Notes under the pieces: model-generated
The model's input: the letters and a program-made list of their open reading frames with translations, nothing else
Databases searched by the model: none
What the model was told of the DNA's origin: nothing
NCBI GenBank assembly: GCA_018396915.1
Contig: JAGTRD010000006.1
Location: 8,128-46,011, forward strand
Source of the DNA: Candidatus Bathyarchaeota archaeon
Lineage (GTDB): Archaea > Thermoproteota > Bathyarchaeia > 40CM-2-53-6 > RBG-13-38-9
Direction of reading: 5' to 3'
DNA length: 37,884 nucleotides
Made by a program: the position numbers and the translations under genes
In this document: one piece after another, positions 1 through 37,884 of the stretch
Layout: each line of letters starts with the position of its first letter
Numbering within the stretch: position 1 is the first letter of the stretch

Positions 1-215
1 CGAGGGCTCTTCTTAAGCGTGGCGGAAACTTTCTAGTAAAGGTATTTCAAGGTAGTGAACTCGAATGCTTCATGAAGGATGTGAAGAGATACTTTTCAAT
101 AGTGAAGATTGTAAAGCCACCTGCGACGAGACCATCGAGCGCTGAACTCTACATTCTCTGCCTGAACTATATTGGATGCCCAGATTCACCTGCTCCCCCT
201 CAAGATCAAGATTGA
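1..215 (+). CDS. rlmE: FtsJ/RlmE-family 2'-O-ribose RNA methyltransferase, C-terminal part
   Basis: Only the last 70 codons lie in the window; the gene enters from the left, reads in frame from base 3 and stops with TGA at 213-215. The fragment contains GGNFLVKVFQG, which carries the third catalytic Lys of the FtsJ K-D-K-E tetrad. It ends with SSAELYILCLNY, which carries the catalytic Glu in the usual last-strand position. The family methylates the 2'-OH of a ribose in 23S rRNA using S-adenosylmethionine. A short Pro/Gln/Asp-rich tail follows the fold. The last 30 bases overlap the 3' end of convergent trm1. Family assignment is secure; the exact rRNA target is inferred from homology. Confidence 0.85.
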   Translation, partial: RALLKRGGNFLVKVFQGSELECFMKDVKRYFSIVKIVKPPATRPSSAELYILCLNYIGCPDSPAPPQDQD

Positions 216-1361
216 ATCTTCGATGACATCGATAGGGGCCTCGGTCTTGAATGCTCTACCGTCGAAATGGGTGAGCATCGACCTATACCCCATACCCCTC
301 AAATAGTTGACGAGTGGTTTTGGACTCGGCGTGACCACCCCGACCCTGCGGCAAAGGGAATCGACAGTGTAATATGTGGGAGGCCCATCGATCTCATCCA
401 GAACCAAACTCAAGATTCTATCTAGTTGAGATTTATAATGGTTATTTGACATCTCATAGATTCTCAACATTCCCTCAACAAAATTTCGGTCCGCTAAAGG
501 ACCCAAATATAGGGGACCGGCGAAACTTAAAGGTTCACCACATCTTCCACACTTCCCAACTTGAACCAGACCTTTCGACGCTGACCGGCTGAGGCAGGTA
601 AAACAATGTTTGACATACCCAATCTGTTCAACATTATCAGCCGCATCCCTAGCCGACCTAGTCAAAATCGCATAGACCCTGAGATAATGACCTGTACTAT
701 GTGAAAATTTCAACTTGACAGCTACACCTTGCCTTACCGCAACAGATATTAATGTTGCAATGAGCAGCCTCAAACCGATCTCCTTGGAATATTCACATCT
801 TAGAGGTCTACCTCCATACTTCCTCAAGCATGCCGAAGGCTTGACTCCACATAGGACAGCCATATCGGTGGCGGTAATCGCTAGGAGTCCACCGTCGACG
901 ATGGATCTTACAGCCGAGTCTAAGTATGGTGCAGGTGAACCGTAAGGGTCGAGGTCTATTATATTAAACCTCTTCCCAGGCGTCGAATGGAGGTTCAGGA
1001 AGAGGTTTGCGTCCAAGCATTGAATATCAACCTTTTCCACTAGTCTATTGAGCATAGAGTTTACATATGCGACTGTCGTCGATTCTGGTAGAATATCGTT
1101 CAGGAAGACTCTCTCAACACTCTCAACCTCAGCCGCATACCTTAAACCTCGAATCCCTGAGCCTGTCATAGGATCAGCTACCTTCAACGGTCTTCCAAGC
1201 TCACTCTGAAACTGCCGAGCAGCCAGAACCGATAGATCCCTACATAGAGCCATCCTAGGATTATAGAAGACCTTAGAGTCGAAGCCAGATATCTCTGAGG
1301 GTAAGACTATCTTAACAGAACCTTCAGTGACGATTGAATATTTTTCAAAGTCTGTAATGAT
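186..1361 (-). CDS. trm1: tRNA (guanine26-N2)-dimethyltransferase Trm1, non-AUG start
   Basis: This SAM-dependent enzyme makes m2,2-G26 in tRNA. Motifs in order are DPMTGSGIRG (SAM motif I), the acidic NDILPES loop, DLDPYGSPAPYLD (catalytic motif IV) and a C-terminal zinc ribbon with CFTC and CGRCG. The first in-frame ATG (1253) is too late, because the conserved FYNPRMA stretch and the preceding EGSVKIVLP strand are encoded upstream of it. The frame stays open to a stop at 1413-1415 but has no ATG, GTG or TTG. A ribosome-binding sequence GAGGTG (1370-1375) sits 8 nt before ATC (1359-1361) and 11 nt before ATT (1356-1358), so I place the start there, giving about 391 residues, normal for the family. 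It is divergent from THEP1 and overlaps rlmE at its 3' end. Function is certain, start is inferred. Confidence 0.88.
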   Translation of the reverse strand: MITDFEKYSIVTEGSVKIVLPSEISGFDSKVFYNPRMALCRDLSVLAARQFQSELGRPLKVADPMTGSGIRGLRYAAEVESVERVFLNDILPESTTVAYVNSMLNRLVEKVDIQCLDANLFLNLHSTPGKRFNIIDLDPYGSPAPYLDSAVRSIVDGGLLAITATDMAVLCGVKPSACLRKYGGRPLRCEYSKEIGLRLLIATLISVAVRQGVAVKLKFSHSTGHYLRVYAILTRSARDAADNVEQIGYVKHCFTCLSRSASKGLVQVGKCGRCGEPLSFAGPLYLGPLADRNFVEGMLRIYEMSNNHYKSQLDRILSLVLDEIDGPPTYYTVDSLCRRVGVVTPSPKPLVNYLRGMGYRSMLTHFDGRAFKTEAPIDVIEDSILILRGSR

Positions 1362-1451
1362 AGGTTCGCCACCTCGTCTAGTGAGGTATACAATCCATCT
1401 GAAACCCCTATTTTAAATTGTCATTGATGTGAATAGTCTGTTTGGAGGCGT

Positions 1452-2012
1452 ATGATGTTGCCTTGCAGGGTTATCTTTGTAACTGGACCCCCAGGGATCG
1501 GTAAGACCACGCTCGTTATGAAGGTCGCCGAATACGTAAACTCTCGGGGATACGGGGTCGGAGGGATTGTGACTGAAGAATTGAGGGATGGGGGTATGAG
1601 GGTTGGATTCAGAATGATAGATCTCCACACCGGAGCTACAGGTATACTCTCACATGTCAATCTTAAGGAGGGCCCAAGATTAGGGAGATATGTGATCAAC
1701 ATCAAGGATCTGGAGTCTATGGGTGTTAAGGCTTTGATGGATGGTTTGAAGAAGCATGAAGTCAGGCTTCTAGTTCTTGATGAGATAGGTCCGATGGAGC
1801 TCCATAGCCGTAGATTCATCTCAGCGGCGATGCAGGCTGCCGCATGTGGCAAACCTTTTCTTGGAACAGTCCAGCTCAAACTTTCAAGCAAAGTAAGTGA
1901 AATCTTAGGTTTGAATGAACCCTTTGAAGTTGTCGAGTTGACCAGGGAGAACAGGGTGAGGCAGACAAAAATTATCTCGGATAGGATGCTCAAAATTATA
2001 GAGGAATCTTAG
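1452..2012 (+). CDS. THEP1-type nucleoside-triphosphatase
   Basis: A P-loop NTPase of the THEP1 (NTPase_1) family of about 186 residues, the usual length. The Walker A motif GPPGIGKTT is near residues 11-19, and Walker B with the family's DEIGPMEL signature is near residues 109-116. Members hydrolyse NTPs, GTP and ATP included; the physiological role is unsettled. GGAGG lies at 1444-1448, spaced 3 nt from ATG 1452 and 6 nt from ATG 1455, so the second Met may be the real start. The gene is divergent from trm1 and 53 bases upstream of RNase HII on the same strand, so the two may share a transcript. Confidence in the family is high. Confidence 0.88.
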   Translation: MMLPCRVIFVTGPPGIGKTTLVMKVAEYVNSRGYGVGGIVTEELRDGGMRVGFRMIDLHTGATGILSHVNLKEGPRLGRYVINIKDLESMGVKALMDGLKKHEVRLLVLDEIGPMELHSRRFISAAMQAAACGKPFLGTVQLKLSSKVSEILGLNEPFEVVELTRENRVRQTKIISDRMLKIIEES

Positions 2013-2053
2013 AAGCCGAATCTTTAATGCAATCTACAATGTTTAGTGTTTGA

Positions 2054-2062
2054 GGGGTGATC
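2054..2062 (+). promoter_or_regulatory. Ribosome-binding site for an AUA start (RNase HII)
   Basis: GGGGTGATC is close to the full anti-16S match GGAGGTGATC. It is followed after 3 nt by ATA (2066-2068). In-frame TGA at 2063-2065 rules out any earlier start, so this site effectively fixes the start of the first RNase HII exon. Confidence 0.6.
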
Positions 2063-2065
2063 TGA

Positions 2066-2731
2066 ATAGTAAGGGTTGCTGGAGTGGATGAGGCTGGGAG
2101 AAAGCTCTGAAGCTTCCCATGAGGCCCCTTGATAGGTCCACTCGTAATAGCTGGTCTGGTGATGAGGGAGGAGAATGTTGAGAATCTCACCAGAATAGGT
2201 GTTCGAGACTCAAAATCCCTATCTGGAAAAGTGAGGGCCACCATAGCTTCAAAGATAGTTGAGTTGGCGGAGGAGCATGCCCTGGTTGAGATTCAACCCC
2301 AAGAGGTAGATTCCATAGTCATGAGGGGTAGACCTATGATGAGGCTCAACTGGTTGGAGGCCAAGTATTTCAGCAGGATCTTAGAGCGGCTGGGTCCTGA
2401 AGTTGCATATGTTGATGCGCCGGATAGAAGCCCTGAAAGGTTTGCCTGCCAAATACTGCTGAACCTCAACATTCCATTGAGGATCATCGCTGAGCATAGG
2501 GCTGACGTGAAGTATCCAATAGTATCAGCCGCATCGATCCTCGCCAAGGTTAGGAGAGACACAGTCATATCTGAGCTTAAGAGGCTGTATGGAGATTTCG
2601 GTTCAGGCTACCCTTCAGACCCTAAGACAGTGAATTTTCTACGTGAATGGATGCTTAAGAATAGGGGTGACCTCCCGATATTGAGGAGATCATGGAGTAC
2701 ATTCAGAAGAGTCGAGGCGGAATTATTTTAA
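2066..2731 (+). CDS. rnhB: Ribonuclease HII, interrupted by a 21-nt mini-intron
   Basis: RNase HII cleaves the RNA strand of RNA-DNA hybrids and single ribonucleotides in DNA. The downstream reading frame (from TTG 2129) has IGPLVIAG, RDSKSLS, YVDAPDRSPERF and HRADVKYPIVSAAS, so two of the four catalytic acids are present there. The other two lie in the DEAGR motif, encoded at 2087-2101 in the same frame but cut off by 21 bases (2102-2122) holding two TGA stops. Removing those 21 bases gives the exact family sequence DEAGRGPLIGPLVIAG. No ATG, GTG or TTG precedes DEAGR in a usable place. An ATA at 2066-2068 follows a strong ribosome-binding site (GGGGTGATC, 2054-2062) and gives a normal N-terminus. 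Its 3' end overlaps convergent UPF0216 by 9 bases. Without removal of the insert, the product would lack catalytic residues. Confidence 0.85.
2102..2122 (+). other. Candidate 21-nt bulge-helix-bulge intron inside the RNase HII coding region
   Basis: The RNA around the insert folds as outer helix GGCU (2092-2095) with GGCC (2123-2126), then a central 4-bp helix GGGA (2096-2099) with UCCC (2115-2118), then inner helix AGCU (2103-2106) with AGCU (2111-2114) closed by a CUGA loop. A 3-nt bulge GAA (2100-2102) lies on the 5' strand and a 4-nt bulge AUGA (2119-2122) on the 3' strand. This is the bulge-helix-bulge shape cut by archaeal tRNA-splicing endonuclease. Cutting inside the two bulges and joining the ends restores DEAGRGP in frame. 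The one-base ambiguity (A2101 or A2122) gives the same product. The insert itself encodes two in-frame UGA codons. Confidence 0.75.
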
Positions 2732-3190
2732 AGCTTCAGATAAACCTTCAGGCATTCCGAAACCTATCACTATCAGGGAGTGGAACATGCGGATGAGCTC
2801 TGAGAGGTAAGGCTTGTATATGTAAAACTTCCCCTCAGCCTCATAGTCTTTGAAGTCTCCATCAGCTAGGCCCAAGGCATATTTGAGGGTGAACTCCTCA
2901 AGTTTACCGCCTAAGACAGTATATATTGACCTGCCCAAGTCGAACCTTCTCTGAACGACTATTGGGAGCTGAATCTTATCATGGAGGTTTTCTGGAACGA
3001 TTCCAGCAAGCCTCAACAGCTCATCCTTACTCATCACTATGAGGGTTCCATCAATAGCCTCGACTGAAGGCTCATCTTCAGCTATGAGGTCCCTCAAACT
3101 CTTCCTTCTCTTTGGAAGATGCTGGTTGAGTCTCCTAACCTCCTCCCTCAGGATAGATCTGAAACTTTTCTCCAGATGACTCTCAGCCAA
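2723..3190 (-). CDS. UPF0216 (DUF61) family protein
   Basis: A 155-residue archaeal protein of unknown function. The family pattern is visible: LNQHLPKRRKSLRDLIAED near residues 21-39, then DGTLIVMSKDELLRLAGIVP and the LPIVVQRR strand. It is soluble, without signal or membrane segments. The start is TTG with AGGAGGT immediately before it and almost no spacer, so the true start could be a few codons later. It lies 6 bases after flpA on the same strand, forming a nop5-flpA-UPF0216 operon. That context suggests, without proving, a link to rRNA or tRNA modification. Confidence 0.82.
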   Translation of the reverse strand: MAESHLEKSFRSILREEVRRLNQHLPKRRKSLRDLIAEDEPSVEAIDGTLIVMSKDELLRLAGIVPENLHDKIQLPIVVQRRFDLGRSIYTVLGGKLEEFTLKYALGLADGDFKDYEAEGKFYIYKPYLSELIRMFHSLIVIGFGMPEGLSEALK

Positions 3191-3196
3191 ACCTCC

Positions 3197-3904
3197 TCAC
3201 CCCACATATTTGACAGTAACCATTGCATGGTCCTTATCATAAGGCTCGAGGCGGAGGGTATCTAGAATATTGAAGCCCATCGACCTCAAGTTTTTGACTT
3301 CCATATCGAAGACCCTCCTGGGTTCGAGGGTCACATCGACACTCCTAGCCTTAATAGCTATCATTGCCTCCCCGCCCTTCTTGAGATAAACTTTCGAGTT
3401 TGAAGCTAAGATCTTAGCCTGCTCAGGCTGGGCGACGTCGCAATATATCGAGTCGACACCGCCAACAATCAACCTGTATTGGGATGGGGATCTAGCATCA
3501 GCCAGGATCGGTTGGACATTCCTTCTATGTTTACATACCCTCCCAATGAGTTCCCTTATGGTTCTCTGGGATATTTCAACAGCATATACTTCACCCTCGA
3601 ACCCGACGATGTCGCTGACATGGCTTACAGTTGTTCCTGACGCCGCACCCAAATATAGGATCCTCATCCCAGGTCTGATGGGAACATTTCCTACCCCCTT
3701 CAATATTGCAGCGGCAAGCTTACTCCTGTAAGGGTTCCATATTCTATACTCCTCACCCCTATGAATTATTATGTCCTCACCGTAAACATTCACCTCAGGG
3801 GCGATGCTCCTCGTCGCCAGCCTAGCCTGATCATCATCCCTGACCCAGAATATGTTCGGAAACTTTTCATGCTCTTGAATCTCTAGGTTCCCCATCTCTA
3901 TCAT
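3197..3904 (-). CDS. flpA: Fibrillarin-like rRNA/tRNA 2'-O-methyltransferase
   Basis: The catalytic subunit of the archaeal C/D-box sRNP, placing 2'-O-methyl groups on rRNA and tRNA at guide-RNA-chosen sites. At 235 residues it has the normal length. Visible features are an N-terminal beta domain with FWVRDDDQARLAT, the RIWNPYRSKLAAAI segment, the SAM-binding ILYLGAASGTTVSHVSD (about 82-98), the acidic residue of YAVEIS, and the catalytic-core strands VDSIYCDVAQPEQ and MIAIKARSVD. It begins directly after the Nop5 stop codon, as expected for subunits made together. Assignment is very firm. Confidence 0.95.
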   Translation of the reverse strand: MIEMGNLEIQEHEKFPNIFWVRDDDQARLATRSIAPEVNVYGEDIIIHRGEEYRIWNPYRSKLAAAILKGVGNVPIRPGMRILYLGAASGTTVSHVSDIVGFEGEVYAVEISQRTIRELIGRVCKHRRNVQPILADARSPSQYRLIVGGVDSIYCDVAQPEQAKILASNSKVYLKKGGEAMIAIKARSVDVTLEPRRVFDMEVKNLRSMGFNILDTLRLEPYDKDHAMVTVKYVG

Positions 3905-5062
3905 TCACTGTTTGGGTGCCCGACATTTCTTTCTGATATCCATTATCTTCCTTTCAAGATCTTCTCTCAACGTCTCCCCTATGAATTCACCTCCGAAAGC
4001 ATCCACTCTCGAAGCTATCGAGATTTTACTTGATAATGCTCTGGCTATCTTTCCCCTCAACCATTTCGGCGCTGAATGTAGTGGCTGATACTGAAATATG
4101 ATTCCATGTTTAGGGGGTTTCGTGCCTGTCCTCAAGGATCTGAAGAGGGCCTTCTCCGCACCTAAGACTTGAACTGTGCTCGCAGGCATCTTCGCCAGCC
4201 TCTCCAGGCTTCCGGCGATCGATATGAGCCTCGCCGAGAGGAGGGGTCCGAGGATCGATGTTATGTTGGGAGCAACCTCTGCCATCAGGGACTTCAAGTA
4301 ATCCTCCATCCTCCTCCTACACCTGTAGAGTTCCAATGTCTCCCTACAAAGTTCTTGGATTAGAGCCAGATCCTCAGGATTGGCCGGTGAACCCATCGAT
4401 TCCCTCGCCTTCCCCGCTATGATCTCAGCCTCCTCAGCCGGTAGACCTGCTGATTTAAGAGTCTCAACTGTCATGTTCTCTCTGGAACCGAGATCAGCGA
4501 TCAACCTCAAGTAGGTCTCATGTTTCTCCAAAAGCCTGTCGAGCTCCGGAAAATGCAGTCCATACCACTCCCTCGCCCTTCCCGAGAGGAGGTTAATGGT
4601 CTTATCCAAGTCGTCGATGGTCCTGATTATCTGAATAGCATGAAGGTCTCTCTTCTGGGTCTCCCTGGTCACAGCCCTCTCAGCCAAAAGAACAGCGACA
4701 TTATGTGCATAATCCCTGCAGGCTTCGACGTCCCTGAAGAGGCCTAACTTCACAGTGGATTTGCAGAGGTCCTCCTTGAATCTTGAGACTACCCTTGAGA
4801 CTCCTGAAGTCTCGGTCTTCAAACCAAACCTCAGACCAACCTCCTCGGCCAATCCGCTATCCTCAAAAGCGAATCTCCTGTAACCTTTCCTATTGAGATC
4901 GGTTATTATTTGATTGAGTTCATCAGTGATCTGACCACGCTGAATGTTGAGTATAGTCTGAGCAGCCCATTCAGGGTCTGGCTTGAATCTGAAATCGATA
5001 ATTCTACCTTTAGAATCGAGAGCATATATTCCAACAGTCGTTATTAGAACAGTTGACTTCAA
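3905..5062 (-). CDS. nop5: Nop5/Nop56-58-like C/D-box sRNP scaffold protein
   Basis: Nop5 bridges fibrillarin and the L7Ae-bound guide RNA in the archaeal C/D methylation machine. The N-terminal fibrillarin-binding domain, the central coiled-coil (about residues 110-250) and the C-terminal NOP domain can all be traced. The last includes the conserved GPLLSARLISIAGSLERLAK and GAEKALFRSLRTG. The frame is open to 5185, but the fold begins with STVLITTVGIYALD just after a TTG at 5060-5062, giving 385 residues. Starting there also leaves 93 bases between nop5 and divergent pyrD for promoters. The charged C-terminal tail is shorter than in many homologues. It heads the nop5-flpA-UPF0216 operon. Confidence 0.93.
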   Translation of the reverse strand: MKSTVLITTVGIYALDSKGRIIDFRFKPDPEWAAQTILNIQRGQITDELNQIITDLNRKGYRRFAFEDSGLAEEVGLRFGLKTETSGVSRVVSRFKEDLCKSTVKLGLFRDVEACRDYAHNVAVLLAERAVTRETQKRDLHAIQIIRTIDDLDKTINLLSGRAREWYGLHFPELDRLLEKHETYLRLIADLGSRENMTVETLKSAGLPAEEAEIIAGKARESMGSPANPEDLALIQELCRETLELYRCRRRMEDYLKSLMAEVAPNITSILGPLLSARLISIAGSLERLAKMPASTVQVLGAEKALFRSLRTGTKPPKHGIIFQYQPLHSAPKWLRGKIARALSSKISIASRVDAFGGEFIGETLREDLERKIMDIRKKCRAPKQ

Positions 5063-5155
5063 AACATAAGCACCAGACCTTTCAAGATTCAACGCAATCG
5101 AGTATAGTCTCGGATTGAATAAACCTTTTCTGTCCAATAGAGACATTCTAAAACC

Positions 5156-6106
5156 ATGCCGTGTAACAGAGGATCTGAATCCCATCCTGAGAATGTTGAT
5201 CTCTCAACATCGATCTCTGGACTGAGGTTGAATAACCCCCTGATCCTAGCATCTGGAATATTGGGATTATCAGGCAAACTCTTGAGGAAGATAGGTGAGA
5301 TGGGTGCAGGTGCCCTCGTAACCAAGTCTTTCAGTATAAGGGTTAGGGAAGGTTATCCTGGACCCGTCATAGTAGAGGTTCCATGTGGATACCTTAACTC
5401 CATGGGCCTCCCAAACCCAGGCGTAGATGAAATGCGGAACGTGATAGTCGAGGCAAAGAAATGCGGTGTCCCGGTCATAGCGAGCATATTCGGTTTCGAC
5501 GAGGACGAGTATGGAGATGCAGCCGCAGCCTCCATGGAGGCTGGGGCTGACGCCATCGAACTCAACATATCCTGTCCACATGTGAGTGAAGTAGGAGTTG
5601 AGATAGGTCGTAAACCAGACATCGTCTCAAGGGTCACTTCGAAGGCGAAATCTAGATTCAAAGGACCTGTGATAGTCAAACTCTCACCAAACGTCACAGA
5701 CATTGTTGAGATAGCAAAAGCTGCGGCGAACGGTGGAGCTGACGCGTTAACCGCCACAAACACAATCAAAGCCATAGCTATCGATGTTGAGGCTCAGAGG
5801 CCGATCCTCGGAGGCAAATACGGAGGATTATCCGGTCCAGCCCTGAAACCCATAGCATTAAGATACGTATATGAACTGTATGAGCGGGTCGAACTACCCA
5901 TAATCGGTTGCGGAGGCGTAACCTGCTGGACCGACATTGTAGAATATCTACTGGCAGGGGCCTCAGCAGTTCAAGTAGGCTCAGCCCTCGCAAGCAGAGA
6001 GCTATCCATCTTCAAGGAATTATGTGAAGACTTGAGTAGATATATGTCCAACCACGGCTTAAAATCTATAAAAGAGATAGTTGGGAAAGCCCACATTCAA
6101 ACATGA
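5156..6106 (+). CDS. pyrD: Dihydroorotate dehydrogenase, class 1
   Basis: An FMN TIM-barrel enzyme oxidising dihydroorotate to orotate in pyrimidine synthesis. Characteristic parts are NPLILASGILG near the N-terminus, YLNSMGLPNPG, the catalytic-loop NISCPHVSEVG with the class 1 cysteine, KLSPNVTDI, ATNTIKA, and the FMN-phosphate site IGCGGV followed by GASAVQVGSAL. Length 316 is a little above average because about 15 residues precede the barrel; the ATG chosen has no good ribosome-binding site, so a later non-ATG start is possible. No electron-transfer subunit PyrK is next to it, so the electron acceptor cannot be read from context. Confidence 0.92.
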   Translation: MPCNRGSESHPENVDLSTSISGLRLNNPLILASGILGLSGKLLRKIGEMGAGALVTKSFSIRVREGYPGPVIVEVPCGYLNSMGLPNPGVDEMRNVIVEAKKCGVPVIASIFGFDEDEYGDAAAASMEAGADAIELNISCPHVSEVGVEIGRKPDIVSRVTSKAKSRFKGPVIVKLSPNVTDIVEIAKAAANGGADALTATNTIKAIAIDVEAQRPILGGKYGGLSGPALKPIALRYVYELYERVELPIIGCGGVTCWTDIVEYLLAGASAVQVGSALASRELSIFKELCEDLSRYMSNHGLKSIKEIVGKAHIQT

Positions 6107-6233
6107 TGTTTCAAATATCAGAATATACTTAAGGCCGGTCGTGTTCGCAGTATATGGTTGGGATGTCACGTTCTCGAAAGGCTATTATCTGACTCTGACT
6201 CATGATGAAAAATAATGCCCAAAAATAAGTCGC

Positions 6234-6240
6234 TTATATA
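6234..6240 (+). promoter_or_regulatory. TATA box for tRNA-Gly
   Basis: TTATATA lies 28 bases upstream of the first base of the tRNA gene, in a purine-rich context (AAAATAAG upstream) fitting an archaeal BRE/TATA element. Confidence 0.55.
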
Positions 6241-6267
6241 GTGGCTTAGGTTTGGGTATAAGTCTAA

Positions 6268-6370
6268 GCGGCCGTGGTCTAGCCTGGTCCAGGACGGGAG
6301 ACAAACCTGCGCTCGACCTTCCCAAGCCAGGAGAGAGCTCTTAACCCGGGTCCGAATCCCGGCGGCCGCA
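6268..6370 (+). tRNA. tRNA-Gly, probably CCC anticodon, with two candidate introns
   Basis: The acceptor arms GCGGCCG (6268-6274) and CGGCCGC (6363-6369), discriminator A, D-arm GUCU/GGAC and T-arm CCGGG/CCCGG match archaeal tRNA-Gly and the second glycine tRNA in this window. The 5' half of the anticodon stem reads GGAG (6297-6300) and the 3' half GCUCU (6337-6341). The fifth 5' base (C) and the loop must come from the middle. The most consistent model is exon CUUCCCA (6318-6324), reading CCC, between a 17-nt intron at 30/31 (6301-6317) and an 11-nt intron at 37/38 (6325-6335). The T-loop is TCCGAAT, so the normally invariant U55 is C. This could mean a variant or a decaying gene. The glycine family is fairly sure; exon borders and anticodon are inferred. 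Confidence 0.6.
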
Positions 6371-6718
6371 TCAACTCTAACAACGCGAGACATACTGGTA
6401 ATAGTTAAAGAAGGGCATTGTTATCTGGCACCTTTTGCTCTTTTCACCGGAAGCACATCAATATTTGCTTTGATAAAAGCTTCCACTGGAGGAAAACCAA
6501 GAACAATATTTCAAAGAAGTGAAATATTCAGCTGACTACCTAACCTGTTTCTTTTAGAAGTAATACTGCGTTCGTGTAGGATTTCGTCGATTTCTTTTTG
6601 ATTTTTTCAGGCCTTTCTACATAGTTAACGTCTTCTTATTGAAGTATCTAGTTCAGAGCATATAGTATGTATTCAAGTAAATACCCTGGTAACCCCTCAG
6701 TATACTGGCAATACTGGT
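6371..6718. other. Intergenic stretch with short broken reading frames
   Basis: No intact gene is visible. On the minus strand two short peptide-like stretches appear: one around 6510-6640 that reads continuously only if a one-base slip in an A-rich run is allowed, and one around 6421-6513 ending VKRAKGAR before a stop. Both look like remnants of decayed genes, but I cannot assign a family. Confidence 0.35.
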
Positions 6719-6886
6719 TTAGTACTTGTCAATAGGTTTACCATGCCACATTTCCAATACGGCCTGCAGTACCTCCTTCCCCTTATCATAATTTGCGCGC
6801 AATTTTCCATAAAGATCAATTACAAAATGAGCATGTTTAGGAGTGAGCGACCTTATTATAGGGGTGATATGAAAGACCGTTTTCAC
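6719..6886 (-). CDS. Small unknown protein, 55 residues
   Basis: It begins with GTG at 6886, whose GTGA overlaps the stop of the preceding 38-residue ORF, an arrangement typical of coupled genes. The product is soluble and basic-aromatic; it begins MKTVFHITPIIRSLTPKH and has a helix-like KGKEVLQAVLEMWHGK near the C-terminus. I do not recognise a family. Together with the 38-residue ORF it lies downstream of a DNA methyltransferase remnant, so it may be an accessory piece of the same mobile unit. It could also be chance, since the surrounding DNA is decayed. Confidence 0.4.
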   Translation of the reverse strand: MKTVFHITPIIRSLTPKHAHFVIDLYGKLRANYDKGKEVLQAVLEMWHGKPIDKY

Positions 6887-6999
6887 TTAAGTCTCTTTCT
6901 GACCATCTTCTGTTTTACAATATACCAGCCATTGGAGAGTCTAACTATGTCTTGATAATTTTTCATCTCAATCTGGCTACCTATTTCTATGGTGTGCAA
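6883..6999 (-). CDS. Small unknown protein, 38 residues
   Basis: A short frame from TTG (6999) to TGA (6883-6885), starting 8 bases after the stop of the DNA methyltransferase remnant and overlapping the next small ORF by four bases. The product is very basic at its end (KQKMVRKRLK) with a YQDIVRLSNGWYIV segment. No family is recognised. Evidence for coding is only the gene-like spacing and overlap. Confidence 0.35.
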   Translation of the reverse strand: MHTIEIGSQIEMKNYQDIVRLSNGWYIVKQKMVRKRLK

Positions 7000-7007
7000 A
7001 AGTGAAC

Positions 7008-7752
7008 CTACCACCATCTTAGACTATATTTATACTCAGAGATACGCTCTTCATTAGATGGTTTCCTGAATATGTAGAGGTGCTCGTGCGCAATCTTATA
7101 GAAATCGTAGTACCGACCACGCCACTTTTCTCTTGTGGTCTTGGTCTTATGCTGGAGTTTGATTATATCCTCCTTCAGAACGAAACCAGCTTCTAGAAAT
7201 TTGTTTAGAGCTCCTATATGTATGGGAACGTAATGTCGATGTTTTCGAGTATCGCCAATCAAAATACCGCAATACTTATCGGGCTTAAGAATTCTAAAAC
7301 ATTCTCTCGCAACTTTACCGATCTCTACTAGGAAATCTTCAAATTTCATAGCGGAGAGATCGCCTGGAAACTGAGATTTCGAGTATGTAACTATGCCACA
7401 ATAAGGAGGGTGCGTAGCCACAAGGTCAATAGTCTGGTCATCGATATTATCCAGTCTTCGGGCATCACCCTGGTATATTCGTATGTGGGGCTCCCTGTAT
7501 TTCGGGTCAATCGGAACATATCTGTAGTCTATTCATCGCAATCATTACAGCATTAGAATTAATATCTACACCTATGCCATCTCTGCCCAGCAGTTTACAC
7601 TCAACCAATGTTGTACCGCTGCTCATCATAGGGTCGCAGACAACCTCTCCCGGTTTGGTATACCTGTCTATCAGGTTTCTAGGTATGTACGGACTCCAGT
7701 TACCACGATAATTGCCTATATGTGTCGCCCAGTCACCTCTATCTGGAAAAAG
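7008..7752 (-). pseudogene. Frameshifted DNA methyltransferase (N4/N6 type) remnant
   Basis: Two reading frames together encode most of an amino-methyltransferase. The upstream piece (7752-7507) has THIGNYRGNWSPYIPRN and the SAM-binding motif CDPMMSSGTTLVE followed by GIGVDI. The downstream piece (7535-7008) has the catalytic motif THPPYCGIVTYS (motif IV), ILIGDTRKHRHYVP and a conserved end. Motif I precedes motif IV. The frames join by a one-base slip near 7525-7535, and a second slip is needed in a T-run near 7747 to keep the conserved start. The N-terminus is missing where a glyoxalase-like remnant begins. Such enzymes usually belong to restriction-modification or phage-like units. It is probably inactive, though an assembly error at the first slip cannot be excluded. 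Confidence 0.7.
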
Positions 7753-7880
7753 TCACCAAGTTACATCGCATTTGAATCCATAGATGACTATGCAAGAAAG
7801 ATAGGGAGCCTTGGCGGCAGTATAACCATCACTTAAAATGGAAGTATCTGGAGTTGGATGGAGATCCCTTAACCATTGAT
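7753..7880 (+). pseudogene. VOC/glyoxalase-family remnant
   Basis: From 7753 one frame reads SYIAFESIDDYARKIGSLGG, which resembles the last third of vicinal-oxygen-chelate proteins. After a stop at 7834 the +1 frame continues KMEVSGVGW, matching the KxEVxGVGxF segment that normally follows. So a C-terminal fragment with one frameshift is visible, abutting the methyltransferase remnant. No N-terminus or metal ligands are present. From 7881 to 8101 I see nothing recognisable. Confidence 0.45.
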
Positions 7881-8101
7881 CCGAAAATTAAATAGATCGC
7901 AGTACTATAGATACGAGGGCCGAAGAGAACTATGTGGAGTTTATTTTTCACATTCACATGGCGCCTGTGCGAAGTTGGTAATCGACTCTTTCGCTTGGAT
8001 AGTGTGAGAACATGCGCCTACTCGGCAACATATAACAATTGCTGGCGAGCATTAGGAGTCTACTATTTTGTTTGAGCGCAATATCCTAACCTTGGCTTCC
8101 T

Positions 8102-9337
8102 CTAGATCGACAACTGTTGAGGAACGATTATTTCTCGTTTCTCTTTGATGGTTAAGCAGAAGTTTTTGATAATGTAAGATGGCGCCAGGATGTATGTTGC
8201 TGTAGATAGGATCGCAGCGAAGGTGAATCCAACTACGGATGCGAATTCTTTGCTGAAAGGTGCAGATATCAAATAGACGTATGATGCCAGACGTACTGTT
8301 CCTTGGAGCGGAAGTAAGAGAAGCTGGGATGCCCGTCTAGGAATCTCATGTGTGGCAATGAATCGTGCAATTGGCGGAGACCATAAGTAATAGAAAGTAT
8401 TCCATCCTTCAACCAATAGTCTTCCGATATTGTTTGAGCCTATCATATCGTCCCTGAACTGCCTCATATAATACACTTCTGGGGCCAGTTGACTTCCATA
8501 TGCAACTGTGACTATGATGCAACTATGTGTCTTAGTTACTGGCGTTGAGGTAGGCTCAGGGGTTGGTGTGGAGCTAGTTGTGGGTGTTGGTGTTTGAATT
8601 GGTTTGGGGGTGTCTTCTGGTTTAGATGTAAGATTGAAGGTTATGCTGATGTCATCCCAGAATGCACCCGCTGGAACAGATGTGAGTCTCTGGAATGTCA
8701 CTGCCAGCAATGTTACAGCCACTCTTTCTATTGAGAAGACTGGAATATTGGGATAGGTCTGCTTGAGGTCTACATCAATGTTACGTACAATCTTGTTCCA
8801 TCTCTCGCATTCTATACCGGATAGAAGAATATTCTTAACATTCTCAGAGGCCATCGTCGGAAGTGGATACTCTCTGTAAATAGCTATGTTTTCTGTCCAC
8901 GCCACATAGTAAACTAGGGTCTTTCTTGTCTGTGATATCCAGAAATCAGCAATTAAAGCAATATTTATCCATGCGTTTTCTTTGGGTACACCGAATGGGT
9001 ATACACTGAATCGAAGCGTCAGATTAGACATTTGGTTCAATCGAATCTCTTGAGTAGCACCTCCTCCGACGCCGTAACAATGTTCCCCACCTGTACCGCA
9101 GAGTGTATATAGAGAATACACTCCTGAACATGCGCGGTAGTTTGTAGTTGTTCCCTCTCGGGGAAGTTGATCACAATAACTGAACCCCCTCCACCCGCTC
9201 ATTCCATTCTCGAAGCCGCCGTTCGTTACCAGCTCAACAATCTCACACCTAGATGGTAGAGCTAGAGATGAGATGATGCTGATGAGCAGAAGCGTACATG
9301 AAAGTTGATAGATTCTTTTGCTGAACATGTGTGACAT
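8102..9337 (-). CDS. Secreted carbohydrate-binding-like protein with CFI-box C-terminal domain
   Basis: About 411 residues, counted here from the ATG at 9337, which has GAGGT seven bases upstream. In order: a signal peptide (KRIYQLSCTLLLISIISSLA), a beta-rich domain with NGGFENGMSGW and several Cys typical of CBM-like or jelly-roll domains, and a Thr/Pro/Ser linker (around TPTPTTSSTPTPEPTSTP). Then comes CIIVTVAYGSQLAPEVYYMR followed by WSPPIARFIATHE, the CFI-box-CTERM pattern with CII in place of CFI, and a final hydrophobic span. CFI-box domains are thought to anchor surface proteins. The open frame extends to 9388, but a TATA-like TTAAAAACTATAATG near 9395-9409 would put transcription start downstream of that codon. 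It stands alone, so its partner is unknown. Confidence 0.75.
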   Translation of the reverse strand: MSHMFSKRIYQLSCTLLLISIISSLALPSRCEIVELVTNGGFENGMSGWRGFSYCDQLPREGTTTNYRACSGVYSLYTLCGTGGEHCYGVGGGATQEIRLNQMSNLTLRFSVYPFGVPKENAWINIALIADFWISQTRKTLVYYVAWTENIAIYREYPLPTMASENVKNILLSGIECERWNKIVRNIDVDLKQTYPNIPVFSIERVAVTLLAVTFQRLTSVPAGAFWDDISITFNLTSKPEDTPKPIQTPTPTTSSTPTPEPTSTPVTKTHSCIIVTVAYGSQLAPEVYYMRQFRDDMIGSNNIGRLLVEGWNTFYYLWSPPIARFIATHEIPRRASQLLLLPLQGTVRLASYVYLISAPFSKEFASVVGFTFAAILSTATYILAPSYIIKNFCLTIKEKREIIVPQQLSI

Positions 9338-9388
9338 AAACTCTACCTCTACAATGATAACATATTTAGAGTTTCTATTAGCGTACAT

Positions 9389-9756
9389 AATGCATCATTA
9401 TAGTTTTTAACCGGGCAACGTTGCTATCCCTCTGGAATTACTCGCCTAGAAAGAGATACGGAAAGAAACAGTCTTCAAGCCACGGAAAGATATAGCTCTC
9501 ATAATATACAGCGATACTTCAACCGGCAAGGTTTCAAATTGCGAGAGGACACGTTCCTCCACGATCAGAAGGAAATTTGTGTTAGATTTGAAGAGAGAAC
9601 ATGTGGTTCTACCATGCTGACATAAGTAAGAGTAAGATACTCGCCTAGAACGTTGGTCCAAAGTATTTCTTGGTAGTCGTTTCACGTGTCAATAGGCAGA
9701 TGAGAGAAAAGACTATTTGACTTGCTTCCATTTTTCTATTCGAGGTTTCATATAGT
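9389..9756. other. Intergenic region with a promoter-like element, no recognised gene
   Basis: The left edge holds the AT-rich promoter of the CFI-box gene. A 70-80 codon frame exists on each strand across 9440-9690, but neither has a ribosome-binding site nor any family I recognise. GAGGTT at 9740-9745 is the ribosome-binding site of the next gene. Confidence 0.4.
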
Positions 9757-10470
9757 TTGAATATTGTCGTATTGGGTACAGCGGGTTGTGGCAAATCTTC
9801 ATTGACGGGTGAGTTTGGAAAATATTTGATAGATCATGGTTACGATGTGAAGTTTCTGAATCTTGATCCTGGCTGTCTATCCTTGCCCTACCGGTGTGAC
9901 TTTGACATCAGAGATTTCTTCACAGTCGAGAATATAATGGGGAGGGAGGGTCTGGGTCCGAGTGGGGCTATGTTGAGGGCGATGGAATACTTATCTGAGA
10001 CAGCGATTCCAAGCTATGGAGGAGACTTTATTCTTATAGATACTCCCGGCCAGCTCGAAGTCTTTGTTTTTCATAAGTCCGGTCCCAAGATAATTGGGCA
10101 GCTCGTTGACATCGTTGGTTTATTCATCATCGACGCTAGCGTAGGGGTTGAAGGCCTCCCAGCTCTATACTTATACTCCCTAGTCACAGGGTTCAGACTT
10201 GGAATAAATATAGTCAACATTGTGAATAAGGTGGACCTGCTTGACGTCGGCGACATTGAACTTTTCAAGAACTATCTCAGCAACCCAGCCAGCCTGAAGG
10301 GGGAGCTCAAATTTGAGGGTGTTCTATCGGATGTTTATCATCCTCTCTCAGACCTGTTGCAGAGGATAGTTCCCGCCCAGAGGGTGCCCTTCGTCTCAGC
10401 GAAGACCGGTGTGGGGTTCGACGAACTTTTAGATATACTGCATGAATCGAAGTGTGGAGACGTGACGTGA
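9757..10470 (+). CDS. GPN-loop GTPase family protein with altered GPN motif
   Basis: A 237-residue P-loop GTPase of the GPN/XAB1 type, starting with TTG 10 bases after GAGGTT. Walker A is GTAGCGKSS (residues 7-15), the D of LNLDPGC is switch I, DTPGQLEVF is the Walker B/G3 region, and VNKVDLLD is the guanine-specific G4 motif. The loop that names the family reads GPSGAM here, so the Asn of Gly-Pro-Asn is Ser. In structurally studied GPN proteins this Asn reaches across the dimer to the partner's nucleotide. Archaeal homologues have no settled pathway role. It is flanked by surface-protein genes on the other strand. Confidence 0.85.
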   Translation: MNIVVLGTAGCGKSSLTGEFGKYLIDHGYDVKFLNLDPGCLSLPYRCDFDIRDFFTVENIMGREGLGPSGAMLRAMEYLSETAIPSYGGDFILIDTPGQLEVFVFHKSGPKIIGQLVDIVGLFIIDASVGVEGLPALYLYSLVTGFRLGINIVNIVNKVDLLDVGDIELFKNYLSNPASLKGELKFEGVLSDVYHPLSDLLQRIVPAQRVPFVSAKTGVGFDELLDILHESKCGDVT

Positions 10471-10500
10471 AGAAACATCGAAGACCCAAATTCATCCAAT

Positions 10501-13500
10501 TTATACATTTAAGGTTTGAAGATGGAAAGCAGATCGAATCCACCTTCTACACCTTATAACAATAATTTCTACAAGTAAAAGAATAATTATGATAACATGT
10601 TCCAGTCCTGTAAACTCAGGAATAGCAACAGTTCTCAGCCTGAAGTCTACACTTACATCTGAACCTTTTGACAGGGTAGCCTCACAGGTCAATGTTTCGT
10701 AACCGTTGAGGGAACATGCGAGAAGATAGCGTCCATCATCAACCCACAATTCATAATACCCGTCTAGACTACACGTGAAATCCTTTGAACCCTCAGAGAA
10801 GGCATCTATCACAGCCCAATTCAACGGCACAGCCTCCCCGAACATGTTCTGGCTTGTGGCTCTACCATATAGGTGGGCTAGACGCTTCAACCTCACCACA
10901 AGACTGGATCCTCCACCTTCATGAACTGTCACAGCATTTCCGGTATCGACCTGCAGATATCCCGGAACATAAATTATGGCCCTGTAGGTTCCAGCCTTCA
11001 GGCCGTAATCCCTCTGGAGGCTGCTGTCAGTTGTATCGTAATAGTTAACCCATCTATGTGCAATGTTACCTGCATATCTTCTGAAGCCTGCTAGACGGAT
11101 AGTGTGGACGTTGAGGTTTGATGGGATGTGTGTGATGTTCGCAGCTACGAACTCGTCAAGATCATCGTAAACCTCTACACGGAGGGGGACCATGGATGAG
11201 TAGGGGTATGTGTCGATCGCTGATGGAACATCTTCCTTCTCCACGATCAGGGTTACATCTATGAAGCCGCCTACGACAAGGTCTACCGTCAAGTCAGCGA
11301 CCCCACCGTCGACTACTGAGACAAGCCTCTGCACCTTCTGAATATAGCCGAAAGTAAATATTTGAATGGTGTATATCCCTGATCTTATGTTGGGCACATA
11401 CAGGTTCACGCTATTCTTTGAAGGGACTTGCATAATAGACCATGTGGCATAGATCAGCGCATTGTACTGGTCCCTAACCTCGACCCTTATAGGTGATCCT
11501 GGATGCCTCCAGTTGATAGGTTGGGGTGGAGACTGAGTGTCGACTGAACGTATAGTGATAGCGATCGAACCCGCCCTAAGCACTTCCAAACTCACCTCTG
11601 AGACTGCATCACATTCACCAACAGTCAAGTAGAAGTCTGCCGGCTGATAGAATCCTTCAGCTGTGACTGTCAGGCTATATATTCCTGGTGGAAGCCCATA
11701 ATCTCGCATTGTTCCAAGAAATCCTGTAATCTTGACCCTGCACGATGTACTTCCAGGATTGACCAAGGTTGAGTTTCTTCCCCTGATTATCCCATCCTTA
11801 TCATAAAGTTCAACACTCACAGCCCTACTCAAAGTCACAGGTGTGAGACTGCCCTGAGGAAAATCCTTGAAATGAACTGTCACATCCACCATCCCAGTTC
11901 TATGAATGTCAAACTCAACCCTAGCCCCAGCCATACCATCAGGAATATTGATCTCAATGTCCTTAAACTGCACATACTGGTTGACGTAGACCCTTATCTT
12001 GTATGTTCCAGGCCATATGCCTGATACATATCCTGAACCGTCTTGAGGTATGTGTCCATCAAGCTCAGTGAACCCGTCAAATTTGAAAATGTGATTATGA
12101 GCTGAGGGGACAGTGTAGTTTCTTATAAGGCGTAAAGACTCGTCCAGAGGTGTAAGGATCTCAATTATAATCGGCCTCGGATATTGAATTGGAAAATTGG
12201 ACTTTTGAGACCATGAATCTGGCGAATAAGAGTAGAATCTCTCATCTTCTCCTCCAAAGATCGCATAGATCAATCCATTGGCACTATCGAATGTTAGGGA
12301 CCCTCCGGAACCGGTAGCAGTAGGTGTATTTGCGAGCTGTGTCCAACTCGATGAAAAATATTTGAGATATACATTGCTTCCTCCGCCCAGTGTGGCGTAT
12401 ACCGATCCGTCGGATGTGCATGTTAGGGCCGCCCCACTCTGGGCTGCACCGTAAAGAGATATGTCAGGTAGAGTCGTCCAACTGTCTGTTCGAGGGTCAT
12501 ACCTCCAGAACGCTGTGGAGCCTCCGCCTCGAAGCGCATAAATGTTTCCGTCTACGATGTTGAATGTCAAGCATCCCCCGCCGCCGACAACGTCAGGTGT
12601 AAGTGTACGATCATCCCACCTATTCAGAACAGGATCATAAACCCAAAAGTCTCTCGTCCCACCACCTCTTAAGGCATATATCAAACCATCATTCGGGTTG
12701 AAGCATAATGAGCCGCCGTCGCCGACGGGTGATGGGGTTACAGGCCCGGTCTGCCACTCATCACCCGCCACATCATAGATGAAGAATGAGTTTGAACCTC
12801 CCCCTTGAAAGGCATAAATGTATCTTTCACCGTCGAATGTTAAGGAGCCTCCAGAACCTATAGGTCCAGGCGCGGGCTGCCTATACTCCCAAATATCAGC
12901 AGCGGCGTCATACCTTAAAAAGTCTGACGTGTTACCTCCCCTGAATGCATATATGAGGTCCCGACCTGGAAATATTCCACCGCCGACATAAGTCATGGCT
13001 GCACCGGAGCTCGGCCCTTCACGGGTCGCGACCGCACCCCACTCGTGGCGTGCACCCCCACACTTAGACCATACAATCCCCTCAATCACCGGACTCTTAT
13101 AGACGCATAGGTCCACCCCGTCGAGGGACTGACCTGCCTTAACAGTTACCAGTCTCCTCAAGGGTGTAGGCCTGTAGCCGGCAGCGTATGCTGTGAGATT
13201 GTAGACTCCCGCCGCCAGACCGTATATAGTGTATCGGCCGTTATCTGGGGCGCTGAAATAAGCCTCTCCTACAACCCTCCTACCATCGATGGATACGCCT
13301 TCAGCAATAACTTTTCCTCCCTCAGGCTCTCGTAGCTGGATAGGCACACCATAACCATATGTGTATCCGCTATAGCTGTAACTGTACCGAAAAAAGTTGC
13401 TGCTACAGTCGAGGACTGTACCCGATATGTAGGCTGGATTCGGATCCGCTGAGACCACTAGAGTTGGAAAGTTCCTTGCACCTATCGAGAATCCATCTAT

Positions 13501-13995
13501 GAATATCTTGAAGAAGTATCTGCCGACGGTGCTCGGCGCCGTCACATTGAACAATCTTACAATATGCGAACCAGGCCATATCCCACTCGAACCGTTGCTG
13601 ACAGTCACCCTGAACCAGCTGGGCGCCACAGGGTCCCTCTCTGAGAGTCTCGATATGGATATGAACCTGTAATCGTTGGTTACACTGGTCCAAACATATG
13701 TGGTATCCTGTTTCAAACCGAACTCGGGGGGTACGTACACCGCTATTGTTCTTTTCCTAGTCTGGACGGTGATATTGAATACTAGGTCACCGAAGGTCTC
13801 TTGAAGAACTATGGCCTTCGGATACTCAAGCTTCACTTGGGCCTCAGGCGTATCAAGGTAATGGTTGAGATTTTGAGGAGGAACCTTCCCAGGGGACATC
13901 TCAACTTGATGATTTGCCCCTGACACTGTATCCAAATAAGTCAGAAACGATGATGCCAAAATTATTATCATGAGTGTAGCCACAAATCTTCTCAA
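10501..13995 (-). CDS. Large secreted six-kelch-repeat protein with carboxypeptidase-regulatory-like domains and C-terminal anchor
   Basis: At 1164 residues it has an N-terminal signal peptide (TLMIIILASSFLTYLDT). A kelch-like region (about residues 315-610) contains six repeats of the type GGSLTFD..IYAxxGGG..FxxYD, enough to close a six-bladed beta-propeller. Around and after it are several beta-sandwich repeats (YGLAAGVYNLTAYAAGY, GLPPGIYSLTVTAEGFY, LKAGTYRAIIYVPGYL), the pattern of carboxypeptidase regulatory-like or PEGA surface domains. It ends with IPEFTGLEHVIIIILLLVE and an Arg-rich tail, resembling PEF-type sorting tails or a plain membrane anchor. It lies 52 bases after the MacB-type permease on the same strand and may be its cargo. 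The ligand is unknown. Confidence 0.8.
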   Translation of the reverse strand: MRRFVATLMIIILASSFLTYLDTVSGANHQVEMSPGKVPPQNLNHYLDTPEAQVKLEYPKAIVLQETFGDLVFNITVQTRKRTIAVYVPPEFGLKQDTTYVWTSVTNDYRFISISRLSERDPVAPSWFRVTVSNGSSGIWPGSHIVRLFNVTAPSTVGRYFFKIFIDGFSIGARNFPTLVVSADPNPAYISGTVLDCSSNFFRYSYSYSGYTYGYGVPIQLREPEGGKVIAEGVSIDGRRVVGEAYFSAPDNGRYTIYGLAAGVYNLTAYAAGYRPTPLRRLVTVKAGQSLDGVDLCVYKSPVIEGIVWSKCGGARHEWGAVATREGPSSGAAMTYVGGGIFPGRDLIYAFRGGNTSDFLRYDAAADIWEYRQPAPGPIGSGGSLTFDGERYIYAFQGGGSNSFFIYDVAGDEWQTGPVTPSPVGDGGSLCFNPNDGLIYALRGGGTRDFWVYDPVLNRWDDRTLTPDVVGGGGCLTFNIVDGNIYALRGGGSTAFWRYDPRTDSWTTLPDISLYGAAQSGAALTCTSDGSVYATLGGGSNVYLKYFSSSWTQLANTPTATGSGGSLTFDSANGLIYAIFGGEDERFYSYSPDSWSQKSNFPIQYPRPIIIEILTPLDESLRLIRNYTVPSAHNHIFKFDGFTELDGHIPQDGSGYVSGIWPGTYKIRVYVNQYVQFKDIEINIPDGMAGARVEFDIHRTGMVDVTVHFKDFPQGSLTPVTLSRAVSVELYDKDGIIRGRNSTLVNPGSTSCRVKITGFLGTMRDYGLPPGIYSLTVTAEGFYQPADFYLTVGECDAVSEVSLEVLRAGSIAITIRSVDTQSPPQPINWRHPGSPIRVEVRDQYNALIYATWSIMQVPSKNSVNLYVPNIRSGIYTIQIFTFGYIQKVQRLVSVVDGGVADLTVDLVVGGFIDVTLIVEKEDVPSAIDTYPYSSMVPLRVEVYDDLDEFVAANITHIPSNLNVHTIRLAGFRRYAGNIAHRWVNYYDTTDSSLQRDYGLKAGTYRAIIYVPGYLQVDTGNAVTVHEGGGSSLVVRLKRLAHLYGRATSQNMFGEAVPLNWAVIDAFSEGSKDFTCSLDGYYELWVDDGRYLLACSLNGYETLTCEATLSKGSDVSVDFRLRTVAIPEFTGLEHVIIIILLLVEIIVIRCRRWIRSAFHLQTLNV

Positions 13996-14047
13996 CCTTG
14001 ACTGCTTCCTGACCTTTGATCTTCATATTCTCTTTTCTCGGCGGGGC

Positions 14048-15280
14048 CTACTCATACTTCAAGGCAGTTACAGCATTCATTCTAGACGCACGCCATGCAG
14101 GATATAGTCCAGCAAGAATAGATATTCCAATTGGAAATATGAGGGAGAACAGGATGAGTTCAGGTGAGAATACTGGTGAGTATGATGTGGTTTGACTCTG
14201 GCCCGGCCTAGCTCCAGGCCCCGGAGGCCTGAAACTGAACGACGGTATCCCACCACCTACCAAATAAGATAATACAACTCCAAATATTGTTCCGAATATG
14301 CTACCTAATATTCCTGTGAGGGCTGCCTCAGCGAGGAAGAGGGAGAGTATCTGTCTAGGACTGTAGCCCAGGGACTTCAAGATACCTATCTCACGGGTTC
14401 TCTCCATCACCGAGACGAACATTGTGTTTGTGATGCCGACTGCCGCAACGAACAAGGTTACAACAGCTACGCTTCCAAGAAATATCGTGAGCTGGGTAGT
14501 GATGGACTGAACTGTCTGCAGAAGAGCTGTGGAACTGAAGACCCTGGCATTCCCTCCGAAATAGTTCTGGATCGACTCAACCACAGAGTCGACGACGCTC
14601 GGCGACTCAGCGATGACATATAAACCAGTATAGTAGTTTACTGAGAATATCGTCCTTGCTGCCAAGGTTGTGAAGACGGTTTCATCCAGATTCATGAATC
14701 CAACAGCGCCGTAAGGAGCCAAGATACCTTTGACAATGAATGTGTATGAGGGTGGGGCGCCCCTGCCGGTCGATGTTCCTTGCAACGCAATCATCTCATT
14801 CATACCTACCGGTGGAAAAGTGTTTGATGGCGGATTCGCTATCGCCGAGCCTACGACTACGCCTGTGGGGTCATACCCGTCGACTATCATTCCATCAGAT
14901 ATTTCTAGACCCTTGTACAGTGTCTGAAGTTTAGCCTGATCTAAACCGACGAGTGATACTGAAAGGGTGTTGGTGCCGTAGTTGATGCTCAACCTTCTTG
15001 AGAAATATGGTATCACATCCTTGACGCCAACAAACTCCCTGACAACAGAGACATCCTCATCCTTTATAGGTGTCCTAGTCGATGTTGAGACAACATTCAA
15101 GGTCGTCACACCCATCTTGTTTATCTGGCTTTGGACGCTGGCTGAGAGACCACTTGTGGAAGCGACCAACGCAACAATCATAGCTGAACCAATAACTATC
15201 CCAAGCACCGTGAGGAGACTGCGCAGTTTCCTATCCTTCAGAGCTTTGAAGGCCATATGGAAATAGTCTGGGATACGCAA
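14048..15280 (-). CDS. MacB/FtsX-type ABC transporter permease
   Basis: A 410-residue permease with the MacB layout. The first membrane helix follows the amphipathic ALKDRKLRSLLTVLGIVIG, then a large extracytoplasmic domain, then three helices including VGITNTMFVSVMERTREIGI, the canonical FtsX coupling segment contacting the ATPase, and LAGLYPAWRASRMNAVTAL at the end. A Pro/Gly/Gln-rich external loop lies before the last helix. Such permeases do not move substrate through a channel; they transmit ATPase motion to external partners. It sits in an operon with ATPase 16262-16960 and secreted partner 15291-16262, 10 bases downstream of the latter. Confidence 0.9.
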   Translation of the reverse strand: MRIPDYFHMAFKALKDRKLRSLLTVLGIVIGSAMIVALVASTSGLSASVQSQINKMGVTTLNVVSTSTRTPIKDEDVSVVREFVGVKDVIPYFSRRLSINYGTNTLSVSLVGLDQAKLQTLYKGLEISDGMIVDGYDPTGVVVGSAIANPPSNTFPPVGMNEMIALQGTSTGRGAPPSYTFIVKGILAPYGAVGFMNLDETVFTTLAARTIFSVNYYTGLYVIAESPSVVDSVVESIQNYFGGNARVFSSTALLQTVQSITTQLTIFLGSVAVVTLFVAAVGITNTMFVSVMERTREIGILKSLGYSPRQILSLFLAEAALTGILGSIFGTIFGVVLSYLVGGGIPSFSFRPPGPGARPGQSQTTSYSPVFSPELILFSLIFPIGISILAGLYPAWRASRMNAVTALKYE

Positions 15281-15290
15281 CGGCCTTCAC

Positions 15291-16262
15291 CTACCAGAAT
15301 CCAGAAAGCACACCCATCACTGTTCCGAAGAAGAACCTGAGTACCTTGAGGAGTATGTCGTAGACGATGTCTATAGGACTTTTGGTAGGTGTCTTCTCAG
15401 GTGTTGCTGGTGTACGTTGAGCCACACGCACAGCAGATGCGGCTGAGCTGATATGGCCTACACCATATGAGTCCGAATATCTCACCTGGAGGTTTATTGG
15501 GTAGACTCTCTCAGCAGCATCCCTCCTAACCTGGACGGTGGCGCTGAACGGCCTTGGAATATCAGGATCAGCCTGTCCAATAAATATGAATGCGCCTCGA
15601 ATAAAGGCTTGTGAAGATATTGATACATTGGTGTTAGACATTGTTGACGTTCCGGTGTTGACTATTGTGCCGGAGATAGTGATGTTTCCTCCCGGAGGAG
15701 TCTCCCTAGGATATATGTTGACAGAATATATTGTGATCAAGGGGGTCCCAGTCACAAGGACAGGCACCTCAACATCCGACTGCTGCTCCAAGTATAGGGT
15801 TGCTCCAGCCCCACTCACAATCTGTAAATAGTCGATCCTCATCCTCAAAATGTGTGGTCCAACAGTTGCGTTCCTCGATATGTTCAAGATGAACTTTGTT
15901 GTTGCGGTGAGGCCTGGCGATATATTACTCTCATAGAATGCCTTCACCTGCTGGCCTCCTGAGATATTCGTGAACGGTTCATTCAAGAAGAGTGTTTGAC
16001 TCATACCCGTAGCTGTCCTGTTACCAATGTTAAGCACAGTGACATATAGTGGGATGTTGGTATCACCTGGGACTGCTGAGAATGTTAGGTTTGGAGATAT
16101 CCAAGAGACCCTGACAACCTTGAATGTGGATGGTTTCAATGGAGGATATGGGGGAGCTTGGGCTGAGACGTTTAAGAACATGCTTTGAACTATGCATGAT
16201 GATATTAAACCTATGAGGATCACAGTGAGTGCCCGATTCTCAACTAAAAATTTAGGCAACAC
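15291..16262 (-). CDS. Secreted Ig-like/CARDB-type protein of the ABC operon
   Basis: A 323-residue protein with a signal peptide (LTVILIGLISSCIVQSMFL), two beta-sandwich domains with NIGNRTATG and IVNTGTSTMSN (the COG1361/CARDB look of archaeal surface proteins), many NxS/T sites for N-glycosylation, a Thr/Pro stretch, and a C-terminal hydrophobic helix (VLRFFFGTVMGVLSGFW). It starts with GTG overlapping the ATPase stop by one base (TAGTG), implying translational coupling. By position it may be the external partner of the MacB-type exporter, equivalent in place to the periplasmic adaptor in bacteria. The role is inferred from context only. Confidence 0.75.
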   Translation of the reverse strand: MLPKFLVENRALTVILIGLISSCIVQSMFLNVSAQAPPYPPLKPSTFKVVRVSWISPNLTFSAVPGDTNIPLYVTVLNIGNRTATGMSQTLFLNEPFTNISGGQQVKAFYESNISPGLTATTKFILNISRNATVGPHILRMRIDYLQIVSGAGATLYLEQQSDVEVPVLVTGTPLITIYSVNIYPRETPPGGNITISGTIVNTGTSTMSNTNVSISSQAFIRGAFIFIGQADPDIPRPFSATVQVRRDAAERVYPINLQVRYSDSYGVGHISSAASAVRVAQRTPATPEKTPTKSPIDIVYDILLKVLRFFFGTVMGVLSGFW

Positions 16263-16960
16263 TAAACATCCTCCTCCCTCTCAACCTGTCCGTCACGCAG
16301 TATTATCCGTCTATGGGTTCGAGCTGCAACCTCAAAGTTATGTGTGACTATCACAAACGATGTTCCGAGACTCTCATTTACCTTACCGACTATATCCATT
16401 ATCTGCATCGCAGTCTTACTGTCTAGGTTCCCCGTCGGCTCATCAGCCAATACAATGGCTGGATTGGTAACCAAGGCTCTGGCTATAGCTACCCTCTGTT
16501 GCTCCCCACCACTCAACTCAGCCGGCCTGTTAAGGCTCTTCGACGCTAAACCTACCATATCCAACATTTTAACCGCATGCTCTCTGCGGCTCACAGGATC
16601 TATGCCCTGAGATATCAACGGCAACTCAATGTTCTCAACTGAGTTGAGTCTATGGATAAGATTGAATGCTTGGAAGACGAAGCCTATACGCCTATTCCTC
16701 ATCTCAGCCAGACCCTTCTCATCGATCTTTGACGTGTCCTTCCCCTCAATGTAGACCCTGCCGCTGCTCGGCCTATCGAGGAGACCCATGATATGCAGCA
16801 GAGTAGATTTCCCACTTCCGGAAGGCCCCAAGATCGATACCAACTCACCCTTCTTTATCTTCAAGGAGACCCCACGCAAGGCTTCGAATCTCACACCGCC
16901 AGTCCTATAGACCTTCACAAGGTCCTTCGTCTCAACCATTATCTTACTGTTCTCCTTCAT
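16262..16960 (-). CDS. MacB/LolD-type ABC transporter ATPase
   Basis: An ABC ATPase of 232 residues from the ATG at 16960, which has GGGAGGGAG four bases upstream; the open frame reaches 16975. Walker A GPSGSGKST, Q-loop FQAFN, signature LSGGEQQR, Walker B IVLADEPTGNLD and the switch His of VTHNFE are all present, so it should be active. The sequence is of the MacB/LolD/FtsE group that pairs with FtsX-like permeases. Its start overlaps the end of the preceding membrane-protein gene by 17 bases. Confidence 0.93.
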   Translation of the reverse strand: MKENSKIMVETKDLVKVYRTGGVRFEALRGVSLKIKKGELVSILGPSGSGKSTLLHIMGLLDRPSSGRVYIEGKDTSKIDEKGLAEMRNRRIGFVFQAFNLIHRLNSVENIELPLISQGIDPVSRREHAVKMLDMVGLASKSLNRPAELSGGEQQRVAIARALVTNPAIVLADEPTGNLDSKTAMQIMDIVGKVNESLGTSFVIVTHNFEVAARTHRRIILRDGQVEREEDV

Positions 16961-17327
16961 GGATCTCCCTCCCACGCATCTTGACAGTCAAGTAAGCAAC
17001 AAGAAAAACAAGCATCACGGTGAATGCTCCAGCGAGGAAAGAGCCTACCAGAAGGGAGATGGGTCCAGCCGATGCTTGAGCAGTCAGAGTTGGAGGGGCT
17101 GTAGGCGGTTGTCCTGTCAAGTACTGTCGGGTGCCAGACTGACCAGCGTCCTGGCCTTGCATATAATAGAGGAGTGAAGCATGTGCAAGGTTACCTAATC
17201 CACCTATTACCGAGCCGGCGACGAGTCCTCTCCGTCCAAAATTCGGCCTCTCTTTGCGGATAAGATTGCCAACCATGACGCCGACGAGTATGAGGGGTAT
17301 TATTATAGGTATTTCGGGACTCGGCAA
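16944..17327 (-). CDS. Small membrane protein at the head of the ABC operon
   Basis: A 127-residue protein with an N-terminal helix (IPIIIPLILVGVMVGNLI), a Gly-rich second hydrophobic stretch (GLVAGSVIGGLGNLAHASLL), an external Gln/Thr/Pro-rich loop and a last helix (FLAGAFTVMLVFLVAYL) followed by basic residues. No family is recognised. Its 3' end overlaps the ATPase gene, so it is probably made with the exporter. Confidence 0.6.
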   Translation of the reverse strand: MPSPEIPIIIPLILVGVMVGNLIRKERPNFGRRGLVAGSVIGGLGNLAHASLLYYMQGQDAGQSGTRQYLTGQPPTAPPTLTAQASAGPISLLVGSFLAGAFTVMLVFLVAYLTVKMRGREIHEGEQ

Positions 17328-17454
17328 GACTCTCTACTCCAACTTCCTGGATTGTTCTCCATGGACTGTAAAGGTTTACTATTTGAATTTATTTCAGAAT
17401 CGATCCTAATAGACCTGACCCTTTTCAAGAGGCAGGTCTAACAGCCATTATTAC

Positions 17455-17895
17455 TCAATATTTGAAGGTTAGGATCAGTAAAACTGTTAATGCAACGCAC
17501 GCGAAGAGGTCAGATAGCATGGCAAATGGACCGAGCATAGACGCCCTGAAGCCGAAGAGCATGTGAACTATGGGGTTGGCTGAGAGTGCGTACAGGAGAA
17601 GGACAATGCAAAAGATCATTAGGCCGATTGTGAAGCTAGACTTCACTCTTCTATATATGTCAATGTAGGTGGCAAGTAGGAATGCTAGAAGTGTGATGTT
17701 TACTGTTGAGATAACTGTCTTTACCGTGTAGTATAGTTCTATGTCTCCTGGGGGTGGATAGCGGGGTCTACGATCCATGAAAGGCTGGGGTGCGAATGAA
17801 TAATTCATAGACCAGAATATAGCGATCAGCGTTACAACTGCCAAAGTTGCCAGAATAAATCCATATTTTAGATATTTACGCATTTGAATGTTCAT
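17455..17895 (-). CDS. Four-helix membrane protein paired with a winged-helix regulator
   Basis: A 146-residue protein with four hydrophobic segments (around residues 10-30, 60-80, 88-108 and 122-144) and a Pro-rich external loop (RRPRYPPPGD) between the first two. It starts inside the last codons of the upstream regulator gene (four-base overlap). No enzyme motif is present. The coupled layout suggests it senses or counteracts something the regulator responds to, but no function can be named. Confidence 0.65.
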   Translation of the reverse strand: MNIQMRKYLKYGFILATLAVVTLIAIFWSMNYSFAPQPFMDRRPRYPPPGDIELYYTVKTVISTVNITLLAFLLATYIDIYRRVKSSFTIGLMIFCIVLLLYALSANPIVHMLFGFRASMLGPFAMLSDLFACVALTVLLILTFKY

Positions 17896-18221
17896 TTTAT
17901 CTGCCCCTTATTATTGCTTTTCCAAATTTTCTTCAGAAGGTCTTCGAAGAACATGTAGTTCTCCTCCATGGCAGATGATAGGAAATATGTCACACCATAC
18001 TTGTCACCTGTAAATGTGACTATTCCATTCTTTGTCAAGATTTCTAGATGGTGCCTTATAGTTCTATAGTCTTTACCAAGGGTATTAGCCAGCTGATTTG
18101 CATTCTGGGGACTCCTCTTCAAGGCTTGAATTATCTCAGCACGTGTAGCTCCGCCTCTAGTTCCTGCGATCAGCCATCCAAGTAGGTACCTCATCGAACG
18201 CTCGTTAGGTATGAAGACCAT
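17892..18221 (-). CDS. ArsR-like winged-helix transcriptional regulator
   Basis: A 109-residue DNA-binding protein. GATRAEIIQALKRSPQNANQLANTLGKDYRTIRHHLEIL is a clear winged helix-turn-helix (residues about 25-63), followed by a wing strand (GIVTFTGDKYGVTYFLS) and a C-terminal helix likely used for dimerisation. There are no Cys/His metal-sensor residues in the recognition helix. It overlaps the following membrane-protein gene by four bases and lies upstream of the MacB-type operon, so it is a candidate regulator of one or both. Confidence 0.8.
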   Translation of the reverse strand: MVFIPNERSMRYLLGWLIAGTRGGATRAEIIQALKRSPQNANQLANTLGKDYRTIRHHLEILTKNGIVTFTGDKYGVTYFLSSAMEENYMFFEDLLKKIWKSNNKGQIK

Positions 18222-18362
18222 TTCAACTCTAGCCTTATGGAGGAGATACGTTTCGCATATCGTGGCCTAATTTGGATGCTGACGTTTAATATGTCTTTTC
18301 CAGAAGCCTCCAACTCGTCTTCTAAGGGCATCACGCTCTTAATTCAATGTTCTACATGTTCG

Positions 18363-19307
18363 CTACCCCTTCAGGCTTTTAATAAGCTCCTCGACAAACC
18401 TCCCTGAATCGATGTCTCTGATGACTTTTATGGTAGGCGACAGACATGGACCTGTACTCTTATGAAAGTAAGTACGACCCAGGGTCTTCTCATCTGAGCG
18501 TTCGACGTCTAAATGTCCAAGCTCAGAACCTTTTATCAGAGTTTCATCGACCGCAACGCCAGCTGCCAGCGGATCATGCAGATAGAATTTTCCTTTGCTA
18601 GTTTTCTGGCATAACCCTATACCGTAGCCTATGCTCCTGCAGACAAACTCTGTCAATGCGGTCTCTCTCTTCTTAATATCTAACAACTCTTTTCGTGTCA
18701 GGTATGTTTTCATGGTTACATCGAGGGGGACCAGGGTTATCGGTAAGCCTGAATGGAGTACCTGATGGGCAGCCTCAGGGTCTGTATATATGTTGAATTC
18801 AGCGTATGGTGTGATATTTCCTGGGACGGCTATCGCACCACCCATCGAGACAACTCTCTCAACCTTTGGTATGATTCTGGGCTCTGTTGAGATCGCCTTA
18901 GCCAGGTTTGTCAGGGGTCCAGTTGTTATGATGGTTACAGGCCTTGTGCTGTCTATTATTGTTTTGATCATTAACTCTATGCCTGGGTATGTGGCCTCCA
19001 TAAGCTCCTCAATTTTGAGATTCTGAAATAGATGTTCAGTATCTCCGAGTCCATCTGGTCCATGGTAATACTCAGCTGTTTGGAGTGGTCTGAGGAGAGG
19101 CTTATCGGATCCCACACCGACCTTTATCCTATTCTCTTCCCCCAGTAGGCTAAGGATCTTGAAGACATTCATCGCAGCCTTATAGACAGGTACGTTTCCC
19201 GCAACGGTTATTATCGCTTTAACATTCACTCCTCCAGTTTTCATAATGAGCAGAATTGCGATGGCGTCATCTATACCTGGGTCGCAATCATGTATTATCT
19301 CTAGCAT
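18363..19307 (-). CDS. Nucleoside hydrolase (IUNH family)
   Basis: A 314-residue enzyme splitting ribonucleosides into base and ribose. The calcium/catalytic signature HDCDPGIDDA is at residues 6-15. Other family features are YHGPDGLGD, TTGPLTNLAKA and MGGAIAVPGN, plus YLHDPLAAG, which supplies the late Asp and its neighbouring His. Length is normal. It is a single gene, 84 bases downstream of the UroD-type gene on the same strand. Substrate preference cannot be read directly. Confidence 0.9.
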   Translation of the reverse strand: MLEIIHDCDPGIDDAIAILLIMKTGGVNVKAIITVAGNVPVYKAAMNVFKILSLLGEENRIKVGVGSDKPLLRPLQTAEYYHGPDGLGDTEHLFQNLKIEELMEATYPGIELMIKTIIDSTRPVTIITTGPLTNLAKAISTEPRIIPKVERVVSMGGAIAVPGNITPYAEFNIYTDPEAAHQVLHSGLPITLVPLDVTMKTYLTRKELLDIKKRETALTEFVCRSIGYGIGLCQKTSKGKFYLHDPLAAGVAVDETLIKGSELGHLDVERSDEKTLGRTYFHKSTGPCLSPTIKVIRDIDSGRFVEELIKSLKG

Positions 19308-19391
19308 ATTATCTTAGCCATAGTTTTACGCTTTCGAGCTGACTGTAACAATGTCTTAGGCAGATATCTATTATGTTTAGGGCCTAGTATT

Positions 19392-20579
19392 TTATTCGTA
19401 TGGTAGGAGGGTTTTTATGTAATCTGAATATTCCCTGAACTTTTCGAGGGTGAACTCCACATGGATGAGGTGGTCTGCCCCTGGAACGTATCCTCCCATC
19501 TCCTTGAGGATTGGGACTTTGGAGTTTACTTCCCTCCTCATCGCTTCACCACCTTTCGCAAGTTCCCTCTTATCCAAGTTTCCTATTATGAATAGCTTAT
19601 CTCCATACTTCTTTTTGATCTGAATAGCGTTCATGTTCGCATTGACCTCTAGAGGCCATATGCCTGTTATTCCAGAGTCTACTATAAGGTCGAGGAGGGG
19701 GTTTATGTTTCCGTCGCTGTCTAGCATAATTCTATCTATCTTATTCTTCCGTAGGAAACCTGTCAACCTCTTGTAGTGTGGCAGACAATATTCTTTGAAG
19801 AGTTTCGGCGACATCAAGGGTCCATGCCTCTCAGCCATATCCTCCCACCAGAAGACCATGTCGATTCTATCCTTCAAGGTCTCGACTGCGTCACGTAGAG
19901 TCTCACGTATGTAGTACTCCCAGTGATCTGCCATGTCATGTATCAACTCTGGATCCTTGTATAATGCTAGGTTGAATGGGGCTATGCCCATCAGTTCAGC
20001 CCCGAAACCGTAGAATCCGTTGAAACGCATCATCGTCACACCTCTCTGATAGTTCTCGAAAGTATAGATGTATTCGTCCCTACTCCAGTCTTTGGGGTAT
20101 CTTCTCGGGTCCTCAGGATTCAACCTCTTCTTATACTCCTCCCAACTCTTCCTATCCTTTACAGGAAAATCTATGAACATAGGCATGCTGTACCATGTCC
20201 GCTCCTCACCTTTGATACGTTTAGCTATGGCTCCTGTCTCGGTCCTGATAGTTAAATATCTGTTATCCTCCTGCAGGGTCTTCAGCTTGAATCTTGGAAT
20301 TGGCCCTATGTCGACTGGCACAACGCATCCGTAGAAGCTCTGGCATCCAAATATTTGGTACGCGTCGAATCCTTTGATTGCAGGCCAGTTATAAAGATTC
20401 GTACCTCCCCTACCCATCTCCCACTCAATCACTATAACCTTGTCAGGTTGTAGACCTTGCTTTAGCCAGTTGATAACAGTCTCCTCATAGATGCTCTCGA
20501 GCCATGGTAGAATGTCGGGTTTACGAAAATTTAGAACAGCCTTCATTCTCTCTCTAGGCGTCATCATGCTCCGACCCAT
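19392..20579 (-). CDS. UroD-family corrinoid methyltransferase-like protein
   Basis: A 395-residue TIM-barrel protein related to uroporphyrinogen decarboxylase and to MtaA/MtbA/CmuA methyltransferases. It starts RERMKAVLNFRKPDILPW, the typical UroD-superfamily opening, and contains IIGNLDKRELAKGG and GGYVPGADHLIHVEF near the end. The HxC zinc pair of classical MtaA is not evident, so it may be a demethylase of another type. Its start overlaps the corrinoid-protein gene by 16 bases, which strongly ties it to B12 methyl transfer rather than haem synthesis. The methyl donor is unknown; no activator gene (RamA-like) is beside it. Confidence 0.82.
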   Translation of the reverse strand: MGRSMMTPRERMKAVLNFRKPDILPWLESIYEETVINWLKQGLQPDKVIVIEWEMGRGGTNLYNWPAIKGFDAYQIFGCQSFYGCVVPVDIGPIPRFKLKTLQEDNRYLTIRTETGAIAKRIKGEERTWYSMPMFIDFPVKDRKSWEEYKKRLNPEDPRRYPKDWSRDEYIYTFENYQRGVTMMRFNGFYGFGAELMGIAPFNLALYKDPELIHDMADHWEYYIRETLRDAVETLKDRIDMVFWWEDMAERHGPLMSPKLFKEYCLPHYKRLTGFLRKNKIDRIMLDSDGNINPLLDLIVDSGITGIWPLEVNANMNAIQIKKKYGDKLFIIGNLDKRELAKGGEAMRREVNSKVPILKEMGGYVPGADHLIHVEFTLEKFREYSDYIKTLLPYE

Positions 20580-21220
20580 CTCCTACATATCTCGACCCCT
20601 TCAACAGCGTCTAGGGCAGCTGCGTCTGCACCAGCCTCTTCAGCGAACTGTTTCGTTACGGCGTTGCCTCCTATGATGACCTTGACCTTACTCCTTAGAC
20701 CGGCGCTCTTCAACTCGTCTAGTACATTTTTGACTTCAGGTAGTGTCGATGTCAAAAGTGTCGACATCCCGACTATCTCAGCACCTGTTCCCCCTACCTC
20801 CTCAACAAACCTTTTCGGATCAACATCTACCCCCAAGTCCCTTACGTCGAATCCTGAGAATCTCGCCATCATCCCGAAAATGTTCTTTCCAATGTCATGC
20901 ATATCGCCCTTCACTGTTCCGAGAACTATTGTGGCCTTCTTCTCCACAACTTCATGCTTCATATGTGGCTTCAGAACATCAAGGATACTGTTCATAATCT
21001 CTCCGGCGTACAATAGTTCAGCTAGGAAATATTCGCCCTTCTCATATTTCGATCCAACCTCATCGAGACCTTTCTTCAGACCCCTCTCAACAATCTCTCT
21101 TATGGAATGTTTCTGTCTCAGAGCCTTCTCGACAAGCTTCTTCGTTTGAGGTACTCCTTCAAGATTCGATATGGCTTCTGCAATCTCATCCAGTACACTC
21201 AATCTATCTTTATTGCTCAT
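20564..21220 (-). CDS. Corrinoid-binding methyltransferase subunit (MtaC/MtbC-like)
   Basis: A 218-residue protein with the two-part layout of one-carbon corrinoid proteins. A helical cap domain (residues 1-90) contains GEYFLAELLYAGEIMNSIL, and a Rossmann-type B12 domain contains GDMHDIGKNIF with the cobalt-ligating His, then MSTLLTSTLPEV and VIIGGNAVT. It shuttles a methyl group between a substrate methyltransferase and an acceptor. The overlapping UroD-type gene downstream is its probable partner. Confidence 0.9.
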   Translation of the reverse strand: MSNKDRLSVLDEIAEAISNLEGVPQTKKLVEKALRQKHSIREIVERGLKKGLDEVGSKYEKGEYFLAELLYAGEIMNSILDVLKPHMKHEVVEKKATIVLGTVKGDMHDIGKNIFGMMARFSGFDVRDLGVDVDPKRFVEEVGGTGAEIVGMSTLLTSTLPEVKNVLDELKSAGLRSKVKVIIGGNAVTKQFAEEAGADAAALDAVEGVEICRRWVGA

Positions 21221-21303
21221 GAGAGATCAGCTGAACTTCGAGATGATATTAAGGCTTTCCAAATCAACATCGCTGTGAGACCAACAATCCATTTTAGAAG
21301 ACA

Positions 21304-21314
21304 GTTTTAAATAG
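21304..21314 (+). promoter_or_regulatory. TATA-like element before the lysine-rich micro-ORF
   Basis: GTTTTAAATAG lies about 32-42 bases upstream of the micro-ORF ATG, which would place transcription start a few bases before the start codon. No other gene on this strand begins nearby. Confidence 0.4.
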
Positions 21315-21345
21315 AGATTGATATGAATACTATGCTGTGGTTTAG

Positions 21346-21387
21346 ATGGCGTCGAAGAAAGCTAAGAAAGCTAAGAAGAAAAAGTGA
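21346..21387 (+). CDS. 13-residue lysine-rich micro-ORF
   Basis: ATG at 21346 to TGA at 21385-21387 encodes MASKKAKKAKKKK, nine lysines in thirteen residues. A TATA-like element lies upstream, and T-rich runs (21409-21413 and again near 21432-21438) lie downstream as possible terminators, so this could be a complete tiny transcription unit. The rest of the 354-base gap (21221-21574) shows no other gene. Similar basic tails occur on nucleic-acid-binding proteins, but I know no family of this length; it may also be coincidence. Confidence 0.45.
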   Translation: MASKKAKKAKKKK

Positions 21388-21574
21388 TATTCAGATAGCG
21401 ACTTAATATTTTTCTTACCCAACTTCTCCCTTTCTTTTTAATCTACTACGTGACTACACTTCTCCAGATCTATATGCAGTCCTATAACATCTGCTTAGTA
21501 AATCCGGAAATATTTTCCTCCACCTTATTTATATCAATCTTCTGAAGATTCTTACATAAACGATAAGGGGTAGA

Positions 21575-22588
21575 ATACTCATCACTGGCCACAAGATCAA
21601 AAGAAGAGACTACGTGAAGTATGTTAGTATCTCAGCCTTGGCCGGCGCACTAGGAATTTTTTTGGGCACTTTCAAGGTCTGGCGGAGTGACCATCATCCG
21701 CCATCTGCGATGGTGCCTCCATCTCAAATCCCGCCTCACATCCCCTCTAGGATCGGAGAGTCTGTTGTCTCCATTTCCAGGCTGGATTCTGACGATGAGA
21801 TTGAGAGGGTGGTTCAAAAATCTCTGGATGCTATTGGAGGTTTAGGTAAACTGATCTCGCCTGGTAAGAGGGTGGTGGTCAAACCGGCTGTTCTCACATC
21901 CGACAGATATTGCGCTCCAGATCCAAGGGTTGTTGCAGCTGTCGTGAAGCTGGTCAGAGAATTTGGTGGGAAAGTTACTGTCGCCGAGTCTTCAGGTAGA
22001 GGATCCAGTACAGCTTACAACCTCTCACATGTTGGCATAACATCTGCAGCCGAGGAGGCTGGGGCTGAAGTCAAGAGTCTAGACGATGAGAAACCTATCA
22101 GAGTAGAAGTTCCATCAGGTGTATCCCTCAGAGAGGTTCTTGTATATCCTACAGTGTTAAACTCGGATGTTCTGATAAGTGTCCCAAGATTGAAGAGGCA
22201 CATAAGCACAACTGTGACGATCTCCCTGAAGAATATGATGGGGGCCATTCCAAATAGTGAGAAAGGAAGATTCCATACACTGGACCTCTCACAGTCTATA
22301 GCAGACCTCAACACAGTCATCAGGCCAGATATCTCCGTAATAGACGGTACCTCAGCAATGGTCAGGTCAGGTCCTACTGGTGGAGATATGATCAAGTCAA
22401 AAATCATAATAGCTTCAGAGGATCCTGTTGCAGCAGATAGAATAGCCGCTTTGAAATTGCAGGAGATAGAGGATGAGGTCGGTGTGCCATCCCGTTACAG
22501 GTTTGACGCGGCTAATATTAGGCACATAATAGCTGCTGGTGAGCTCGGGGTGGGAAAATGCAACCTAGAAAGTATAAGAATAATTTAG
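21575..22588 (+). CDS. Tat-exported DUF362 protein
   Basis: The DUF362 domain (residues about 60-335) includes the KPAVLTSD and DPRVVAAVVKLVRE segments, VAESSGRGSSTAYN, RLKRHISTTVTISLKNMMG and DGTSAMVRSGPTGGD. DUF362 proteins are linked to Fe-S chemistry, but no function is established. The first in-frame GTG (21614) would leave out KRRDYVKYVSISALAGALG, which is a good twin-arginine signal followed by a hydrophobic stretch. The frame is open upstream to a stop at 21557 and contains ATA at 21575 four bases after AAGGGG (21565-21570), so I extend to that codon. No Cys clusters are present in this protein; the next two genes supply Fe-S centres. Confidence 0.8.
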   Translation: MLITGHKIKRRDYVKYVSISALAGALGIFLGTFKVWRSDHHPPSAMVPPSQIPPHIPSRIGESVVSISRLDSDDEIERVVQKSLDAIGGLGKLISPGKRVVVKPAVLTSDRYCAPDPRVVAAVVKLVREFGGKVTVAESSGRGSSTAYNLSHVGITSAAEEAGAEVKSLDDEKPIRVEVPSGVSLREVLVYPTVLNSDVLISVPRLKRHISTTVTISLKNMMGAIPNSEKGRFHTLDLSQSIADLNTVIRPDISVIDGTSAMVRSGPTGGDMIKSKIIIASEDPVAADRIAALKLQEIEDEVGVPSRYRFDAANIRHIIAAGELGVGKCNLESIRII

Positions 22589-22604
22589 GAGCGAACTTGA
22601 TGGG

Positions 22605-23219
22605 TTGAAAATTTTCAACGGAGAAAAGATTGTTAGGAGGAGCTTCATCAAATATCTTGTTGAAGGCGCCGTTATCCTAGGATGCATAAACTTCGCATCT
22701 ACCGCAGCTTCATCTTCAAATGAGCCTGTTAGACCACCAGGGTCGGTTGAAGAGAAGTATTTCAACCTGCTCTGTGTGAGATGCGGCATCTGTCTACAAG
22801 TATGCCCCACCGGAGCCGTCGTGCTATCAGGATTCGAGTATGGAGCCCAAGCTGCCAATACGCCGATCATAAATCCGATCTATGGTCCATGCGAGTTCTT
22901 TAGGGGTAGATGTGAGGAGGAGATGCGTTGCAGCCGCCATTGTCCAACTGGCGCGTTGAGGCAGATAGATAGAGGGGAAGTTAAGCTAGGGACGATTCAT
23001 CTAAACAAGGAATATTGCCTGGCTCACCGTGGATTGGAGTGCATGGTCTGCGCCGAGATATGTCCAGTCCCAGGAGCTATCACAATCCAAGATAGGAAAC
23101 CCATCTTCAATAAAGATGGATGTGTCGGATGTGGGACCTGTCTCTATGCGTGTCCAGCCGACCCCAAGCCTCTACATTTAACATCTGAAGGGGCTAGAAG
23201 GCTCAAGTGGTTGGTTTGA
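22605..23219 (+). CDS. NapG-like Tat-exported ferredoxin, four 4Fe-4S motifs
   Basis: A 204-residue protein starting with TTG. Its N-terminus IVRRSFIKYLVEGAVILG is a twin-arginine signal. Cys groups follow: CVRCGICLQVCP, CEEEMRCSRHCP-like, CLAHRGLECMVCAEICP and CVGCGTCLYACP, the four-cluster pattern of NapG/MauM ferredoxins. It should sit outside the membrane and pass electrons to or from the NapH-like protein. It starts 17 bases after the DUF362 gene, so the three genes form a unit. No nitrate reductase catalytic subunit is near, so the donor and acceptor are unknown. Confidence 0.88.
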   Translation: MKIFNGEKIVRRSFIKYLVEGAVILGCINFASTAASSSNEPVRPPGSVEEKYFNLLCVRCGICLQVCPTGAVVLSGFEYGAQAANTPIINPIYGPCEFFRGRCEEEMRCSRHCPTGALRQIDRGEVKLGTIHLNKEYCLAHRGLECMVCAEICPVPGAITIQDRKPIFNKDGCVGCGTCLYACPADPKPLHLTSEGARRLKWLV

Positions 23220-23983
23220 AACCATCCAGATTCTTGGCTTTGAGAATCATCACCGTAACTTCAATTAGTTTGGTCTTCGTATCAGCCTCACTCCACGGAA
23301 CATTCTACGGAACAGGTTCAGCCTTGAATCTTGGAGCCTTAAAGTTAATTTCCCCACTAGACTGGTTGCTGTTAAACTTGGGTGCGGGAAAGATTGTCTT
23401 AGACCTGCTTATACTTGGGCTTATAGTTATAATCAGCGTGATTATATTCGGCCGGTTCCTCTGCGGATGGTTATGTCCTGTAGGGATGATCTTGGATTAT
23501 ATGAATAAGTTTACAGAAAGTCGGAGGAGAATCTCAGGAACCCAATCACTAGAGAAGTATGTTATTCTATCCGCCATCTTGCTAGCCGGCATACTATTCA
23601 AATTTACTGCACCCTACCTCTACTCTCCCCCAGGGATAGTTCATAGGATTCTGATTCAATATCTGAGCAGAGGAATTATTGGAGTCGACTTGGCGGCTCT
23701 ATCTCTCATCATCGTCTCAAATGGCTTGGTCGGCCGGTATGGTCGGACTTGGTGTCGCAATATATGTCCATTAGGCACATTGATAAGCAGTATGAGTATA
23801 GTCAACCTCTTCAGGCCAAAGGTCGAGATCGACAAGTGTATTGAATGTTCTATATGTGAGGGTGTATGCCCTATGCAGATACATCTAGTAAAATCAGATA
23901 GATGGGATATGATGTCCTGCATCAAATGTTTTGAATGTCTGGAATGTTGCCCAGTGAAGGCTGTGAGGTTGGTTTTTAACTGA
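23207..23983 (+). CDS. NapH-like membrane-bound 4Fe-4S protein
   Basis: A 258-residue membrane protein with about five hydrophobic helices. The cysteine motifs CGWLCPVGM (after helix 3) and CRNICPLGT are typical of NapH/NosR/CcoG, and two classical ferredoxin sites, CIECSICEGVCP and CIKCFECLECCP, lie at the C-terminus. It moves electrons between the quinone pool and external ferredoxins in known systems. Its start (GTG 23207, or TTG 23216) overlaps the NapG-like gene by 13 bases. Confidence 0.88.
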   Translation: MVGLKPSRFLALRIITVTSISLVFVSASLHGTFYGTGSALNLGALKLISPLDWLLLNLGAGKIVLDLLILGLIVIISVIIFGRFLCGWLCPVGMILDYMNKFTESRRRISGTQSLEKYVILSAILLAGILFKFTAPYLYSPPGIVHRILIQYLSRGIIGVDLAALSLIIVSNGLVGRYGRTWCRNICPLGTLISSMSIVNLFRPKVEIDKCIECSICEGVCPMQIHLVKSDRWDMMSCIKCFECLECCPVKAVRLVFN

Positions 23984-24037
23984 TGCTCAGCATCTCAAAG
24001 ATTTTACTTGAAGATTTATGTGGCATTTTTAAATCTT

Positions 24038-24472
24038 TTAAAGGGTCTTACTCATCCTCCAATGTCTTATGCTGTCGAATAGGGTGCCTGCGTCACCGAC
24101 AACCTCATACCCATGTTTCCTATAGAATTTCACAGCCTCCTCCCTGGCGTTGAGAACTATCATTCTCGCCCCCCTACCTCTAGCGATGTCTTCCAGCTTC
24201 TTCAGAATCTTACTTCCGACACCCATGTTTCTGTAACGGCTCTCGACAGCCATGTATCTTATCTGGGCCTCAATATCGGAGTTGAAGTGGATCCTCCCCA
24301 CACCAATAATCTTTCCACCTATAGACGCCACTATATGGGCTGCCTCACCTTCAAGATCATCCTTTTCACTTCCAGGAGGTTGACCCCAAGGTTCCCTGAG
24401 GACTCGCCATCTCAACTCATAGTATTTATCAAATTCTTCTGCTGTCTTAGGCTCTCTGATCCTAATATTCAT
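24038..24472 (-). CDS. GNAT-family N-acetyltransferase
   Basis: A 144-residue acetyl-CoA-dependent acyltransferase. The acetyl-CoA motif A reads YRNMGVGSKIL (about residues 80-90), preceded by the beta-4 strand AQIRYMAVES, and the C-terminal AVKFYRKHGYEVVGD matches motif B. The N-terminal YELRWRVLREPWGQPPGSEKDD resembles the ElaA-like/YitI subgroup. Substrate is unknown. It precedes the lipoate ligase on the opposite flank of an empty 55-base gap but the genes run the same way, so one transcript is possible. Confidence 0.85.
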   Translation of the reverse strand: MNIRIREPKTAEEFDKYYELRWRVLREPWGQPPGSEKDDLEGEAAHIVASIGGKIIGVGRIHFNSDIEAQIRYMAVESRYRNMGVGSKILKKLEDIARGRGARMIVLNAREEAVKFYRKHGYEVVGDAGTLFDSIRHWRMSKTL

Positions 24473-24527
24473 TGGAGGTCACGGTCAACATGATTGAAAT
24501 TGGATGAGACGTTGACTAAGCCAAGTC

Positions 24528-25688
24528 TCATCTTGATGAGGCTGATAAAATAACCTCAGCGATCTCTTCAACAGTCATTCCTGGAGTACTGACTTTATAC
24601 ATTTCATAGAAGCTTCTGATATTGTTTATCAAGGTACCTTTCTCAACATCGACACCTCTAAGGCTCCTCTCCAGTAAGTGGAGGTAGTCTCTGGGAATGA
24701 AGAAGAAGTCTCCTGTAATCATTATGTCCTCTATCTTCATGTCCTTTGTTTCAATCAAGACTCTTAACAGTCCCCCTTCAGTCTTCTTGACTGCTTCGCC
24801 AACCACCGTTCGACCAGAGATTTTGAGGCTTCTCTTCTGGATGAGGTCCATATGATCATTCTCAACTAGATGCAACCACTCTCTGGTCTGATACTTTTCA
24901 CTTAGCGACTCCATCAAACTCTCCTCCTCGACTGTCAGGTTCCCTTCCACGAGCTCGACCCCTAGAGTATATTCATAGTTTCTCTTCAGTAATTCTTTCA
25001 CATCGTCTCTGTTCGGCGGTTCATCTAACTCTTTTCTGATTGTTGTCAGCCTCTCTCTGAGCGTCTTGGAGACTTTATCCCTGAACTTTTCGTTTGGGAC
25101 TCTCAATATCCTGACCATCTCATCGAAATTGAAGTCGAATATTATATTCCCTGTGAGAACAATGGTTCCACCAACTTCTGTGGCGCCGTTTCCACTGATC
25201 TTTCTACCTTCAACCTCGATGTCGTTGATCGGCCTATAAATTGCAGGTATTCCTATGTCATTGTAGGTTTTGACAGGAGCCTCCAAGAATCTTTCGAAGA
25301 TCTGCTGGATCGTTCCCGGAACCTTCGGATTAGATTTAGAGGCGACTATTTGATAGAATAGTTGTCCACTATCAAGATATACTGCTCCACCTCCTAAGAT
25401 TCTCCTAACCACAGGAACACCTTTAATCCTGCAATATTCAAGGTCAACTTCAACCTCAGCCTCCTGATGGTACCCTATAGATACGAGAGGGGTTTTGGGT
25501 GTGCAGAAGATTATTGTGTCAGGTGAGGCTCCTTCATTTACTTTTGATGCTACTGCGTGATATACTGCTTGGGTCTGTACTGGAGGCATCTCCCCCAAAT
25601 CTATGAATCTCCACACCTCCATCGCTATCTCTCTCCTAATATTTTCTGATTCTGGATTAGATTCATCTGCATGTATAGGTCGGGTCAA
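24528..25688 (-). CDS. lplA: Lipoate-protein ligase A family protein
   Basis: The catalytic domain shows VSIGYHQEAEVEVDLEYC, the nucleotide and lipoate loop RRILGGGAVYLDSGQLFYQ, and the conserved Lys of GRKISGNGATEVGG. An additional C-terminal region (about 140 residues, LRVPNEKF onward) corresponds to the accessory domain seen in full-length ligases. The enzyme attaches lipoate to 2-oxoacid dehydrogenase or glycine-cleavage H proteins. The frame starts with TTG at 25688 two bases after GAGGTGA; a more internal ATG (25622) preceded by AGGAG is an alternative that drops 22 poorly conserved residues. It is immediately downstream of the ABC-2 exporter genes. Confidence 0.88.
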   Translation of the reverse strand: MTRPIHADESNPESENIRREIAMEVWRFIDLGEMPPVQTQAVYHAVASKVNEGASPDTIIFCTPKTPLVSIGYHQEAEVEVDLEYCRIKGVPVVRRILGGGAVYLDSGQLFYQIVASKSNPKVPGTIQQIFERFLEAPVKTYNDIGIPAIYRPINDIEVEGRKISGNGATEVGGTIVLTGNIIFDFNFDEMVRILRVPNEKFRDKVSKTLRERLTTIRKELDEPPNRDDVKELLKRNYEYTLGVELVEGNLTVEEESLMESLSEKYQTREWLHLVENDHMDLIQKRSLKISGRTVVGEAVKKTEGGLLRVLIETKDMKIEDIMITGDFFFIPRDYLHLLERSLRGVDVEKGTLINNIRSFYEMYKVSTPGMTVEEIAEVILSASSR

Positions 25689-25689
25689 C

Positions 25690-26436
25690 TCACCTCATAT
25701 GTTGGAAAGCCTCTGTTCCAATCGTGAACATTGATGCAGCAAATCCTGAAAGGACGAGTATGTCTATGTAGAGTGGAAATTGTGATACTCCAATGATTAC
25801 TGTTCTCAAGGCGTCGACGCCGTAGGTTACAGGGTCAATGTATGTTACTGTCGAAAGCCAGAGTGGAAGGTTCTCTAGAGGGAATAGTGCGCCACTGAAG
25901 AAGAAGAGTGGAAAGACTAGGAAGCTGACTATCATGTTGAATCCTTCAGGGCTCTCCATCAATGAGCCTATTATGAGACCCATACTCACCAAGCTCAGGG
26001 CTAGAAGGAATAGTATTGAGAGGGCAAGCAGGAAGGCTGCTGGAGAGAGGTAAAGCCCAATTCCCAGACTCATCAGTAACATGACGCAGGCTTGAATCAT
26101 AGAGTCTGTACATCCACCAAGAACCTTGCCTATGAAGATTGTTCTTCTAGATAATGGGGCTACCAAGACCTCCTTCAATATGTCTATCTTCCTATCCCAG
26201 ACTATGTATACGCCGAAGAACACTGAGCTGAAGAGTACACTCATAGCCAAGATACCTGGATAAATGTAAACTTGATAGTTCAGACCTTTGACCTCCACGG
26301 TTGATCCTAAACCTCCTCCAAATACGAATATCCACAACATCGGTGTGAATATTGATGTGACTATTCGTGACCGCTCCCTCATGAAAACTTTGACCTCCCT
26401 AAGCCATAGGGCGTAGACGCCTTCCATCCAACTCAT
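25690..26436 (-). CDS. ABC-2 type transporter permease
   Basis: A 248-residue permease with six predicted membrane helices. It has the ABC-2 entry sequence ALWLREVKVFMRERSRIVTS at residues 8-27, LVAPLSRRTIFIGK in the coupling loop and the family end SFLVFPLFFFSGALFPLENLP...YIDPVTYGVDALR. It overlaps the ATPase gene by four bases. The subgroup resembles DrrB-like exporters. Confidence 0.9.
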   Translation of the reverse strand: MSWMEGVYALWLREVKVFMRERSRIVTSIFTPMLWIFVFGGGLGSTVEVKGLNYQVYIYPGILAMSVLFSSVFFGVYIVWDRKIDILKEVLVAPLSRRTIFIGKVLGGCTDSMIQACVMLLMSLGIGLYLSPAAFLLALSILFLLALSLVSMGLIIGSLMESPEGFNMIVSFLVFPLFFFSGALFPLENLPLWLSTVTYIDPVTYGVDALRTVIIGVSQFPLYIDILVLSGFAASMFTIGTEAFQHMR

Positions 26437-27404
26437 CTAGTAGCCCTCTCCCTCATTATTCTCTGGGCGATTCCACCCTCACCAGACTCCTGCCTTATCT
26501 CCTTTCCAGTGTAGCTTAGGAAGACATCGTTGAGGCTTGACGGTCTTATCTCGACGCTCTCAACCCTCCCAGCCGCATCGAGAAGGGCCTTGAGGTTTTC
26601 ACTCGAGTTTCTCAACGTTATGATAACTCTGTCTCCCATCTTCTCTATCTTTGTAACTCCAAATATTCCCTTGAATCTTTCAGGGTCTGGATTTTCCATT
26701 TTGAGGCAGACTAGGTCTCCTCCAACATTCTCCTTCAACCTTTCGGGAGTATCTGAAACTATGATTCTTCCCTGATCTATTATTGCAATTCTATCACAGA
26801 GCCTCTCAGCTTCATCCATGTAATGGGTTGTCAAGACTATGGTTACATCATGTTTCTTTGGCATGCCTTCAACATACTCCCATATGTTCTCACGTGTCTG
26901 GGGGTCCAAACCTAATGTAGGTTCATCCAGAAACAGTACCTTTGGAAGGTGGAGGAGCCCCCTAGCGATCTCCAGTCTCCTCCTCATACCTCCCGAATAT
27001 GTCTTCACTAGACTATGTTGCCTCGACTCTAAACCTACCAGCTTCAAAACCTCATCTATCCTCTTTTCACGAATACTTTTTGGGACGCCGTACCATAATG
27101 CGTGGAGGTATAGGTTCTCCCTCCCTGTCAGAATGTCGTCGACGCTTGGTTGCTGGAAGACTATTCCAATAGATCTCCTGACGTCATCAGGTTCTCTGAG
27201 TATGTCATACCCGTTCACAGTGGCGGTTCCTTCCGTAGGCTTCAGGATTGTGCATAGCATCGATATCGTCGTCGTCTTGCCCGCGCCGTTCGGCCCTAGT
27301 AAGCCAAATATTTCCCCCTTCCTGATCTTTATGTTGACTTGGTCGACTGCAGTTATGTTCTTGAACCTCTTTGTAAGATTGAATGTCTCTATTGCATATT
27401 CCAA
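26433..27404 (-). CDS. DrrA-like ABC exporter ATPase
   Basis: A 323-residue ATPase with Walker A GPNGAGKTT, Q-loop VFQQPS, signature YSGGMRRRLE, Walker B VLFLDEPTLGLD and H-loop TTHYMDEAE. The C-terminal extension (from about 215) holds the DrrA-type regulatory domain ending SLNDVFLSYTGKEIR. Together with the overlapping permease it forms an exporter whose substrate cannot be deduced. Confidence 0.93.
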   Translation of the reverse strand: MEYAIETFNLTKRFKNITAVDQVNIKIRKGEIFGLLGPNGAGKTTTISMLCTILKPTEGTATVNGYDILREPDDVRRSIGIVFQQPSVDDILTGRENLYLHALWYGVPKSIREKRIDEVLKLVGLESRQHSLVKTYSGGMRRRLEIARGLLHLPKVLFLDEPTLGLDPQTRENIWEYVEGMPKKHDVTIVLTTHYMDEAERLCDRIAIIDQGRIIVSDTPERLKENVGGDLVCLKMENPDPERFKGIFGVTKIEKMGDRVIITLRNSSENLKALLDAAGRVESVEIRPSSLNDVFLSYTGKEIRQESGEGGIAQRIMRERATR

Positions 27405-27510
27405 TTTGATAAACCTCCGGTTGACCTCGATAATCCTACGCTTGATCTATCCCTTCCGATGGAGGGATGCCAATTTTTACTAGATATAATTAAGTTCTTC
27501 TATAGATTGC

Positions 27511-27984
27511 CTATGTAAGGTCGACGAGACTTATCAAGACAACCGGTTCAACAGACCTTATCACCGCCTCACTTATGCTCTTCTGAAATATTCTCAGGTA
27601 ACCCTTCTTCACCCTTCTCTTCAACATCAACACAGCATCATACTTTCCAGTGTTTGCCTCCGTTACGATCCCTTCAACTACACTCCTTGCAAGGGCAATC
27701 TTCACCTTGACTTCATAGTCTTGCTTTCTCAGCCACTCAGCAATAGCCTCTACTCTTTTCCTATGTTCGGATATCTGCTTCTCATATGGATGTGTGTTTA
27801 GGGGTTGTGTTCTGCTTGGAACCTCTATTATGTGGAGTAGGACTATGAGTGGATTCTTGAAGACCGAGAGGACCTGTAATCCATGGGTTATCTTCTCCTC
27901 ATCGTAGAAGTCTGCAATCGGGATCAATATCTTATTCAACCTTTCACCTTTACCTGACTCCTCACTCATACACCCGTTTACCAT
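27511..27984 (-). CDS. UspA-family universal stress protein
   Basis: A 157-residue alpha/beta protein with the Usp fold: NKILIPIADFYDEEKITHG at the N-terminus, the strand LIVLLHIIEV, the helix YEKQISEHRKRVEAIAEWL and a last strand PVVLISLVDL. The ATP-binding GxxGxGxxxxxxxGS motif is missing; the place has KRRVKKGYLRIFQKS, so it probably does not bind ATP the usual way. Its start overlaps the RAM-domain gene by 23 bases; a start at the sixth codon or at TTG before NKIL is possible. Confidence 0.8.
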   Translation of the reverse strand: MVNGCMSEESGKGERLNKILIPIADFYDEEKITHGLQVLSVFKNPLIVLLHIIEVPSRTQPLNTHPYEKQISEHRKRVEAIAEWLRKQDYEVKVKIALARSVVEGIVTEANTGKYDAVLMLKRRVKKGYLRIFQKSISEAVIRSVEPVVLISLVDLT

Positions 27985-28234
27985 CCTTCTTTATGGTGTG
28001 TAGTATCACAGAGGTCACTGTGCTCCTTATTCCGTCTATCTTCAATATCTTGTTTTTCAGAAGGTTTCTGACCGAGACTATGTCGTCAACCCCAGCCAGT
28101 GCAAATATATCGTATTCACCTGTAACCTCATAGACATCTATTATCTCAGGTAGGTTGGCTAGGTCTTCAGCAACCTTATCCAACTTCCTTGTCTCAGTAA
28201 AAATGTTTAGTATCACCATGACATTCTTTCTCAA
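27962..28234 (-). CDS. Stand-alone Lrp/AsnC ligand-binding (RAM) domain protein
   Basis: A 90-residue protein consisting only of the effector-binding RAM domain of Lrp/AsnC regulators; LANLPEIIDVYEVTGEYDIFALAGV is the hallmark, with no DNA-binding helix-turn-helix. Such small proteins bind amino acids and assemble as ring-like oligomers. It overlaps the APC permease gene by four bases and the UspA gene by 23, so the three are co-produced and it may report amino-acid levels to the transporter. Confidence 0.88.
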   Translation of the reverse strand: MRKNVMVILNIFTETRKLDKVAEDLANLPEIIDVYEVTGEYDIFALAGVDDIVSVRNLLKNKILKIDGIRSTVTSVILHTIKKDGKRVYE

Positions 28235-30177
28235 TCAACTATCCTCCTCGCAACCATTATCTTTCCCGGGTATTTGGATATTATTGCTTGGATAGCGTCC
28301 TCCCTCTCCCTCTCAATGTCGCCTCTCATGGTTCTCCTCTTTATTAATACGACGGCGTCGTTTCTATCGGATTCAAGCTCCCTCGTAAGGATAGTTTTGG
28401 ATGAACCTATCTCCACTCTCGCCTCACATACGTATCCTTCTGACCTTAGCTTCTCAGCTATAGACTTGAGTTCCTCGAAAGACTCCTCCTGGCTTAGCCT
28501 CAACTGCTCATAGTCAGCCCTCCTATGGATTGAGACTCCGAGCTCTGCTGGATCGATTATGTTGAACAGGGTCAACCTGAACCTCTTGTCAACAGACTCC
28601 TTGATAGATCTGACCACGGTTTCTTCATCTTCAGGCGTCCTGACCAAGACCAACGCATTCATGACATATCCTGACGGATGTATAGTCTTGCCTGTCTCAT
28701 TGGAGAGGATGGGCACATGGACGCTTCTCCTGAAGATATAGAATACGACAAGCCCCACCAAGACCCATAAGGTTCCAAGAACTCTGCCTGCCGGGTGATA
28801 ACTGATGACGAGCAGCCATATGGCAAAGCATGTTACTGCGCCTACCAAGCTTATCATAGGTAATGTCAACATTCTTCCTCCAAGTCTGACTCTGACATCT
28901 CCTGGAACCTTCCATGCCCTGTAGGCTTCAGGTTCAGTATTTCTGAGGACTATCAACGATAAGTTGACGATCATGTAGGATAGTAGTGCTCCGAAATTGT
29001 ATAGGTCTGCCACCAGATGTAGCTCACCCATGAGAGCCATTACTACCCCTATTAAACCGAAGACAAGGATGGTTCTGTATGGTGTCATGAATCTCCTATG
29101 AACTTTGTAGAACCATTTTGGTAAGAGTCCAAACTTACCCATTGAAAAAACTACTCTAGAAACCCCTATCACACCGGTATTTGTTGAGACGTAGCATATT
29201 GCAAATCCGGTTAGAGCAACTATAGGAGCTAGGTATGCGCCTACGATTGGAATGTTGCTTGCAAGGGTGGCCATAGGGTCATGGGCCGAAGCCAACTCCT
29301 CCCAAGGCATAACCCCGACACTTACTGCTGAGAGACCTAACGCAAATATTAACACCGAGACTATTGAAAGTTTATTTGCCCTAGGTATCCAGCGTGAAGG
29401 CCTCCTCGTCTCTTCAGCGGCTTGGGCGATAGACTCTATACCTATGAAAGATGTCATCGCTAATGTGGTGCCGTAGATGAAGTTTTGAAATTGAAAGTCA
29501 CCATGCCAGAGGTATGATATGTTGTCGAGAATGTTTGGCGCTCCGAAGATGTTCACTTGATTCAGGAATCGGCCTACTGAGAAGGCGAGTATGAAACCCA
29601 GAATAAGAATCAACACCTCAACGATCAAGTCTAGTGAGACCAGCAACTCGTTGAAGAAGGACGACTCCCTTATACCTATCATGTTCAGAAGGATAAGGGC
29701 TGAAACGAGAATGGCGGCTACCAATCCTAAACAGTTTACAGTGAGATTAAGACCTGCGAAGGCTATGTTGATAGTTGATGACCTTATCCACGGAAAGAAG
29801 AAGCTCAAGTAACCCGCGGTGGCCAGGGAGAAGAGAGCCATGTCTATTGTATAGTCGAGCATGACAGCCCAACCCGCTATGAAACCAACCATGTCGTTGA
29901 AAGCCTTCATCGCATAGATTTGGGCTCCTCCAGCATATGGGTAGACTGAGGCAAGTTCAGCGTAGGCAAGTCCTGTGCAAATATATGTGATTGAAGCTAT
30001 TGCGAAGGCTACTGGTGAGGCACCGGCGGCGTAGAATGCTACAAGACCTAAGGCAACATATATGTCTGCCCCAACATCGGCGTAACCCATGCAAAAGGAA
30101 CCGTACCATCCAACGTCCCTCTTCAGCGAATGCTCCTCTTCATGAGACAACTTACATATCACGCCGCCCTTATACAA
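28231..30177 (-). CDS. APC-family amino acid permease with C-terminal Usp-like domain
   Basis: A 648-residue fusion. Residues about 15-470 form a 12-helix APC transporter, with GWYGSFCMGYADVGADIYVALG at the start and SFIGIESIAQAAEETRRPSRWIPRA in the middle being typical. Residues about 500-648 are a soluble Usp-like domain (VMNALVLVRTPEDEETVVRS ... LIKRRTMRGDIERE ... KIMVARRIVD). The same KRRxxxG pattern is seen in the separate UspA protein two genes downstream. It likely imports an amino acid under control of the cytoplasmic tail. The substrate is not readable. Confidence 0.87.
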   Translation of the reverse strand: MYKGGVICKLSHEEEHSLKRDVGWYGSFCMGYADVGADIYVALGLVAFYAAGASPVAFAIASITYICTGLAYAELASVYPYAGGAQIYAMKAFNDMVGFIAGWAVMLDYTIDMALFSLATAGYLSFFFPWIRSSTINIAFAGLNLTVNCLGLVAAILVSALILLNMIGIRESSFFNELLVSLDLIVEVLILILGFILAFSVGRFLNQVNIFGAPNILDNISYLWHGDFQFQNFIYGTTLAMTSFIGIESIAQAAEETRRPSRWIPRANKLSIVSVLIFALGLSAVSVGVMPWEELASAHDPMATLASNIPIVGAYLAPIVALTGFAICYVSTNTGVIGVSRVVFSMGKFGLLPKWFYKVHRRFMTPYRTILVFGLIGVVMALMGELHLVADLYNFGALLSYMIVNLSLIVLRNTEPEAYRAWKVPGDVRVRLGGRMLTLPMISLVGAVTCFAIWLLVISYHPAGRVLGTLWVLVGLVVFYIFRRSVHVPILSNETGKTIHPSGYVMNALVLVRTPEDEETVVRSIKESVDKRFRLTLFNIIDPAELGVSIHRRADYEQLRLSQEESFEELKSIAEKLRSEGYVCEARVEIGSSKTILTRELESDRNDAVVLIKRRTMRGDIEREREDAIQAIISKYPGKIMVARRIVD

Positions 30178-30400
30178 TAGGCCGATGCATATCGGAAATG
30201 TAATTGGGGCTTAGGGGAGCCTTATCCTGATATTTAAGATTACTCTGGCTTACAATCTATTCAAAAACAATCGGCTCCTGGCTTTTTTTGTCAAAATCTG
30301 TATCTTGGAAATCTATTTCTTGATCGATAATTCTATAATCTTGAATCGGAGAATCTTGCTGGGTCACGTCAACTAGAATATTTGGGTTCGATGGTCGCCA

Positions 30401-31168
30401 ATGGTTGAAGAAGTATCCAGTTTGGTAGATAAGCTGTTGAAGGGAGACCGGGCTGCTGCAGCTAGATTGATCAGCATAGTTGAGGGTGGGGGTAGGGCAG
30501 CTGCAGCTGTTATGAGAAGTATAAGACGCCATCCAAGCCGTGCATATGTTATTGGTGTGACCGGCCCCTTCGGTGTAGGCAAGAGCACCTTGCTAGACGC
30601 CATTGTCAAGCTGTATAGGCTGCGTGGGTTGAAGATTGGGGTGGTTGCAGTGGACCCTTCTAGCAGGGTCTCTGGAGGCGCCTTGCTAGGGGACAGGATC
30701 AGGTTGATAAGCAATATAGGCGATGAGGGGGTCTTCTTCAGGAGCCTCTCGAATAGGGGAAACTTAGGTGGGCTCTCAAAATGCACCGGAGACGTCGTTA
30801 GAATACTTGACGCTTACGGTAGTGATCTGATTGTTCTTGAGACTGTTGGTGCCGGTCAATCTGATGTTGAGGTTGCTAGGCTCGCACATACAACGATAGT
30901 CGTCTTAACACCTGCCGTTGGTGATGAGATACAGTTAATGAAGAGTGGTTTGATCGAGATAGCTGACATATTCGTCGTCAATAAGGCTGATCTTCCTGGC
31001 GCAGATCTTATGGAGGAGATGCTGAGGTTGAGTATGCCTAAGAATGGTTGGATACGTCCAGTCATCAAGACAATTGCGAAGGTGGGGGTGGGTGTTCAAG
31101 AGGTCGTTGAATCGATTGATAAACACAGGGAGTATGTTGAGTCTAAAAGGTCATCTAGAGGATCTTAA
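30401..31168 (+). CDS. meaB: MeaB/ArgK-type G3E GTPase (acyl-CoA mutase chaperone)
   Basis: A 255-residue GTPase that loads and protects B12 in acyl-CoA mutases. Motifs are GPFGVGKST (Walker A, usually GxPGxGKST), VVAVDPSSRVSGGALLGDRIR, VLETVGAGQSDVEVA (base-II region) and VNKADLPGA (G4). It is shorter than bacterial MeaB (about 310-330), lacking much of the C-terminal dimerisation extension. It converges with the mutase small-subunit gene, the two stop codons being five bases apart. The upstream 220 bases (30178-30400) hold no gene. Confidence 0.9.
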   Translation: MVEEVSSLVDKLLKGDRAAAARLISIVEGGGRAAAAVMRSIRRHPSRAYVIGVTGPFGVGKSTLLDAIVKLYRLRGLKIGVVAVDPSSRVSGGALLGDRIRLISNIGDEGVFFRSLSNRGNLGGLSKCTGDVVRILDAYGSDLIVLETVGAGQSDVEVARLAHTTIVVLTPAVGDEIQLMKSGLIEIADIFVVNKADLPGADLMEEMLRLSMPKNGWIRPVIKTIAKVGVGVQEVVESIDKHREYVESKRSSRGS

Positions 31169-31173
31169 GTTTT

Positions 31174-31626
31174 TCATTTTAACTGTTCAAGCTTCTGGTT
31201 TGGTATCGAGGATGTTTTCGAGCCTGCACACTTCTTGAAGTATTCAACTATTTCTCTCAGGGACGAACCTGGTGGGAAGACTTCGCTGACCCCATGCTGC
31301 TCCTTCAGCTCCTTAGCTTCGTTTAACGGGATTATTCCACCGCATACTACGGGGGCGTGTATTCCCCTTCTTCTGAGTTCCCTCATCAACTCAGGGATCT
31401 TTACATGGTGCATTCCTTCCATTGAGCTAATACCTATTATGTCGACATCTTCCTCCTCCGCGGCTTTGACTATTTCATCTTGGAATCTGGATGCGCCTAG
31501 GTAAATTACTTCCATGCCTGCATCTCTGAGGGCTGAGGCTACAACCTTCAATCCCCTGTCATGGACGTCCACTCCAACCTTTGAGAGTAGGACTCTGATC
31601 TTTCCACTCTCTCGCACTATATCCAA
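31174..31626 (-). CDS. Acyl-CoA mutase small (B12-binding) subunit
   Basis: A 150-residue cobalamin-binding domain corresponding to the C-terminal third of MutB-type enzymes. VDVHDRGLKVVASALRDAG contains the DxHxxG cobalt-ligand motif, GISSMEGMHHVKIPELM and VVCGGIIPLNEAKEL are typical following segments, and FPPGSSLREIVEYF ends the fold. It starts eight bases after the large-subunit gene and is the second half of a split mutase. Confidence 0.92.
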   Translation of the reverse strand: MDIVRESGKIRVLLSKVGVDVHDRGLKVVASALRDAGMEVIYLGASRFQDEIVKAAEEEDVDIIGISSMEGMHHVKIPELMRELRRRGIHAPVVCGGIIPLNEAKELKEQHGVSEVFPPGSSLREIVEYFKKCAGSKTSSIPNQKLEQLK

Positions 31627-31634
31627 ACCTCCTA

Positions 31635-33338
31635 CTACTCCAGGTGTGGGCCTTCACCATATACCTCTCTGAAGACCTGGTACATCTCACCATTCGTGAC
31701 GTAAACCTTCGCTGCCTTTACAGCGTAGGGTGTTACGTTTACTCCTCTTAAGCAGGCTTCCCTGAATTCTTTGAGGGCTTCCTCAACCTTCTTTTGGTCC
31801 CTCATCCTCTTCACCTTTCTCAGGGCCTCTATCTCAGTATTCTCCTGCTCAAGCTTCACTCTACATATCTCAATATTTTCAATGTTGCTTCTGAATATGT
31901 TGACTCCAACTATCGGTATCTCTCCACGTTCGATTGCAAGCTGCGTCTTGTAGCTTGTCTGAGATATCTCCCTTCTAGGTATCCCAGCCTCCGTATATGC
32001 AAGCATCCCACCAGCCGCCTCTATTCTGTCGAAGTAACGCCAGATCTCCTCCTCAATCTTGTCTGTTAACCATTCGACGTAGTATGAGCCTCCGAGAGGG
32101 TCTATAACGTTTGGGACACCGCTCTCATGCAGTATGATATGTTGGGTTCTAAGGGCAAGCCTCGCCGCCTTCTCTGTAGGCAGACCAAGGGCCTCATCAT
32201 ACGAGTCTGTATGTAATGATTGGGTTCCACCCATTACGGCTGCTAGGCTGTGGATTGTTGCTCTGATGACATTGTTCAGGGGGTCCTGGGCTGTAAGGGC
32301 TGATCCTGCGGTTTGTGTGTGGAATTTGAAGATCATCGACCGGGGATTCTTAGCGTGATATTTCTCTTTCACAATCTTTGCCCAAACCCTTCTCATCGCT
32401 CTGAACTTCGCAACCTCTTCGAAGAGGTTATTGTGGGCGTTCATGAAGAATGATACTTGTGGAGCAACTTCATCTATATCCCAGCCCCTGCTCAGAGCTT
32501 CATCCAAAAAGACTGTTGCGTCGGCTAGGGTGAACGCTGCCTCTTGTACAGCGTTTGAACCTGCCTCTCTGATATGGTATCCACTCACATTGATCCCATA
32601 CCATTTCGGCATGTGTTCAAGACAGAATTCAAGCAGGTCTACAGCCAGTTTCACTGACGGTTTGAGGGGTAAGGGTGGGTTGCCTACATGGAAGAGCCAC
32701 AATGGGTCGTTCTGGGTTGTGCCCCTGAGCTCCTTTAAAGGTATTCCTCTCCTCTCAGCCATGGCTACATACATCGCGAAGGTTGGGAGGCCTAGAAAGT
32801 GAGTTACAAGGGATGTTGAGAGTCTCTCTATTGGTAGACCGTCAAAGATCCTCTCTATGGCTTCTAAGGAGGATATGGATGCTCCGCCTTGGCCCACCTC
32901 ACCTCTGACCCTTGGATCGTCTGCATCATAGCCGTAGATTGTTGGTGAGTCTAGGGCGAGGTTCAGGCCTGTCTCACCCTCCTTCACTAGGAATTTGAAT
33001 CTTGCATTTGCATCCTCACCTGTTCCGTAACCGCTCAGCAACCTTATCGTCCAAGGTCTACCCCTGTACATTGTGGGGTATATGCCCCTGGTGAATGGGT
33101 AGATCCCTGGGAAACCCAATTTCTCCATGTAGTTGAAGTCCTTAAGGTCGAGTGGAGTATATATCGGCTTGAGCGGTATTCCAGATGGGGTTGTCTTCGG
33201 GGCCCTATCCTTGATCTTCGTCTCCTCAATCCACTCCTCATAGGCTTTCTTCCACTCTTCCTCTCCCTTCCTAATATTCTCGAGCTTAGTCTCCTCAGAC
33301 ATTTCTTGGACCCGTTTCAATATCGACTTGAATCTCAA
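31635..33338 (-). CDS. B12-dependent acyl-CoA mutase large subunit, not a typical methylmalonyl-CoA mutase
   Basis: A 567-residue TIM-barrel mutase subunit related to methylmalonyl-CoA mutase (MCM). It keeps TMYRGRPWTIR, GTTQND, NVSGYHIREAGSNAVQEAAF with the catalytic His, FHTQTAGSALTAQ and GGTQSLHTDSYDEA. Against Propionibacterium MCM numbering, the substrate residues differ: Tyr89 of TIRQY is Leu (TIRLL), and Arg207, which binds the substrate carboxylate 37 residues before the catalytic His, is Val. In place of the usual ILKEYIARGTYIFPP there is PLWLFHVGNPPLPLKP. So the substrate is likely not methylmalonyl-CoA; an isobutyryl-, hydroxyisobutyryl- or new acyl-CoA mutase is more probable. Codon 13 (ATG 33302) is an alternative start. 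Confidence 0.9.
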   Translation of the reverse strand: MRFKSILKRVQEMSEETKLENIRKGEEEWKKAYEEWIEETKIKDRAPKTTPSGIPLKPIYTPLDLKDFNYMEKLGFPGIYPFTRGIYPTMYRGRPWTIRLLSGYGTGEDANARFKFLVKEGETGLNLALDSPTIYGYDADDPRVRGEVGQGGASISSLEAIERIFDGLPIERLSTSLVTHFLGLPTFAMYVAMAERRGIPLKELRGTTQNDPLWLFHVGNPPLPLKPSVKLAVDLLEFCLEHMPKWYGINVSGYHIREAGSNAVQEAAFTLADATVFLDEALSRGWDIDEVAPQVSFFMNAHNNLFEEVAKFRAMRRVWAKIVKEKYHAKNPRSMIFKFHTQTAGSALTAQDPLNNVIRATIHSLAAVMGGTQSLHTDSYDEALGLPTEKAARLALRTQHIILHESGVPNVIDPLGGSYYVEWLTDKIEEEIWRYFDRIEAAGGMLAYTEAGIPRREISQTSYKTQLAIERGEIPIVGVNIFRSNIENIEICRVKLEQENTEIEALRKVKRMRDQKKVEEALKEFREACLRGVNVTPYAVKAAKVYVTNGEMYQVFREVYGEGPHLE

Positions 33339-33493
33339 TGAAAAAGTTTGGGTTCTTAAGGTTGACGCTCAAACCCTGATATTGTTTAATAACTCATTAT
33401 GAGCCGAACGTTATAGGTAAAAGTGCAGAATATTTATCCCATATCGCTTAGCCAGTATGCTGAGAGCCTTTAATCATATTGGAGGCGATTCAA

Positions 33494-34348
33494 ATGTACG
33501 GTGAGGTATTGGCCGTTACCGCTGCAATTCTTTGGGCTGCCTCAATGGTCTCTGCGGCTGGCACACTCAAATATGTTGACCCTCTCTGCGCTAACACTAT
33601 AAAGATACTATTCGGAGCTTTATCTATGTTGCCGATAGCGCTTATCATGTCTTGGTCAGGGGATCTATTCAACTTCGACATTACCGGAGTTCTCTTTGTC
33701 ATTGCAGCTGCGATGATAGGTATTGGGATGGGAGATACATATTTGCTGAAGAGCACAACTTACATTGGAATGTCAAGGGCATATACAATAGCTTACTCAT
33801 ATCCTATTTTCACCATGTTCCTTGCAACTCTTTTTCTCGGCGAGTCTTTCCACTATCGACATTTGATAGGATCTATCCTAATATTTCTTGGAGTCGCGAA
33901 TGCACTTTCTGCGAGGAGTATGGTGGTTGGAGATAGAAGGAGGGTTGGCTTCATATATTCCATGGCGGCTTCCTTATCGTGGGCTTTAGGTACGGTGCTG
34001 GTTACTCAGGGTGTGAAAAGTGTAAATATAGTATTAGCCAACACGATTCGTTATCCAATAGTCTTTCTGACATTACTTCCAGTAATGTTTTCCAGGGGTG
34101 GGAGAATGGGTTTGAACAGGAGGAATTTAGGGTTGCTAGTTTTCTCAGGGATATTGGGGATGACTCTTGGAGGCATAATATTTCTACATAGCGTCCAGTT
34201 GATAGGGGCCTCTAAGGCGGCTCCTTTAAGCTCATCATCCCCATTCTGGGCATCAATACTGTCGAGCGCATTCCTTAAGGAAAAGTTAACATTAAGAATT
34301 CTTGCCTCCACAATATTGGTCCTCGCCGGAATATTCTTCCTCTTTTAG
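33494..34348 (+). CDS. EamA/DMT-family transporter
   Basis: A 284-residue membrane protein of two EamA repeats with ten hydrophobic helices in all. Conserved landmarks are EVLAVTAAILWAASMVS at the start, RAYTIAYSYPIFTMFLATLFLGE closing the first repeat, and KAAPLSSSSPFWASILSSAFLKEKLT closing the second. The frame begins at TTG 33479 but ATG 33494 has GGAGG eight bases upstream and is preferred. Substrate unknown. Confidence 0.87.
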   Translation: MYGEVLAVTAAILWAASMVSAAGTLKYVDPLCANTIKILFGALSMLPIALIMSWSGDLFNFDITGVLFVIAAAMIGIGMGDTYLLKSTTYIGMSRAYTIAYSYPIFTMFLATLFLGESFHYRHLIGSILIFLGVANALSARSMVVGDRRRVGFIYSMAASLSWALGTVLVTQGVKSVNIVLANTIRYPIVFLTLLPVMFSRGGRMGLNRRNLGLLVFSGILGMTLGGIIFLHSVQLIGASKAAPLSSSSPFWASILSSAFLKEKLTLRILASTILVLAGIFFLF

Positions 34349-34452
34349 ACGTATTCCTCCACTCAACAACAAGAAATCTTAGGATACTTGCAGGATGATT
34401 TTGAGATTCAATGCAGGAGCTCATTTGGGAGGCGATGCGTGTCTGAATGATA

Positions 34453-34872
34453 TTATCTGAGGATCATGAATGATGCCCCTGCCTTAGCGAGAAGCCTGTT
34501 CTCACCATCGAGAATATCAGCCTCAGCTGTCACTATGTGTCGACCCTTCCTAACAATCCTTGCAACCGTATAGATCTCACCCTCCTTGATAGACCTCAAG
34601 TATCGCATATTCATCTCGATTGTTGTGGTCGATTCTCCCTCATCAAGATTGGCTAAGACTACATGTGCCATCGCCTCATCCGCGATGGTGGCCAATACGC
34701 CGCCTGCAACTATGCCAGCTCCTTGAATGAACCCGTGCCTAACAGGTAATCTTAGTCTAGCTCTCTCAGAATTTATCTCCTCCACAACGACTCCGAGATA
34801 ATTGAAGAGGGGGTTAACCGTCTGGCTTGGCACCCTGACTTTGCAGAGATAATCTTTGATCTCCATAAGCAC
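34453..34872 (-). CDS. PaaI-type hotdog-fold thioesterase
   Basis: A 139-residue single hotdog domain. NPLFNYLGVVVEEINSERA and HGFIQGAGIVAGGVLATIADEAMAH carry the family's catalytic-loop pattern (HGxxxGG then TxxDxAxA), with Ile and Gln in place of the usual residues after Phe. TIEMNMRYLRSIKEGEI is the next conserved strand. It hydrolyses acyl-CoA thioesters. Single gene; no operon partner. Confidence 0.87.
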   Translation of the reverse strand: MLMEIKDYLCKVRVPSQTVNPLFNYLGVVVEEINSERARLRLPVRHGFIQGAGIVAGGVLATIADEAMAHVVLANLDEGESTTTIEMNMRYLRSIKEGEIYTVARIVRKGRHIVTAEADILDGENRLLAKAGASFMILR

Positions 34873-35015
34873 CTACACCAAACCTTTCAAGACTTTTAGA
34901 GATGCCAAACGATCTACGTAGAAGCTTCAACATATAAATTGAGTGTCACTATTTAGGCTAAGATTCAATGTTACATCATCGCATAATATGTGTTAGTAAT
35001 AGGTTGCTGAAGTGG

Positions 35016-35153
35016 TGCGGCCGCCGGGATTCGAACCCGGGCTGTTGGCTCTCCCCAGTTGCATCGACCGTGGAAGGCCAATGTCCTAGACCAGGTTGTC
35101 CTGTGGTCTCTTTCATACCTTGTTCTTCAGATGCACATCTAGACTACGGCCGC
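35016..35153 (-). tRNA. tRNA-Gly(UCC) with introns in the D-loop and the anticodon loop
   Basis: Acceptor GCGGCCG (35147-35153) pairs with CGGCCGC (35017-35023), discriminator A at 35016. The T-arm CCGGG-TTCGAAT-CCCGG is canonical. The anticodon stem UUGGC (35077-35081) pairs with GCCAA (35045-35049), and the loop begins CUUCCA, so the anticodon is UCC. A 20-nt intron (35051-35070) follows position 37; its GGGAG end pairs with the anticodon CUUCC, as in bulge-helix-bulge precursors. A second insert of 43 nt (about 35096-35138) splits the D-loop between AG and CCUGG; once removed, the D-loop AGCCUGGUCUA matches archaeal tRNA-Gly and the other glycine tRNA here. The outer borders of the D-loop insert may shift by a base or two. 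Confidence 0.85.
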
Positions 35154-35340
35154 TCATCAATATTTTTACTTCCATCAATAAATTGTTTTGCTGTCCATTC
35201 GTCAAACCTATTCTTGCCGTGTTGGAGGCCCTCCCACGGTTACTTTTCACATTGGAACGTTTGCTTATAGAGATGTTTAATTATGAATGTTTGTAGAAAA
35301 GTTTTGTTGAGCCATGGTGCATGGTTGGTGTTGATGATAA

Positions 35341-35814
35341 TTGGCTGAAAGGAAGCTGAGATTCAGGATTAAACGTGGAGAGTATGAGGTTGAGCTTGAG
35401 GGTGACTTCGATTATGTGAGGGAACGTTTCGAGAGATTAATGGAGAACTTCCCCCAAGAGGGCAAGATCCAAGTGGCTTCAGGGTTGGAAGATGTCTCAA
35501 GGTCTGATTTGCTGAGAGGCATAGTTGAATTCAGCGAGGAGGGGAAGCCTAGACTCACTGTTCCAGTAGACTCATTGAAGGCGAAGGAGGCTTTGGCTCT
35601 CATCCTCTATGCGACCAGACCTGCGGCTGTTGAGTGTGTTGAGTTGAGTGGACTCCTCAGTTCGAGCTGGAAGACTATGAAGCCTGAGGCTGTCAGGGCT
35701 AGGGCTAGTGAGTTGAGGAGGGAAGGGTTGCTTGTGGCTGATGATGGGCGGTATACGTTATCTGGGGCTGGTGTGCAATGGGTTGAGAGCCAGATTCTTC
35801 CAAGATTAAGATAG
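35341..35814 (+). CDS. Winged-helix protein, paralog 1 of 4
   Basis: A 157-residue protein, start TTG. Three parts can be seen: an N-terminal beta-rich module (RFRIKRGEYEVELEGDFDYV, residues 5-24) followed by an amphipathic helix, a middle linker leading to RLTVPVDSLKAKEALALIL, and a C-terminal winged helix (from about 95) ending VRARASELRREGLLVADDGRYTLSGAGVQWVE. It shares this plan with the next three genes, so they are tandem paralogs. There is no known enzyme motif. DNA binding is inferred from the winged-helix pattern; the biological target is unknown. Confidence 0.7.
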   Translation: MAERKLRFRIKRGEYEVELEGDFDYVRERFERLMENFPQEGKIQVASGLEDVSRSDLLRGIVEFSEEGKPRLTVPVDSLKAKEALALILYATRPAAVECVELSGLLSSSWKTMKPEAVRARASELRREGLLVADDGRYTLSGAGVQWVESQILPRLR

Positions 35815-35816
35815 TT

Positions 35817-35838
35817 TAACGTATACGTTACGTTAACG
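35817..35838. promoter_or_regulatory. Palindromic operator candidate between paralogs 1 and 2
   Basis: TAACGTATACGTTA (35817-35830) is a perfect 14-bp palindrome, followed at once by the perfect 8-bp palindrome CGTTAACG (35831-35838). Both share the core half-site CGTTA/TAACG. They lie 19 bases upstream of the TATA box of paralog 2, where a repressor or activator of that promoter would be expected. The neighbouring winged-helix proteins are natural candidates to bind here. Confidence 0.55.
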
Positions 35839-35857
35839 GCATACTTTTCAGATATCC

Positions 35858-35864
35858 TTATATA
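35858..35864 (+). promoter_or_regulatory. TATA box of winged-helix paralog 2
   Basis: TTATATA lies 33-39 bases before the TTG start of paralog 2 (35897), placing transcription start close to the start codon, so the message would be leaderless or nearly so. Confidence 0.5.
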
Positions 35865-35896
35865 CCAACATTGTATAAAGTAACATTTGAACCGTC

Positions 35897-36370
35897 TTGA
35901 AAGTCAAGCTCATACTCCACAGAAGCTACGGAGACATCGAGCTCGAAGGGGAAAACTTCGACGAATTGATAGATAGATTAAAAGAGTTTCCAGAATGGCT
36001 GGAGGTAATAGACAGCATAATCTCATCCCAATCTACGGTGGTCAGCGAGAAAGATATTCTCTCAGGAATAGTCCAGGTTACAAGTGAGGGCCCGGTACTG
36101 ACAGTATCAAGGGACAAATTGACCGACAGAGAAGCGGTGGCCTTACTGCTCTATGCGATGGACCCGAAGGGCCTCAGACCCAGAGAATTGAGCAGACTCC
36201 TGAGCCTCAGCGGGTTCCTCTCAGTAGGGTTCGCAAGTAGGCTGAGCGAACTGAAGAGAGAAGGCCTGACCTACAGGGAAGGGGACGTATACAAACTGAC
36301 GGTAGCAGGTAAGAACTGGGTGGAGAAGACGGTTAAAACGATCAAGTATGGTGGAACACCTGTTGAGTGA
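35897..36370 (+). CDS. Winged-helix protein, paralog 2 of 4
   Basis: A 157-residue protein with the same plan as paralog 1: beta module (LILHRSYGDIELEGENFDE), helix, then PVLTVSRDKLTDREAVALLLYA, and a winged helix (PRELSRLLSLSGFLSVGFASRLSELKREGLTYREGDVYKLTVAG). Start TTG, preceded by the palindromic element and a TATA box, so it begins a transcription unit that also includes paralogs 3 and 4. Its end overlaps paralog 3 by 23 bases. Confidence 0.7.
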   Translation: MKVKLILHRSYGDIELEGENFDELIDRLKEFPEWLEVIDSIISSQSTVVSEKDILSGIVQVTSEGPVLTVSRDKLTDREAVALLLYAMDPKGLRPRELSRLLSLSGFLSVGFASRLSELKREGLTYREGDVYKLTVAGKNWVEKTVKTIKYGGTPVE

Positions 36371-36860
36371 TGAGAATCTTGTCGAGGTTCGAATCAGATA
36401 CAGAGACCTTGAGAAAACCGTGAGAGGAAACTCTAACGAGGTTATCCGTGAGGTTATAAACTTTCTATCCGAACATTTTCCCAAACTCGACCTCATATCA
36501 AAACTCACCCTCACAGTCGATGAGGAGCAACTACTAAACACCTGCTCAAAAATAATGAAGATCACACCTGAAGGAGTTGTAATAACAGTCCCAACTGAAA
36601 ACCTGACAGACCGTGAACTCATCCTCCTCCACCTACTCAAGACCCATACAGGCTACATCACAAAGAAGCTCGATACAGATAAGGCCATGATAGGCGACCT
36701 CATAGCCTACACCAGAAAACCAGCTGGAACAGTAGCTGGCAGGATAAGTGAAATGTGCACTGAAGGCTTGGTGGAGAGGATAGGTAAAGGTGAGTATCGA
36801 ATAACAACATACGGGCTTGACTATTTCATCAAGAACATCTACCCTAAACTATCATCTTGA
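36348..36860 (+). CDS. Winged-helix protein, paralog 3 of 4
   Basis: A 170-residue protein overlapping the end of paralog 2 by 23 bases. Beta module VEVRIRYRDLEKTVRGNSNE, a longer middle (FLSEHFPKLDLISKLTL ... GVVITVPTENLTDRELILLHLL), then a winged helix (IGDLIAYTRKPAGTVAGRISEMCTEGLVERIGKGEYRITTYG). The middle linker includes the pair of Thr/Asp residues shared with paralogs 2 and 4. No active site is recognisable. Confidence 0.7.
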   Translation: MVEHLLSDENLVEVRIRYRDLEKTVRGNSNEVIREVINFLSEHFPKLDLISKLTLTVDEEQLLNTCSKIMKITPEGVVITVPTENLTDRELILLHLLKTHTGYITKKLDTDKAMIGDLIAYTRKPAGTVAGRISEMCTEGLVERIGKGEYRITTYGLDYFIKNIYPKLSS

Positions 36861-36876
36861 AATGGTTGGTGGAGTT

Positions 36877-37401
36877 ATGAGTCAGACATCAAAATTGAGA
36901 GTTCAGATAGAGCATGGAGAATTTAAACATACGATAGAGGGTGAACCTGAGGAGGTCCTGAAGGCTATCAGTCACTATATCTCAGAAATATACCCGACAT
37001 TCGAAGTCGCATCTAAACTGATCTACAATCCAGACTATATGGCACTTTTAAGAGAGGTCTCAAACCTTGTAAAATTGACATCTGACGGTAAACCGTTACT
37101 TTTGAGGTCAGACTTATCGACCGACGAGGCTGCAGGTGTGATTCTCTTAGCCATCCAGATAGCCAATAGACTCGGCAAGAGAGATGGAGACGACGCGCAG
37201 ATAGAGGAGATATCTGCAACCATCGGTAAGGCGCCGAAGACAGTCCAAAACACCCTGACAGAGATGTGTAAAGCAGGGATCGTGGAGAGGGTTGGTAAAG
37301 GAAGCTACAGGCTCACCCTAGCCGGCGTCATGGAGATCCAGGAGACCATCAAAACACTGAAGGAAGGTTTGGAGAATTATGGCGCAGCTGGGTCGAACTA
37401 G
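36877..37401 (+). CDS. Winged-helix protein, paralog 4 of 4
   Basis: A 174-residue protein counted from ATG 36877, which has GGTGGAG just upstream; the frame is open from further left but the earlier Met codons lie inside paralog 3. It has the beta module (LRVQIEHGEFKHTIEGEPEE), helix SHYISEIYPTFEVASKLIY, DLSTDEAAGVILLAIQIA, and a winged helix (IEEISATIGKAPKTVQNTLTEMCKAGIVERVGKGSYRLTLAG). The GIVERVGKGSYR end is nearly the same as in paralog 3, indicating recent duplication or selection on the wing. Next downstream is the NurA-like gene. Confidence 0.7.
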   Translation: MSQTSKLRVQIEHGEFKHTIEGEPEEVLKAISHYISEIYPTFEVASKLIYNPDYMALLREVSNLVKLTSDGKPLLLRSDLSTDEAAGVILLAIQIANRLGKRDGDDAQIEEISATIGKAPKTVQNTLTEMCKAGIVERVGKGSYRLTLAGVMEIQETIKTLKEGLENYGAAGSN

Positions 37402-37402
37402 C

Positions 37403-37456
37403 CGCGGGAACTGCGGGTAGGTGCGGAGGCCGCAGGAGTTGGGGGGAACTCCCGCG
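37403..37456 (+). promoter_or_regulatory. GC-rich three-way-junction RNA upstream of the NurA-like gene
   Basis: Unlike the surrounding sequence, this 54-nt stretch is about three quarters G+C. It folds with no gap between helices: P1 CGCGG (37403-37407) with CCGCG (37452-37456), P2 CUGCGG (37411-37416) with CCGCAG (37430-37435), P3 GAGUU (37436-37440) with AACUC (37447-37451) closing a GGGGGG loop. The P2 terminal region can add GCGG/CCGC pairing. A ribosome-binding run GGGGGGAG (37458-37465) and TTG (37470) follow directly. This is the layout of a cis-acting leader controlling translation, or of a small RNA processed from the message. No known riboswitch is recognised. Confidence 0.5.
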
Positions 37457-37469
37457 AGGGGGGAGTAAA

Positions 37470-37884
37470 TTGACCTACCGCACCCACACTATAGAGTTTG
37501 AACATTCTAAGATAAGTAGATTACTGTTAGATGGATCCAGGGATACTCTCTTACCTAACTTCCTACTGGAATTAAGCAGTGAATCAATGAAAGGCCTGAA
37601 TGGGTTAGGGTTCAAGCCTAGGGACCTCACTGAGATGGAGGCAACTCTTGAAGAGGAGGTTCCTGAGCCGCCCGCAATCCAGTTAAAGGACGATAATTTA
37701 ATAGAGAGACCGACACCCATAGAGCCCGCCTTCGAGAAGTGTCCAGTCGTCGCTGTAGACGTATCAAGTATCAGGATAGGTGAATCGGAGCAGGGCCTAC
37801 TCTACTCTCTTAGAGGAGCGATTGTATGGAGAATCGGCTCCTCCTACAACTTTACCAGATGCGGACCCATAACATTCCACCTCA
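37470..37884 (+). CDS. NurA-like nuclease, N-terminal part
   Basis: The gene starts with TTG after GGGGGGAG and runs off the window; 138 codons are visible. After an N-terminal helical region (LLLDGSRDTLLPNFLLELSS), the sequence PVVAVDVSSIRIGE matches the metal-binding Asp strand of NurA nucleases, followed by GLLYSLRGAIVWRIG. NurA works with the HerA ATPase and Mre11-Rad50 in archaeal double-strand-break repair. HerA would be expected next but lies outside the window. The assignment rests on one motif and fold pattern, so it is moderate. Confidence 0.6.
   Translation, partial: MTYRTHTIEFEHSKISRLLLDGSRDTLLPNFLLELSSESMKGLNGLGFKPRDLTEMEATLEEEVPEPPAIQLKDDNLIERPTPIEPAFEKCPVVAVDVSSIRIGESEQGLLYSLRGAIVWRIGSSYNFTRCGPITFHL

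Follow-up and report, generated by a model that had tools for sequence, protein, structure and literature searches.

A cbf5 pre-mRNA intron of Crenarchaeota was reportedly described by Watanabe in 2002. The cbf5 intron is a bulge-helix-bulge (BHB) intron within a protein-coding gene, occurring patchily in two crenarchaeal orders and frequently with relaxed motifs (Yokobori 2009, PMC2738675), and has been ascribed to a hetero-oligomeric splicing endonuclease (EndA) with relaxed specificity (PMC2738675). According to a 2020 study on Haloferax EndA, no additional BHB intron other than this one had been reported in archaea (PMC7714728). Archaeal tRNA introns, in turn, measure 11–175 nt (PMC2738675), and the rudivirus SIRV1 has putative introns of 12 bp, the splicing of which was never shown (Peng 2004, cited in PMC2738675).

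The rnhB insert described here is like the cbf5 intron in that a BHB motif is patchily present in a coding gene, but the gene is a different one (i.e., rnhB, PF01351) and, rather than relaxed motifs in two crenarchaeal orders, a single codon is interrupted with canonical 3-4-3 geometry by 19–39 nt in several lineages, including Asgard and DPANN archaea. It shares its geometry and presumed machinery with the BHB introns of archaeal tRNAs, and its size falls within their range; however, it is located in an mRNA and its central helix is made of the codons of a catalytic motif. The SIRV1 inserts are likewise very short and situated in archaeal coding genes but differ in their 12-bp size, while the BHB in the 5′ untranslated region (5′UTR) of HVO_1309 (Haloferax, PMC7714728) is an EndA substrate in an mRNA, as predicted here, but lies in the leader and not in the coding sequence. 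BHB introns in mRNA (essentially that of cbf5) are known, and it is the recurrence at the same site of rnhB across several archaeal lineages that is new. Neither the rnhB intron, nor its presence in Asgard and DPANN archaea, nor its fixed site was found in the open literature that was searched.

The window (i.e., the whole stretch of 37,884 nt that was analyzed) belongs to a Bathyarchaeia genome of 1.63 Mb and 96% completeness (further referred to as G000), with the class assigned on the basis of named relatives. Translation of window positions 2066–2731 yielded a complete RNase HII, apart from two UGA codons that interrupt its frame (i.e., IVRVAGVDEAGR-KL(stop)SFP(stop)-GPLIGPLVIAG...), with a 21-nt interruption right after DEAGR, which is the same reading of a broken DEAGRGP loop as in the original prediction. 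The claim that the insert is exactly 21 nt long and that its removal recreates the conserved protein was borne out as well: the spliced form matched the Pfam family RNase_HII (PF01351) as a single domain with 138 bits (positions 5–205), versus 111 bits for exon 2 alone, and all four acidic catalytic positions were present in it. The catalytic Asp and Glu, said to lie upstream of the insert, are indeed both encoded in exon 1 (Table 1), and a second intact rnhB gene, which had been named as counter-evidence, was not found in G000. Elsewhere in the window, on the minus strand at 7008–7752, the reading frame of a gene resembling DNA methyltransferases (CDPMMSSGTTLVECKLLG ... THPPY) changes near 7507–7532; as judged by eye, this is a simple frameshift and not a BHB insert.

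Table 1. Features of the rnhB locus, in window coordinates.
Feature	Position	Strand	Remarks
Upstream ORF of 186 aa, probable NTPase	1452–2012	+	ORF list; function from P-loop motif GPPGIGKTT only
Shine-Dalgarno-like GAGGGGTGATC	2052–2062	+	Sequence; putative role from complementarity to the archaeal 16S 3′ end
Presumed start codon AUA	2066–2068	+	Putative start function
rnhB exon 1	2066–2100	+	IVRVAGVDEAG, then AG as the start of the Arg codon; encodes Asp and Glu, the first two acidic residues of the active site
UGGG, 5′ strand of the central BHB helix (4 bp)	2095–2098	+	Exonic: last base of the Ala codon plus the Gly codon
5′ bulge AGA	2099–2101	+	Predicted cut after 2100 (AG^A)
Predicted 21-nt BHB intron AAAGCUCUGAAGCUUCCCAUG	2101–2121	+	
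Inner stem-loop AAGCU-CUGA-AGCUU	2102–2115	+	5 bp, 4-nt loop
CCCA, 3′ strand of the central helix	2116–2119	+	Intronic
3′ bulge UGA	2120–2122	+	Predicted cut after 2121 (UG^A); A2122 would complete the Arg codon as its third base
rnhB exon 2	2122–2731	+	A plus GPLIGPLVIAG... to the stop; remainder of RNase HII, including both further catalytic Asp

Read in order, the layout in G000 is UGGG-AGA-AAGCU-CUGA-AGCUU-CCCA-UGA, in which a 4-bp helix has a 3-nt bulge on either side, at each exon-intron border, as is typical of archaeal BHB introns, and the exons of the predicted splice product join as AG/A GGC CCC (slash, junction). The large ribozyme core of group I or group II introns is absent from an insert of only 21 nt, and an Rfam search of the window gave no match.

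Aligning the rnhB genes of relatives, a check that had been proposed from the outset, revealed that the insert is not unique to this genome. Inserts at the same rnhB nucleotide, differing in sequence and length, were found in at least 67 archaeal genomes, i.e., 13 Bathyarchaeia, 2 Nitrososphaeria, 35 Lokiarchaeia, 1 Hodarchaeaceae, and 16 DPANN archaea of one class, with the counts outside Lokiarchaeia being lower bounds since only candidates among the matches listed were parsed from DNA. When the order (38 genomes) was searched with the spliced protein, all matches in family f1 and those in f3 and f6 started just past the loop, and in the corresponding DNA exon 1 ended with GAxGAxGCTGGGAG or similar, followed by a differing insert and then GGN CCN. 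The insert was present in all seven f1 genomes in which rnhB was found, and a survey of the Bathyarchaeia class (257 genomes) yielded further candidates in f18 and f21 that were confirmed from DNA. Moreover, a scan of named genomes revealed inserts at this site in Lokiarchaeota and in one record each of Nitrososphaerales, Hodarchaeaceae, and Woesearchaeota, and surveys found them in 35 of the 76 Lokiarchaeia genomes with an rnhB match, at least 2 of 235 Nitrososphaeria genomes, and at least 16 of 261 genomes of the DPANN class (a tally of parsed inserts only). Across Thermoproteota the intron is rare, with a pattern match in 17 of 398 genomes and true introns in three of these (G000, G022, and G211). 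Many DPANN matches have in-frame stops, the interpretation of which as introns was mostly rejected; the insert-free loci that were checked have an intact DEAGRGP, and we take the in-frame stops of insert-free matches to be terminal stop codons.

Over 65 distinct genes, insert lengths ranged from 19 to 39 nt and were not multiples of three in 26 cases. The 21-nt insert had originally been regarded as unusually short, a view that did not hold, as 19-nt cases exist among its relatives and tRNA introns start from 11 nt (PMC2738675). One same-site insert (L328 in G790), with an irregular border (CCGGAAATGAG...CTCACCGCAGGGGGTCC) and outside the canonical register, was left out of the set. Related rnhB genes with clean empty sites exist, and a gene tree (217 rows, built with a quick method) required at least 28 presence/absence changes, of which 12 were forced by well-supported branches, versus 54 for shuffled labels. 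Intron presence is thus clustered yet changed many times, and these changes are gains or losses that the tree does not tell apart. As to the gene itself, no RNase HII match was obtained in G030, G033, G013, G006, G011, G008, and G039 (from the same order and class; G033 and G013 being at least 95% complete), and rnhB may have been lost in parts of the order. The order-mates L023 and L024 (family f4) have rnhB ORFs of 432–447 aa with no intron at the DEAGR site, and show an intein-like insert at FG/SLP...ILHN/SGYPSD (slashes, insert borders) in the conserved C-terminal active-site region.

The intron-bearing genes share a common parse, consisting of N-GG-N (the last base of an Ala or Ser codon plus the Gly codon), AGN, a hairpin, the complementary 4 nt, 3 nt ending in a purine, and GGN. 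This comparison also decided on the register of the helix. The original prediction had placed the intron at 2102–2122, which is one of three equivalent placements of the 21-nt gap, and comparative data shift it to 2101–2121. The originally drawn helix (GGGA/UCCC, with bulges GAA and AUGA) turned out to be one base off and was rejected, as all four of its pairs form in 7 of the 28 introns outside Lokiarchaeia versus 25 of the 28 for UGGG/CCCA with bulges AGA/UGA (shuffle mean 6.1, maximum 15). By energy alone, both registers are approximately 1 kcal/mol apart, and folding of the single window sequence was no better than that of shuffles (z = 0.2), so that the fold alone is not convincing and the comparison with relatives carries the case. 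In G000, the outer helix (formed between the exons) is weak, and among the 65 cases the BHB form is the exact energy minimum in a minority and within 1 kcal/mol of it in 28.

Clear covariation was found within this common parse, with the first and fourth helix pairs occurring as UA, CG, AU, GC, UG, and GU combinations. Outer helix pairs were kept in 111 of 118 instances, as compared to 61.1 ± 4.8 after shuffling, and none of 10,000 shuffles scored as high; this count includes L025 and L026 (with true inserts of 20 nt) in misparsed form, which as counted work against the result. These shuffles ignore relatedness, and the set from outside Lokiarchaeia spans several archaeal lineages. Inner stems averaged 4.4 uninterrupted bp versus 0.7 when shuffled. 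In the Lokiarchaeia alignment, 87.4% of the cells were paired and 10 of the 13 pairs had changes on both sides, with pairing falling to 31–39% in a control in which the partners were slid by one to three columns.

By sequence, D(E/D)xGRG is recovered with the canonical cut in 65/65 genes, apart from a Gly-to-Trp change in one of them. In seven genes, the 5′ bulge ends in U or C, which, if counted as exon, would replace the conserved Arg by Ser in six and encode Arg in the seventh (CGU). The 3′ bulge contributes a purine (A or G) to the codon in every one of the 65 genes, and no cuts other than AG^N and NN^R are consistent with this pattern. Judged from the sequences, purifying selection acts on the exons (median pairwise dN/dS of 0.22 between intron-bearing genes, maximum 0.71), and the acidic catalytic positions are Asp or Glu throughout the set wherever the sequence covers them. 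The Gly-to-Trp gene (L003 in G034) has TGG for the loop Gly codon and one broken central pair, which likely reflects gene decay or an error in the assembly. Many intron-bearing genes have Ser, Cys, or Ala (GS, GC, GA) in place of the Pro that follows GRG.

In G000 rnhB, the stretch from the preceding in-frame stop to the conserved first strand contains no ATG, GTG, or TTG, and the AUA at 2066 is located three bases past the Shine-Dalgarno-like GAGGGGTGATC. These three codons were absent from the upstream open frame in 9 of the 65 intron-bearing genes versus none of 208 intact rnhB genes (one further intact gene, whose frame runs off its contig, stands outside the 208). All nine are from Bathyarchaeia and one Nitrososphaerales and have AUA, AUC, or ACG in place (among them window 2066–2068, L003, L004, L005, L021, L101, and L135). 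Inspection by eye gave no sign of a second, upstream intron supplying a start codon. Initiation at AUA, AUC, or ACG would be non-canonical, and perhaps lets splicing precede translation.

With regard to the machinery, G000 has two splicing-endonuclease genes (PF01974), of which the catalytic-type subunit displays the Tyr/His/Lys signature (IKFGADFAVY...DHAPFI...VRKQF) and the second, non-catalytic-type one does not. Such a pair would be as expected for an EndA of the (alpha-beta)2 type with broad specificity, the breadth of which has been documented (PMC7714728). The genome also encodes an RtcB RNA ligase (PF01139, E-value of 7.9e-176), and many of its tRNA genes have introns, some apparently more than one (L140, L143–L145, L149–L152). 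A splicing endonuclease was present in all seven intron-bearing genomes tested from outside Bathyarchaeia, with two genes in the Lokiarchaeia and Nitrososphaerales records, and one each in the Hodarchaeaceae and Woesearchaeota records.

The originally predicted BHB mini-intron is supported by the same-site inserts, the covarying helices, the exact recovery of the protein, the selective constraint on the exons, and the co-occurrence of both EndA subunits and RtcB, and the rnhB insert is very probably an mRNA intron spliced by EndA and RtcB. In the transcript, the exonic UGGG would pair with the intronic CCCA to leave the bulges AGA and UGA, behind the second base of either of which the heteromeric splicing endonuclease of the host would cut. 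RtcB or another RNA ligase would then join AG to A, restoring DEAGR-GP and an active RNase HII, while on unspliced mRNA ribosomes would hit a UGA three codons into the insert, so that the enzyme could not be made. We infer cutting and joining in the cell, as well as the identity of the ligase and any regulatory effect.

Short hairpin inserts with stop codons that are precisely removed at the protein level would also fit programmed translational bypassing, as in phage T4 gene 60 and the mitochondrial byps, and ribosomes might similarly hop the rnhB insert via its hairpin. Bypassing, however, needs matching take-off and landing codons, and the triplet before exon 2 (UGA, AAG, AAA, ACA, AUG, UAA...) rarely resembles the take-off AGA. 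Moreover, genes with AGU or AGC as take-off codon would yield Ser instead of the conserved Arg, the inserts vary from 19 to 39 nt, and the covarying 4-bp helix spans the exon border in exact BHB geometry, all of which makes bypassing highly unlikely. Somewhat less probable still is that EndA cuts the BHB without the exons being joined, as a regulatory mRNA-decay switch. Haloferax EndA does cut BHB sites in the HVO_1309 5′UTR (PMC7714728), but the exact restoration of the frame is kept in every lineage, which would be pointless unless exons are joined, and G000 has no other rnhB copy to rely on.

Metagenome-assembled data and two in-frame stops could in themselves point to a decayed gene, a sequencing or assembly error, or a random insertion, yet the same nucleotide is affected in at least 67 genomes from many projects, with covariation, low dN/dS, and retained catalytic residues, and this explanation is therefore considered negligible. 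An equally slight chance is given to exon 1 being unused, with translation starting at TTG 2129 and the insert forming part of an untranslated leader. A 200-aa ORF does start from this TTG and exon 1 lacks a canonical start codon, but the resulting protein would lose its first strand and both N-terminal catalytic acidic residues, while the conserved residues are encoded by exon 1 in 65/65 genes and most relatives have a canonical start inside exon 1.

For a spliced BHB intron, we tentatively consider a broader scenario, which we hold to be possible though rather doubtful, in which the AG/R GGN junction in the GRG loop of rnhB would be a privileged BHB-intron site across Archaea, either ancient and often lost or often re-invaded. 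In some TACK lineages, this site would be combined with AUA, AUC, or ACG starts that may delay ribosomes so that EndA can act on the helix approximately 30 nt downstream, turning splicing into a control point of RNase HII.

In practice, gene callers will truncate or frameshift rnhB, a conserved genome-maintenance gene, in the groups concerned. A fixed position combined with a free sequence and length allows direct tests of intron gain, intron loss, and EndA specificity, and the cultivation of some Lokiarchaeia may be far enough within reach for splicing tests. With the rnhB intron present in at least 67 sampled genomes, and in close to half of the Lokiarchaeia in which the gene was matched, tRNA-type splicing of coding genes, Asgard archaea included, would be much wider than thought.

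Follow-up and report, generated by a model that had tools for sequence, protein, structure and literature searches.

Winged-helix genes beside a second NurA-HerA pair in Candidatus Bathyarchaeota: phylum-wide linkage, age and a possible role in local control

The role of the archaeal HerA-NurA motor-nuclease is contested, having been placed in end resection, in defence or in fork repair (PMC12977600). In a Candidatus Bathyarchaeota archaeon, four genes for small winged-helix (WH) proteins lead directly into a NurA-family gene, and the question raised by this locus is what such proteins do beside a motor-nuclease. The stretch of DNA analysed here (the window, 37,884 nucleotides) corresponds to positions 8128-46011 of contig C6, from a 1.63-Mb genome that is 96 % complete. 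A second HerA-NurA lineage, apart from Mre11-Rad50 and with its own predicted operators and partners, is a natural separation-of-function case, and the WH family comes with short, defined candidate DNA targets that are directly testable. A preliminary description, made from the window alone, had suggested that the system might be undescribed, and in the literature that we searched (open-licence papers) no description of this arrangement was found.

The four genes lie on the forward strand at the right end of the window: WH1 (35341-35814, 157 aa, TTG start), WH2 (35897-36370, 157 aa, TTG start), WH3 (36348-36860, 170 aa, ATG start) and WH4 (36877-37401, 174 aa), for which the ATG at 36877 was taken as the start, the mechanical open reading frame beginning at a TTG at 36817. 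WH1 ends 82 bp before WH2, which itself runs 23 bp into WH3, and gaps of 16 and 68 bp follow WH3 and WH4, respectively, so that the last three were rightly called overlapping or nearly so. The gap between WH4 and NurA2 (37402-37469) is strikingly GC-rich, contains short inverted repeats and is conserved in the sister genome. That the four are paralogs of 157-174 residues, each with a beta-module and a winged helix, is borne out by the reading frames, by their end-to-end alignment (22-38 % identity to WH1), by a single profile that finds all of them (with exactly four matches genome-wide, all at this locus) and by the AlphaFold2 model of WH3 (62 rows, mean pLDDT 90.4). In this model, strands at residues 12-18 and 21-27 are followed by helices, another hairpin (70-79) and a winged helix (88-169), the N-terminal module being a short beta-hairpin/helix unit. 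The supposed pattern of conserved wings and diverged beta-modules did not hold, since pairwise identity among WH1-4 is 21-36 % in the N-terminal module and 18-41 % in the winged helix-turn-helix (wHTH), a similar divergence in both.

The WH family lies outside every Pfam and NCBIfam model: for WH1-4 no Pfam model scored above its curated cut-off, and the weak matches were winged helices. Among solved structures, the AspA wHTH comes nearest to WH3 in fold (E 1.2e-3; 26-28 % identity across some 85 residues), a similarity also recovered by sequence profile (E 0.004); the match is weak and limited to the wHTH part, with a TM score of 0.67-0.80 by target and 0.35-0.40 by query.

NurA2 begins at 37470, and its N-terminal part, with the first catalytic motif AVDVSS, occupies the window to its last base (37470-37884, forward strand); the gene continues to C6:46722 across a 10-N assembly gap (C6:46012-46021), which falls inside NurA2 at the right end of the window. 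In the sister genome NurA2 is intact (371 aa). The identification of this gene as NurA-like stands, given that its C-terminal part matches the Pfam NurA family PF09376 at 36.9 bits (curated cut-off 21; 37.4 bits for the intact sister protein) and that the NurA aspartate motifs (motif I D, DG and R-x-D) are present as AVDVSS, LLDGSL and FRVDID, the residue of the third catalytic motif being Glu in type III NurA. A sequence search of the PDB with NurA2 returned nothing useful. At the next codon, past the window end, starts HerA2 (C6:46723), a 479-aa HerA-family ATPase and a member of the FtsK-HerA superfamily. It matches the DUF87/HerA central domain at 53.2 bits (cut-off 23.2), and its best solved relative is SsoHerA (4d2i, E 1.4e-14); against the NCBI equivalog HerA_Thermprot (NF040937) it reaches 28.7 bits, the cut-off being 800. 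Its Walker A (GRKGTGKS) and FLFAEEAH (with the EE of Walker B) are largely invariant in our alignment A3. The closest named relative, the Bathyarchaeota MAG QZM_A2_bin_35, has a HerA2 98 % identical, which places the host in Bathyarchaeia. HerA2-NurA2 may be an active translocase-nuclease.

NurA2-HerA2 is the second NurA-HerA pair of this genome and is without Mre11-Rad50. The canonical NurA-HerA-Mre11-Rad50 operon stands on contig C15 (L004, 7885-14259), and in the tree the HerA2 clade is apart from the local canonical HerA. Of the HerA, Mre11 and Rad50 genes envisaged beyond the window, HerA does follow, whereas Mre11 and Rad50 are absent downstream on C6 and accompany the canonical pair on C15. 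There, the reading frame of Rad50 stays open ahead of the first ATG/GTG/TTG, which suggests a non-standard start codon; a frameshift was considered and rejected, the upstream frame being open and devoid of these three codons. At one other locus (L051, genome G061), HerA2 is followed, at a distance of about 2 kb, by genes resembling Mre11 and Rad50, with a Nudix-like gene intervening, and at another (L073, G053:C17) a canonical-type NurA-HerA lies no more than a few kb downstream of NurA2-HerA2, so that both systems stand together.

Our survey covered genomes within the phylum (mostly MAGs) plus viral contigs. HerA2 orthologs occur in about half of 101 relatives and in 121 of 398 genomes sampled phylum-wide at a threshold of E 1e-20. 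An iterative profile search yielded 117 WH reading frames at 41 loci, nearly all directly upstream of NurA2-HerA2. Of the 80 named loci, 67 extend 3.5 kb or more beyond HerA2 on its upstream side, and a WH-family gene adjoins the pair in 66 of these. The proposed link between the WH family and NurA/HerA, with HerA just outside the window, recurs across the phylum, in Bathyarchaeia, in Nitrososphaeria and, in other classes, at most loci. Outside Bathyarchaeia (in Nitrososphaeria and the other classes), one or two forward WH genes are found together with r, a highly conserved member of the WH family that is divergent from the adjoining NurA2 in most loci; r was found neither in the window genome nor in any further genome sampled from its order. 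With r called at E 1e-30, r and HerA2 occur together in 95 of the 398 genomes (119 with HerA2, 102 with r; Fisher p 2e-59), and all 93 same-contig pairs lie within about 1.5 kb. A fold search with r, from a weaker model (pLDDT 74), gave generic winged helices only, with Hop2 at the top (2mh2, E 0.008).

Seven genomes, from three families, have r without HerA2, and in the six inspected r and WH genes adjoin a different, deeply diverged NurA-HerA pair; in families f10, f14, f17 and f18 the WH genes adjoin yet another lineage. NurA and HerA of both diverged lineages were confirmed by Pfam in the members tested, and the three WH-associated HerA lineages form separate clades in the HerA tree, so the association outlasts the divergence of the pair itself. 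There are also WH genes apart from NurA2-HerA2 (L107-L109) and NurA-HerA pairs devoid of WH genes (L066, L070, L071, L216, L222, L228). Solitary WH1-like genes were seen elsewhere in the genome, with no NurA-HerA, at L104, L105 and L106 (families f3, f5 and f2), and a single WH2-like gene lies near GatDE at L102 and L103 (G069, G091), in genomes where NurA2-HerA2 was not recognised. WH genes often stand directly after GatD-GatE (L092-L099, L107-L109, L184, L187, L209, L215); in the window genome GatD-GatE lies about 4.4 kb downstream of HerA2. Several extra wHTH genes of 90-120 aa, mostly on the strand opposite to WH, accompany the second NurA-HerA lineage (L092-L101, L110), and a protein of about 230 aa (PRRLS..LVAYLNAGADKEY..) recurs beside WH genes at L058, L107, L230, L232 and L234; the one copy searched had no Pfam match.

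Array growth with differing ligands had been suggested, and the phylogeny speaks against it. In a tree of 117 WH proteins, grouping is by line and not by genome: WH2, WH3 and WH4 form well-supported ortholog lines that extend across the class, the WH1 line extends across the order, r is a single clade, and the order of the paralogs is fixed across the class. A recent expansion of the array was rejected on the strength of these old orthologous lines. Comparison of the window genome with its sister gives dN/dS values of 0.29 for WH1, 0.03 for WH2 (the most constrained paralog), 0.14 for WH3 and 0.19 for WH4; the value for the C-terminal part of NurA2 is 0.11 and that for HerA2 is 0.07. As far as sequence comparison can tell, the WH paralogs are an ancient, stable and non-interchangeable set under purifying selection.

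The same data bear on whether NurA2-HerA2 might degrade foreign DNA in antiviral defence with the WH proteins as sensors, a link to defence having been raised in the preliminary description. HerA-nuclease pairs do protect bacteria against phage, and a part in defence has been proposed for archaeal HerA-NurA (PMC12977600); moreover, the top PADLOC match of HerA2 is mad8 (64 bits). HerA2 nevertheless reached only 42.8 bits against the HerA_antiphage equivalog (cut-off 800), and, generic HTH apart, no effector model matched NurA2, WH or r. WH proteins match the defence libraries solely through this generic HTH, the Csa3/CARF models included, with no match to the CARF ligand-binding domain. Against defence also stand the inheritance of HerA2, which tracks families (vertical) with retention phylum-wide, the housekeeping genes that flank the locus (including those 3' of HerA2 on C6), and purifying selection with no diversification. 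A pattern-plus-tblastn search of the viral collection found no relative, and on this ground a mobile or viral origin was rejected. Defence is therefore not supported; it fits worst of the readings considered, and we hold it to be very unlikely.

In the gap between WH1 and WH2 lies a candidate operator of the WACGTW type, TTAACGTATACGTTACGTTAA (35816-35836, no strand assigned), which is kept in 5/5 genomes of the family and whose core, GTATACGTWACGTT, has one exact match in the whole genome. In the window's family this conserved element stands just upstream of an archaeal TATA-like box, CTTATATAC (35857-35865, forward strand), recognised by sequence and conserved in the alignment. In the window genome, WH2-WH3-WH4-NurA2-HerA2 is probably a single transcription unit, preceded by this palindromic site and its TATA box (35816-35865). 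In families f1, f2, f5, f9, f13 and f16, one to four WACGTW palindromes lie within 120 bp upstream of the WH arrays (mean 2.5 per promoter, compared with 0.04 for 193 upstream regions taken as controls); these six families were chosen after inspection, and pooling all 29 loci gives p 2e-23, related genomes not being independent. At L042 one such site is a perfect palindrome of 29 bp. Families f3, f4, f6, f23 and f24 lack WACGTW sites or nearly so.

Where r is present, the region between r and NurA2 contains a conserved 23-bp palindrome near TTGYRCANNNTGNNCATGCRCAA, with a TTTAAATA-like box immediately after it, so that the palindrome abuts the TATA box of NurA2. The tie of this site to r is computationally clear: the palindrome outscores every shuffled control in 52 of the 58 r-bearing loci and in 1 of the 16 that lack r (p 4e-10). 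In 7 of the 8 genomes searched it was found at its own locus with 0-1 mismatches, every other match having two, and one genome (G331) gave no match; the site is essentially single per genome. A regulon under the palindromes was considered and rejected, as the sites look local. Family-specific palindromes that stand at the genes' own promoters, are tied to those genes and are local are the signature of an autoregulating DNA-binding protein.

Based on these associations, we consider, with about an even chance of being right, that WH/r may be DNA-binding proteins that are dedicated to controlling the second NurA-HerA motor-nuclease and that regulate themselves locally. WH/r proteins would bind the palindromes at r|NurA2 and at the WH promoters as oligomers, the pairing of palindrome and protein being suggested by genomic association, and would thereby keep the expression of a motor-nuclease capable of destroying double-stranded DNA locally tuned; in most other lineages, r and NurA2 are transcribed divergently across the 23-bp palindrome. 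The N-terminal module might sense a DNA or protein signal, upon which expression would change. Thermococcus HerA-NurA cleaves both DNA strands irrespective of end structure (PMC12977600), which makes tight control plausible. Counting against the regulator reading are the three to four conserved paralogs, which exceed the need of a simple autoregulator, the WH genes apart from NurA2-HerA2, the WH-less pairs and the families poor in WACGTW.

The excess of paralogs, together with the position of the WH genes where Mre11-Rad50 stand elsewhere, makes direct loading of the motor a live rival, which we regard as possible though rather doubtful. WH hetero-oligomers would attach to broken ends, forks or special sites in the DNA, where they would recruit or gate HerA2-NurA2 in place of Mre11-Rad50. 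At L216 and L228, as in the canonical operon, Mre11-Rad50 hold the neighbourhood beside NurA-HerA that WH genes hold at other loci; several non-interchangeable paralogs have been retained over long evolution, and the linkage persists through three diverged NurA-HerA lineages. The promoter palindromes tied to WH/r genes, however, appear regulatory, and some genomes carry WH genes away from any recognised NurA-HerA. If WH proteins do load the motor, archaea would possess a DNA-processing complex of a new kind.

AspA, the nearest solved fold to WH3, is the centromere-binding protein of AspA-ParB-ParA, the partition system carried by the Sulfolobus plasmid pNOB8; the AspA gene is preceded by a 23-bp palindrome to which the protein binds and from which it spreads (PMC5120986). 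This shared feature led us to consider a site-directed role in chromosome maintenance, by analogy with AspA, in which WH/r would bind one chromosomal palindrome in a centromere-like manner and HerA2 would pump or resolve DNA there. The r|NurA2 palindrome is likewise 23 bp long and essentially single per genome, and archaea have no FtsK (PMC12977600). On the other side, the similarity to AspA is weak and confined to the wHTH, no ParB/ParA neighbour was recognised on reading the neighbourhood ORF lists, and the position abutting the TATA box suits plain autoregulation; we hold this role to be improbable. The more specific proposal that AspA-like WH proteins nucleate on the single palindrome and load a Mre11-Rad50-independent HerA-NurA, for site-directed translocation or processing of DNA in the chromosome maintenance of these FtsK-less archaea, seems to us unlikely.

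Compared with known systems, the locus resembles the canonical archaeal NurA-HerA-Mre11-Rad50 operon in having adjacent genes for a NurA-family nuclease and a HerA-family ATPase that keep their catalytic motifs; it differs in having WH/r genes instead of Mre11-Rad50, in its separate HerA clade and in coexisting with the canonical operon. With AspA-ParB-ParA (PMC5120986) it has in common a wHTH, although the match in fold is weak, a small overlapping operon and a 23-bp palindrome upstream of a gene, whereas the WH proteins have an extra N-terminal beta-module and a nuclease-translocase partner, with no ParB/ParA seen in the ORF lists. Pyrobaculum nurA-csm6-herA and the bacterial HerA-Sir2 and HerA-DUF4297 defence systems likewise join a HerA-family motor to a nuclease or effector partner (PMC12977600), while here the partners are wHTH proteins, inheritance is vertical and no CRISPR or effector context was seen. 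Finally, the archaeal wHTH regulators (HVO_A0261, HVO_A0114, MarR, the Csa3 HTH and AbiEi) have the winged helix in common with the WH proteins and match them weakly by profile, but the Pfam matches of WH are below curated cut-offs, CARF is unmatched, and the N-terminal module sets the WH family apart.
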